NCBI RefSeq assembly: GCF_000204055.1
Contig: NW_006768775.1
Coordinates: 1,776,544 to 1,840,543 of the forward strand
Source of the DNA: Melampsora larici-populina 98AG31
Lineage: Eukaryota; Basidiomycota; Pucciniomycetes; Pucciniales; Melampsoraceae
Length of the DNA stretch: 64,000 bases
Direction of reading: 5' to 3'
Positions 1 to 64,000 of this stretch are shown piece after piece (position 1 is the first letter of the stretch; the number at the start of each line of letters is the position of its first letter). The position numbers and the translations under genes are program-made. The notes under the pieces were generated by a model. That model saw nothing but the letters and a program-made list of their open reading frames with translations. It did no database searches and was not told where the DNA came from.

Positions 1-983
1 GGCATAGAAGGGGATGCAAAATTCTTAGGAACCAAATCATTGATTGATCAAGAATTGTAATTTGTTTGAGCAAACAGTCAGTTTTGAGAATTGAACAGTA
101 TCAGTATATTACAGGCACCACAGTTATCTTTGAAATCCACATGAAACCTGGCATGACTTTCTCTTGAAACCTTCAATTGACAGAACCTCACACTTTTCAA
201 AAAGAGCTGTGGAGTTTTCAAATATGCCTGTCTGCAGAATGATATTTCTATAGATACAAACTTCAAAGTGCATATCTTGCCTAGATTGATTCACCCTTAC
301 ACCAAATCAGGTTTTGTGTTAAAAAATGTATTTAAATTGTTCAGAGTGGTAAATATAACTTTCTTTGTAATTATCACCAGACCTCAAAACTCATAAGCTT
401 TAAATACATACCAGTAACATATGAACTTCTTTAAATCAAGGGTCACTGAGCTCAAACAAATTCATCTCAGCGATTACATTCTGAAAGGATACAAAATCCC
501 TATTGTGCACAATCTATTTGATTTTTGTCAATTCAAAATTCATGAAATTTACAAAAGACTTCAAACAAATCATTTTTCAAGTGTACGTTTCATTTATTCC
601 AGGTTAATGCAATGATTCAATTTGTTCCACATCACTACACTCAACCCGCTGATTATCAAGTCTAATCAAAGTATAACATACAAAGTCACAAAGTCACAAT
701 TGAATGTCTTAGTCTTAACACCAAATCTCTACAAATCCTGGATCAATCATTCTATTCAGCTCTGATCCATTTCTTCCAAAGTTTTCGATTTCTCTCCATC
801 ATAATATTTGATGATCACAATCTCACTCCCAACAAACATTGAACAAATCATTCATCATCCAACCGTATCTTCTCCCCATTTCTTAGCCACATCCCTTCAA
901 CCGAAAAAAATCAAATGAATTAATCTCAACTACATCTTACAAGATAAACTGCAAAAAAGAAGACATGAAAAATTAAGATCAAC
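1..983. other. AT-rich intergenic DNA, no gene seen
   Basis: Only short unrelated open frames are present and none resembles a known protein or has exon-like structure. The last part (about 600-980) should hold the 3' untranslated region of the minus-strand Prp3 gene. No repeat or RNA gene was recognised. Confidence 0.5.
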
Positions 984-3490
984 TCACCAAAACCCAAGTT
1001 TAGATCCCAAAAACTCTTTTGCAATCGAATCCGAAGGACAATTCTTAGGTCTAAACTCTTTAAAACTTCTTTCTCTACCTTCACCTTCCCAAATCATTTC
1101 GCACTTATTATCAGCCAAACTGATCGGAACGCCTTCCTCTTCACCTCCTTCTCCTTCTCCTTTTTCACCTTTTTCTTCATTCCCATTGATATTTGTCGGT
1201 GATCTCGCTCTTGGTTCTTCTGTCCAATCTATTCGATTTAACATTAAATGTTTATATGCTCGAATCCCTTTCGATCCTCCTTCGACTACTACTAAGGCGA
1301 AACGTGGATTAAAGATTAAGACTCCTGTTAAACCATGTTGTTCTGCATTCTTTCGAACTTTAAACCTGTGTGCAGGATTAGTAAGATACTTGATCCTATG
1401 TAAAAAAAATCAAACATTTCTCAGTTTCTACTTCATCAGTCTTTTAAAGTCACTCAAAGAAGAAGATCACAAACTTATAGACACTTGTAAAAATCCCACG
1501 CGTCTCATCTACTTCCCTCTTCTTTTCAATCTTTTCTTTTCTTTGTTCATCTGTCAGTTGTCTTGATTCATTGGCTTTTTCATGCGCTTTTCGTCTTTGC
1601 AACATTTCTCTTCTTACTCTTGCTTCAATCTTAGTTGGATCTGCTACTGCATCTGAAGTTAAAACTTTCATCATATTCGAAAGTTTAACTAATCAAAAAC
1701 GAAAACCAAAAATGTAAGACAAATCTCCTTTAGCCTGGAGATTCTAAAGGATGAAACGGAAAAAGAAATATAATAAGATTTACCTTTTGGAGGATCAGGA
1801 GGAAGTAAACCCATTCGTTGTCGATCTTGTTTATCCTGTAACTCTGCCATTCTTCTTTGTCTTCTCATCTTCTTTTGTTCAGCTTTCGTAAGTTTAAGTG
1901 GTTTAAGTTCCACTTTATTTCGATCACCTGGTCCTGGAAGTTGGATTGGATGTTGAATATAAAGTGTGATGGGCGAATCTTCTGATGATCTGATTAGTTT
2001 GGATGCTTCTCCACTTTCTAAATCATCATATGTTCGATTCGGTAGATAATCTTCATCCCACCATTCACAATCTGGTGGTGCCGGTCTCTGATCAATGGAA
2101 AAAATGCATCAGAGTTAACAAGAAAAGAAAGCAGGAGAAAGTTGAGGTTAGAATAAAGATCAACTGATGAATTAGCCTACCCTAACTTGTTTTTCAACAG
2201 CTTCGATTTCTCCATCCAGCCCAGCTTTCCTAGAACTCTCAGCAATCCGTTTCTTAAGTTCTTCTAATCTAGCCTCAGATCTAATTTGTTCAGCCAATCT
2301 AACAAATTTTCCTTTTGGATTAAACCTCAATGCTCTAACAGGTCTAGCTCGATGTACTCCTGATGGATCACCAAGTGGACCAGCAAGTGATCGATCGAAA
2401 TGTGGATTAGATCTTTGATCGACTGCTTCTTCATCTACTAGTAAGGCTTCTGATAAATCTGGTTTTGAAGAAGAAGCTGTAGATGGAAGTGAAGGTCTTG
2501 CATTGGCCTAAGTCAAGAAAAAGGTTGTCAGTTATCAATTTGAAATCAACACGTGAAGCGAAATGAAAAGTGAGATGAAAGCGTGTACGAAACTTTGACT
2601 GTGGCAAATTTGGGTACCATAGGCTTGTAACGATTTTTGAGACCAGAAGAAGTAGATGAGCTTGATGGGTCTTGTGCCATCAAGAGTGGATGAACACCAC
2701 TTGTTGCACCAGATCCGATGGGCTCGGCAGGTGCAGATGGATGAGACTAATCAGGATCCAAAAAAGTTCATGAGCATCAAAATAAAAAGATTATGAGTGA
2801 TTGCAAATTGAATAACAAACTAGATACGGATTCTTTGCCTTCGCAGCCAATTCCTCTACTGTCTTTCGCGCCTCTGCAACTTTTTTGGCCAAGTTTGGAT
2901 CGATATTAGGAGCCGATAACATCGGAGTTGAACCAATAGGAACAATAGTGGAGGCTAGACCAGCTTGAGGACGATTGAGTGAAGCAGACGGGTTTTTGAA
3001 AGACGCAAATTTGGCCGCGATCTCTGCACGCTTTCGAGCGATTTCCTCGGCGGACTTGAGTAGTTTGATATGAGTGTCATGAGTTTGGATAACATCTAAT
3101 GTGGATTTTGGATTAAAGATTAACTCACAGCGACCTTTGAAGGAGCTCCATTTGAAACTTGATATTGTTGTTGTTGAAGTTGATGAACTGGTTGACTAGC
3201 CAAATCGGATAAATCGCCTTTAGGTGGAAGGAAAGAAAGAGTAGACTAAACCGAATGAGTTTTAATTTTAAAACAAAAGTAGAGTGAGTGGAACTTGATA
3301 GATTGATTGTTATTTTTTAAATGAGAGTAGAACTAACAGATGAACTAGTGATGGAAATTGAAAGAATTGATTAGTTTATTGAAATGATATCATTTAGTTT
3401 TGAGATGATAGCTTACGGTTTGTTTCTTTTAGCAGATGAATGAGCTTGATCTTGATCGTTTTTAGTTCTTTTCTTTTGATTTGATGACAT
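984..3490 (-). CDS. PRP3: U4/U6 small nuclear ribonucleoprotein Prp3
   Basis: Spliceosome protein of the U4/U6.U5 tri-snRNP, expected in the nucleus, where it binds the U4/U6 duplex. The start ATG is at 3490 (MSSNQKKRTKND). Coding runs to a TGA at 984 through about eight exons separated by short introns. Exons near 3245-3131, 3060-2820, 2750-2600, 2510-2180 and 2090-1780 give a low-complexity N-terminal part. The PRP3 core follows (LKLTKAEQKKMRRQRR, GLLPPDPPKG, DAVADPTKIEARVRREM), with VYK spliced to LTNPAHRFKVRKNAEQ across an intron at about 1403-1475. The C-terminal DUF1115-type region is at 1384-984 (LVVVEGGSKGIRAYKHLM, IWEGEGRERSF, CPSDSIAKEF). A short Gly/Glu/Lys-rich insert (EEKGEKGEGEGGEEEG) interrupts this last domain. 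The exact boundary after exon 1 is unresolved, because the phases suggest a missed microexon near 3330. The match to the family is clear; individual splice sites are approximate. Confidence 0.9.
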
Positions 3491-4129
3491 TTTTGATTTT
3501 GATGATGGTTTGTTAATAAATGCTGAGCAAATGCCTCGAGCTGATCAGTCCTTGGTCTTCTGCTTCCCAGTTTCATGATCGATAAAAGCCCCGGACAGGT
3601 ACTCGGGTCTGTACGCACCCGAGAATCCTTTGCCCGGGGAGCAGGGCTTGCTGAGGACTGTGCAATTCGATTACATACACACCTGTTTTTGATCGACTGC
3701 TCAAGCAATATCATCATTAAGTTGTATGTAGAAATGAAGCATAATCCTGGCGAGTCAGTAGCTTTGACTTCCTTTGCCTCATTCAATCCAAGACTTGATG
3801 ATCATCAGTCTCAAGAGGGACACGGCAACACAAGTCATGAAACATGGTTTTATTTCATTTTATATGCCTTAAAGTATACACTGCTTGCAACTTTCTTCAC
3901 TCAGTTCAAATCTGTACGTAAACGGCGCGCACATCAAATGATGATGACATTGTGCATTTTTTTTACCCTCTCTCTTTCTCTCTTCAACCACACACCAAAG
4001 CTCCTACTCATTAAATATAATCTACACCTTTCTGACGCTTGGAAGGTTACTTAACCTTCAAGTACATCTTTTATATATATATTCTTTATTTCTGGTGTAT
4101 CTTTTTTTCATATATATAATCTTTTGTTT
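3491..4129. other. Intergenic region between Prp3 and the Rua1-like gene
   Basis: It holds the Prp3 promoter side and the 3' end of the gene at 4130-7472. A GC-rich patch at about 3590-3660 contains a short palindrome (CTCGGGT ... ACCCGAG around 3604-3625). Pyrimidine-rich and TA-rich tracts follow at 3958-4120. Open frames on both strands here overlap one another and resemble nothing known. Confidence 0.4.
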
Positions 4130-7100
4130 CTACGATCCAGACTCATACTGAGCCGATGTGGTCCGATTGCTTGGCTTCATAGCATTCGTCCGACGTGTCT
4201 TTCTTACCGGAAATGTATTTTCATACGAGGGTTGAGGTGTAGGTGATTGAGCTTGTTGATGATGGTTTAAAAGATTAAAAGTTGAGCTAGTACTAGGTGT
4301 AAAACCAACAGAGTGAGGCGAATAACTTTCTTTCATCGCTGTTCCTCCACCGATCAAACTACTATTGCTAGCCTTACGCTTATAGACCCGTCCGGCACTT
4401 GCTCGCTGAGCGGCCACGGATGGATGGATTCGATTCCCACTTCCGCTCACACTTCCGCCCCCACCAGATGCAACGGTGAGAGCAGGGGATGCAGTCCCAT
4501 TACAATTGTTCTGTGAGAATTGATAGGGTGTAGGAAACTGATAGCCTTTTGAACCAGTCGAGCCCGAGGACAATGGTGCTTGAGCTCCTCTTTGATTGGT
4601 GACCAGATCAAAAAGGTCATCCTCAACGTGTACATGACATTCTCCCGCAAGGCGAGATTTGTGACAACTAAGATCCCAACAGGTTGGCTCTGTAAACATT
4701 AGTATTCTTGCCTCTTTGGGTCATTGGAGAGAGAAGACAGTGGACATAAGGAAAACCAAGAAAAAGACTTGCCTTTTAGCGTGTTTCCACCAAAACAACT
4801 CAGGCACCTTCACTTCCTGCAACTTCACTCCTTCCATCGCAATCCATTTATCGCACTGTGGTTTACGCATCAGGAAGATCCAAAATTGTACCATATGATC
4901 AGTAGAAGCCCCACCCAAGTTGAGAAATTCATGAAACTAATTCACCTGATGGCATCGTCCTTCCTTCAATTCAGACTTTTCGTTGGCCGCTACTTGACCA
5001 CGTTTCGTCAATCGGATCTCGACCGGTGGTGAGAAGGGTAGTCCATTGGCATTGTTGATGCCATGAAAGAACCCCAAGTGATATGAATAACTGCTAACTT
5101 TCATTTTTAACCATAACTGAAGGTCTTCACCCCCTCTCTGTCGAGGTTCCGCGCAGATACAACACAATCCAACCTTTTCACTTCCTACACCTTTCACAAA
5201 CCTCGGCGTATAGAGATCAAGATGTCCATGAGCAGGTGAGTTATATACACCATTGGGTGGTTCTTTTGGGATCACGATTCCACTTCGTTCGGCTTCTGAT
5301 CTCATCATCTCTCGTTCTCCAAAGGCGCTTGATACATAGAACGCTCGATACAGACGCGGGAAATGTGGGTCGATCGGTACTTCTGGGGGAAAAAACCTTC
5401 GCTGTGTGAGATGTTCGGCAGGAGAGGCAAGACTGGTCGCTTGAGTTGAAATGGAAAAGCAACTCCTAGCGTCATCGTCGACAGCACCGGTAAATGTGGT
5501 CGAGTTCGACGTGACTGTGCCTGTAGTCATCACACTGGGAGTAGTTGAACAATCGGAAATGCGGGCTCGACCTCTGTTCTGAGGTTGATAAGATGAATTA
5601 TGACCCATGAAATTCTCATGTGCTTGAACGGCGATTGAGTGACCATCATCGACCGATTGTGACGTACAGGTGGATGCAGCGGTCGATCCTGAAACAGAGA
5701 GATGCGGGAGATAATGATCTGCATCAGGCAATGGCGGGAGACCATGACCCAGATGGTGAGGGTGTGATTGCCCGGCTTTTGCGCCCCGAGCTCTCGTGGC
5801 GTAGATGGGAGCAGATGCTACAGAGTCAAATACTTTGTCAGATGAACGCCACAAGTGCCATTCCAAATTCAGTTTACTCACCTGGGTCGATCGTAGATGG
5901 GTGGCTCGGATGATGACCATGATCTACAGGGGGAAATTCGTCATGAATTTGACTACGCGTCCGGTATCTTCGCCCACTTGGGGTTGATGGGGCAGCAGGC
6001 TTATCGGATGAAACCTGGGTCGTTGATGAATCTGGTTGGGACGTTCCATTTCGAGGGGCACTACCCCGCCCTCGACGAAGAGCCATTCCATGTTTGGCCT
6101 CGTCGCTCCGGGAAAGAGCCAATAGGAGCGATGCTGCGTCATCTGGGTGGGGTCGTACTTCTTCAGCTGGACCATGTCGATTGCGGTTAAGATGCGTTCT
6201 CGTCCCTGCGAATGTCGAATTGGACTGCCGGGGATTCGATGCAGCCTGTTCGTAAGGTTGATCAACTGATTGACGCAAAGCAGCGGAGGTGCCACGTTCT
6301 CGTGTCGGTTTGGCATTCTGGGGCACCGACTCTCGATTCTGGAACGTCTGTGTGGTCGATGACACTCGATACGAGTTGTTCTCGGGGCTATTTAGGAGAT
6401 GGTGACTGTTACTCGGCAAACCATCATTGGTGCGTTCTGGACCAGAAAGATGAATGTCTATCTTAAGTTCGCCAGGGTCCTTATTGTATCTTTCTCCACT
6501 TCCACGTGTTTGGCCATTTGAATTATTTATGGGTTCGGCGGTAGCGACATTAGAAGACTGACTGGATCGTGTTTTGATGCTTGATTTAGGGCGCGATGTC
6601 GTTGGTAGATGGGGGTGAGAAGGCGATTGATGTTGAAAAGGCGATCTTGTGCCGGAGTTGGAAGGCACGTGCGCAGCCTGATTTCGGGTGGGGTCCTGGC
6701 GGGCTTCGGCAAGACGGTGAACTTGGGATCGAGTAATGTAAGGTGCGGGCATTTCTTGAGGCTCTGCCTGACTTGGATATTGGGCTGGGTGTCGGGACGC
6801 TGTCAGATCTCGGTTGCTTGCCGAAGGATTGTTCGGCTTGAGCGCGTTAGTGAAAGCCTCTTTGGAGCTAGGATTCCATGTATGCCAGTCCGCACTTTCA
6901 TGGATTGCAGCACCTGAGCCATTATCTGAATTTTGGTGAAACTTCTCGACAACACCCCGGAATGAGCGGTGCGCTTTGTGAGTCGCAAAAAAGGTGCTGG
7001 GAGAGCATGTGTTTTCGTTGAGTTGCTGGGATGAGACCGGAGGACCGAAACAATCAGAGGCTTGACTGGTTCGTAATTGCGAGGGTCGCTCGTGAAGGAT

Positions 7101-7472
7101 GCCAGGTAAAGTGTGATTCGTTGTCCCGGGAGTAGAAGAGGTAGATCCATCCGGAAGAGGGGGGTCATAAGAGCCTTCGGGATGCATATATGGGTTGTAG
7201 TCCACCTGTTTTTCGGGAAAAAAAGCATGTGCGTTTGAAAAGGGTTGCTGGACATAGTTGGAGTCGATATGAGACCGGTTTCGAGACAGAGCGCCATTGT
7301 GATCCTCTGAACCGCAATCGGCACCAATTGGCGGTGCGATGCTCCTGCTCGTAGCTCCAGTTTGGGATTGCTGGGTTGGACCAGATACATAGCCAGGGTA
7401 GAATGGCAGGTCGCGTTCGTTCGTTTGAATACATGGTAATCCGATTGTAGCGCCGTGGGTTTGTGTGGACAT
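4130..7472 (-). CDS. Rua1_C (DUF4451) domain transcription regulator
   Basis: Probable nuclear DNA-binding regulator. Four exons fit in phase: 7472-5882, 5817-4946, 4855-4769 and 4687-4130, giving 1035 residues. The first about 800 residues are Ser/Pro/Gln-rich and disordered, typical of fungal regulators. The conserved domain starts in exon 2 (LYTPRFVKGVGSEKVGLC) and carries probable metal ligands: C-x2-C in GLCCICAEP, His in YSYHLGFFHG, then C-H-Q-C split exactly by the intron at 4945-4856, WWKHA in exon 3 and DLSCHK in exon 4. The family includes Ustilago maydis Rua1, which controls ustilagic acid synthesis; no glycolipid cluster is visible here, so the target genes are unknown. An alternative GC donor (AG|GCAAGT) at the end of exon 3 breaks the frame, so I used the GT donor three bases later. 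The branch site ATACTAAT lies just before exon 4. Confidence 0.82.
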
Positions 7473-9351
7473 TACGAGCTGAGAGTCGAGTCGAGGTGAT
7501 ATTCAACTTACGGTGTGACAGTATGCCAACCGATGGCGAAGGCTTCAACGCAGACTCAAAAAGCTGGGATCGGACCAAATAGACTGAGTGCAGTAAAGAT
7601 CCAGGAGTAGCGCCAGAGATAAAATTACCATCCACAACAGAGACCAGGGGAAACGCAATCGTCAGCAAATTCTTTCTCAAAACAAAGCTTGTTCTAGAGG
7701 AGAATCAAACACAGGCGGCTTGTCAGAGGTAAATTGATAGAAAGAGTGGCAAATTAGGAGCTGCGGCACCAATCCCAGCCAACTTGAACTGAGGCGCGAG
7801 GCCAAGAAAAATGATAGGTTGGATGTCTCGTATACCAGGGCAGCAACCAACTACTAAGCGTTTCGGTGCAGATTGACGCCACTAGGATATGTGATACCAC
7901 AAAAAATAGATGTGAGATGCGGGATATGATACGCTTGATAGCACGCATATGGACCAAAGGCCAAGACGAGAGCGATTGAACGGATAGGCTGGAGGCGGGG
8001 TTTGGTCTGCTGCTGTGAACCAAAAAAGTATGTGCAACCATATGCAACCTGACAACAGGTAAGGAAAATCGATGACATGACCTCAACTTTCAAGCTATCC
8101 CAACATGATCACACTAGAAACATAAGAGAAGATCGATCGAAAAGCCCTCCAGCCCCATGATGATCGATCGCCAGATGCAGTACATAAGTTACCCGGCATG
8201 TAACCATGTCTCATGTTGACGTATTTGAGTTTGAACCCAAGCTTGCCTGGTCTGATACGCGCTTCATCAGTGAGAAAAAAAGGCGAAAGAAGAGTCCTAC
8301 CAACATTTAAGAAGTTCTAAAGTGTGAAGAAGATAGCCAGGACCCAGGCTAGACGCCAACAATGCGGTTGAGAGCGACAATGCGGCTAGTGAGACTGAGA
8401 GATGGTCCAGGTAGCTCAGCTATCGACGATCGAGTTGAAAGTTAGAATAGTCGTGAGAATGCGAAGGTATCTGTCAAGATCAAGTTAGATTAGTTAACCC
8501 ATTGCAAAGGAGGTTAGTAGAAGAAAGAGAATGAGGAATAAAAGAAATGAAAGAGACTAACCAATGAGATACTGGAAGACGATAAAGAAAGAGAAAAGAA
8601 CTGAGATTGAAGTTGAAGCCAAAGAATGAGGGACGAGATTTCAAAAGATCATTTACTTTTAAATTGAAAGAAGTCAACTTGAGACAAGTTGAAGAGGATA
8701 AGATTGATGGGAGCTGATGGATGAGTAGTAGAGAATGAGGAATGATAATTGATGAGAGGATGAGATGAGGATGGGAATGAGAATGAGAATCAAAAAATAA
8801 AAAGTGTAAAGTACACGGTAAACTGAATTTGAATTCAACTCTCACTCTCTAGTATGCCATACTTTTGACATGAAAGGTCAACAGAACAGCATACCACCCT
8901 AGAATTGGAAATTATCCATAAGGCACACTCCCTTAAATAGCATTTTAAGACCTTTCAAGTTTCAAAATATTAGAAGAAATTGGATCGACACCAAAAGAAA
9001 CCACTCATCATATTAATCACCACGCATACATCCATGTCCAAAACCAATGGCACTACCATGCAATGAAACCATACCCGCTACATAACAATCCTTAACATGT
9101 AAAGAATGGAAACCAAAAAAGACATCAAGAATGCAAAGGGAGCACTGAGCATGCATAATTAAGAACTCTAAAAATTGGTTTGTACAAGTTGACGAGAGAT
9201 GATGTCGAATCAGTCGAAGGTCAAGTGAAAGTGAATGAACGCCAGGAATGGGGTACCTATCAATTTGCTGCAGAACCCCAAAAGCAATACAGTAGATGGG
9301 CCCGACTTTTCATCAATCAATAACCTGAACAAGACCGGTGACTCGAGGCTG
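7473..9351. other. Upstream region of the Rua1-like gene with a purine-rich tract
   Basis: No convincing exon is present. On the plus strand 8490-8800 is strongly GA-rich (GAATGAG and GATGAG units). Read on the minus strand this is a pyrimidine-rich tract, as often found in fungal promoters and 5' leaders. The distance suggests a long leader or a distal promoter for the minus-strand gene at 7472. Open frames on the minus strand here (for example around 8480-8845) are low-complexity Ser/His/Leu translations of the tract. Confidence 0.4.
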
Positions 9352-9368
9352 TACACCGCGGCACGGCC
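9352..9368. repeat. Left terminal inverted repeat of the CACTA-like element
   Basis: TACACCGCGGCACGGCC pairs with 21767-21783 in inverted orientation, differing only at two purine positions. Confidence 0.65.
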
Positions 9369-9600
9369 GAGACCACCTCCAGGCCGCCTTAGGGGTCCGA
9401 CTTCAGGCGGTCAATTCCAAAATGCACCAAGGCCGTATTTCGACCGGTCCCAGCGGTCGACCGCCACTTGGCGGTAGGTGGTGCGGCCCACAGGCCGCCG
9501 CTAAACCGCCATAAGGCCATAATTGGTCTGCCGGATGGCGGTCACGGGGGGTTGGCCCCGATAGAATAACCCGCACCTGGTGCCGCGTGAGCCCTGAATC
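9369..9600. repeat. GC-rich left subterminal region
   Basis: Dense short motifs in both orientations (AGGCCGCC, GGCGGT, GCGGTCGACCGC, ACCGCC) stand out from AT-rich surroundings. Similar motifs occur at 21540-21766. In CACTA elements such subterminal repeats bind element-encoded proteins; that role is inferred here. Confidence 0.5.
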
Positions 9601-9850
9601 CATCCATCCCCGCCCAGGTTTACAGCTCAGCAATCCAAAATATAGATTTGACTCGGCAATGGCGATCAAGCCATGCGCTCACGATTAGGCACAGAAAGAT
9701 GATGATCTGGGTCATCATCATCATATTGCAAAAAGAGAGAAGACAGTTTGGAAAACAAGATATTTGATAGCTTGATCGGATTCACAATTGGCTGGGTAGA
9801 TTAAAATTCCAAGCGATGCTGGCCCTTTCCCTGTGATTGACCTCGAAACT

Positions 9851-11836
9851 TCACTCAGGAGTGGCTTGTAGCGGTATACCAGCGATGATCTCGACGTCCG
9901 ATGGCAACTTGAAGTCATATTTTTTCTTCACCTCAACAAAGGTTGTTTTACCAGTAAAAACCTCCTTATCTTTGGCATATACCAGGCTATAAAACCTGCA
10001 TCATTTGATCGCGTCAGTTCAAATACATTGATTCCACGACAGTAGGAAGAAAAAACTGACGAAACCGAATAATTGCCCGGTTTTGATCTCAAAACGTTCA
10101 GCTGTCCATCAACCGCGTCCCATATAGAGCTGGAGCCTCGGCCAATTTGGTAGATGCGTGCTGCTTCGCGCCGCTTCGGGATGATAATTACAGCGTCAGT
10201 TGTTTCTGAACACGTGTGGGGGACACCAAAAAGAGCACACTGACCAAGTATGCTAGCCTGGCGCGCGTAGCACCCGAGGTGGACGCCCACAACGAGGCGG
10301 AGTTTGCATGTTTGCCAACGGTGTCAAATTTTTGGGCAATCTAGTAATGCACCCATGTCAGATTCGGTTTAGATATACTTTGACCCAATACTGACTGACC
10401 AAGTACATCAGATCCTCTATGTAAGGTACCACAATTCTGGATTCGCCTTCGCCTTCGCGTGGTTCGCTGTTGCCATCTCCTTCGCCTTCGCCTTCACCCT
10501 CACGTGCCCCGTCTCCTTCTCCGTGGCTGGAATTGTGATACTCGTCAATGCCGGTCAAAAGCTTCAGATTAATATCAGCGCAAATAGGATGAGGGCGATG
10601 CTCAATTGGTTTGAATTGAAGTACTAACCAACTTGTGATACCTCTCACGCACATGTTTCAAATGATTTCTGATAGCTTTGTGATATAACTTGGTAGCTGT
10701 TGCATCGGTGATACCTAGGTTTTTGGGGGGAAGGTGATCCGCTTTCCATGCTGGAGATTGACTGTTGCAATGTTGCTGATACCGTGGGTAATTGATGTCA
10801 CTGTGTGAAGGTATACCTAATAAAATGAGTTCTTATGACGCACTTTGATGGTGTTGAATAGGGAATGGGGCAGCCAAACCCCCTGGATTTTTTTTCCCGC
10901 ACGACGACCACGACCACCAGTGTCCACAGCGGTGTAAGCCTCCAAGATGGGATTAGTGATCATCTCCATCGCTTTCCCAACAATCAGTTGCTGTAACCTC
11001 AACCTGCATCAGTTTCAACAGAGTGGAATGCTTAGGTTTTGGCTTACGTTGAGCTCTTTGCTTGCCACCCAAACAGCTTGGGAAACAACGGGAGCATTGT
11101 TGGTCCTATTAGTGGCCTCCTCTGGGTGGTTTGTAGCCGTGGTCAACGCCTCTTCAACAGTGTCCTTCAGGTTGGCAACCTCAAGGGTGAGGCTATCTAC
11201 CTTGCTTTCCATGTTGGATAGCTTCGCCAAGATACGGGCCAGGAACGTGGATTGGGCGATGTGTCAATTGTCCACTCCGTATACCTGCAAAGCACAGTTT
11301 GAATATAGGTGGAAGGAAAGACAATGACAAAATTCACCTGTGCAAGGTTTTGTGCGGTTAACTCATGGTCAATATCCAAGCCGGCATCCTGGCACAAAGC
11401 TTGAAATGCCTGGAGATTGCTTCCAGCAAGTGGTCGGGAGTAGCTCATGCCCTCGTGGTTATCCAATGGTGGAGTTTCACGTGGGTACCTCTCACTCTGG
11501 GAAAGGGTCCCTCGTCGATTGGGACTCTGGGACCTATTGGTTCAAGGACGATGTCTGTCCCCATCTGGAGAACGTGTCTCGCGGGATCCTGGTGCGGCGA
11601 AACATTAGGAAGGGGTGGGGGTTGAATTAGAAAGGAGAGTGACTCACCAAGGGGTCTATGATTGTTCAGATCACGGAGAGACACAGCAATTGAGGGGGAA
11701 TTAGCCAGTCCCTCTCCCCCCAAATTGGGTCCAAACGATAAGTCCATCAAATCGTCTGAGTCTTTGGTCAGCACCTGATCAGGCCAAAACGGACAAGCAA
11801 AAACTCACTCAGGCTCTGAGCTGGTGTAAGTGGCAT
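9851..11836 (-). CDS. Hypothetical multi-exon gene inside the CACTA-like element
   Basis: Function unknown. Start ATG at 11836 (MPLTPAQSL), stop TGA at 9851 (ending GIPLQATPE). Visible exon pieces in order are: a Ser/Asp/Leu part (SDDLMDLSFGPNLGGEG) near 11770-11645; a Pro-rich part near 11630-11450; LAGSNLQAFQALCQDAG near 11435-11340; a predicted coiled-coil heptad stretch (MESKVDSLTLEVANLKDTVE) at about 11215-11150; a basic part (GKAMEMITNPILEAYTAVD) at 10995-10840; GITDATATKLYHKAIRNHL near 10710-10630; a Gly/Glu tandem repeat (EGEGEGEGDG) near 10520-10440; FDTVGKHANSASLWASTSGA near 10335-10260; PKRREAARIYQIG then SKPGNYSV near 10190-10060; and FYSLVYAKDKEVFTGKTTF near 10000-9900. The coiled coil suggests self-association. 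Its position inside the terminal repeats suggests it travels with the transposon. Exon joins are approximate. Confidence 0.5.
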
Positions 11837-12399
11837 GATTATATTTGTTTGGGGTGTTAAATAAAGCAAAAGAATGTTGTTGGATGTGAGTCAAAATCGG
11901 ATTGAAGTGGGCTGAAGAGGGAAGAGGGAAGAGGTGTTGACTCGCACAAGGTCAAACACAAGTTGGTTCTATTTGAAATCTTGGCAGTTGGTGAGTGAAC
12001 TGAGTATTATCTCACAAGGGTTACACGTCAAAGACAATTCTCTTTTCCTTCCAATGGCCTTTTGAAGTGGTTGTTCAATTGATTTTGAACAACCTCTTCA
12101 CTTGTTGCTTGAACATCTGATTGAATTGACTTATAAGATATCATGACACCCTAATAGTGTTTCAAAATTGGCTTATATTTGCTCAGATTTAAAAAGATAC
12201 CTTCAACTTCGTGATCAAGAAGATGTGATTTGGACATCAAGATTTCAATCTTGTCAAAAAAAATTGTAAGAAATCAGCTTCTCAGGTTGTTTGACAAATT
12301 GTGCTTCATTTGGTGAGTATATTGAGTGTTTGCAAGCCCTGTAGGGAAGCACCTCATTTCGCGAATTGTGGTCCTCCGTTTGGCCTTTGAGAGTCATGT
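11837..12399. other. Spacer inside the CACTA-like element
   Basis: AT-rich DNA between the start of the hypothetical gene and the first palindrome. It should hold the promoter of the minus-strand gene. No exon, repeat or RNA gene was recognised. Confidence 0.35.
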
Positions 12400-12725
12400 A
12401 TTGAAGCACCGCATCTCGTGAGATGCGGTGCTTCAATCCAAAACAGCGAGATTATTGAAAATCAATAATGTCGCGCAATGTGGTACTCCTTTTGGGGTTT
12501 GAGAATCATGTATTGAAGCACCACTTTTCGCGAAGCACCACATTTCGCGAAATGTGGTGCTTCAATACATGATTCTCAAGGCTATAGTGATTTTATGAGC
12601 GTGCGAAGCACCGCATCTCGTGAGATGCGGTGCTTCAATCCAAAACGGCAACATCATTGAAAATCAAAATTTACTATAACTTGGAGATTCATGTATTGAA
12701 GCACCACATTTCGCAAAATGTGGTG
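12400..12725. repeat. Left cluster of 32-bp palindromes
   Basis: Four near-perfect palindromes share the half-site GAAGCACCRCATYTC. They lie at 12400-12437 (2-bp centre), 12532-12563 (inside a longer inverted repeat with arms 12501-12524 and about 12554-12577), 12605-12636, and 12699-12725, where the gap begins inside the right arm. Flanking text is also repeated (gagaatcatgtatt, aaaacggc). Each can fold into a stem of 15-18 bp with almost no loop. Confidence 0.85.
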
Positions 12726-13130
12726 NNNNNNNNNNNNNNNNNNNNNNNNNNNNNNNNNNNNNNNNNNNNNNNNNNNNNNNNNNNNNNNNNNNNNNNNNNN
12801 NNNNNNNNNNNNNNNNNNNNNNNNNNNNNNNNNNNNNNNNNNNNNNNNNNNNNNNNNNNNNNNNNNNNNNNNNNNNNNNNNNNNNNNNNNNNNNNNNNNN
12901 NNNNNNNNNNNNNNNNNNNNNNNNNNNNNNNNNNNNNNNNNNNNNNNNNNNNNNNNNNNNNNNNNNNNNNNNNNNNNNNNNNNNNNNNNNNNNNNNNNNN
13001 NNNNNNNNNNNNNNNNNNNNNNNNNNNNNNNNNNNNNNNNNNNNNNNNNNNNNNNNNNNNNNNNNNNNNNNNNNNNNNNNNNNNNNNNNNNNNNNNNNNN
13101 NNNNNNNNNNNNNNNNNNNNNNNNNNNNNN
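12726..13130. other. Assembly gap (405 N)
   Basis: A run of undetermined bases begins within a palindrome of the left cluster. Self-complementary repeats commonly break assemblies, so more palindromes may be hidden here. Open frames spanning the gap are artefacts. Confidence 0.98.
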
Positions 13131-13216
13131 ATAATAAATCGTATTCTCTTTGAAGCACAGCATTTTAATGAAGTGCTTCCAAGTTTACGTTTTAGTTTGT
13201 TCTGATTTGGAGCTTG

Positions 13217-13250
13217 GGAAGCTCCGCATCTCACAAGATGCGGAGCTTCC
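13217..13250. repeat. Variant palindrome (GGAAGCTCCGCATCT half-site)
   Basis: A 15-bp arm, a 4-base centre and a complementary arm. The half-site differs from the main family (CTCC for CACC), with matching changes in both arms, so pairing is kept. Confidence 0.8.
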
Positions 13251-13271
13251 CTCAAAAACGGCGACATTGTT

Positions 13272-13330
13272 GAATATCATCCTCAGCTCTGGCTATAATA
13301 CATGTTTATCCAGAGCTGAGGATGATATTC
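13272..13330. repeat. Perfect 21-bp inverted repeat with 17-base loop
   Basis: Arms at 13272-13292 and 13310-13330 are exact reverse complements. It lies about 220 bp upstream of the companion-gene start at 13550 and is unrelated in sequence to the GAAGCACC family. It could be a hairpin or a dimeric protein-binding site. Confidence 0.85.
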
Positions 13331-13549
13331 ATACTCAATACTCAGAGATCGGATCTCTTTGAGGTCACCGTTATCATTAGAAGGTCTCTACTTTGTTGGG
13401 ACACGTTCTTTCCCTATGGTCTTTGTATTCTTCGTTTGACTATCTGGTTGTCATCTTATTTTCCTATTATCTTTATTATCTTCCTTCTCTTCCTTTTGTT
13501 TTATTTCAAACTTTCAACACCTTCGATTCTCCTTGTATACTTCTTCGCC

Positions 13550-16500
13550 ATGTCAGCTGCACCCTCAGGGGATCTTGCTCCCTGCCCTACAAAGATCAAC
13601 ATCAAGCTTAAAAGGCCAACCGAATCCGATTCAATGCAAGCCTCCTCTACGCTTACGAAAGAGCTAACCGGTCAGACGAAGGCTACCAAACTTAATGCTG
13701 AGACGGATTCAAATCTCAGCGCCGATGGGGATGCCTCACCATATTCTGAAAGCGAGGTGGACGAAACCAAATGGAAGAGGAAGTTTGCTGAGAGGAAGAG
13801 GGAGGCGGAAGACTTGGGTCAGTTTAAATAATCATTATCTGAAATCTTATGGTATTGATTGTCATTACCTTTATAGAGGACGTCAACAATCTCAACAACA
13901 ACAAGCTGGAAATCCCCGATTGGGACACCATCATGCAACATCCCGATTTCAACCCCAAACTGCCTGTACGCCAATGGGGGGCTCACGCTTACTCCTTAGG
14001 ACTGGCCAAACAACTTATGGTTGTAAAGTTCATGATCAACAACGCCTGGCAGTCGCAGACTCTTGTGAGGAAATGGCAGAAGATGGGCCGAGCAATTGCC
14101 AAGGAGGGCAAGAGTAAGTCATGAGGGTTCATTTTTTTCTGCGGTCCTGGGCGCTCAATACTGTCAGACAGACTGATCATGATTCTATTTCAGAAATTCA
14201 ATCTAAAAAATATGCTAACAAGCCCGGTTCGCTGTGGATTGAATATCCAGATGACAAACAAAACGAGAACACGGACTCCGGTGATGAAGACGATGAGGAT
14301 ACAAATGAAGCAGTTTCAGAAGATGCATCAAACAGGCGCGCCACGAAACCTTCTGTCGACAAATCACCAACCCCTGGTGATGAATCCCCAGCGAGTGAAT
14401 CCTGCGAAACCTCCAACGCCTTTCTTGCAAAATTAAAACGTGTCTCTGCGTTATCTATCAAGTCGAGTCGCCCTGCCACCAACACGACTACCGCTACTAC
14501 ATCTGCCCCTCTAGCTCGCACGCGAAAAAGGATTGTCATACCCGATCATTCAGAACAAGGCTCTGAGTTACCTCAAAGGTCTAGTCGGTCTACCACCCAC
14601 CCGGCTACCCACTCGGCCCCTCTAGCTCAAACGAAAAAACGCACAAACTCTCTCGAGCTGGCCCCAGAATCTGCGAGCGCCCCAAAAAAAGGTCGAACCT
14701 GTGCGAAACTCCATGAAGTTAGTGAAGCCATACGGACTATACTAGTAGTTTCCGAGTTCCATTCTACCTTCCCCTTAGCTCAACCTGGAAACCGTATCTT
14801 TTTGGCATTGCATGAACCATCTGGGACCAGTCTCTTCCGCCAAGATCCTGAAGAACGCGCCCTCGATCTCCAGAGGAATCTTGATTTGTGGTTGCCGGAT
14901 AATGACCTTGAGAACACGATTCAACTAGGCGAATACGGCCTTAACACGGTTATTTCGTACATTGAAAAATTCCGGAACAATCCTTTTTGGCCTGTCGAGG
15001 GAGAACAAAGACTGCTTCCAAAACTCTCCCGAATTTCCGAATTGTTGATCAATTCGGCGACCTTTCGAGACTGGCAAATTAGGGACTCACCCAGCCCTAC
15101 ACCCTCCACGCATTCAGATCAACCTGTGAGGAATTCCAATATGACTCATGAGGAACCAACAAACGAGATGACGACCACGGCGCCAGACCATCCACCCAAT
15201 CTCAACACATCGCTCAATAAAATTGATCATGTGGAACCACAGTCAATGGTTGTACCATCCACATTATCAGCTCCCGTGATTAATGTTTCACCTATGGACT
15301 CGACTACGAACACTGTTGAACTTCTCAGAGTGTGGAAAGACCCAGAACATCCAAAAATTGATATCCGGTGTTCTTCAGTAACCTTTAAAAAGGAAACCGT
15401 GAAAGATTGCATGCTGATGCATGAAGCCTGTAAACGATTGCTCCTGGGCCGCTTGTCAGCTAGCTTCACATCGTATGATCCTAATGAGCGCAGTAAAGGA
15501 AGTGAAAGGTTATATTTTAGTAAACATGTGAAACTAAGTGAATGGGTAGCTCTCAAACAAAGTAAGTAATTACCATACTTCACTCCAATATCATAGCTGG
15601 AATCAGATGCTTACGAGACTTGTACCAGACGATGGTCTTTTCCATCCTGGTTGTGAATGCCCTTGGTTCGAAGACGAAATCTTGGACTGGAATTATATAG
15701 ACTTCGAATCTGGCGAAAATCCAAGTAGTGACGTTCAAGAGAAGTCACTGTGCTACACCCTCAATCACATGCGAAATGTGAAGAAGTCTCGCATGGAGAC
15801 GGCAGGCAAATTTATACTGGCGGCTGTGGGACTAGTTGGCACCAAAGGTGGCCCTATTGAGCCGATTGCGGATCTGGAGCATTACAATCTTTCACAATTG
15901 GATGTGAAAGAATCTTTTCAATGTGCAGTCCACTATCAAAAACTACAAATGGACGACAACAGCAACAATAATCATATTCAAACTGTGGAAATGAATTGCA
16001 TCAAACAGCTGACTAAACTAGTTGATTCAATTTACGGATGCATTGAAGCCCTGGCGGTGATTCGAGCTCATAATTTTCACTACAAATGTAATGAAAAACT
16101 TCAAGGCGAACAAAAAGGAATGGATGCTACTTTTCGTCAAGTTTCTTCTACCGTTGGCCTGAGAACACAAGCTTTGGCGCCTCTTGTTTCATTTCTTTGT
16201 CTGGGATTCAAGGGGCTGCTCACTTACTGGCGCAATCCATCACGGACATACAAGACCGGTCTTATTCAGGTTTTACTGGTAACTGCACGCATGAAGAGTT
16301 ACGATTTTGTTGAAGAACCTATCTGGAAACGAACAGCAAATCTGGTGATGACTACGATATCAAGGGCTCTATTCCCCAACGGCAACATTGACGATGGAGT
16401 AGATCGATCATCTTGGGACCGCGTGATTTGCAAGAGGCAAGATGTTGCCCTTGCAATGTACCTAGACGTTTCGGATTTCTTTCAGTACTCTTCTGTTTCT

Positions 16501-16575
16501 GATTCTCTTATCCCGCCATACATGCTTCCCGTATATGAAGCATTGGCACCTGACGAGACTGATCCACATGAATAG
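13550..16575 (+). CDS. Transposon companion gene of unknown function (951 aa)
   Basis: I do not recognise this protein. Four exons join in phase: 13550-13817, 13877-14113, 14194-15565 and 15597-16575 (the last donor taken as GTAATT). The first about 90 residues are Ser/Thr/Lys-rich and acidic. Exon 2 has a compact, probably helical part (LPVRQWGAHAYSLGLAKQLM). Residues about 170-370 are low-complexity with acidic runs (SGDEDDEDTNE) and basic patches. A more ordered C-terminal half follows (HPGCECPWFEDEILDWNYI; LALVSF-type hydrophobic helices; WKRTANLVMTTI). Its position inside the CACTA terminal repeats suggests an accessory role like plant TnpA/TNP1 proteins that bind element repeats, but there is no sequence evidence for that. 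The last exon could be a separate gene starting at 15607. Host origin with later capture is the alternative. Confidence 0.6.
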
Positions 16576-16759
16576 TTGACAAGTCAATGTTTTTATTTGT
16601 TTGGAAAATAATTGTAATTTCTTGTAATTTCTTTCCTTTGTTTCAAAATTGATGATTAACTATTTCGAATCATGAAATAAAAAAGATAATATCTATATTG
16701 ATATGATATGAATATAATCAATGAATCTTTGGTTCTTCAAACATTGACCAACCTGTAAT
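16576..16759. other. AT-rich 3' region of the companion gene
   Basis: AT-rich DNA after the TAG stop at 16573, with AATAAA-like sequence near 16676. It forms part of the convergent intergenic space between the companion gene and the transposase. Confidence 0.35.
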
Positions 16760-17421
16760 GAAGCACCACATTTCACGAAATGTGGTGCTTCAATAATTAC
16801 TCAACTGACCAATTATATAATTGAAAACAACTTCATTAGGCCAACAAGAGTCTTCCTTTGAAGGATGCGCTTTTCGAAGCTATTTTTCTCCTCTCCCAAT
16901 TTTACAATGATCAAGGGTGCTTCCATAAATATCAACATGAGACTTAAAAAGGGAGAATAAGAAGTCGGGAGATGTATTGAAGCACCGCATTTCATGCAAT
17001 GTGGTGCTTCATCCAATACTCAGCAAATGTTTGAATTTTAACGAAGATCCACGGTGATTCCTTAAATTTCAAACTATGACCAAGAAAAACATGAGAGTTG
17101 CCAACGCCGAGCATAAGCCGCCGGTAGCTTTATTGAAGCACCGCATTTCATGAAATGTGGTGCTTCATTCAATAGCGCTTCCATAAACATCAACATGAGA
17201 GTTAAAATTGGCGAGAATAAGCAGTCGGGAGCAGTAATGAAGCACCACATTTCATGAAATGTGGTGCTTCATTCAATACTCAGCAAACGTATGAAGTTTA
17301 TCAAAGATCCACGGTGATTCCTTATTATTCAAACTATTACAAAACATGAGAGTTAACAATGCCGAGCACATGCCGCCGGTAGCTATATTGAAGCACCGCA
17401 TTTCATGAAATGTGGTGATTC
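16760..17421. repeat. Right palindrome array with alternating spacers
   Basis: Five palindromes of about 32 bp (GAAGCACCRCATTTC half-site) lie at 16760-16791, 16979-17010, 17135-17166, 17239-17270 and 17390-17421. From the second onward the spacers alternate: type B (about 16914-16978 and 17170-17238, with TCCATAAAYATCAACATGAG) and type A (17011-17134 and 17271-17389, with AGATCCACGGTGATTCCTTA and GCCGCCGGTAGCT). The higher-order unit is therefore about 255-260 bp, present about twice. The array lies between the 3' ends of two convergent genes. The last palindrome has one arm mismatch. Confidence 0.85.
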
Positions 17422-17437
17422 ATTCAATAGCCAAAAA

Positions 17438-20400
17438 CTACGTATTGTTCTTAGTCTTGTGCCACTCGTCCAATCCCTCATCAACAGCCCTGTTCCATTC
17501 TTCAGGTGCAACCGGGTCAAAGCCGACTGCTGCAATGCTTCTATGTAATTCACTATTGTATTGCGCCCCAGAGTTGAGGATGAAAGATTTTGTTGTATTG
17601 TGAACAATGCCACATACGCGGATGGTTGATATCTTGCGTTCTAGCTTCTTGAAATGGCACATTGTCACATTGCATTCTGCCTCAGCGCAATTATGCTGTA
17701 CATTTATGATAGCCATGATGTCCTGCAAAAGTCGTTCGTCAACCATACGTTTTATTTTTGAGTTGCGAGATTTACACATACCTTGACATCTTTGCATACC
17801 ACTTCATCAGATAACACCACCTCGCGCATTGTATAATAAGGGACGATACGCCCTCTGGTGCAAGTTTTCAACACTACCTTAGCTTGACTTGAAGCAACAC
17901 CTTGCTGCTTCCATATCGAATCAACTTGTCCAATTGACTTGTTTGCTTTGAGCTAGGTTCGAACCAGTCAGTACATGCTGTGCTATCCACCGGGGCTCAT
18001 GAGTGCAACATGGGTGGACTCACCACAATGAAATCCTTAGCTTCGACTTTTTGGCCGTTGTGCAAAGTGACACTTGTGAAAGATTGCCAGTTAAAGTCTG
18101 AACCAGATTGCTGCACACATAACGGAGTTGGTCCACGTTTCTCCAGTCCTGGATGCAAGCCAATATGAGCACACTAATGAAAAACCAACATATGTGTATA
18201 TCTCACCGGTACTCACCTCCCATGACAAACTCCCTACCACCTCCTGGTGTTAGAGAAAGGCCAAAAGATTGGGCCAACTCTGGTATTTTCAAAAATAAGT
18301 CAACCAAAGAAGACCCAGGCTTCACACGTTCGTCTATATCTTTATCAACAAAAGATGAACCGGACATCAGAATCCTCAACATCTGTTCGGTGTTGAATCT
18401 ATTTGCAATGTCTCGGCCTGGGGCTTGATGGTTTGAGTGTACTGAAGCATTACGAGTTTGTCCATTAAAGGATTCAAACTTTTCGGTTGCAAACAGGCAA
18501 GCTGGGCCAAATCTTTGAATGGAGTCTTGTAAGTGGATGAGCATGTGGAATTTGGGCTTGTTGACCCGTTGCGCTGTGCCGTTGATAAGGTGTAGTAAGA
18601 ATCTACTGATAATAATGTCGAGTTCCGCTAGATACCGGTCCATATCAGTTATCTCGGTTTGGAAAATGTAAGAGCTTAAGTAGCAAAGGGCTGTCCACAC
18701 TGCCCGCTTCTCTGGTGTCAGATGATCAAAAAGTACGAATGGAACCGCCTGTAACACCGTGCGAAATTCCTTTCCTACAAGGCTTGCATAGAAATTGATA
18801 AAAGTATGTGGTTGAATCGGTGGTATGTTCAATCCTTTTTTGTTGAAAGCTCGCCACTTGCCCGACAATTCGTTATAAATTTTAGATCCTGGCTTGGCAC
18901 CTAACTCCTTCATAGTGTGACGAAATAGATACTTTGTTATACCCAACAATACTACGTGGAGAATTTCGACAGGGGTGTCTAGATGACCGTTGAAGCCTGT
19001 AAGTGCCAAGTCATCATATATCAGTTTGCGTAATCACATGCACATAAGGGCTATGGTCACAACGTAATGAGACCCACCTTTCAGTCGCAGCATTGGGTTG
19101 AACAGGTGATATCCATGCTCCCTATTAAGCTCATTGCAAAGAGCCTCGACATCCGCCGTTGGTAGAGTGTCATGCGCCTTTTGTACCACCTTAATAAAGT
19201 AATCGAGGAGAGTATCCCTGACCCCGTATTTGCGCGACAACTCTTCTACCAATGTTTTAGTGTTACGACGTTGAGCTGTTGTCCACAGCAATTCGGTTCT
19301 TTTTCTGGTTTTGTCCCAATCGCGGAAAGGCAAATGTCCCTTAACCCAGTTTAAACCAGGCGTTAGCTCAATTACATGGGGGACGCACTTCAACCAAAAG
19401 AAGTACTTACAGGTAGCCCATCTTCATCAATACCCAAAAAGTGACGCACAAACCCACTGGATTCTTTGTCAACTTTCTTATCGACTTGTAGATCACACAT
19501 CCGACATGGTGTATTTGTACTTGCCGGGTTCAGGGTGTTTGTAATTTCCGCATGAAGAGGTCCGTCTCCCAAGCAGCAGAGTACCAGTGAGACTGCTAGT
19601 ACCTCTTCACCCAACATGTGGTCATATGTTACAAACCCGGATTCGGCCATTTGACTAAGAAAAACAATCGGACGATATGGATTTTTTGAGGTTACAAAAC
19701 AAAATAAGAGAGAGAATCTTACTTTATATCATCCACAACGTGGTCCAGTAGATCCAGAGTACCTGCACAGTTTGAAGTAGCTAAGAAATGGATGTTGAAC
19801 TCTTGATTCGACAAATCAGTGGGTAAACCAGCCAGAGTGAAGTATACACTCATGTGCTTGTTCCACTTCTTTGACACATTACCAGATGTATCATCTGAGT
19901 AGAGAATGAGAGGAACATGTCGGACCACTTTCCCATCTGCTTTAGTTCTCCATTTATTCAAAAGCGGATATTTTGTTAAAGTTGAGCCATTTCTTTCTGT
20001 TATATAAATTGCACCGCATCAGGTTGCATTTCCAAGAAATCAAAAGGATGTTGACTTACGATACATGTAATGTCCAGCCATATCCTTCAAAAAAGATCCC
20101 TCACTGAGTTGAATCTCTGTAAAAGATCTCCAGAAGTCGTCACAATCTATTGTGAACAGATTGTCTGACTCGAAATCAGGCTCATTTGGAAAGTAGATTT
20201 TGAGCCTTTGTGCGACTTCAGCATCCGGTTCAACCGTTGCAGGCAAGCATTTAGCCATCAGTTTGCCGTCTTGTTTAAAGAAAAATATGGGGACAATGAG
20301 CTGCTGAGTCCTCAGTTGAACTGGTTCGTAAATGTAGTAATGCGTGTTGTTTGAGACAACCATTGGAGGTCGTAGGTCGGGTGCCAAACCTTGTCGCCAT

Positions 20401-21456
20401 TTATGAGAGTGGGAAAATTCCTTGATTGGGCCCTCTGTGACTAGATCTGGGATGAAAGTCAAGTGAGGACTGACTAGAGGGTTTGCCAATTCCTACAAAC
20501 CATTAAGGTTGTCAGAGACGAACCCTCGAGTATTGGACCCAAAGTAATCGTATGATAAGACTCACATTGGTTATAATTGTTTGTACATTCAAACCAAAGA
20601 GTGGTGTGCCGGCAGGGCTGACTCGTTCTTGTATGTCCAGGCCCATTTTTTTTTTATTTTTTTTCACAACTTCACTCAATGAGTTCCAGTGTGGAAGGTT
20701 GAGGTCACAGATCTTCATAATTGCACGTATTCGATGGTAGTCGGCCCGCGAAAGAAGATTTCGGGGATTGCCAATGATGAGGAGTCCGGCCACATGCTAT
20801 TAAGTAGGTTAGACACAACACTTTTCCTCAACGTGAAATAGGGGGGCAACAACACTCACTTCTTTTCTTTTAAAGGGATACCATGCGCCAGGCTCATCAT
20901 GCACATTGTCCACAGTTTCATCTTCACTAGAACCATGTTCAGACCCGTCATCCTCCTGTTCGTCCTCAAGCGCTTCAAACGCCAGTCGAAGGCTATTAAA
21001 ATCGATTCCGTCGTCTGAGTGATCTGAGTCATTGTATAACCCAAGAGGGTCTCCATCCTCCAGGCTGCGTAGGAATGAGAGGGGTGATGGTCGCCGGTCT
21101 GGTGTGTCTTTGTTACCATCAGGATTGTTCGGTGTTGGACTTGGGGGTGAAGAGTGTTCAATAGGTGGGATTGAATACTCTGCTTGTTGAAAAAATTTTT
21201 GGTCGGCCTCATCTTGTTGCTCTTGTGCAATGTAGCGTGCCACCGCGTCTGCATGTGGCAGTGAGAGAACATGTCGCTCGTATTCTCGCATACCTCTAGA
21301 ACCTGAGCACACAGTGCATCGATACTTCTTGAGGCCGGGGAGCGATGGATCATACTTTATGTCTGCATAAAGACATTTTGATTTAGTGTTGGATGTGAAA
21401 GCAAGGTAAGCATAAGGTCATGACTTACATGGATGTGGCTGGTTGTTTGATGTCAT
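17438..21456 (-). CDS. Tnp2-type CACTA transposase
   Basis: Transposase of the CACTA/CMC superfamily, expected to act in the nucleus on the element ends. Start ATG at 21456 (MTSNNQPHP), intron, then a Cys2-type finger-like segment (YRCTVCSGSRGMREYERHV) near 21325-21255 that may bind DNA. An acidic linker follows to 20870. The Tnp2 core is split over several exons: 20793-20560, 20489-20045, 19985-19730 (DSRG-like LILYSDDTSGNVSKKW), 19650-19420 (Cys pair TPCRMCDLQ), 19393-19075 and 18985-18205. The last holds GFNGHLDTPVEILHVVLLGI and the downstream FHMLIHLQDSIQRFGPA...ESFNG block typical of fungal Tnp2 proteins. C-terminal exons run to a stop at 17438. Asp and Glu residues fit an RNase-H-fold enzyme, but I cannot assign the triad with certainty. 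No internal stop was seen in the exon frames, so the copy may be intact. The family call is strong; splice sites are approximate. Confidence 0.8.
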
Positions 21457-21539
21457 CGTGGAAGGAAGTGATCGATTTGCGATGTGAGTGGTACCACCTT
21501 GTGTTTGTGGTTTGTGGTGTGTTTTGCGTGTTTGCGCGT

Positions 21540-21766
21540 GGCGCGCTCCTGCATTCGAGGCGCGGTCCTTGTTGACCGGCAGACGCGATCACTGGTGGAC
21601 CCTTTAAAGGCCACAAGCAGGCGGAAACAGGACCTTGCACGAAGGCGAGGCCAGACCCAGCCCTTAGGCAGCCCAGTGGCGGCCTGCCGACGAGTCAGAA
21701 GGCCGCCAAGGTCGCTAGACCTAAGTGCGACCTTATTCTCCCGCGCGGACCTCTTTTTGACCGAAA
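21540..21766. repeat. GC-rich right subterminal region
   Basis: GC-rich tract with GGCGGCCTGCC, AAGGCCGCC and repeated AGGC motifs, mirroring the left end at 9369-9600. It probably overlaps the promoter of the transposase gene, which starts at 21456. Confidence 0.5.
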
Positions 21767-21783
21767 GGCTGTGCCGTGGTGTA
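21767..21783. repeat. Right terminal inverted repeat of the CACTA-like element
   Basis: Reverse complement of TACACCACGGCACAGCC. It lies 311 bp upstream of the transposase start codon and at the outer edge of a GC-rich subterminal tract. Confidence 0.65.
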
Positions 21784-22027
21784 GATACATATCAGTGGAC
21801 GGGGCAGATTCACAATCATCCCATTTGCTGACTAATCTTGAGTCCCAGACTCCAGTGACAAGAAAGGTTGCATTTTAAATGCCTCGTCTCTGGTCTGATC
21901 ATCCTGAGCCTGCCAATCAAATGATGAAAGGAAAATGTGTCATTCACATACATAGTAAGGTTCGTAGTTTAGGCGTTCAAGTTGACTAAAATATGAATCT
22001 TATAAGCATCTCCAACAGTTGTCAAGC
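21784..22027. other. Short spacer between the CACTA-like element and the left duplication arm
   Basis: Unremarkable sequence separating the right transposon end from the point where similarity between the two inverted arms begins. No gene seen. Confidence 0.4.
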
Positions 22028-22226
22028 GAGAAAACACGTAGATGGAGTTGGATGGGTTCATTGGATTGAGTGTAACTGGTTTTTCGTTTTTGATAGAGTG
22101 AATGGTGCTGATCAACAGGGAGAAGGAGAAGGAGAATTGATTGAAGAGGCAGCGATTGCTAAAGTAATTGAATCGAGTATAAAGATGATCTTGAGTATGG
22201 GGGATAGACTTTGTTCTTTTGGATAA
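22028..22226 (+). pseudogene. C-terminal gene fragment at the outer edge of the left arm
   Basis: An exon-like frame reads VNGADQQGEGEGELIEEAAI and ends GDRLCSFG then a stop, preceded by an acceptor (TTTTTGATAG). The corresponding part of the right arm (about 34985-34790, minus) keeps the similarity but has stops and shifts. It looks like the 3' end of an unrecognised gene carried in the duplicated segment; no upstream exons are attached. Confidence 0.35.
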
Positions 22227-22910
22227 AAGGTTTGGTATTATTTGTGTCTGCTTTTTGATTAGGATGCTTTTTATCAAATTTAAAGTACATATTAGTTTTT
22301 GAGGAGGTTGGGTTTGAAGATGTGGGAAAGATGTGCGGTTTTTTCAAAGAATGTTTTGAAATGTTGTAGAAAGATAGAAAGGAACAAGACATTCAATTAT
22401 GTGTGAGCATTTAAGATATTTCCATCACTTTGATTAACAAATTCTTTACGTGGGGTATCTTTATTCACTTTTTGAGAAAGGGGCTCTGGAGTTGATTTTT
22501 TATTCAAAGATACAAACTGATATATTCGGGCGAAGCATTATGATTATTTGAAAATTTCATAAGGTCTCAACTCCATGCCATGTTGATCTTTTTATAAGCT
22601 CTTTGACGAGGGTTAAAAGCATTAACAAAATCAAAAGATTGTGAGGATAACACAATGAGAAGATCAAACTTCACTTCAATGGTCATTCTCAAAGTAAGCC
22701 TATTGAAACTAAGTTTTTTCCGCATTGCCAGAGCAAACCTCGAGATGCGAATTTGACGTTTCAGAACAAGACACTGAGTGAACCGTTTATCGAATCCGTG
22801 CCTGGTGTTTGATATGGGTCATTTGAGTATCTTCGATCTTAGAAATGGAATTAAAATTGTTGCATGATTTTAATCTTCAAATGATTTCAAGCCATCTCCT
22901 TCAACCGTCT

Positions 22911-22917
22911 TATAAAG
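22911..22917 (+). promoter_or_regulatory. TATA-like box upstream of duplicated gene copy A
   Basis: TATAAAG about 250 bp before the ATG at 23164. It is conserved in the opposite arm (about 34073-34079, minus strand). Confidence 0.35.
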
Positions 22918-23163
22918 ACATCCATCCATTGTGACGATAATCAGGAACCTGGATCATGTGGCATATCTTGGGGATTTCGATGTCGACCATCAACTTTTTG
23001 TCAGAATTTGGGGTATAAGAAATGACCTCTGTCGGACGAATTGTTCACTTTCTTCTTCTTCCTTAGACATCTATTGCCACTAACCTTTACCGCACATTTC
23101 TTGATTATCATTCTTGGTTTTTACTTATCAACACACCAAACTCAAACCAATTCTCTCTCAACT

Positions 23164-24418
23164 ATGTTTCTTCAAGAAGCCTCTCGAAAGCGCAGCGCTG
23201 CTCATGTTGAGGTAAATAATATTATATTCAACCTCAGGCTTTCGATCCCACTAACGTTCTCGCAACTTTTCATTCCGTTGCTTCTAGGACCCGATTCACG
23301 TTCCTAATGCGGCTTCTGGGGTTTACATCAAGCGCCCGCGAATTTCAAGACCCAGAGTCCAACCTCAAGCATTGATGTATAACCAACCACAAATGTTGGT
23401 ATATACCAATGCGGGAATGGCGAGCAGTTCGCAACATCTTGCGGTGGATACCTTCGCTGGCAGACGGAGCGTGTTGGTCCAAACTCCCTATCCAAACTTC
23501 AACGTATGTGATCTTTTTCCCTCATCCTATGAGATCATAATCTAATCTGTTTTGCTCCATCTATCTCGTGATATCTTCTCGACTTCAATGTTTCGTTCAA
23601 CTTTTCATTCCATCGACTATAGAACTCGGGTTACGATCCCAATGCGACCTCCAGGGCTTATGTCCAGCGTGCAAGAATGGGACCGCCTCAACCTCAACAG
23701 CTGATATATACTCAGCCTCAACCGTTGGTATATACCAACAGAGGAGTGATGACGGGGTTCCAATATCTGCCCCCCGCTATGCATGCTGCTATGGGGAGAG
23801 AGGTGGTACATAGAGCATATTCGAATGTCAATGTATGTAGCGAAGCTTCGAATTGTTCCTCGTCAGTCTCTTGGATCAGAATCTAATCGATTTTTCTCAA
23901 TTTATTCCATGTTTACAAACCATTAGGCACAAAGGACATATGCAGAAGTCGAGGCATTCAAGTTGAAGCTGGCATTGGAGTTGTTGATGGGACCTACACC
24001 TATAACTCCTAGCTTGACACACAGAAGTCAATTTAGTCCGACTTCATCTATCTCTTCCGTACCACTGCCAGTCACGCCATCGCCAACCAGACCACCGAAT
24101 CAGACAGCTTTGTCACAAAGTGGATCAAACTTCTCATGGAAATATCATGGAGCAACCCCATTACCACATGTCACTGAGCCAGACACAACTCAGTACTGGT
24201 TGGCAAATGTTTCTGGAGCAAACAGGGAGGGAATGAGGTATCAACAACCATTCCAAGCACCAAATCGTCAGGTACTAAACACTAGACCAAATAACGACGA
24301 AAATCAACAGCTTCTGGATGGTTTACCTCATCTAAAAACTCGACAAGAAAAGGATGAGGACAAGAAGATACTAGATGATCTTCAGGTGTTATTCTCGTCT
24401 TACAAATATCCTCTTTAA
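23164..24418 (+). CDS. Duplicated hypothetical gene, copy A
   Basis: Unrecognised protein of about 321 residues. Four exons with clean GT..AG borders: 23164-23211 (MFLQEASRKRSAAHVE), 23288-23503, 23623-23832 and 23927-24418. Exons 2 and 3 encode similar modules (DPIHVPNAASGVYIKRPRIS versus YDPNATSRAYVQRARM; MLVYTNAG versus PLVYTNRG; ending YPNFN versus YSNVN). The introns before them share a 3' sequence ending near CAACTTTTCATTCC, so exon 3 arose by tandem exon duplication or the reverse. Exon 4 is Pro/Ser/Thr-rich (TPSPTRPPNQTALSQ) and ends with a charged segment (DEDKKILDDLQVLFS). There is no membrane segment or obvious signal peptide from this ATG. An upstream hydrophobic frame beginning near 23041 lacks an ATG and is probably leader sequence. 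Copy B is at 32571-33825. Confidence 0.7.
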
Positions 24419-25708
24419 GTCTCTTGGGAGTTTTTTCTTGTTTTCTTCTTCTGCTGTTGGGTTGAGCTCTGAGTACGATGATGTATAGGTGTTTCAATTC
24501 TTAACTTAACTGTCCTCTTGAATAACTTTTTCTCTGTGTGTCTTTATAGGTTATTTTCTTTTCTGATCTTTCTCCAATTTACTCTACATCATGTTTCTTT
24601 TCTAGCAGTGTATGTGCTCATTGAGTGTAGCAAAAAGTTTTGTTTTGGTCTTTCAATTGTAGATAGCCTTCATCAGATTTTAACATCTTAGTATCATCAG
24701 ATTTTCTTTTGTAAAAATAGGGTATCGAATTAAGATATCCTTCATAAATGTTGGTGTTAAACTGACCAACTCATCACAAAATAGTGTTGTTCTCTTTGCT
24801 TGATCCCAGGCACTGAAACTTGTCAAGCTGGGGTTGATATAAGGCCTTTTGAAATCTTTCTGGATATGGTGGAGATGATCCTGTTGTTCATCTCACACAG
24901 ATGTACTGTCACTGAAGCACTTGACTGTAACACTCATGTGCCCTCCTAGCGTGCCAGGTTCCAGCGCGCCCACCACCTGATGATCATCTTATGGTGAGAG
25001 ATGTGAGTTGAGGAAAAACAGGGGCAAGAGTCAGATGTTGACTGTGCTTTACAACACTTCTCCCAAGTGGTCCTTATGTGGAGGGTTATTGTAGGCTTTG
25101 GGAATTTCTGTTCAAGAAGAAGAACCTAGACAATCTACTTCTACATGACAAGAGTCTTTTTATACTGGTACAACAACTTGGATACTACCACTTCTGCTGA
25201 GACTCACATTGTGTTCATACCACATAGGTTGTGCTCAATTGTTAATTGTGGAAGCATTGTGGAATGCCTCATGCCTCAGCTACCAACAATAAAGTGTAAG
25301 AGGAAGTGAGACTGACATTGAAGATTTTCAAGCAATCTTTGAACTGTAATTCATGATGTATGTTTTGCCTACCAAGAAGCCTTTAGATATACACAAAATA
25401 TTTTCCAATATAAGTATTTTAATTACTTAAAGTTCAATGTCTCCTTTTACAATAACAATTCAATATATGTTCCATGCTTATCCGTCTACAGAGCATTTGA
25501 ATTAGCTGCAAATTGGCTGATTGATTTGATTACTCTGTGATATGTCACAGTCTAAGCAATACTTGATTGATATTCCTTCCAAAATGAATTGGATATTCCA
25601 GCCATACAAATCAAAATCTTATGTATTGAATATTTTCCCCTAAGCATTTTGCAACCTGTGTAACAGGAAACCAACGGACTGTATCCGGAAAAAAACGTGA
25701 GCAATTAC

Positions 25709-25895
25709 AGTCCAGAAAACGTTGTTCAGACCCTTCCAGACCCACTAGATACAGCTGTGGAAATCTTACACAGTGTGAGTGTTTGAATGCCTCCATACAT
25801 ACAATCCAGAAAACATGTTCAGACCTTTCCAGACCCACTGGATAGATCTTTGGGGATCATACACAGTGTAAGTCTTTGAAAGCCTCCACTCACTC
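25709..25895. repeat. 94-bp tandem duplication present only in the left arm
   Basis: Two diverged units start at about 25709 and 25803, sharing CCAGAAAAC, TTCAGACC, TTCCAGACCCACT, ACACAGTGTRAGT and GCCTCCA blocks in order. The corresponding position of the right arm (near 31345-31390) lacks it. Confidence 0.75.
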
Positions 25896-25959
25896 TGAGG
25901 TGCAGCCCCACCAAACACATCTGGAATGCACCACTGAACCTTGAACTGGATTTTTGAAT

Positions 25960-26245
25960 ACATCTGGCAAATATTTTGCTCAGATGTATCTAGTCAAATG
26001 AAATACTTTTGAACAAAGCACAGTCCACTCAGATACATCTGGTGCACTGCTCACAGATTTGTTGAGCAGATCACGCTGACTATTAGTAGACTCTTGATGG
26101 GTCATATATTGGGAGTATACACTACACCAGATATATCTGGGAAATCCATACTTCCAGATAGATCTTAACACTCACACTTGTGCACCACATCTCAATATTA
26201 CCCACACTTTGAAACAAAGCAGTCCACCCAGATGCATCTGGTGTG
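25960..26245. repeat. Cluster of CAGATNNATCTG palindromes, left side
   Basis: Variants include CAGATACATCTGG near 26028, CCAGATATATCTGG near 26129, CCAGATAGATCT near 26154 and CCAGATGCATCTGG near 26228. A segment of about 60 bp around the first is repeated about 200 bp later (ACAAAGC..AGTCCAC..CAGATRCATCTGGTG..CTG). Matching sites lie at 31205-31275. The position at the inner ends of the duplication arms, flanking the KDZ relic, suggests transposon subterminal sites. Confidence 0.6.
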
Positions 26246-27470
26246 CTGCTAACTGATATGTTGACCAGATCAGAAGATGTGCTACTTGATACATTGCAGT
26301 TCACTCATGTACTAACGCACATCAAAACAATTATCAAGTTGCATTATATTCAAGCAGAGGTAAAACAAGACAAAATCACAAATAACAAGAAAGGAAAGAG
26401 AAAATAAAGGAAGATATAATTTGTTAGATATAATCTTTCTGTCAAGTTTATATTTTTTTTGGAAAGTTTTTTCTAAAGGTCATCTCAAGAAGAAGAGGAT
26501 GAAGAAAGAGATTTTTTTGGCAAGTATTTTTCCAAATCTCATTCAAGACAATAGAGAGAAATAACAAAGAAAGATATGTATAACTAATCTTTCTCTGAAA
26601 GATTGGTTTTATAAAGTTGTGTATAATAATATTTGTTGATCAAACCCAGAAGTTCCACTGTTAATAATTGCTGTTGGCAATGTCATCATCATTAAGATCA
26701 CCCAGCTTTGTGGCATCCTCTTTTTCTGTTTCTCATTGTTTATCTTCACTTACTTCTTGCTTTTGACTCAATTTTACTTGCACGCTTTCCCTTACCTTTG
26801 GACTTTTTGGGAGCCTGATCACCTTCACCTTGATTTACTCTTCCCACACCCTCCAAAAGCTCCAGATGGAAGTGATTACTTTCCAATTCATCCATACACT
26901 CCTGTATTTGCACCTTGTGGATTGCCTGATAACCAACCTTCAAATTCTCAGCACTCATTTTTGATTGTGAGTCCTGCACAATTTGGGCAGGGACCTTGCG
27001 TTTGACAAGACCCGGTATAGGGTCAACTTTTAGAGGAAAACCATTTCCTTGTGTTGGATGATAGCCAAGTACCTCAGCTATACTGGCGGTGAGAGGATTT
27101 TAGTGCATCCAAACAAATTATACTCACATTTAATCAAGCTCAAAAATTACCAAGTTGCACATTTGAAGCAAGTGCAAGCTCAATTTTTAATATATTGCTA
27201 GGTTTTTGTAGTCGAGCTGAGGAACCCTTTGCCTTCTTTTCATTCTTGTGGTGATTAGAGATGGCCGTGATTAGATATGGCCTTGTTCATAGACTCTCCC
27301 TGGGCAACAGTTGCAAAGACAGGTGAGAGACCTATTTCACAATTGACCCATTTGGTGATAGATGGTACGGAGGTGTATTATTGAGTCCATCCAGGAGCAC
27401 TATCTTTTGTTCAAGCGTGGGCACTTGAAACCAGAAGGATATACTTGGATTTTGGTTGATGTCCATTGCA
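26246..27470. other. Relic DNA in the centre of the inverted duplication
   Basis: A minus-strand frame at 26979-26746 encodes a charged, lysine-rich tail (APKKSKGKGKRASKIES) that could be the end of an unrecognised transposon accessory gene. Otherwise no exon structure is evident. Confidence 0.3.
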
Positions 27471-27479
27471 GGCAAGCTA

Positions 27480-27885
27480 GCAGGCTCAAGATCACATCAA
27501 CATCCGGCCTCAGCACAGTACAGCACAGAATGCGCTAAACTGCACTGCACCAAAAAAATTGAAAATTGTCTAACCCACTGCGCAGCGCTGGTGACCCAAA
27601 CTCTGGGAGGTCCCTGTGATGCGCTCCAGTGCAGGTGAGCCCAGTGCAGTTCAGTGCAACACACTGTGCAAAAAAACTGCGTTTTTTTGCGCATGACAAG
27701 CCCATATCTTTAATCTCCCAAAGCAGAACATATGCAGGCTACTCCAAACCACTGCACGGTGAAAATGTGCAGTGGCCAAAAACCAAAAGGTGCCTCCACT
27801 GGTAATTGGCACAGTGACCAAATTGCCAAAACCCCTGCGCTGAGCCACAGTGCAAGATGTGCCTTGCATTCTGTGCTGCAAGCTG
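27480..27885. repeat. Cluster of CACTGCA/TGCAGTG motifs
   Basis: About 400 bp unusually rich in CACTGCA, CAGTGCA and CACAGTGC in both orientations, more GC-rich than its flanks. It includes a small perfect stem (GCAAAAAAAC / GTTTTTTTGC near 27668-27690). This resembles a subterminal repeat field of a DNA transposon; which element is unclear. Confidence 0.5.
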
Positions 27886-28689
27886 GGTGTTGATCACTTG
27901 AAAAATGATAATTTGAGGAAATGTGAAATTTGATCAAAAGACAAAATGGGAAAAACAGAAAATGTGGCAGAGCAGGATATGGATGATGACCACTTACAAG
28001 TTTACCAAGTCGTTGAACACTCCTCAGAGTGTTTATTGTCATCTTTTCTGGAGCTTGAGTGGCCTTCAAACTGTAAGACATTGTCATGTGCAACCAGATT
28101 TTCATAAATTGGGCAATATTTTGCTTCTTTGTCCACAGTGAGTGAAGGAATCTGGGGTGATCCATCTGCTTGAGGTTTGTGGTCAAACGGAAAATTAAGA
28201 TTGAAATTCCTGCCAACACAAGAAGTATTCATTGTTAAATACTGCATGTTGTTCATCATTGTAAACTTCAGTCCATATCTTGCCAAATCTCAAAGTATGT
28301 ATCATGTACCTGGAATGTATATGTATGTATTCCCAGATGGATCTGAGAGACCAAGATCAAATGGATCCAGAGAGTCCCACCTCTGGCCTCTGGATATTGA
28401 CTATCATGACACAGAATGAACTGTACACCACAGCTGCTTGTAGATAGAGTTACCTGCATCTGAGAGCTCTTGAAAACACTATACACACAAGGTCCCCACC
28501 CCTTTTCCTATTCCTACACAAGTTCTCACCAAGCTTCTGCGAACTCCCAATATCCTTGTGATAGCCTCCTCACACCTCACCCAACCCAAGTCTACAATCC
28601 AAACACACAACTACTCTGACTCATGCATACATGGCACAGGGCATCCTCATCCCAAATTTCTCAACTTTCCTGATATCACCTCTCATCAT

Positions 28690-31040
28690 CTCATCCAAAC
28701 ATGAGCCAAACCTGCAAGAGAGTCTGGTCAAATACATCAAACACCAAAAACAAACAATGTTCATGTATGAAGAGAGATCCATCTGATCCAATCAAACTTT
28801 GGCTGAAGAGAAGGAAAAAACCAGAAGACTACTTAGTGGGCAATCAATTTAGGAAGCCAATGAACATATTGATTATCAACTTGAAAATGAAGTTGATCCA
28901 GATGAATTCATTCCTTATCATGAGACTCATATGTTTGATGCTCCATTTCCTGGTGAAGAATCATTGGATGACAATGACAACATGGCAATCAAAATGTTTT
29001 GGAAGAGACATTGAGAAGAAAGATACGCTCAAGCATGGGAACGTCTTTGCCAAAAGTGGGAAGCTCTTGCAAATAAAATTGCCACCACTTACCTTCACTC
29101 CCAATTCCTGACCTCCAACTGGACTGCAGAATACTCATACTTAGACTGTCTTAGTCCACATTTCCAGTGTTTGGAAAGCGCTTATTATCATCACAACTGG
29201 AATCTCATTGACGTACTCAGTGAGTAGTAACTCATCAACTCATCACAATGTTCATACCAAAGAAGCTCATCATTCAGACATCCTCAAGGGCAACTTTCAT
29301 CAAGGCCAGTGAGGTTCTGCCGGTGTATCCCTGAAGCTATTCAACTTATATATCAAGGATACCTCCCAGCTTTGCCACATCAGCCTCACATCAGCCTTCA
29401 CAATCCCCCTCATACAGCTATTTCACCACATCTGGGAAACTTCTGTTTCATTGGCAAAGGGCTTCATCAAAGGCCTTTCAAACTTTCTTGATGATCAATC
29501 ATTGACCCCAGTCGAGGCTTGTGGTAGTGTTGATAACAATTGCCATAACCTTAAACAACCTTTCTCTAGTACAACACACCTCTACAGCCAAATCCTGATG
29601 ATTTTCAAGGAGGTTCTTCAACATGGCCTCCAGTTTACAAAATTCAAAACATGGGCCACCAAGTGTAGTCAATGCATTGGACTGGCAAAGGATGAGATCA
29701 AGGGGAGTGAAAGGGAGGCCGTTTAAATTATTTGTATGGATGGCAATTTCCAGCACAAACACAGCAAGCTTGCCAGTAAAGACACACCAGAAGAAAGAAA
29801 CTAGCCCAAAATTTTTGTTTGAGCCTCTCAAATGGCTGAAGAACAGAATCCCACCAATTCTAAATCCAATGCAAACAGTGTAAGAGTTTCAAACCTCTCA
29901 AATGTAGATGTTGCTTTCACAGACTGATGCACAAATCCCAGGATACATGTTCTGATGCACACAAAGTTGCAAATGATACCCAAAGTTCATCACCATGGGA
30001 CAAGTGTGATTACCCCAGCTTGTTTGCATCTGCTTTTCAACACAATTTCCCACTGCTGCTTGCCAATATATATCAAAGTGGCAAAAAGTAAGCAACATTT
30101 TGTTTCTGTCTTTTCTTGTTTGTTTGATGTCTTCAAGTTGCTTGCTTTGGATTTTTGGCCAGGATGTATTATCCAATTATGCTGTTACAGACACTTTTAG
30201 ACAAATTTCCCCCGGAGAAGCAATTTGACATCTTATACAACATTGGATGCCACCTTGACAAACATATCAAACAGGTAAGTCATGCACACAAGTCCTGTAA
30301 AGCCATATTTTGCTGACTTCAATTACACTACAGCATAAACTTTCACATGAACATCAAGACAGGATTCAGCTGGGCATGTCTGTGATTCACACATATGTCC
30401 ATTCCTGGATGTGCCAACTGTTCTATAACCCCCTATTCCTTGAGGACTGGGGATTATCTGATGGGGAAGGACTCATGCATATATACATATGGTGTGATCT
30501 CAGTCCTACCATTGCAAATTTGCGGACTCCAACCCAATCACATTGGCTTCAAACGATTTCCGTGTGATGCAATTATCTGACCTTTTGATGTCAATTGGCT
30601 ACTGGCATTGGCACATGGCTTCTACAGTGATTTAAACATACTGACAACTATTCTAGAATCACAACAAAAGCTGAATGAGTTATGTTCAAAGGCAAATCAT
30701 ATCAAGAAGGCTCCAAATATAATATTGATCTCTTTGGTGAGCAGTGGAGTTTGAAAGGAACAGGTAATATAGCACTGTTCAAAGATATCAAGACTTGGCA
30801 AAGACTTGAGTTGGGCAGGATATTGTGCCTTGAGGATCTCAAGTTCAAGACATGGTATTTGTCTCAACTCAATAACAAGCAATCTTTTTACTGAGATTAC
30901 TTTTTTAACTAGGACTGACATTGACAACACCTTTGATTGAGATGACGGATTTGATTGCCTTCATCACCTCAAAGATATTGCAAAGGAGATTTTGAAACAG
31001 CATCAGATTGGCATCTTGGACATGTTGAAAACTCTTTCAG
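28690..31040 (+). pseudogene. Decayed KDZ transposase
   Basis: KDZ (Kyakuja-Dileera-Zisupton) transposases are DNA-transposon enzymes frequent in basidiomycetes. Recognisable blocks in order: an acidic N-terminal part (LENEVDPDEFIPYHETHMFD) near 28870-28940; YAQAWERLCQKWEALANKIA near 29020-29080; the signature CRCIPEAIQLIYQGYLPALP near 29320-29380; WAT/CxxC-like SQCIGLAKDE near 29670; CHLDKHIKQ near 30245-30275; and SVIHTYVHSWMCQLFYNP with DWGLSDGEGL near 30380-30475. The blocks are in different frames. An in-frame TGA sits in the N-terminal part near 29012, and several joins cannot be made with GT..AG introns, so I regard it as inactive. It lies at the centre of the large inverted duplication. 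Confidence 0.75.
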
Positions 31041-31199
31041 TAAGTAATTTCACACAAATAATAAGTCAATCAATACAAGCAGCTCAACAAGCATGATTAC
31101 GTCTTTACATCTACAGAGCAAGGTGAAGACTTGCTACTGAAAGTATCCAAATGTATGACCTAGCAGAAGTCTACTAATAGTTGGACTGATCTGGTCAAT

Positions 31200-31280
31200 A
31201 GATCTGCAAGCAGTGCACCAGATGCATCTGGGTGGACTGTGCCTTGAAAAGTAGGTCATCTGGCTGGATACATCTGAGCA
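31200..31280. repeat. Cluster of CAGATNNATCTG palindromes, right side
   Basis: CCAGATGCATCTGG near 31208 and GGATACATCTGAG near 31260 mirror the left cluster at 25960-26245. Confidence 0.55.
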
Positions 31281-32570
31281 TCATTTTTGTCAGACATCTG
31301 CTTGCCAGATGCATTCAAATATGCAGTCCAAGGGGGACTGTATCCAGCATCATTGCTTGTGTCTTTTCCAGATAAAGTATGTTGATTTCCTGTGACACAG
31401 AAAATGCTTAGGGGACAATATTCAATACCTGGGATTTTGATTTGTATGGCTGGAATACTCGAATCATTTTGAAAGGGAAATAAATTAGGAATTATTTAGA
31501 CATATCACAGAGTAATTAAATCCATCAGTTGATTTGCAGCTAAATCAAATGCTCTGTAGAGGGATGAGTATGGAACATATATTGAATTGGTATTGGAAAA
31601 TGAGACATGAAAGATTCAGTGATCAAGGTATTGAAACATAATTTTGTGTAGATCTATCTGCGTAAGCAAAACTTGAATCATAAATTACAGTTCAGAAACT
31701 GTTTTAAAGTCTTCAATGTCAGTTTCACTTCCTCTTGCACTATAACATTGTAGCTGAGGTGTGAGGCATTCCACAACAATGATATTCCATGATTGAGCAT
31801 GACCTATGTGGTATAAACACAATGTGAGCCTTAGCAGAAGTGTCAGGATTATACCACAAGATAAATATCCTTGTCATGTAGAAGTAGATTTTCCAGGTTC
31901 TTCTTCTTGTGAAGAAATTCTCAAAGCCTACAATAACCCTCCACGAAAGAACCACTTGGGACATCCGTTGTAAAGTGCAGTCAACAGGTGACTCTTGGCT
32001 CTGTATTTCAGGATGATCATCAGGTGGTGGGCGCGACGGAACCTGGCATGTCAGGAGTGCACATGAGTGTTACAGTCAAGTGCTTCAGTGACAGTACAAT
32101 TGGTGGAGATGGTCAACAGGATCATCTCCATCATATCCCGAATGATTTTAGCGGGTCTTAGATCAACCCAAGCTTGACCTGTTTCAGTGCATGAGATCAA
32201 CCAAAGAGAATAACACTATCATGTGATGAGTTGGTCAACTTGTTACCAATAATTATGAAGGATATCTTAATGCAATACCCTATCTTTACGAAAAAAAACT
32301 GATACAACTGAAATGTAAAATTCTAATAAAGGCCTACAATTGAAAAACTAAAACAAAACTTTTTGCTACATTGACTGATCACATAAACTGCTAGAAAAGA
32401 AACATGATGTAGAGTTGATTGGAAAAAGATCAGAAAAGAAAATAACTAAAAAAAGAAAACAGAGAAAAATTTATTCAAGAGGACCGTTCAATTAAGATTC
32501 AAAACACCTATACACTCAGACCTCAAACTAATAGCAGAAGAAGAAACCAAGAAGAAAACTAACAAGAGAC

Positions 32571-33825
32571 TTAGAGAGGATGGTTGTAATACGAGAATAA
32601 CACCTGAAGATCATCTAGTATCTTCTTGTCCTCATCCTGTTCTTGTTGAGTTTTTAGATGAGGTAAACCACCCAGAAGCTGTTGATTTTCGTCTTTATTT
32701 GGTCTAGTGACCAGTACCTGACGAGTTGGTGCTTGGAATGGTTGTTGATACCTCATTCCCTCCCTGTTTGCTCCAGAAACATTTGCCAACCAGTACTGAG
32801 TTGTATCTGGCCCAGTGACATGTGACAATGGGGTTGCTCCATGATACCCCCATGAGAAGTTTGATCCCCTTTGTGACAAAGCTGTCTGATTCGGTGGTCT
32901 GGTTGGAGATGGCGTGACTGGCAGTGGTACGGAAGAGATAGATGAAGTCGGACTAAGTTGACTTCTGTGCGTCATGTTAGGAGTCATAGGTGTAGGTCCC
33001 ATCAACAACTCCAATGCCAGCTTCAACTTGAATGCCTCGACTTCTGCATATGTCCTTTGTGCCTAATGGTTTGTAAACATGGAATGAATTGAGAAAAATC
33101 GATTAGATTCTGATCCAAGAGACTGACGAGAAACATTCCAAAGATTGGCTGCATACATTGACATTCGGACATGGCCTAGGTACCACCTCTCTCCCAATAC
33201 CAGCATGCATAGCGGGGGGCAGATATTGGAACCCCGCCATCACCCCTCTGTTGGTATATACCAACGGTTGAGGCTGAGTATATATCAGCTGTCGAGGTTG
33301 AGGCGGTCCCATTCTTGCACGCTGGACATAAGCCCTGGAGGTCGCATTGGGATCGTAACCCGAGTTCTATAGTCGATGGAATGAAAAGTTGAACGAAACA
33401 TTGAAGTCGAGAAGATATCACGAGATAGATGGAGCAAAACAGATTAGATTATGATCTCATAGGATGAGGGAAAAAGATCACATACGTTGAAGTTTGGATA
33501 GGGAGTTTGGACCAACACGCTCCGTCTGCCAGCGAAGGTATCCACCGCAAGATGTTGCGAACTGCTCGCCATTCCCGCATTGGTATATACCAACATTTGT
33601 GGTTGGTTATACATCAATGCTTGAGGTTGGACTCTGGGTCTTGAAATTCGCGGGCGCTTGATGTAAACCCCAGAAGCCGCATTAGGAACGTGAATCGGGT
33701 CCTAGAAGCAACGGAATGAAAAGTTGCGAGAACGTTAGTGGGATCGAAAGCCTGAGGTTGAATATAATATTATTTACCTCAACATGAGCAGCGCTGCGCT
33801 TTCGAGAGGCTTCTTGAAGAAACAT
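32571..33825 (-). CDS. Duplicated hypothetical gene, copy B
   Basis: Inverted copy of the gene at 23164-24418, with the same four-exon structure and intact splice signals (for example GTATGCAG after exon 3). Exon 1 is identical in protein; exons 2 and 3 differ little. Exon 4 differs from copy A at about 17 amino-acid-changing codons (including KYH to GYH and the last residues SYNHPL for SSYKYPL) but only about four silent ones. Both copies are open throughout, so both may be expressed. Function unknown. Confidence 0.7.
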
Positions 33826-34985
33826 AGTTGAGAGAGAATTGGTTTGAGTTTGGTGTGTTGATAAGTAAAAACCAAGAATGATAATCAAGAAATGTGCGGT
33901 AAAGGTTAGTGGCAATAGATGTCTAAGGAAGAAGAAGAAAGTGAACAATTCGTCCGACAGAGGTCATTTCTTATACCCCAAATTCTGACAAAAAGTTGAT
34001 GGTCGACATCGAAATCCCCAAGATATGCCACATGATCCAGGTTCCTGATTATCGTCACAATGGATGGATGTCTTTATAAGACGGTTGAAGGAGATGGCTT
34101 GAAATCCCTTGAAAAGTAGAATCTTGTAACAATAATTACAATTCCATCTCTAAGATCGAAGATACTCAAATGACCCATATTGAACACGCGGCAAGGAATT
34201 GATAAACGGTTTACTCAGTGCCTGATCCTGACACGTCAAACTTGCATCTCGAGGTTTGCTCTGGCAATGCGAAAAAAAATTCGTTTCAATAGGATTCCTT
34301 TGACAACGAGCATTGCAGTGAAGTTTGATCGTATCATTTTGTAATCCCAAAGGGATGATATTATCCTCACAATCTTTTGATTTTGTTGATATTTTTAAAG
34401 CTTTTAACCCTCGACAAAGAGGGTACAAGAAAAGGTCAACTTGGCATGGAGTTGATACGTTATGAAATTTTCAAATGATCCTAATGCTTCACGCAAACCA
34501 ATTAATATCAATTTGTATCCTTGAATATAAAAAAAAACTCCAGAGCCCCCTTCTCAAAAAGTAAATAAAGATACCCCGGGCCCACGTAAAGAATTTGTTA
34601 ATCAAAATGATGGAAATATCTTGAATGCTTACCACATAATTGATATATGCTTGAATGTCTTGTTCCTTGCTATTTTTTCCAAAAGGTTTCAAAACATTAC
34701 ATCTTCATCACCACTTTCAAACCCAACTTCCTCAATACATCTTAACCGAAAAACATACACACAAAGAATGCCAAATATTTCACCCCAAAAAAACAAAGAC
34801 TATGCGCCATACTCAGAATCATGGTTTCTTCATACCTGTTTCAATTGATTTAGCAATTGCTTTATCTTCAACTAATTATCTGACTCTTTCTTCCTGTTGA
34901 TCGGCATCATTCATGCTATAAAAACGAAAAAATATTCACACTCATCTCAATGAACCAATCCAATCCATCTAGGAAAACACTTACT

Positions 34986-35800
34986 CAAGATCTTCTCCTC
35001 TACTTGGGGCTAAAAAGTTTCTGTTCTTGTCTATTTTTTACTTGCTAAACCTTGGTAAATACACTTAAACCTGATTGTAAGTCTGGAATTCCATGTGATT
35101 TGACTGTTTTTGATGACACGTGAATCGTGCATTTTTCGAATTCAATCAAAGTTGAGTAAACCAATCAGTTTTTTTAAGCCCACACTTCCTTTCTGGATTT
35201 CTAATCAAAATAATCAAAAACCCATAGTTTGTTGATTTTAGTTCAGTCAAACTACGAATTTGGTTTTTAGCAAAAGATGGTCTTAACTGCATCTGAAGCA
35301 GCTTCTAAACGAGTTGGAATTACATCTGAATTGATCCTTAGATCATCAAGTTACCCAGAACACAATAAATTAATTGAGTGATCGTCGTTGGAGAAGTTAA
35401 GTTTCGGTTTGAAAGACTCAGAAGTCAATCCGAATAATTATCTAGCCTCTAAATACCAATTTTTCAAGAATGCTATCAATTTATTCATGATAAATTGTTC
35501 AGATCTTGAACTGATTTGGGTCAACTTCGATCGATCACCGGGGGAAATTCAGGGCGTGAAGTGCAGGCAGGTCGCGCAGTCCTGAATGCACGCTGAAGTG
35601 CATGCCAGGCCAAAGCTCTACACAGTCACAGATGCTTTGGTTGTGAATTGATCGAAAGTGAATCTGATTCTGATTATCGACTCCAAGCTGAATCGATTTG
35701 TATCAAGAAGTCTCAAATCATCAATCAATCACCACGAGAAAGACTAAAGACCAAGAGTGAGTGCGAAGGAAATCAAAAGAAGAAATCATCAAATCTCCAT
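34986..35800. other. Spacer between the duplication and FAB1
   Basis: A small frame at 35277-35381 (MVLTASEAASKRVG...) could be the first exon of a truncated gene cut off by the rearrangement, but nothing follows it. A short GC-rich patch lies near 35545-35625. The last 150 bp should contain the FAB1 leader. Confidence 0.3.
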
Positions 35801-38800
35801 ATGAGCTCATCTCATCAACATGAACAACCAACAAATGAACAATACTCTAGATTCTCATATTTCTCATTTCCTGAAACTATCAATTCATTCAATCAATCTA
35901 AATCAAATCTAAATCAATCTCAAATCATATCAGATCATCTCCTTCAAGTCGATTTACCTGATTCACATTCAAATCCAAAAACTTTACTCGATAGATTCAA
36001 ATCTGCCATCGGGGCATCAGTTTGGGCACCTTTAAATACTTCAAATCATTCAATCGAATCTAGAAAACCAACTTCTTCACCATCTCAGATTACCACTTCA
36101 TCTTCTTTCGATCATGATCTTACTACTTCATCTTTTACGAGATCTAGGAATTGGAATTCATCTACTCCTGGAAGATCAACTGAAGAACCTATTTATCATT
36201 CTAGATCACCACGGCCTTCGATTGTTAGCATCAATCATCCTACTATCATCAACAGTTCCGGTTCTCCAATCCGTCAGAGTCCCTCGAATTCTTACATGAT
36301 CCATTCTCATAGTCATCTCTCTAGTTCGAATTCTCTAGGACCTTTGTCATTTACACCTGAATCACCGAGGGCTCCATTACTATTTCCACATCATAATCAT
36401 TCAAACACATTCTCAATGAATTCTGAAGCTATCATGCGAAATGGAATGTCTCCAACTCCCAACAATCCAGGATCACAAGGACTCTCAAACGTACCTACTT
36501 TCTCTCAGATTCCTGGCTTTCCACTGGCCAGAGAGACAGTCGCAGATGATATAGGTAGTGTACTCAGCTCGTCTATTGCACCAAGCTCGTGGAAAGGTGC
36601 TGGAATGAATGGGGATGAGACATCTCAATCCAATGGTCATTATCAGTTGATGGATAGGATTCAAGCAGAGGTATGCACCTTGACTTAACACTGCTCATCT
36701 CCTTTTATCAATCACTTCACTGGGGAAACCGCTTTTTGACTTCTTTGAAGCATTCTGCGTCTTGATCTCTATCTTAAGGAACAGGGACTTAGTAAAGAGT
36801 ATTGGATGCCGGATAAAGATGCCAAGGAATGTTACGATTGTGCAGTGACCTTCACTTCTTGGCGTCGGAAACATCATTGTAGGATATGCGGCTTTATCTT
36901 TTGCTCTCGTTGCGCTTCCAATCTGGTCTCGGGTCAACGATTTGCTTCTACTGGTTACATTCGAGTCTGTAATATCTGTTTAGCCAAGTTGGAGCCCTTG
37001 CCTGAGCCATCGTGGCGAGTCATGGAGGCTGAAGACGAAAATGTTAGTCAATGAGTTATCCCTTATTCAATACATATCATGAACCGTAATGAACTGATCA
37101 TGCTCGATGTGGCATATCTTGAACGAAAAACAATTGATGACTGCAATAGGCCACTACGACCGAAGCGGGGTCAAGTTTCAACATATTCGGTTCTCGATCT
37201 CAAGCAGCACAAAGCAGTCACAAAACTTCCACCACCGCCTCGAGATCTCGAGAACAAGCCAAGTCGTCTGTCCAATCAGGTTTATCGCAATCCACAAGGC
37301 GTAGCTCGCACCGCTCAAGTAGCCGTTCAAGACCCGACAATCGTGCCGGTATGAGTACGAGTGAAACATCCAAAGAGGTCGAACCTGCTCACACATCATT
37401 GCTTAGACCGAAATTTCGACATGCTTCATCAAATACTCTCACTATTGCTTCTAGGCCATCTCGCCGCATAGAAAATTCCAACATACCATCGTTGACGGCG
37501 CCATTCCGAAAGGGTCTCAATGATGAAGACAAACCATTAGATATGAAGGTCACTAAGCACAGTCAAAGACTTGTCACGCCTACGCCCAGCACATTGAGGA
37601 ATTCACGCGATACTCGTCGGACCTCAACGGAACGATTTCCATGGTTCGAGCACAGCAAAGGGATTGGTGAATTGAACTTATTAGTTCCTGATCTGAAATT
37701 CGATCCGTTTGAGCACCCTACACTACCTGCTCTACAGGCGAACGAGATAGTAGGCCCATTTGATGGTGAAGCTATCAACTCACAACCCGACGGGTATATA
37801 GACTCTCTACTCACATGGCCTCCCTGGGTATGTGTCAGCTTCTGCACCCTCAGGATCTCAATTTAATCAGTTTCTAACTTTTCAATATTCTCTCCCGACC
37901 GGCTTCTCTTTAGGTTTCTCCTCCTCCTGGACAAGCCTATATGGATGATTTGATCGAGCCATGTTTTTCGCCTGCTTCATTGGCACATTTGAGGTCGATG
38001 ATCAGACAATCACTCCACCGTGACAAAGTAGTCAAAGCGCTGGTCTGGGAAAGCGAATTGACCAAACTGTTGATCAAGGTGATCTCAGATCCACCTCGAC
38101 CTGATCAAGCTGAAGGCGAAGCTGCGGATATTCATCAACTCATCAAAATCAAGAAAATTCCGGGTGGCCAGCCTCAGGATAGTGAATATGTTCATGGGGT
38201 CGTGTTCACTAAGAATGTGGTACATAAGAAGATGCGCGTAGATTGTATTAACCCTCGAGTGTTGGCGATCAGTATTCCACTCGAATTCCAACGTGTAGAT
38301 GGTTATAGTAAACTAGAACCCTTGATCCGACAAGAAAAGCAGTACTTGAAGACTCTTGTCAATCGCCTGGCTTCTTTACGCCCGGATGTCGTACTAGTGG
38401 AAGGCAACGTTTCTGGTTTAGCCATCGAATACTTGGTACAAGCGGGTGTATCCGTCATCAGACATGTCAAACCGCGCGTCCTTCAAGCCATCGCTCACTC
38501 TACTGAAACACTTGTGATCTCATCTTTAGACAAGCTATTGAATTTGAAAGTAGGTCAATGTGATGTATTTCATGTTCAGACTCTCGATCATCGATTGATA
38601 CCTGGCAACAGAAAATCTTTTGTCAGATTAGAAGGATGTAAACCAGAGCTTGGTGGTACTTTATTGCTTAGAGGAGGTAATCATAGATTACTATTGAAAA
38701 TAAAAGCTTTGATGAGGATGATGGTCAGAATTAGTTATTCAATCAGACTTGAAACTCAATTCCTTAGAGATGAGGGCGCGATGATGACACCAATATCAGA

Positions 38801-41800
38801 GGTTCATAAATCACAGTTGCTCAACTTGGACGATAAAGAAGTTCAAATCATTCTGACTTCGTTTCGGCGTGCTAGGCGGCAATTGATGCAGACCAAGCCT
38901 CCAGCCTCAAAACCGGGGTCACCAGAAAAACCAAACGTATCTGCTGGCTCTGCTTCGACCTCTGACTTGGTTCGTCAAATCGAAGATGTCTTACGACCTT
39001 ATGAGTGTATGATTCTATCTGGCTCTCCTGATGTGAAGCTGGCACCTCCGGTTGTCTTGGTCAAATTGCGAGATCTTGCTCGACAGTTTAATCTTTTGCG
39101 CGAAGGGGTTAAGAAGCCTCCGTCCATCGTATTAGATCGGATGGATGAGAAGATTGATTTGGAAACCGACCCACAAAGCTCTAGTACGGCTCCTCATACT
39201 GTGCAGGTCAACACATCAACACAATCGGGCGATGTCAGTCAAACATTCACCCCCGCTGAGAGTTCCTTACGAACGAGGATCTCTGTGGTGTCAGATGAAT
39301 ATACTCGAGCTTTGCAATTGGTCGACTTGGGACGCCAACTAGCACAATCGAAATTGGTCGCATCTCGGTACCTATCCACACACCGATCTGAGAGCTTTCA
39401 TCCAGCTGATCATCAAAAGATCATTGTACAAGAGGCTGTAGTCTGTATGAATCCCACTTCAGGGTTGGCTGCATATACATGTCAAGGACCATTGTTAAGA
39501 GCCTTCTCGTATTACTCGCCTGGCGATCAATCGGTTGGACAAATGATTCAAATGGTCGTTGCGTCTCGTGGAGAACTTTGTCCAACCAAAGGATGTGGTC
39601 AATTAAAGAGCTTTCATCAAACCGAATTCATCCACAGACGGCTGAAGGCATCACTTCGAATTCATCATCCGCAAGCCTCTGAGGGTACACCTACGCCATC
39701 ATCAACAAGCTCTACGCCGCTTGACGAGATTCATTCTGATGGTAGTCTTGATCCGACTTTGGAAGCTGGGAATGAAGATTTGATTCTCATGCAAGGTTAT
39801 TGTCCTCAGTGTGATGGCCATACGAGGAAGACGGAGATGTCAGATGATAGTTGGAGATTGAGTTTTGGAAAGTATCTCGAACTGTGCTTTTACAGCCAAG
39901 GTATACATGCAGAAGTGGTTACTCACAGATCAACTGGCTTGAGATTGCCATGCACCCATGATCTTCATCTCGATCACACTCGGATGTTCTTTTACCGCGG
40001 GTTTCGGATCGATTTTAGCGTACAGCGGATCAATGTCTACGAAGCGATCACACCTTCCATGTGTTTGCTTGCAGATACCGAAGCTCAATTCAAAGTATTA
40101 ACAGAAGAATATTCCACCATATCCAAACGATCTGAGGCCTTTTTCCAATCGGTACGCAATCGGATCAATGGTTTTAACTATGATGTAGTGACGATCGATA
40201 AGCAAGATGCCTCTGAAGAAGCGATGCGAGAGTTGATGAGAAAAGTCGAATTGGATGCTCAGTTGATACAGCTTCAATTGGACGAGGTTCATCTAGCTTG
40301 TGTGGGTACCAATGGGGTTAAAATCAATACGGTGAGAAAGACGTTGGTAGATAAAGCAGTCGAATGGGATCATCTCTTTGCTTCATTTGAATCAAAGTTT
40401 ATGGCAGGAGATGGTAAAGATGCACGAAGGTTGACAAGTGTTCAATTAAGGAAATTGTTTGTTGATCAAAATGTGATGCCAGGATCACCGGATCGATTAT
40501 TCTCACGTATCCAACAGCTTCCAGCCTTTAACGCTCATAGACATAATTATACCTCACAATCCGAAGTTGACTCTGATCATGCTGGTAGAAAGACTTCACA
40601 TACAGTCAGTTTCAAAAAAGCCTTTCCGTCTCCTACCTTAAAGAATATGGCTAGTGCGCTGGCATTTGCTTTACCTACTTCTATGCCTACGTTGGGATTA
40701 CCTGAAGGTCGGGTTGACTTATCACTTTTGAAATCTAAAGGTACGGCAAACCTTGAAAGCGAGTCTTCTTCGATTAACACAACCTCACCTGAACAATCCG
40801 GTACGATCGAGCCAAAAGGGAGTCCGACAGACAAATTAAATGAAGCAAAAGATCCGACTCAGGATATCTCGGAAATCGACAGCGCATTGCGAAAGAAAGT
40901 TGAAGCTGACTCGGCCATCGTATCGTCATCCAATTCCACCTCAAAGGAACTCGGCACGGACGTTGAGGCTACTAAAGCTCTCACAAAGGATTCACCTGAA
41001 ACACCCACCGTCGAAAGTAGCCAAGCCCTTAGCTCATTTGTTTCCCCAACTAGTGTCCAGTTCGTTATCTCTTCACCAGCCAAATCAGTCACCGAACCTT
41101 CCCCCAAAGCCACTCCAAAGGCACGCGTTGTCATGAATCGGCGTCCGGGAAGTGATTTAACGGTTGACTGTGAAGACGGCTTCAAAAGTGACGCAACGAT
41201 CATCAACGCTCGCGATCGAGAATCTCTGGTTTTGAAACCTGCTCTTGGAGATCGCCACTCGAATCCTCAGGACCCCTCAGATACGGATACCACCAATCAT
41301 AGTGAAGCGGAATCTCTAGCAAGTTCTAAGAGGTTAACCATTCGAGGTCGAAGAATACTAGAGGTTGGTCCGAGCAAAAATGGAGTGGCAAATTTGGTAC
41401 AAAGGTTTGAAAGACCTGGAGTGAAAGAGTTACGATTGACCTTACCTGTCACATCGGAAGAGATTAATGTTGAATCTGAAATACCTAAGACTCGATCGAA
41501 TGAAAAGGGTTTAAAAGTGTCTGGACCCCCAACACGACCTTTGTTCAGAAGAGGTAAGAGTGAAATTGTTCGCTCTACTTCACAAGTAGCGCGTGGTAAG
41601 CGTCCAGTTGGACAGATTCAAAAGTCTCTCGAGGATACCAATTTTTCATCAAGGAAACATGCTGCTGATTCGGTCGAAGAAGGTTCAAACCGTAACAATT
41701 CAATCATCAAATTAGCACCTCGCCATCATGCACGATCTAACAATTCTAATCAACTTTCCTCAAAACTAGGACCCCATCCCAAGACACCATCGACCGGCTT

Positions 41801-44677
41801 ACGTGGTGATCAGTTGGTTGAAGGTCCATTACGATTAGCACCTCGGCTTAATAAACCTACGAATTCTCATAGGAATCGACCAGACTCAGGTCTTCCGATC
41901 TCATCGACTTATCTCAGTCGTCGTAATAACGGTCACAATCCCAAACCGAATAGTAAAGTTTCTACTATCACTCGACAATTCGATCGTATGTCTCGTGAGG
42001 CTGATAGACAGAAGCATGGAATCAATCATCGAAGTCGACCTAGACCGATTGCTCATGCGAAATCATCGGTACATGCCTTTAGTAGTCTTACAGCTGCAGT
42101 TCATGAAGACCCTGATTCTGATTTAGATGAGAGTAATGTGAACCCAGCTGAACATGATGCTGATGATGAAGGCGATGGTAAGTGTTTTTGCAATGATATC
42201 TGCTCCTGTGAAACAGTCACTAATTTCATTTTTCATCACAGTCACTCCAGAAGTCTATGGTCCTGAAGCACCAGATCCGAGTGGAACGAACCTTGCACAT
42301 GTACCCTCACCCTTGGCAAGCGATTTTACTGACAGAACAAGTGATGAGGTACACCCACTCGAAACTTCACCTGGTGTAGAGGAGTGTGAAACGTCACAAT
42401 TTGCCGATTCATCCATGATCTTGAATCGAGCTGATCGACCGATGATTGCTCAAACTACACCATGTTCACCTTCATTTGTACCTCATTCTTTTCGACTTCC
42501 ACCTTCAGGTTTATCTCAATTCTCAGATAATGAAATGAGTTCTGGTGAAGCTGGTCGACATTCGATTATTAAAACTCTTTCGAGTCTTTGGTCTTATCGT
42601 GGTGCTGAGTTTTTGACTTTGGAGTATCCTCAGTAAGTGATTTTGAAGATGATTTGTAGATGATGGTGATAACTGATTTGGATGTTTGATACAGATTACC
42701 TACTGAGCATCAGTCTGCAGAAAACCCAGTGTTGATTAGAGAAGATGAACCAAGTTCGATTATTGCTTATACGCTTGCGTTTGTCTTTTTTTTCTGTATC
42801 AACTAACATACCATAAGCTTAGGTCCTCATCTGTTTCTCTTTGGTAGTTCAAAACTGTATTCAGACACATTGAAAGATACCGAACCACGAGTGATTGAAC
42901 GTTCGGAGATCTTTATGCCGGAAGATGTGATGTTCCGAGGACCAGATCCAGATTCGACTTGGGGTATGATAGATTTCGCACCACATGATACAGATATGGA
43001 TGAAGCATTGAAGATGCCACCGAATAGTAATAAGCCTATGCAATTTCGTTAGTCCTTTGTGATTATTTATATATACGCTTTGAGAATTGAGAATCTAAAA
43101 CTGATCAAGGTTAATTTTGTAGGATTTGATGTCTCGCCTTGTACAGTGACTTGTAAGGTGTTCTTTATGCATGTAAGTGTACCTTTCTTACTTGTAATTG
43201 CTCGGACTTGAATTACTTCACTGAGCTTTGAGATTATGATTGGTAGCAATTTGAAGCACTGAGAAAGACACTAGGATGTAAAGATATCTTTGAGTCGCTT
43301 TCTCGTTGTCATAAGTGGGACGCGTCTGGTGGAAAGTCTGGTCAGACGTTTCTGAGAACGAAAGGTTAGTAGTCTCCTTGAGTAGTCGTGTGAATCTTTT
43401 CCTAACTATTGTTTTGACACTTTGCCTTATTTGTAGACGGGCGATACCTTATCAAAGGGATCTCTAAAGTGAGTAGGTTTTCGTATTCATTCATAGGAAG
43501 TGAGGAATTGATTTGAAAAACGATTTCTTTTTAGACTGAGTTAGAGGCTCTGACCAAGTTTGCTCCTGCTTATTTTGAATACTTGGCATCTGCGAGTCGG
43601 GATAAAGTGAGTCTCTAAGACTTGTATGACCCAAATATATGAGAAAAAAATCAAAAGCTGACGAATTTAAATCGATTAGCGTCCGATTGCTTTAGCAAAG
43701 ATGTTGGGGATCTTTCAAATCTCATTTTTGAATAAAACTACCAATAGGAAAGGAAGATTACAAGTACAAGTGATTGAAAACCTTTGGCTTGCGAAATCTG
43801 ATTTACATATTTATGATCTTAAAGGATTGACTCGGAATCGGACTGTACATGTGACTGGAAGACCGAATGAGGTATTGTTAGATGGAAATTTTTGTGAAAG
43901 TGAGTGATTGATTTCAAGTTATATCAATTGACAAAAGAGGATCTGATGAAGGAAAATGTGTCAAAACTAATTAATGGGATCCAACAGTGACTCGTACCAA
44001 TCCGATCTTTGTACATAAAGATTCGTTGTTAAGGTTACAAGCTAGTTTACATAATGATACTTTATTCTTGGCTAGTAATAATGTTATGGATTATTCATTG
44101 GCCATTGGGATCGATCAAGAATCTCAAGAATTGTATGTTGGAATCATTGGTAAGTGATGAAATGAGTTTAGGGAATGGTTTAATGATTTTGAAGAAAAAA
44201 GTTGATTTGTTGATGTATTGAATTTTTTAGATTATCTTCGGACTTATTCTTGGGATAAAAGGTTTGATTCTTCAATGGATTCTTAAGCTGGTTTGAAAAG
44301 TGATGTCTGATTCTATTTTCTTGTTGTGTTGTGATTTATTAGACTCGAGACTCTTGTGAAAGAACTTGGAGGTTCTAGTAAGGAAGCTCCTACAATCATT
44401 ACACCATCTCTCTACAAAGCTAGATTCAGAAGAGCCAGTAAGTTTTATGTAGTGAGGTAAGATGATTTGATCATCAGTTCCAAGACTAACCATGTTTTCT
44501 TCATTGTTTTTTTGTTTATCAGTGGCAAGGTATTTTATGGTTTCACCTGATGCTTGGTTACAATCTTGGAAACCTTATTTATTACAATCTGATGAAGAAA
44601 TTGATCGAGATGGGATCAGATCAAGTGAAACGGGTGGAAAGAATGAAGATAATTATATTGATTTGTTTTGTAATTGA
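35801..44677 (+). CDS. FAB1: Phosphatidylinositol-3-phosphate 5-kinase (FAB1/PIKfyve)
   Basis: Makes PI(3,5)P2 from PI3P on endosome and vacuole membranes. Start at 35801 (MSSSHQHEQPTNE); about 16 exons give roughly 2560 residues. Exon 1 (35801-36670) is Ser/Pro-rich. Exon 2 (36779-37042) encodes the FYVE finger (WMPDKDAKECYDCAVTF, then RRKHHCRICGFIFCSRC), which binds PI3P. Exon 3 (37150-37827) is a linker. The very long exon 4 (37914-42177) carries the TCP1/chaperonin-like domain (HGVVFTKNVVHKKMR; FVRLEGCKPELGGTLLLRGG), then the Cys-rich Fab1 region (CPTKGCGQL; GYCPQCDGH) and a long disordered stretch. Small exons from 42242 on encode the PIPK catalytic domain: FKDVFESL-like GCKDIFESL, the lysine motif GRYLIKGISKTE, FAPAYFEYLA, VMDYSLAIGID and IDYLRTYSWDK. 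Stop at 44677. No lesion was seen; the copy appears functional. It is somewhat longer than yeast Fab1 because of disordered regions. Confidence 0.95.
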
Positions 44678-45389
44678 GGATTTTGGTTGGATTGGATTGG
44701 ATTCTTTAAAGTTGATTTGATTGGGTTTTTTGTTTTTTGTTTGGTTGGTTTTTTTATTGGTGAAGTGTTGACGGTATAACTTTGGTCATCGTTTTAATCA
44801 TGAAGCATATATAAATGTATTCTTTGGTTTGTAAGGTTTTGGTATTTGTGATTCTTTTGGTTGTTTTTTCTTTTACTTATTAAGGGTTTGGTACAAGTAT
44901 TTTGTAAAGCAAAATGGATTTTTCTTAAAGATTATTGTGATGTATTGCAGGACTGTGGATTGGTGATTTGTGATCAAAGAAAATGTCTGTTTTGAATTGA
45001 TCATGAGGTTCATGATATTTTTACAAGTTTAGGTTTACTTGACTATTTGTATCATCAATGAATTTCATTGATTTGAAAGGTCGTTTGCATAAATATACTT
45101 GTACAACTCAAGATGATCAGAATCAGATTCTTAAATAAGATTTGAATGAAAGTAAAACACTACCAAAATAGATAAGATGACTTGAATAATTTTTGAGAAA
45201 AAACAAAGAGGTGGTGAACTGATTGTACAACTAAAGGTACAGAAATTATTTTCAATAACGATTACCACACTACCGATCCCATTCAGCCACTATATGATTG
45301 TAGCTAAATGTACATAACATCGACCACCCAAACCAAAATGAAATCCGAACACTTAAATGGGGTTGTGACCTCCAAGGAGTAACCTCAAT
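44678..45389. other. Convergent intergenic region
   Basis: T-rich 3' flank of FAB1 facing the 3' end of the minus-strand gene at 45390-46146. It should hold both polyadenylation regions. No other feature seen. Confidence 0.4.
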
Positions 45390-46146
45390 CTACCGGAAGT
45401 CCTCGAGTAAAAGTTCCTGCGTACCATCCGGACTAGTGACCATCAAGATTGGGATTGAATGTGTTTGTGGGGTTTGTATATTGTGACAAATCATATAAGC
45501 AAGATCCCCAAAGATCGTTCCCAACGTGGCACCCGGTCTCTCATACCAAGATTTTGTTCGATGAATCACAGTTGGTTTAACTTTAGGTCTAGATTGTCGT
45601 TCCATGGCTCTTTCTTGTCTTTTACAAATCTGAAAGATAGAATCGTTTGGAAAACACATAATTATATCTGGAACTGACATCTCGATTATAGCTAAATCTT
45701 CTGCTTCTTCTTGAATTTCTTGTAGTGTCATCCTTTTGATCGGTTGTGGCTCTTCTTGAGGTATGATCACTCCTTCCCAAAAGGTTTCTAAGAAAAGTTG
45801 TGCGGCTGATGAGGTTGAGTGCTGGTCTTGAGGTTCAGGAATCGGATCTGGGATTGTACTACCATTATGCCATTGAGACCAGTCAATTTGTTGAATTGCG
45901 AAAGCTATGGAATCTCTTGTTGAGGTATTTGATGTGGTCTGGTGAGTGTCGAACTTGAGTCGCTTTGATGACGAAGTCCATCCCGCCTCCGATTCAACAC
46001 TAAATTCTGAAGATTCATTCTATGTTTATAAAGTGCAAAATGTCAATAATAGGTTCTCAAGAGGATCATGAGATGAACGTGTATGAACGTACCTCTTCTG
46101 GAGAAGATCTTTTCTTTGATTCCGGGATTGAAGTGAAGTGGCTCAT
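45390..46146 (-). CDS. Small hypothetical protein (227 aa)
   Basis: Not recognised. Two exons: 46146-46093 (MSHFTSIPESKKRSSPEE) and 46019-45390, joined in phase by a canonical intron (GTACGT..ATAG). The N-terminal third is polar with a basic patch (SKKRSS, SSSKRLKF), possibly a nuclear signal. The central part has an acidic helix (EIQEEAEDLAIIEMS). The C-terminal part (WYERPGATLGTIFGDLAYMI ... ILMVTSPDGTQELLLEDF) looks folded. It converges on FAB1, so it probably has its own promoter above 46146. Alternatives are a nuclear or cell-cycle regulator; no family can be named. Confidence 0.6.
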
Positions 46147-47243
46147 GACTTTGTAGATATAAAATAATGTGATAGGTATGAGATGTATTGAAAAGAGTCA
46201 AGAATAAGAAAACTCAAGAAATGAATCAGATTAGAAAGATTCAAGAAACGAAAAAAAGGGATTGGTTTGGTTGTTTTTGTTTATCTTAAAGATGATGATG
46301 TGGTTTGTTGGAGTTGTAATGAATCTTTTTGGTTTGGTGAAGAATTAAAAGAGCTTGCTCACTTCACTTGATTAATATAGTTGTCATTTTTTGGGGGGGT
46401 ACTGATCAGAATGAGAAGATGGCTTGTGCCTGAATTGAAATGAAATTAATTTGTAACTTTTAATCATGATTATGGCATGCACAAGATGGGACGTTAGAGA
46501 GTTCTTGACAAGCCAAAAAAAAGATGAATGATCATTGACTACTCATCTCCACACCTGGAGTGGATTGATGTTGGATTCATTGAGTTCAAGGCTGAAGATT
46601 TATTCAAAACACAACCAGACGGTCATGATTCCATTTTTCCATGTATCTCTTGTCTGAAGCGAATGAACAAACAAACCGCCTCCCAAGTACCGGGATGGAA
46701 AAAGAAACCCACATTGAGGTAAAGTGAAGAGCTGTAGATATCTAGAGGTTGATTTTGTGCAAATACGGTGTCCTTTGACGGGCCTTTTGGAAGCCCGAGT
46801 CAGTCTTTAGCGGAGGTTAAGGGAGGCGGCGAAGAGAGATGAGATATATATTTTGTTTTCTTTTCGAGATGCGTGCACATTGTTCGTGTCCACTTAGCTT
46901 CTTCTTCCTGGACTTACCCTTGCAATAAGTTTCTGTGTATGTAGCTCTTTCAACTTTTCTTTGCGTGGATCCTATTCTTTGTATGTATCAAATTGCTCAG
47001 AAATAAGAAGGGGTGTACATAGTACATACTAGAAGACTTGTTTCCATGTTTTATCATTGTTATATCGATTCAATCCGAACAGCATGAGTCTCTATAGCCG
47101 TACAGCTCGGAGTTTAGTTTCCTTTCGTCCTTCTTGTCTTTCAATTGTTAGCCCGTGTCAGGATTTCTTAAGTTCCCGGCAACGGGTACCGCAGCGATCT
47201 GCGCGGCCATGTTGTTCAAAGACACTTGTCCACAGCACTGATA
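46147..47243. other. Intergenic region upstream of the 47.2-kb repeat
   Basis: Contains the probable promoter of the minus-strand 227-residue gene and then mixed sequence. A frame at 46528-46722 has no family resemblance or exon context. No repeat or RNA gene recognised. Confidence 0.35.
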
Positions 47244-47504
47244 ATGATTATAACTATAGCCATTTTTGTCGTGACCGGCTTAAAACCTTCATACATAGCT
47301 TCCTCGGACGGCGGACACAGATTTAAGCTCACCGGTGTTAAACTCTATGAATTGCTAGAAACCAAGAGAGTATGTATTCCGCTGCAGCATGTCAGCGTTG
47401 ATGGGCTTCCCGAAGCGGCAAGTTGGAAGATCAAAGGGAAGCTCTACTGCCGAAGTGTAAAGGCATCCCCACCGGGTTTTAGCGTATTGCGGCTGCGTAG
47501 CTGA
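47244..47504 (+). CDS. Candidate small secreted protein
   Basis: An 86-residue frame starts at ATG 47244 (MIITIAIFVVTGLKPSYIAS), which looks like a signal peptide with a hydrophobic core and small residues before position 20. The mature part has two cysteines (RVCIPLQH and KLYCRS). The 3' half lies inside the first unit of a tandem repeat. A similar module (EAASGNIKGKLYCRCGQG) recurs in the second unit near 47775-47830 but in another frame context. Rust genomes contain many such short secreted proteins. Whether this is a gene or a decayed remnant cannot be settled from sequence alone. Confidence 0.35.
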   Translation: MIITIAIFVVTGLKPSYIASSDGGHRFKLTGVKLYELLETKRVCIPLQHVSVDGLPEAASWKIKGKLYCRSVKASPPGFSVLRLRS

Positions 47505-48110
47505 CCTACCATCTGAGTGACGAATGGAGGATGGTCTTCATTCTGCCGGCACAGTGACTGTGTAATGTGATTTGGCCGGAACAGGCACCACTCACTTTTC
47601 ACTGGCCAGGAAAGCTTAAGTATCAGTTCAGACTCGGTTCCCCGCTTGGAGTTTCGACGATTTTTAGAACGGCATTTGTAAAAGCTTTCAACTTCAAACA
47701 GCGGGAAGGGTTAGGGTGGCACAGATGGGTTTTGTCAGAGACGACTGTACCAGGTATAACTTCAAATCTCGAAGCGGCAAGTGGCAACATCAAAGGGAAG
47801 CTCTATTGCCGATGTGGTCAAGGCATCTCATCCGTGTTTCGGCGTATATATTGCGGCTGCGTAGCTGACCTACCATCTGGGCGACGAATGGATGATGGTC
47901 TTCATTCTGCCGGCGCAGTGAGTTTGTGATGTGATTTGGTCGGTCCACTGACCGGGAGAGCTTATGTTGATCAGGTCAGACTTAGTTCCCCACTTTGGAA
48001 GAAGTTTATCAAATCCCTCTGAACGTGGCTCAGAGTTTGAACGACTTTCAGAATGGCATTGGGAAAAGCTCCAACTTCAAACAGCGGGAAGGGTTGTGGG
48101 TTATATGAGT
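47411..48110. repeat. Tandem repeat, about 359-bp unit, two copies plus a partial third
   Basis: Unit 1 starts at 47411 and unit 2 at 47770 (both CGAAGCGGCAAGT), sharing ATCAAAGGGAAGCTCTA, TTGCGGCTGCGTAGCTGACC and GGTCTTCATTCTGCCGGC. A partial third copy aligns around 47985-48100 (TTCCCC..TTTGGA; AACTTCAAACAGCGGGAAGG). The units have diverged by substitutions and small indels. Confidence 0.85.
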
Positions 48111-48718
48111 CATGTGACACATTGTCAACTGCGCAACAAATACGTAAACCAAGAGCACCACTGAAATCAAAGAGAGCCACGGCAGATTTCTATGATGGGA
48201 TCTTGCTATAAATCATGATAGACACCAGAAGATTTTTATCCCTGGAAAGGTTAGATATAGACATGTAGAAAAGTGAAATATATATATCCTATATGGTCAG
48301 GAATGATCAACCTTTTTTACTGGTTTTTGGGAATCAATATTAGCTTGATATAACATCGACCAGGTACGTTGATCACAACACGTCAAAATTTGTATGGCCG
48401 GTGGCTTGCGGGGAACTATGAAGTAAATGGCGGTGACACTTGCCGATCATGAAACAGAGGCATAGCATGATATCAGACGTGGATTTATGGGGGAAGCGCT
48501 GCCGATATAAGATCTTCTTCAATTCACAGAGCTACTGACATTTCTGGTCCTGCTCGAGTCCACAGCCGTTAGACAAAAACCAAAACATTGTTATTTCGCT
48601 TTGCATCAATCCTGGAGTATATAAACCAGCCAAGAGTTGCGATATATGTAGTCTCAAAGTATTTCCTTCATTAGGGTGTTCTTGCAATTTATAGACTTGA
48701 GATTATATTTTTTCTATC
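48111..48718. promoter_or_regulatory. Upstream region of the large secreted-like gene, with TATA box
   Basis: TATATAAA at 48618-48625 lies about 95 bp before the start codon at 48719, a good spacing for a fungal core promoter with a short leader. The rest shows no gene. Confidence 0.4.
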
Positions 48719-51700
48719 ATGATACGTTTCTTTTGGGGTTTTCTTCTACATCACAGTATCATCGCGACACGCGTCGAGCCTATGTTGGGCGGCGATCTTC
48801 TTTCAGGAAAAATGTCAATTGGTGACCACACTCTCAACCATGAGCTTCCTGCACCAAACCATCTCGATATGTTCCCAGAAATCGAGACTTCTCTCGATGA
48901 ATTCGAAGCAGATTCTCGCCGTGATCTGAAGAGTCGAACGGAATCTGGGGAACTCCTGTCGGCGTCATCGAATGAGATCCGCGATACTCAAACATCCTCT
49001 TCTGATAACCTCCAGGGAAGTCAGCGTGGAATTTCAGGCAAGAATTCTGATCAGTTCAAAGTGAAGGTGTCCAAGTCATACGAAAGGGACGGTGTGCTGG
49101 GTCCCTCCCCTTTCACAGGATATCCACAAAGACATGCAAATCGGAAACAAGATGGCTTGAGGCGCCCACGTCGTAGGCCTTTCCGATACCCATATACACA
49201 CCCCAGTAAAGGCCCACTCTCCGCGATCCCAGAAGGACATATCCATTATGCCTCGACTGCACCACTCCCGGAGCCTGAGGGTTGGCTTCCATTTTTTTCA
49301 AACTATTACGATGCAGCAGAATGGTTGAAGCTTGGTCAGGGCTATGTGAATTTCCATACCCTTACGGTTCAAGCGCCTTGGGAGCCCTCAGGAATTTGGC
49401 CTGGAAGCCATCTCAGTCATGAAATGCACCCAGCTATACATCCACAAACACCAGACCTACAACAATATAATGTCCATGGGCGGCCTACTCATGACACAGT
49501 ATCATCAAACTGGGCTCAGCGGAGTCTCCATGCCCCACCCTTGTAAGACATTCCAAGACTATAGAGCCTTTGAATAATGCTGATCAACTTTTGACCTCAT
49601 GTACGCAATTTTCAGCGTCAAAAAAGACAAGCCTGAGGCTAAATACATTGCGTCAGCACACGAGGTTCAAGTGAAAAAGGAAGAACCTCCGAGTAAAACC
49701 GAAAAAACGGAGTGAGTTTGATTTCCAATCAGAGTTAACTGCCACTTAGAGCCACACATTCTTAAGACATAATTTTCACAGAACAAAAGAAAAAACTCCA
49801 GAATTGGAAGCTTCATCCAACTTAAAAGAAGATGATACTCTTGATGCAAAGGCAGACGCCACCGTCGAAGTCTTTGGGCCACCGGCGATTCGGAAGTTGT
49901 TGTATTCACAAGATACTGAACATCAACAGACCAAAATCACAGGTTCTGATGACATATGTCCAAACACATCTAGTGGGGAAGCCCCCAGCGATACAGGTGC
50001 CAGGTAAGTTGTTCAAGCTAAATATGATACCTTTTAGTATCTGATGTTTTTTGGAGTAGTCTCTCTGCTGTGAATGATCGTAAAGGAAAGCCACCGTACA
50101 AGGATCAAGAACTTGGGAAGCATGCAGCAAAGACAGCTCCGTTACCCATTCAGCAGAGTTTGTCAGTAGCCTTTCAAATTGATGTCTGGCTGTTCAATAC
50201 TCTGATACTAATCTTTCTTCGCCTATTTTCGATGCAACATATTCAGAAATCCGATTTCCTCCAGGGCTAGTCATAAAAGCATCGCGTTGACAGGCATGGA
50301 ATCGACGAATGAGTCAAACTCTAAACTAGGAGCATGCGTAGCCGACACCGCACGAACTTCATCTAAAACATCGAGTTCTGAAAGATCACATGCAAATCAG
50401 AGAGTATCCAAGTCAACTTTGACAGCTCATGAACTCGTGGAAGAAGCTCAATCATCCCCAAAGAGAATTCATTTGGGGATCACAATGAAACAAGACGATG
50501 TTTCTGATCAAACAGGAGGTAGCAAACTCGATGTCCTGAAGGGTGAAGGGGACCAACAGTTTTCACATTCGAATCAATTTGTTTCCAATGAGGGACACAA
50601 GTGCGCTAATTTCCTCTGGTTATGAAAGTTGCACACTTATGGCAAATATTGATCAACCTCGGATGCTTTTGCGGTTACCAGAATTCACCCGCCTTGGGTT
50701 CCAGACAGTATCATCCAAGATTCTAAAAAAACCATGTCAAGCAATTGGATAAGGGTGAAAAAGAAGAAAAGAGGAGCACAGAAATCTTCAACCATGTCAG
50801 ATATGCCTTCATCTCAGCATCAGAACAGGTCAGAAGGATTGATGACTCAGCACAGACAGTTACCAATGGATACCAAAGAGTTTGCTGTGTTGAGGGACAG
50901 TGCGTTTGAACCTCTGAAGGATCACGCATCTTCAGAAGCGCAAGAGACAGTAATCCCAGAAACAAGCACCATCGACATGCAAGAAACTGGATCATCTACA
51001 ACCTCCTCCGAAGAGTCTACCCTTGATGATTTTCCCCAAGTTGTCTCCGCGGAATCTGTCGCAGTGAAAAACAACATACACCAGCGGTCAGAACGCTTAA
51101 AAAGAAAAAAGGAGTCAAAGAAGCCCAAAGCTGTGGCGTCTATCAGTGCGGCTCAAATGGGAAAGAACATCGAGGTTCCAGCCCGCTGCAATGATCTCTC
51201 GACATCAGAAGAATCTATGAAGGATGAAAGTGGTGAAACTTCCTTAAAATCAATAATTTACAATGTCCTTCAATACAAAAATTCCAAAAATGACGTGCAG
51301 ATAAGCTTGAGCAACAAAGATTTTCAGAAAATTCTTTTTGCACAGGATGACGTGGTTTCAATGGGCATCTTCCCAGGCGTCTTCGGCGACAAATGGTGGG
51401 AAGCAATATCTGATTTAGCTGGAGAGTCACAAAATGCCCTTGAAATGGCCAGGAGGGCGAACTCTCTAAAAGTTCAATATTCACAGAAGTTGATCTTGAG
51501 GCACTGGAAAATGTATAAATCCAAACTTAGTCCACAAGCACAAGAAGCTTGTCTACTCTTGAAAGTGGAGCAAGAGTGGCCAACTTTTTGTGATGTTGAT
51601 TCCAATTATCAGGCAACTGCCAGACCGAGTTTAGAGGCCCTTGATCAGAATGACGCCCAGGGTATCGGTCAATTGTTCTTTGGCCGAAACCTTGATTCAC

Positions 51701-52350
51701 GGATTTCAAATCTTTATTTGATGGCCACAATGCAACCTCACGAAAGGATTTTCACGGAGTTGGAGCTGGTGTCTTTCTCCAAAGAAGGTGGATCAATTCC
51801 TGTCCTGCTGAAAATTTGTAGTTATCTTGAATTATCTGCTTCAGACGTAAATTGGAAAACGTTCACAGGCAATCAAATTCTAGAAAAGGTGCAGGGGTTG
51901 AAGGCAATCATGCAGGGTAACTGTGTCATGGACCAGGTCCTACAATTTGATGTGGATGATTCTGTGTGGGTAGAATCAAACACTCGAGCCGCCATCCTTA
52001 GATCACGACTCTCCAAAACGTTTGAGAAACGATTGAAAGATTTGGCTAAAACAGCTGATCGAGTCTTACCACACAAAACAACAAAAGAATGGATGCCTGA
52101 GTATAGCCATCTAACTTGGGGAGCTCAAAAGATTGGGGAAGGAGAAGCACTTGTTGCTTCTCACTTTAGCTTGGATATCAAAAGCTTAACAGTATTGAAG
52201 TGTTTGATTGAACGTCAAAATAAAGCACCACCTCCAGGGATAGGAAACGTGATTTTTTGGCCAGGGAAGGCTCCACAGGAAATGAAGCAACAATTTGATC
52301 TTTTTGCTGAATTTTACAAATTTCAAGGTCTAAAGTTATTGAGTGTATGA
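48719..52350 (+). CDS. Large secreted-like protein with nuclear-localisation-like tracts
   Basis: No known domain recognised. Six exons join perfectly in phase (48719-49542, 49616-49711, 49782-50003, 50060-50161, 50265-50600, 50709-52350) to give 1073 residues, which argues for a real, intact gene. The N terminus (MIRFFWGFLLHHSIIATRVE) resembles a signal peptide. Exon 1 has a basic patch (RKQDGLRRPRRRPFRYP) and a Trp/Pro-rich part. Exons 2-5 are Ser/Glu/Lys-rich and disordered. Exon 6 begins with lysine-rich tracts (RVKKKKRG; RSERLKRKKESKKPKA) followed by an ordered, probably helical region of about 400 residues (LSNKDFQKILFAQDD, IFPGVFGDKWWEAISDLAGE) ending in LKLLSV. A secretion signal plus nuclear-type basic tracts would fit a rust effector acting in the host nucleus; this is inference. 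A non-secreted nuclear protein is the alternative. Confidence 0.65.
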
Positions 52351-55300
52351 TATTTGATGACGGATTTCAGATAGTTGTGTTTATATCTAGATTGTAATTG
52401 ATTCTTTCATTTTATCTCATTGGGAATAGATTTGCCTCTGGGTAGTTATTTTTGTTTTTTCAGAAAACTTGCTGAGTAAAATTAAAACACACTTCAATCC
52501 TGCACTGCCAACATATAAGCCTTAGGTTGAGAACTCTGAGGTAAAAAAATTGGTAGTGCTGAGATCTGAATTTTTGTGAGGCATGAAGGACAAGGACAAA
52601 AATTAATCAACAGCCTGTGTCCCTAAGTGGCGGCACTAACCTAGAAGAGGGTCCAAAGTTGTGGGGTAACTTTAGGGAGTAGTTGTTTGACGTTGTACCA
52701 GGTATCCATGCTACTCAGGGAGGATGGTTGTCTTGGGTGTCTATGAATTTTATTTCATGTTTAACAAAACTATAGTTCCTATATAACCAGAAAGTGACTT
52801 ATTCTTAGCCATGTCAAGATATGTAAATATCTTATCTTATGGTCAAAGATTCATTACAATTTTTGTCAAGGTATTAGGAGTGGTCTAAGTGGTTTTTATT
52901 GGGTGTTAGAGATTGGTTGAGCTAGTGTGAGAGTAGTGGTAGAACTGATGTGACAAGAGGGGTTTTGCAATTCAAAGCAAGGGGTACTGAAATTGTTTGG
53001 ATTGCTCTACTATTTCTGTTCTTTTGTTTTTTTGTTTCTCCCACTTCTGATTCTTTCTTTGTGTCAAAAAGAATCAGTAAGTAAATTCAATTCTTGTTTG
53101 CATTGTCCTTACTATTTTGCTTTCTGTTAAGCTTGACTTTCAACTGATATCAATATTTACTTCTTCTTCTCAAAAGATAAAAAACTTAACTTGTCTGCTC
53201 TTCAACTCATCCTTATTACAAGCACTCAACCTGATTTTCTTCAAGCTCACAGGTAGAAACTTTCTTCTGTTCTATGATTTGTTGCATCTTTCTGATTTAT
53301 TTTTATTGGTAATGCTCTCTTGTGTGTTGTGTTCTTGTACAGGTTAGTCCTTGTCATTGTTGTAGACTAGCAGTGAAGCTACAGTCGCAAAACTTGTGCC
53401 CTCAGGTTTCCATTCTTTACCCTGGATTTCACTTCTGATGGTCTCCTCCAGATTCATCTGGTATTTTGAGAATGTGATCATCAATTCTTTACAAGCCAGA
53501 CTCCTTTGGTTGATCCTAAGCCTGGTACATGGAAGCAGAGCACCTGCCCAGGCCTTTTTTGGGTGATAATGAAAGACTCAGCCCCACAGAAAGCACAGGC
53601 TCAAGTACTCAGCTGGGTGGATGTGTGGATACAAGAAAATGACAGTTAAGTTAAAATAAACTATGTAGAGGTACAGATATGAATGTGAGGGGGTTATGGT
53701 AAACCACAGGGTAATCCATACCACTGTTTGTCAAGCAGAGATTACTTCTGCATGGCAAGATTGGCTTGGTGGTGGACAGCTTCTGCAAGATGATCAGTAG
53801 CACGGCGGCCAAGCAGCAAGATTGACAGGCCACCTTAAGATGAGCCATTTGACAGCTCATAGACTGTCTCCTAGGTAGGTTTGTATACTATCAATCCAGG
53901 GGGAGCTGATCAAGCAAACCTCTTTGTTCCATCCCATAGCCACACCATCCACACCATATGGCTTGAGGCATCAATGGTGAGGAAGATGGCAAATAACTCC
54001 CAGACCAACAGACAGATTCTACAGTTGTTATCACCAAAGCCCTCTGAGTGGCTCCCCACAAAAACATTGGGGCATGTCACACGGCATGTTTGGTTGCTGC
54101 ATACAATAATGCACCACAATACAGTGTTTTATGGACTATTGGAATGTAGGGGAATCAGAAAATGGTACTCACAACTCCATAGCAAAAAACAACCTAAAAC
54201 CGCTGACCAGTCAGATCATGGTTTATAAAGGCCTGTACAGCTAGGGTTTATGGTGTTACACAAGTGGCTATGTGTACTTAAGATACATAGACAAGCCCTA
54301 CATAACACACTTGGTGTGCCAATCTTGATTGACCACAATCAAAGACAAGATTGTGCTCTGCACATTGTGAATAGAAATGAAACAAAAAGAAATTAGAGCA
54401 GATCACAAGACTTGATTTCATAAGTATTGATCAAAAACATACTGAAAAGATTATAAAAAAAGTGAGAACAATCAAAACAAAAAGGGAGATCAAAGCAGAT
54501 GGCCAAACTCATTGAGTACCAATTGCTTACAGCCTTGATCAACAAAATGTTGAAGAGCCTATCAAAAACAAAACAAGGAAGAAAAATGAAACAAAAAGAG
54601 CAACAGGTTAAACCAATCAATTGCATGAAGGATTGGCTCTCTGAAACTTGGTTCTTGGGACACAAGAATGTGACTTGTACTTTTTGACAGATTTGGCCAC
54701 TGCAGCTAGGGTCAGTCCCTGTCTAGCAATAAACACAAGTCAATTGAAGTTTTGGTTAAAGAAGCAGATGAGATAAACTTACTGGTATGCGGAATGAGTC
54801 TGATTGAAAGAACAAAAGAACTTTTGGATAGTTGAGAGTGGACACTCTTTCCTTGCCTTTTCAAAAAACTCTCTTTTGACTTGAAATGAGCCATCTTTGG
54901 GCCATCATTTCAATGCCCTGTGGTAAAATTTGCTTGTAATATTTTGACAGAGTGAAGACCATTGAGAGATGTTAAGGCTTGCTTACTTTGTGAAAGGGAG
55001 AACAGAAGAGAAAACTGGCAAAGTAAAACCACAGAAAACTCAAAATTTGGCTTCAATTTAGGGAAAAAAATTGACTTTTTTTTGCGGAAGTGGGTATCAC
55101 AGGCACTCCTTGAAGGAGCTCTCCCATTTTCAAAATAAAAAACATGGTGAGAAACACACCTATGGAGGCAAATGTGACAAGCAGAGATTGATTCCCCAGC
55201 CTACAATCCTGCATTCCTTGAAGACAGTTCCCTTGGCCATCTTCTTCTTACCAAAAGCCTGGTGGTAATCTCTTGCCAGACCAACTGGCCGCGTGATCAG

Positions 55301-55560
55301 CTGATTTCTGGCCAACACAACAGCTTTTGTCGATAAAACAGCTGGTATAGTCAGACCATCCATAATCTGGTAAAATGCTGAACTTTTGGCAAGTGTTTTG
55401 CCAGATTGTGACACAACCACTTTCACACTGGTATCTCAACAAACATTTACCCTATGGTGTAAGGGAAGCATGAAAGTCTGAATTTTCTGTATAAGAAAGT
55501 TCTGCCTTTGGAATTCTCCTTCCACTGGAATCAGGTTGTGGACGCTCTGGTATTTGTGTG
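52351..55560. other. Gene-poor relic region
   Basis: No credible exon set. Open frames at 53881-54228 (plus) and 55426-55160 (minus) are isolated, without family resemblance or neighbouring exons, and probably derive from decayed mobile DNA. One CCAGATTCATCTGG palindrome near 53449 resembles the sites flanking the KDZ relic. Confidence 0.35.
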
Positions 55561-55563
55561 TGT

Positions 55564-56808
55564 GCACCAAGGCACATTTTTTGATGCTTTTTTGTGCCTA
55601 GGCGCCAGTTGGCATGCCAGGCACCTTTTTTGAAATTGTTTTTGCTGAGAGCTGAAAAACTGCTGCTTTTTCATCAAATTTTATTTTACATTTGTATTGC
55701 TAGAGCCATCTACCGCAGCAGTGTTGCATTTAAAGGGGATATATATTAAAAATAGTTCTCATACTACTGTTTTTGACAACTCCAATATTGGTGATTGGAT
55801 GTAGAACTCCTGAGATTTGGTGTGTTTTTCAAAGAGGAACACCAATCCAAATTTTATCAATGGCTCTGAGGCGGAGGCGCACCCATGGAAAGACACATTG
55901 TTTCCGCTGTGCCCCTAACCTGTTGTAACATGTTGGAAGTTGGAGCTTTCACTACCTTTCACATCTTGTGAGAGCCTACACATCCCCCTTTCACACTCTC
56001 CCGATGGCCATGTTCCACCTATCTGTACCTTTGTAGGTGGTGAGCGCCTTTTCATGGGCGCCACGCCTCAAAGGAATTACAAAAAATGGCGTTGGCCCAC
56101 CTTTTTGAAAATCATGCCCAACCTCAGGAGTTCTACAGTTGTTAAAGGATTAAACATCAGAATTCTTTGTCTGTGTGATGCACCCAAAGTAAAATCTGAG
56201 AGCCCAAAACTAGATTAAACATGGTTTTGTACACAATTCAACAATGTATTGCGGGAGACCTGTCACTTTCAATTGGATTTAACAGGATTTAAACTTTTGT
56301 ATTACAGCGCTTCAAGAATCCTTTGGTTTATTTGGTGGTCTTTTTTTTAAAGTTTTGAAAAAATCAGAAAAAAGTCATTTGGACAGTTCAAATTTGACAG
56401 ATTCTAGTACAAAATCAGTTTCAGCAAGGGTTTTAGCAAGGGTTTTGGACATTTATTTTGTTTTCTTGCGTTAAAAAAACCAAAGGATTCTTGAAGTGCT
56501 GTAAATCTTGGTGCAACACAAATTTGTATTTTATGCCTTTTATATGTTTAGTAGCTGTATGTCCACTACCCAAAATTGGAGTTGTCAACAACAGTAGTAG
56601 GACTTTGATGACCACTATTTGTAATCTATCTTGCCTTTAAATGCAAAGCTGCTGTGGTCAATAGCTTCAGCAATACAAATGTAGAATAAAATGTGACGAA
56701 AAAGCAGCATTTCAGCTTGCAGCAGTTGTTTTTTAAAAGAAACACGCCCGGGGCGCCAAGTAGCACCTAGGCGTGAAAAAATGCAAAACACGCCCCGGCG
56801 CGCCTACA
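55564..56808. mobile_element. Foldback (MITE-like) element of about 1.2 kb
   Basis: The sequence reads the same from both ends in inverted orientation. GTGCCTAGGCGCC near 55600 matches the complement of the region near 56755-56780 (CACCTAGGCGTG). TCATCAAATTTTATTTTACA and TTTGTATTGCTAGAGCC near 55670-55710 match inverted copies near 56660-56705. GACAACTCCAAT near 55775 matches ATTGGAGTTGTC near 56575. CTTCAAGAATCCTTTGG near 56310 matches CCAAAGGATTCTTGAAG near 56480. A stretch near 55850-56220 has no counterpart and is probably an insertion in the left arm. There is no coding capacity, so it would need a transposase supplied in trans. Confidence 0.7.
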
Positions 56809-57148
56809 ACCTGACGTGTGGCACGCAGACATATTTAAATACATGTGAAATGTCTGTACATCTTGTGAAATGCCCAGCGGCTGGCCGGTTTCGTGGGCTG
56901 GCCAGATGGGTTGCACAAAGCCTTGATCTCTCTGTGTAGGTGGCTTATCTACGACTTATCAAACCTGGTGACTCACCCCAGCTCACCCCTCCTTGACCAG
57001 CTGGACTCAAGAGCTTATCCATCTCTATCAAAGGGTTGTTTCCGCTTGTTCTTTTAGGCCGGTTGATCTCTAGGAACTTAAGGTCTCCTACAGCTCCTAC
57101 GCTACCTCAAGTCTAGTTTTACCTAGAGATGAGGCTAGAGTGGGGGGG
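56809..57148. other. Relic DNA bordering the retrotransposon insertion
   Basis: No gene seen. The stretch ends in a G run (57142-57148) into which the LTR retrotransposon inserted. Confidence 0.4.
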
Positions 57149-57299
57149 TGTTATAACCTTATAACGAGTTATGCTTGTAGGGAGAACAGTGCAGCGCTCC
57201 CTTGAACTCTGCGCTTAGACCTTGTTTTGTTCCCTAACTACAATCTCAGTTATACCTAAAGATCATCTCTGACCTCTGATCCCAATCACGTTCATAACA
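57149..57299 (+). repeat. 5' LTR (151 bp)
   Basis: Begins TGTTATAACC and ends TTCATAACA, the usual TG..CA form. It is very short for an LTR but typical of the compact LTRs of fungal chromoviruses. The only difference from the 3' LTR is AAC for ATGC at about 57236. Confidence 0.95.
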
Positions 57300-57300
57300 T

Positions 57301-57310
57301 ATTGTAGCAT
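57301..57310 (+). promoter_or_regulatory. Putative self-priming primer-binding site
   Basis: ATTGTAGCAT begins two bases after the 5' LTR and is the exact reverse complement of ATGCTACAAT in the 3' LTR (63037-63046). No tRNA 3'-end complement (TGG...) is seen here. Tf1/sushi-type elements prime with the 5' end of their own mRNA, which fits this arrangement. Confidence 0.6.
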
Positions 57311-57707
57311 CTACAACCTTCAGACGTCAGAGCAAGTGAAGTAAAAGAAGAAGAAGAAAGATCAAAAGAATAATTATCCAGGAAGTTTTATAATTAAAAG
57401 TTAAACTCAGAAGAAGAAGTAAATAAAAGTTTAAATCAATTCAAAGCAACTCACCGATCTAAATCCACACATTCCCACACCTTTAATCAAACCTTATCTC
57501 GATCGCCTCAATTGTAACTCCGTAACCTCTCGAAACCGTCACGACGCCGAACTTTACAACCCCGGAAAGCCCTTCTAGCTCCGCATCTTCTAGTCAACCC
57601 CACACGTACAATTCAGCTGTATCCGAAGAATTAGAGTTGGACATAATGGAAGACTCAACTACGGCTCCACCACCCGATGCACTAGCCCAAATACTTAATC
57701 GCTTAGC

Positions 57708-58688
57708 ATGGATGCCCGACTATTGGAGGAGACTAGGAGAAGGGAGGAGGCCGAACAAGGTAGAGCGGAGGCTGAACAACGCCTAGCGGCAATGCAGCAA
57801 GCTACGAGTACGGCACAACCACAGAGTCGCGTAGAACCTGCGGTCATCAACAATTTTGGCCCAGTGAAAACTCCTAAAGTAGCAACCCCCGACAAGTTTG
57901 ATGGCACTCGAGGTAGCAAGGCGGAGGTTTTTGTAAACCAAGTTGGTCTCTACATACTCATGAATCCCTCCCAATTCCCCGATGATAAAACAAAGATTGG
58001 GTGGACTCTGTCGTATATGACAGGCAAAGGTGGAGAATGGGCTAAGCCAATTACTCAAAAATTGCTCGACAACTCAGAGGGTGCGATTTCGACGTGGGAG
58101 GCGTTCTTAAAATCTTTCCAATCTACTTTCTACGATTCGCAACGAGTAGTGAAGGCTGAGAAGGCGATTCGAGATCTCAAGCAAACTGGAACGGTGCTCG
58201 CTTACTCACTTAAATTTAAAGAATTCGCTTTCATTGTTGATTGGCCAGAACATGTATTGATTAGTCAGTTTGAACAGGGTTTGAAATCTGAAATTCGAGT
58301 TCAAATGGTACGCGATGTTTTTGTGACAATGGACGACATTATAGAACTATCCATCAAGATTGATAACGTGCTTCATAAACGTGGTGATGACGGATTAGGA
58401 GAAGTGAAAGTAGCACCCGTAGTGGATCCTGATGCTATGGACTGTTCGGCTTTTCGTTTTAGAATTTCAGAGGATGAATACAAGAAGAGAAGAGAAAATA
58501 ATCTTTGTTTTAAATGTGGAAGAAGCGGTCATATAGCAAGAGTGTGTGGAACCGGTAATTTAGGAAGGAATTGGAAGGGGAAGTGGAGAGGAAATGAAAA
58601 GGTTAACACATCAGAAGTGAAATTAGAGGAAGGTAGCAAGGAGACTGGTAGAGCAGATGAGGCAAAAAATGGCGTAGCTCAAGAGTGA
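57708..58688 (+). CDS. gag: Gag polyprotein of the retrotransposon
   Basis: Structural protein forming the virus-like particle, 326 residues from the ATG at 57708. It has an N-terminal Glu/Arg/Ala-rich coiled coil (RRREEAEQGRAEAEQRLAAM), a capsid-like region (ATPDKFDGTRGSKAEVFVNQ; TGKGGEWAKP; FKEFAFIVDWPEHVLISQFE) and a CCHC zinc knuckle (CFKCGRSGHIARVC) near residue 270. An ATG at 57646 begins a compatible N-terminal peptide (MEDSTTAPPPDALAQILNRL) in another frame, so the natural start may lie upstream and this copy may have lost one base just before 57708. The frame ends with TGA at 58686-58688, overlapping pol in the -1 frame. Confidence 0.9.
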   Translation: MDARLLEETRRREEAEQGRAEAEQRLAAMQQATSTAQPQSRVEPAVINNFGPVKTPKVATPDKFDGTRGSKAEVFVNQVGLYILMNPSQFPDDKTKIGWTLSYMTGKGGEWAKPITQKLLDNSEGAISTWEAFLKSFQSTFYDSQRVVKAEKAIRDLKQTGTVLAYSLKFKEFAFIVDWPEHVLISQFEQGLKSEIRVQMVRDVFVTMDDIIELSIKIDNVLHKRGDDGLGEVKVAPVVDPDAMDCSAFRFRISEDEYKKRRENNLCFKCGRSGHIARVCGTGNLGRNWKGKWRGNEKVNTSEVKLEEGSKETGRADEAKNGVAQE

Positions 58689-61600
58689 TAGTTGTCCCCT
58701 CTTCGAGCTCCTTAGGTGATGAGTCATTAATAGACATGGGTGCAATAGAATTAGAAATTGATTTGATTGAAATGAAAGATAATAGATTATTTGCTACTGT
58801 GCCCATTTATGACCCAAACCTAGAGACAACTTATTTCGCCCGTGCTTTGTTCGACACAGGAGCCACACACGATGTTTTGAATCAAGCTTTTGTGTTGAAG
58901 AACGGCCTTACCACAACCAAACTCCCTCAACCTAAACCCGTGACTGGTTTCAATGGGTCACGGTCGTCAATTACGCATATTGGTGAATATGTGCTGGATA
59001 TTGACGGAAACGAAAACCTTACACCATTCCTAATCTCAAAACTCAAGGATTCAGTCGACTGTATTATTGGTATAAACTGGATCAGCAAGAACTATGAAAA
59101 ATTAGATTGGAAGAACCGAACCTTGAAGACAAACCTGACTTCCATTGCGGCTACAGAGGTAGTCTCGTCTCGACCAAAAACAATCCTGGAGAAGACTCGA
59201 AAGGAACCTTTGGGACAAGCTAGGATTCGTGACGAGGGGGTGTGTATCTCAAATGATACGCTAGCACCCCCGCAATGTGAGTGTGCTATCACCCTTCCTA
59301 CCCAATTGTGTGAAGCAGCTGGCAAGCTGGATCATCCTCTGATTAGCAGGCACCCCACGAATACGACGAAAAGCACAACTGGTACAAAGAAAGAGAGACT
59401 ACTCACTGTTGCGGCTGCTGAGCCAGCGTCGTCAAAACCAAAAACAATCCCGGATGTGACTCGAGAGGAGACCCTGGGACAAGCTAGGAATTTTGACGAG
59501 GGGGTGTGTATCTCAAATGATACATTAGCACCCCCGCAACATGAGTGTGATAGCCCTTTGATTCCATTACGTCAAGAAGCAGCTAGCAAGCGTTTTCATC
59601 CCCTACAGTTAGGTCACAGCCGTAGCCGAGTCAGCCTAACGAGGAACAACACCAGGTCTTACTTACCAACACGATCAATATTGAAGACTCCTCAGCTGGA
59701 CGCAGCTCGCGCGTCGTGGAATGTATCAGCAAAACTGGCAGCAGAACGCACGGAATCAAAACCATCTTTATCAGCAGCAGAACTGGTACCAGAAGTTTAT
59801 CACGAATATTTACCTATGTTTGAAAAATCCTGTTCAAAAGTCCTACCACCACGAAGACCCTACGATTTTTGTGTGGACCTGGTACCGGGCGCTACACCTC
59901 AGGCTAGTATGGTTATTCCATTATCACCGGCGGAGAACGAGGTTCTGAAGGAGATGATCGAAGAGGGACTGACTGCAGGTACTATACGGCGGACGACCTC
60001 ACCTTGGGCAGCCCCAGTACTATTCACGGGAAAAAAAGACGGGAGATTACGACCCTGCTTCGACTATAGAAAACTGAACGCACTTACGGTAAAAAATAAA
60101 TATCCATTACCTTTAACAATGGAACTTGTGGATAGTTTACTGAATGCCGATCGGTATACATCACTGGACATGAGGAATGGCTACAACAATTTGCGCGTAC
60201 GGGAAGGGGACAAAGCTAAGTTAGCGTTTATCTGTAAAGAAGGACAATTTGAACCCCTCACTATGCCTTTCGGACCTACGGGGGCCCCTGGCTACTTCCA
60301 GTATTTTGTACAAGACATCTTCAGGAATCGGATTGGGCGGGATATGGCAGTGTTCCTGGATGATATTCTGATTTATACTAAGCCCGGAGAAGATCATGAG
60401 AAGGCAGTGAAAGACGTACTAGATACACTACGTGAACAGAATATTTGGCTAAAGCCAGAGAAGTGTAAATCCTCTCAAAAGGAACTTACATACCTAGGCT
60501 TAAAATTATCACACAACAAGATTGCCATGGACGAAGACAAAGTGAAGGCAATAGCTGAATGGCCAACACCAAAAAATGTCAGCGAAGTTCAACAGTTCGT
60601 AGGATTCGCAAACTTTTACCGAAGGTTTATTGAAGACTTTTCAAGGATAGCACGACCCTTACACAACCTAACTCAAAAGAAAGTAGCATTCGAATGGACG
60701 GCTGACCAACAGAAGGCTTTTGATTCACTGAAACAATCTTTTATCAAATCACCGGTATTGAAAATCGCCGACCCGTACAAACAATTCGTCTTAGAATGTG
60801 ATTGCTCTGACTTCGCGTTAGGAGCGGTTCTGTCGCAAGTTTCCAAAGACAATGGCGAATTACACCCGGTAGCTTTCTTGTCAAGGTCACTGATTCAGGC
60901 TGAGCGAAATTACGAGATCTTTGATAAAGAGCTGCTGGCGGTAGTTGCCTCCTTCAAGGAATGGCGGCATTACCTAGAGGGAAATCCACATAGATTAAAT
61001 GTTATCGTGTATACTGATCACAAAAATTTGGAATCTTTGATGACAACGAAAGAACTTACACGTCGTCAAGCAAGGTGGGCCGAGACGTTAGCTTGTTTCG
61101 ACTTCGAAATCAGGTTTCGACCGGGGAAAAGATCAACAAAACCTGATGCTTTGTCACGACGACCTGACCACAAACCTGAGGATGGATGCAAATTGACGGT
61201 TGGTCAGTTATTGAAACCAGCAAACCTTCCAGCGGATGCTTTTATCCACGAAGTCGAGATGGTAGGAAAGGACGAGGACAATATAGCGTATTTCATTGAT
61301 TCAGAAGAGGAAGAAGTGTACTTTATGGATAATGGACTGATTGAAGACGATGATGATGACGAGAGAGTGTGGGATGATAGTGTAATTTTGAATGAAGTAA
61401 GAAATAAATTATACGGTGATGAAAAATTGAAGAAGTTGATAGCTGCTTGTAAAGCACAAGAAGATGGATCATGGGAGGACTATGTGTTTACGGGTGGATT
61501 ATTGTACTTCAAGGGAATGGTCGAGGTTCCAAGTGACAAGACTCTGCGACGACGTATTGTCGAATCACGGCATGACAGTATCCTAGCAGGCCACCCGGGT

Positions 61601-62854
61601 CGAATGAAGACTTTAAGTTTAGTCAAAAGGAACTACCACTGGCCATCTATGAAAGCCTTTATCAACGCCTACGTCGACGGATGCCATTCATGCCAAAGGG
61701 TCAAATCAAGATCGTCAAAGCCCTTTGGAGCATTACAACCATTGCCAGTACCTGCAGGGCCATGGACCGACGTTTGCTATGACCTCATTACGGACTTGCC
61801 AGAATCTGAAGGAAAGAACTGTATACTGACAGTAATCGATAGATTGACCAAAATGTGTCATTTTGTTGCTTGTAATACGACTATGTCTTCGGAGGAACTA
61901 GCTAAATTGATGGTGAAGAATGTGTGGAAATATCACGGGACTCCCAAGACAATTACGTCAGATCGGGGAAACATTTTTATATCTGAGCTGACAAAGGAAC
62001 TAAATCAACAATTGGGTATTCGAACTCAATCATCAACAGCTTATCATCCGCAAACAGACGGGCAATCAGAGATCGCGAATAAAGCTGTGGAACAGTACCT
62101 ACGTCATTTTGTAGGCTACAAGCAAGACAACTGGTGCAGTTTATTGGATTTGGCCGAATTCGCATATAACAATAGTCCCCATACCTCAACAGGCATCTCA
62201 CCGTTCAAGGCAAATTATGGCTATGACTTGACGTATTCAAGAATACCTTCAAGTGAGCAGTGCATACCGGCAGTGGAGGAAATGCCATATCAATTGAAAG
62301 AAATTCAAGACGAATTAAAAGTATCATTACGACTCGCCCAGCAAACAATGAAGGAGCAATATGATAAGCATAAAGGCGAATCTCCGGACTGGGCTGTAGG
62401 TTCAAGAGTTTGGCTTGACGCAAGGCATATATCAACCACTAGACCAAGTGCAAAGTTTTTGCACAGATGGTTGGGACCCTTTGTCATCTCTGCTAGAGTA
62501 TCAACAAACGCTTATAGACTGATACTGCCTGAGTCTTTGAGCCGAGTTCATCCAGTTTTTTCCGTAGGTTTACTTCAACCGTACAACGAAAGCTCCATCA
62601 AAGGGCAGCAACAACAACCACCGATGCCCATTACGGTCGACAGTCAAATTGAGTACGAAGTAGAAGAGATTCTCGACAAGAGGAGAAAGGGGAAGCAAAT
62701 TGAATACTTAGTAAGTTGGAAGGGATATGGCCCAGAAGATGATACATGGGAACCCTCAAATGGTTTGAAGAACGCGAAAGAATTGGTGGATCAATTTAAT
62801 AAGAAGTACCCTAATGCAGAGAAAGGATATAAAAGGACACGGCAAGTAAAGTGA
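58661..62854 (+). CDS. pol: Pol polyprotein (protease, RT, RNase H, integrase, chromodomain)
   Basis: Replication and integration enzymes, about 1390 residues, probably made as a Gag-Pol fusion by -1 frameshifting. Order: aspartic protease (ALFDTGATHDVLN); a spacer containing a tandem duplication (59145-59284 and 59410-59549); reverse transcriptase (YRKLNALTVKNKYPLP, LTMPFGPTGAPGYFQ, catalytic VFLDDILIY, with FLDD for the usual YxDD box); RNase H (ECDCSDFALGAVLSQ, YTDHKNLE); integrase with HHCC finger (HPGRMKTL ... CHSCQRVK) and DDE core (YDLITDLP, SDRG, QSEIAN); GPY/F region (WLGPFVISARVSTNAYRL); and a chromodomain (YEVEEILDKRRKGKQIEYLV ... WKGYGPEDDTWEP) that targets insertion to marked chromatin. 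No stop or shift was found, so the enzymes may be active. Confidence 0.95.
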   Translation, partial: GKKWRSSRVIVVPSSSSLGDESLIDMGAIELEIDLIEMKDNRLFATVPIYDPNLETTYFARALFDTGATHDVLNQAFVLKNGLTTTKLPQPKPVTGFNGSRSSITHIGEYVLDIDGNENLTPFLISKLKDSVDCIIGINWISKNYEKLDWKNRTLKTNLTSIAATEVVSSRPKTILEKTRKEPLGQARIRDEGVCISNDTLAPPQCECAITLPTQLCEAAGKLDHPLISRHPTNTTKSTTGTKKERLLTVAAAEPASSKPKTIPDVTREETLGQARNFDEGVCISNDTLAPPQHECDSPLIPLRQEAASKRFHPLQLGHSRSRVSLTRNNTRSYLPTRSILKTPQLDAARASWNVSAKLAAERTESKPSLSAAELVPEVYHEYLPMFEKSCSKVLPPRRPYDFCVDLVPGATPQASMVIPLSPAENEVLKEMIEEGLTAGTIRRTTSPWAAPVLFTGKKDGRLRPCFDYRKLNALTVKNKYPLPLTMELVDSLLNADRYTSLDMRNGYNNLRVREGDKAKLAFICKEGQFEPLTMPFGPTGAPGYFQYFVQDIFRNRIGRDMAVFLDDILIYTKPGEDHEKAVKDVLDTLREQNIWLKPEKCKSSQKELTYLGLKLSHNKIAMDEDKVKAIAEWPTPKNVSEVQQFVGFANFYRRFIEDFSRIARPLHNLTQKKVAFEWTADQQKAFDSLKQSFIKSPVLKIADPYKQFVLECDCSDFALGAVLSQVSKDNGELHPVAFLSRSLIQAERNYEIFDKELLAVVASFKEWRHYLEGNPHRLNVIVYTDHKNLESLMTTKELTRRQARWAETLACFDFEIRFRPGKRSTKPDALSRRPDHKPEDGCKLTVGQLLKPANLPADAFIHEVEMVGKDEDNIAYFIDSEEEEVYFMDNGLIEDDDDDERVWDDSVILNEVRNKLYGDEKLKKLIAACKAQEDGSWEDYVFTGGLLYFKGMVEVPSDKTLRRRIVESRHDSILAGHPGRMKTLSLVKRNYHWPSMKAFINAYVDGCHSCQRVKSRSSKPFGALQPLPVPAGPWTDVCYDLITDLPESEGKNCILTVIDRLTKMCHFVACNTTMSSEELAKLMVKNVWKYHGTPKTITSDRGNIFISELTKELNQQLGIRTQSSTAYHPQTDGQSEIANKAVEQYLRHFVGYKQDNWCSLLDLAEFAYNNSPHTSTGISPFKANYGYDLTYSRIPSSEQCIPAVEEMPYQLKEIQDELKVSLRLAQQTMKEQYDKHKGESPDWAVGSRVWLDARHISTTRPSAKFLHRWLGPFVISARVSTNAYRLILPESLSRVHPVFSVGLLQPYNESSIKGQQQQPPMPITVDSQIEYEVEEILDKRRKGKQIEYLVSWKGYGPEDDTWEPSNGLKNAKELVDQFNKKYPNAEKGYKRTRQVK
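58664..58670 (+). promoter_or_regulatory. -1 ribosomal frameshift heptamer A AAA AAT
   Basis: The heptamer sits in the gag frame as GCA AAA AAT, exactly the X XXY YYZ phase needed. The -1 frame is closed by TGA at 58658-58660 just upstream, opens at 58661 and continues into pol. Gag stops 18 bases after the heptamer. Confidence 0.65.
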
Positions 62855-62935
62855 GAAGGCGATGCTTTTTCCCCACAGGGGTTTTTTAATGCTAGCCTGG
62901 GGAAGGACGTCAGCTCAACAAGAGGGAGTGGGACG

Positions 62936-62949
62936 TAGAGGGGAAGTAA
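62936..62949 (+). promoter_or_regulatory. Polypurine tract
   Basis: TAGAGGGGAAGTAA lies immediately before the 3' LTR; plus-strand DNA synthesis should start here. Confidence 0.75.
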
Positions 62950-63101
62950 TGTTATAACCTTATAACGAGTTATGCTTGTAGGGAGAACAGTGCAGCGCTC
63001 CCTTGAACTCTGCGCTTAGACCTTGTTTTGTTCCCTATGCTACAATCTCAGTTATACCTAAAGATCATCTCTGACCTCTGATCCCAATCACGTTCATAAC
63101 A
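62950..63101 (+). repeat. 3' LTR (152 bp)
   Basis: Same as the 5' LTR except at 63037-63040. It contains ATGCTACAAT (63037-63046), the exact complement of the putative primer site downstream of the 5' LTR. Confidence 0.95.
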
Positions 63102-63560
63102 GGGGGGCCTCCTAGGCCAGGATCGCCACCGGGCTCTCGGCGGGTACCCAAATTCGTGTACTCGCCGGGTCTGGAGCCCGGTATTGACCTGGTCTCGGAG
63201 CTGAGTAGAAAATCCTAAGCTCCAAAATCTCTGCTCAGGTTTCCTGTATTCTTTGCTAGTACCCGTATGAGGTACGAAGGAGGTTGCGACACGTCCATGT
63301 CAGCACCAGTTAGAGAGAGAGTCGGGCTGGGCCTGAAGGTTGCTTTCATGATCAGGGCACTTGCTTACGAGATCCGATCAGGTAAGAACGCGTGATGCCA
63401 GTGTAGTACTCTTGGCATCATAACGGATCAGTCAGGCCCTGGAGTCATGGACATATAACAGAGGGAAGTAAGCCCATCATTCGCTTTCTCCCCTCTTGTT
63501 ACGTCCATCTCTCGTATTCTGACTAGCACCGGCAACATTTTTGCATAGCATGGCAGCATG
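63102..63560. other. GC-rich relic DNA after the retrotransposon
   Basis: Contains an imperfect inverted repeat around 63140-63172 (CGGCGGGTAC ... GTACTCGCCG). No coding frame. It is possibly part of an older element interrupted by the LTR retrotransposon. Confidence 0.35.
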
Positions 63561-63569
63561 TGGCAACAC

Positions 63570-64000
63570 AAAGCATTTGGACATCTGATGTTGAATCACA
63601 TTATTTCTCTGTGATCCAATTATCATGTGACTTCTGGTTGCTTCCTTTTCAAGTGATCTAACATCACATTCAGGTTTGGGTTACACGGGGTCATGTGATT
63701 CAACTGAATTGTGATTTGATATCACAGAAAAAACTTGTGATGTAAACCCATGTGATGCAAGATAGCTGAAATTAAGATGCATGACACACATGTGTGTGAT
63801 TTAACCCTTTACATCACATGTACAAAAAGCCATGTAACCCACTCATGGCTTCTTGTACATGTGATGCAATCTAAGATTTCTATATGTGATGCAATCTAAC
63901 ACTTCAACATGTGATGTAATCTAAATTTCCAAAAGGTGATTCAATCTGAGATTTGAACATGTGATTGAACTCAAATTTCCAAATGTGATTCAATCTAAGT
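63570..64000. repeat. GTGAT-rich degenerate repeat field, cut by the window end
   Basis: TGTGAT/ATCACA words occur at short intervals in both orientations. From about 63855 they form direct repeats of about 30 bp (ATGTGATGCAATCTAA..., with ATTTCCAAA or ATTTGAACA spacers). This resembles the subterminal repeats of a DNA transposon continuing beyond 64000. Confidence 0.65.

What the first reader, a model, noticed from the sequence alone, without database searches (positions are those of the whole stretch)
9352..21783. A 12.4-kb CACTA-like element that appears to carry three genes
The 17-bp ends (15 of 17 identical, inverted) fall just outside matching GC-rich subterminal regions and enclose a Tnp2-type transposase plus two uncharacterised multi-exon genes. 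Plant CACTA elements carry a TnpA-type DNA-binding partner; here there are two extra proteins, neither recognisable. If the borders hold, this would be a rust CACTA lineage with an unusual protein set.
Basis: partly seen in the sequence, partly recalled or inferred. Interest (0 to 1): 0.75.

Follow-up and report, generated by a model that had tools for sequence, protein, structure and literature searches.

The report
Rust transposon with private palindrome-flanked gene
The 12.4-kb segment is a real CACTA-like jumping element of a poplar rust; besides its transposase and a standard partner gene it carries a third gene bracketed by arrays of a 32-letter palindrome found almost nowhere else in the genome, which suggests that the element encodes its own private recognition system.

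Summary
Confirmed: window 9354-21781, with TA on both sides, is a mobile element of Melampsora larici-populina. A second copy (contig C4) is 98.8% identical, ends at the same inverted repeats, has the same three genes and unrelated flanks. A 2.74-kb derivative on C7 keeps ~190 bp of each end plus one palindrome.

The transposase has the CMCT/EnSpm residues (D, D, CxxC, HxxxH, E). Gene A is no oddity: 24 of 40 gene-A loci lie within 25 kb of a listed transposase relative, all on its strand (1.3 expected). Transposase + A is the core pair.

The surprise is gene B. Both its spacers hold arrays of a 32-bp palindrome; all 18 sites found genome-wide lie in this family. A second repeat family, with a B relative but no listed A or transposase nearby, has its own palindrome (23 sites) with the same core and different arms.

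Best reading: B and its palindromes are a self-recognition module; B binds them to activate or un-silence its element, as VANC does for Arabidopsis VANDALs. Linkage is shown; binding and effect are inferred. C22, with B but only one degenerate palindrome, speaks against.

The parts
9354..21781 (.). The whole element, CACC...GGTG, 12,428 bp
   Evidence: Same ends in the C4 copy, unrelated flanks
9352..9353 (.). TA outside the left end (putative target-site duplication)
   Evidence: TA at 6 of 7 ends examined in four copies; the C7 left end has AA
21782..21783 (.). TA outside the right end
9354..9368 (+). Left terminal inverted repeat
   Evidence: Exact pattern 6 times genome-wide, all in this family
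21767..21781 (-). Right terminal inverted repeat
9354..9539 (.). Left subterminal GC-rich region, kept in the C7 derivative at 85%
21590..21781 (.). Right subterminal GC-rich region, kept in the C7 derivative at 89%
9851..11836 (-). Gene A (about 430-490 aa, ~10 exons, coiled-coil-like stretch), core partner; closest named protein MELLADRAFT_84794 (88%). Model ambiguous: one stretch that a relative (P0004) reads as coding has an in-frame stop in this copy and is open in the C4 copy, which in turn has a one-base length difference elsewhere in the modelled coding sequence
13550..16575 (+).
17438..21456 (-). Transposase gene (1,111 aa, 11 exons): N-terminal zinc-finger-like CxxC/H-H, D433, D520, CxxC 540-543, HxxxH 809-813, E830/E833
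12346..12377 (.). Palindrome site, degenerate
12403..12434 (.). Palindrome site
12532..12563 (.). Palindrome site, 16 of 16 pairs
12605..12636 (.). Palindrome site
12698..12725 (.). Palindrome site cut by the N run
13218..13249 (.). Palindrome site, variant arms changed on both sides
16760..16791 (.). Palindrome site between the 3' ends of B and Tnp
16979..17010 (.). Palindrome site
17135..17166 (.). Palindrome site
17239..17270 (.). Palindrome site, 16 of 16 pairs
17390..17421 (.). Palindrome site next to the Tnp stop codon

Best explanation
The locus is a cut-and-paste DNA transposon of the EnSpm/CACTA (CMCT) clade that probably inserts at TA. Its core is the transposase plus gene A, which I take for the partner that works with the transposase at the subterminal GC-rich regions (TnpA-like; inferred). 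On top it carries a module: gene B and the palindrome arrays in the two spacers that flank B. The most likely working: B encodes a sequence-specific DNA-binding protein that binds the dyads as a dimer, marks its own element and keeps its genes transcribed (activation or anti-silencing, as VANC does for VANDAL elements). Because the palindromes are private to the family, the effect stays on the element. Shown: element, copies, gene order, A-Tnp linkage, palindrome privacy, B-palindrome linkage in two repeat families, paired changes in the dyads. Inferred: binding by B, and the direction of its effect.
For: Second full-length copy with the same ends; TA next to 6 of 7 ends. CMCT residues all present; PF02992 at E<=0.1 in 8 of 28 transposase relatives. 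A-Tnp linkage: 24 of 40 A loci (window and C4 included) within 25 kb, 24 of 24 same strand, against 1.3 expected. Palindrome 1: 18 distinct sites genome-wide at up to 2 mismatches, all in the C11, C4 and C7 copies; reversed control 0. Palindrome 2: 23 sites at up to 3 mismatches, all at C26, C30, C53, C6 and C169; control 0. Core CATTTCNNGAAATG: 48 sites, 28 of them at C4, C11, C26, C30, C53, C169; control 2. 6 of 8 close B loci have arrays; at C26, C53 and both transposon copies on both sides of B. Across 17 distinct sites 263 of 289 dyad cells are paired, 0 of 1,000 shuffles reach this. Dyads with at least 12 of 15 pairs: 9 of the window's 12 lie in the two B spacers; 31 stretches (111 kb) of A or Tnp loci in which no B was found show 11 scattered, unlike dyads. 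B, A and Tnp are protein-constrained between window and C22 (pN 0.14-0.34, pS 0.72-0.83).
Against: No binding or expression evidence; no usable structure for B (pLDDT 29.7) or A (54.7, no match). C22 carries B with all three genes but only one degenerate palindrome and no array; C21 has a B relative and no listed site; C7 and C169 have sites and no listed B. The two palindrome families are two lineages, so the link rests on few independent events. The 17 dyads were picked by a dyad threshold and are related by duplication, so the pairing count overstates the case. Only 11 of the 17 sites listed in the window and C4 copies have the core exactly. The 31 control stretches cover only part of each element. 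3'-side arrays could act as RNA hairpins. Window-C4 differences show weak constraint (dN/dS 0.68-0.91); the C4 B gene has an internal stop and gene A is doubtful in both copies, so both copies may be decaying. No empty site; TA could belong to the TIR.
Confidence: 0.5

Rival explanations
1. Gene B is the transposase or mobility protein of a second, independent transposon (C26/C30/C53/C6), and its palindromes are that element's cis sites; a copy became nested in the CACTA-like element.
For: The C26-type unit is itself repeated with sharp edges (C26 and C30 share 96-100% up to L076:1924, C53 joins from L076:2102), and no A or Tnp relative was listed within 25 kb of it. Its outermost 3'-side palindrome lies about 250-430 bp inside these edges.
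Against: In the window the last palindrome is 16 bp from the Tnp stop, and at C22 only 344 bp separate the matched ends of B and Tnp, leaving little room for the outer part of a nested element. B has no known catalytic domain. But the Tnp search scored only 64 of 637 candidates, so a diverged Tnp near C26 is not excluded.
Confidence: 0.2
2. The palindromes are RNA or chromatin-boundary elements: hairpins in the 3' untranslated regions of the convergent B and Tnp transcripts, or terminators, with no link to the B protein.
For: Five sites lie between the 3' ends of B and Tnp; pairing is kept through changes on both arms.
Against: Six more sites (one degenerate, one cut by the N run) lie upstream of the start codons of A and B; several dyads have no loop; the same core accompanies B in another repeat family.
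Confidence: 0.15
3. Ordinary CACTA-like element with a passively captured gene B; the arrays are neutral tandem duplications.
For: The right-hand array sits on a longer tandem unit; gene capture by CACTA elements and EnSpm elements with 4-5 ORFs are known (PMC8978399, PMC6431247, passages). B is one of a 35-locus family.
Against: Neutral duplication does not explain symmetric changes in the arms, the same core next to B in a second family, the site in the C7 derivative, or near-saturated pS with low pN in B.
Confidence: 0.15

Closest known systems
EnSpm families of rust fungi (Kojima 2025, PMC12730594)
   Same: 5'-CAC..GTG-3' ends, transposase of the CMCT clade with C(2)C and H(3-4)H, accessory genes carried (there a TET/JBP dioxygenase)
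   Different: Those make 3-bp duplications; here TA. No TET/JBP domain was found in the three proteins here (Pfam); A and B are other proteins
ESTA (EnSpm-like with TA duplications, same paper)
   Same: TA at the insertion site, rust host, CMCT clade
   Different: ESTA transposases were recognised by similarity to RAG1; that was not tested here, and some relatives of this transposase match PF02992
Plant CACTA/Spm with TnpD and TnpA (PMC2613891, passages)
   Same: Tnp2-type transposase plus a partner; derivatives that keep the cis-acting ends; soybean Tgm subterminal repeats form palindromes
   Different: Ends are CACCR not CACTA; no similarity of A to TnpA was seen (no Pfam match); the palindromes are internal and follow gene B, not the ends
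VANDAL/VANC anti-silencing system of Arabidopsis (PMC5735166, PMC10398659)
   Same: Accessory transposon gene; dense motif arrays, largely private, in noncoding regions; tandem-repeat dynamics; motifs differ between related families
   Different: Other transposon superfamily (Mutator-like), other protein family (DUF1985/DUF287), 9-bp directional motif instead of a 32-bp palindrome; binding and methylation loss shown there, not here

Membership tests
EnSpm/CACTA (CMCT clade) | DDE transposase with C(2)C and H(3-4)H between second D and last E | tested here: met
   D433, D520, CRMC 540-543, HMLIH 809-813, E830/E833; the matching columns are invariant or nearly so in 28 relatives
EnSpm/CACTA (CMCT clade) | Match to Transposase_21/tnp2 (PF02992) | tested here: inconclusive
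   No Pfam match for the window protein; 8 of 28 relatives match at E<=0.1, best 1.8e-5
EnSpm/CACTA (CMCT clade) | 5'-CAC..GTG-3' termini in inverted repeat | tested here: met
   CACCR...YGGTG, 15 of 17
Plant CACTA sensu stricto | 5'-CACTA ends and 3-bp duplication | tested here: not met
   Ends CACCR; only TA is repeated
ESTA | TA target-site duplication | tested here: inconclusive
   TA at 6 of 7 ends; no empty site
ESTA | RAG1-like transposase | not tested
PlavakaA | 5'-TGT..ACA-3' termini | tested here: not met
   against PMC12730594 section 3.2.2
VANC-type self-recognition module (works-like) | Dense motif array in noncoding regions, private to the family | tested here: met
   18 and 23 sites, all within the two repeat families and their partial copies
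VANC-type self-recognition module (works-like) | Motif diverges between related families together with the protein | tested here: met
   Shared core, different arms; B relatives 50-55% identical in the best-matching part. Two families only; C22 does not fit
VANC-type self-recognition module (works-like) | Protein binds the motif; loss of silencing marks | not testable with these tools
   Needs binding and methylation data
VANDAL (as a member) | Mutator-like transposase, DUF1985/DUF287 VANC | tested here: not met
   Transposase is CMCT; B has no Pfam match

The most novel reading that the evidence does not exclude
Gene B with its dyad arrays is a portable, sequence-specific anti-silencing or self-activation module that has passed between at least two different repeat families of Melampsora, each time with its own private palindrome: a fungal counterpart, of independent origin, to VANC/VANDAL.
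Probability: 0.3. Interest if true: 0.85.

Novelty: new variant of a known kind. Interest (0 to 1): 0.68.

Why it matters
Rust genomes are 47-92% transposable elements (PMC12210899, abstract passage). How such elements escape silencing in fungi is largely open; one proposed route is a TET/JBP dioxygenase carried by several transposon lineages (PMC12730594). A transposon gene with its own private palindromic target arrays would be a second, sequence-specific route, and the protein-target pairs are defined well enough to be tested directly in vitro. The finding also identifies gene A as a second core gene of a large rust CACTA-like lineage whose listed proteins are named only as hypothetical or uncharacterised.

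Tried and rejected
B as a single-copy host gene captured by the element: favoured for a while because the last 36 residues of the C26 relative are 94% identical to a Melampsora americana protein; dropped when C26, C30, C53 and C6 proved to be copies of a repeat. Whether B of the window and of C22 go back to one capture: unresolved, the distances are star-like (52.1, 50.4, 51.4% over 397 positions). Ends of the C22 element: not found. Empty site of the window copy: none; those of C4 and C7 were not searched. Structures: A poor, no fold match at E<=0.001; B useless. Palindromes at A/Tnp loci without B: scattered dyads, no arrays. 3' flank of one distant B relative (C5): one unrelated dyad, no core. 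Three loci with long single-frame transposase relatives (C37, C30, C23) were not pursued.
Full report
What is there. The window is G000:C11:1776544-1840543 of a 98.3-Mb genome. Near-identical named proteins on contigs of nearly the same length as C4 and C11 (MELLADRAFT_92311, MELLADRAFT_84794) show that it is the poplar rust Melampsora larici-populina. The left end recurs at 100% on C4 and partly (85%) on C7; the right end recurs on C4, C27 (94% each) and C7 (89%). The C4 copy spans 12,399 bp in its assembly, with an assembly gap, and is 98.8% identical to the window copy over 11,981 aligned bases. Its flanks are unrelated, so the borders are real.

Target site. Outside CACC...GGTG stands TA at both ends of the window copy and of the C4 copy and at the right ends of C7 and C27, and AA at the left end of C7: TA at 6 of 7 ends. 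No other 2-3 bp repeat fits. The joined flanks of the window copy found no empty site, so TA may be a duplication or part of the repeat.

Short copies. The C7 copy is 2,741 bp and keeps about 190 bp of each end (85 and 89% identical) and one palindrome; the rest does not match the window element at E<=1e-5. The C27 copy is a 1.9-kb fragment with the right end.

Genes. Splicing by GT-AG gives a transposase of 1,111 aa (11 exons), gene B of 951 aa (4 exons) and gene A of about 490 aa (10 exons, uncertain; the public model has 432 aa). Pfam gives no match above its cut-offs for any of them (A has a weak coiled-coil-type match below the cut-off). The transposase search gave 170 relatives at E<=0.001, only the best 7,995 candidates being scored; of the 120 listed, all that bear a name are from rusts. 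8 of 28 relatives scanned match PF02992 at E<=0.1. The residues D433, D520, CxxC, HxxxH and E830/E833 fit the CMCT signature that Kojima 2025 describes (PMC12730594; I read the abstract, sections 3.1 and 3.2.2, and passages).

Gene A is core. Gene A gave 76 matches (87 of 152 candidates scored), grouped into 40 loci; the transposase search gave 183 matches (64 of 637 candidates scored, the tail not shown), of which the listed ones form 62 loci. Of the 40 A loci, window and C4 included, 18, 21 and 24 lie within 10, 15 and 25 kb of a transposase locus, against 0.55, 0.8 and 1.3 expected by chance. All 24 are on the same strand. In 22 of 24, A lies 3' of the nearest transposase; of the two exceptions, C22 lies 3' of another transposase and C51 remains an exception. 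16 A loci have no listed transposase within 25 kb. In two loci on C5 the gap between the matched parts (2.4 and 2.6 kb) is too small to hold a B gene. B was listed between A and transposase only in the window, C4 and C22 (and a distant B relative between a widely spaced pair on C9), so transposase + A without B looks like the usual form.

Gene B is accessory. Gene B gave 51 matches (48 of 83 candidates scored), grouped into 35 loci. Only four lie within 25 kb of a transposase locus: the window, C4, C22 and a distant relative on C9. Eight loci form a close group: C11, C4, C22, C26, C53, C30, C6 and C21 (51-61% in their best part, apart from the two copies); the other 27 match at 24-30%, mostly over residues 635-940. 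At C22 all three genes stand in the same order and orientation. Over aligned codons between window and C22, pS is at or near saturation (0.72-0.83) while pN is 0.30-0.34 for B, 0.14-0.26 for Tnp and 0.26 for A: all three were kept as proteins over a long time, though the C22 B has one stop in the stretch. Between the window and C4 copies constraint is weak: Tnp 6.5 synonymous and 15.5 nonsynonymous changes, B 9.5 and 23.5, A 2 and 6; the C4 B gene has one internal stop and its A gene a one-base length difference.

The palindromes. The spacer between the start codons of A and B (sites at 12346-13249) and the spacer between the stops of B and Tnp (16760-17421) hold 11 sites of a 32-bp palindrome, among them one degenerate and one cut by the N run. 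Genome-wide, with up to 2 mismatches, it has 35 strand hits = 18 sites: 8 in the window copy, 9 in C4, 1 in C7; the reversed pattern has none. In the whole 64-kb window 12 dyads reach 12 of 15 pairs, 9 of them in these two spacers; 31 stretches of 3.2-4.0 kb from A or Tnp loci (111 kb; no B found in them) have 11 scattered ones, no two alike. These stretches cover only part of each element.

The link with B. The 3-kb stretch read next to the C26 B relative showed four dyads just beyond its stop, with other arms but the same core (three with CATTTCATGAAATG, one with GT at the centre). The core CATTTCNNGAAATG has 48 sites genome-wide (control 2): 28 at C4 (6), C11 (5), C26 (6), C30 (5), C53 (4) and C169 (2), and 20 elsewhere, 18 of these as singles and one pair on C11. 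Of the 17 sites listed in the window and C4 copies 11 have the core exactly. The C26-type dyad has 23 sites with up to 3 mismatches: C26 7, C30 5, C53 5, C6 3, C169 3; control 0. At C26 and C53 they lie on both sides of B. So 6 of 8 close B loci have arrays; C22 has one degenerate site and C21 none listed; C7 and C169 have sites without a listed B.

Pairing. Of 25 sites read in the window, C4, C7, C26 and C53, 17 are distinct; 263 of 289 pair cells are Watson-Crick (mean of 1,000 shuffles 221, maximum 235), and 9 of 17 pair positions have two or more pair types. The sites were chosen by a dyad threshold (C22 gave none) and are related by duplication, so this overstates the evidence. Of the eight length differences between window and C4, two are assembly gaps; of the other six, four fall in the A-B array.

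Reading. The pattern (an accessory transposon gene; dense, private, changing motif arrays in noncoding DNA; other motifs in a related family) is that of VANC and VANDAL21 (PMC5735166: abstract and two result sections read; PMC10398659: abstract read). I therefore propose that B binds the dyads and acts on its own element; activation or anti-silencing is the likeliest effect, repression is possible. Membership in VANDAL is excluded; the likeness is in working.

What is not in print. Searches for CACTA + rust + transposase + Melampsora, Plavaka + CACTA, CACTA + gene capture, EnSpm + M. larici-populina, En-Spm + rust + Tnp2, palindrome + Melampsora + transposon (10 of 16 papers listed), and anti-silencing + fungi + transposon-encoded (6 of 7 listed) showed no paper that, from the titles, abstract starts and passages seen, describes this element or the B-palindrome pair. 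Supplements, among them Kojima's sequence data, and subscription papers were not available, so the element itself may be in a repeat library.

Noticed in passing
G000:C26:657601-660600 (L076), C30:1018270-1019341, C53:122973-123730, C6:1937274-1938486, C169:38884-39174: A second multi-copy repeat carrying a gene-B relative (none listed at C169) and its own private palindromes; one edge near L076:1924; full extent and other genes unknown. Its B C-terminus at C26 is 94% identical (36 aa) to a Melampsora americana protein.
   Followed up: partly
27 loci such as G000:C5:2182621-2183550, C100:67013-67912: Distant gene-B family (24-30% identity, C-terminal ~300 aa); 26 of the 27 have no listed transposase locus within 25 kb; function unknown. 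The 3' flank of the C5 member has one unrelated 30-bp dyad (L078, near 559).
   Followed up: partly
window 12726-13130: 405-base N run inside the palindrome array; the C4 copy has almost no sequence at this place, so it is probably an assembly gap caused by the array.
   Followed up: partly
G000:C27:789554-799425: A truncated copy of this family (right end plus part of the transposase gene) lies about 1 kb from the gene-A match of another A + transposase element.
   Followed up: partly
G000:C37:614201-616102, C30:1053231-1054694, C23:294130-295593: Transposase relatives (43-45%) that match over about 480-620 residues in one open frame, unlike the 11-exon gene here; possibly a lineage with few introns.
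   Followed up: no
window 9354-9368 and the palindrome arms: Both the TIR and the palindrome arms contain CACCRC with the same A/G variation; may be chance (6 bp).
   Followed up: no
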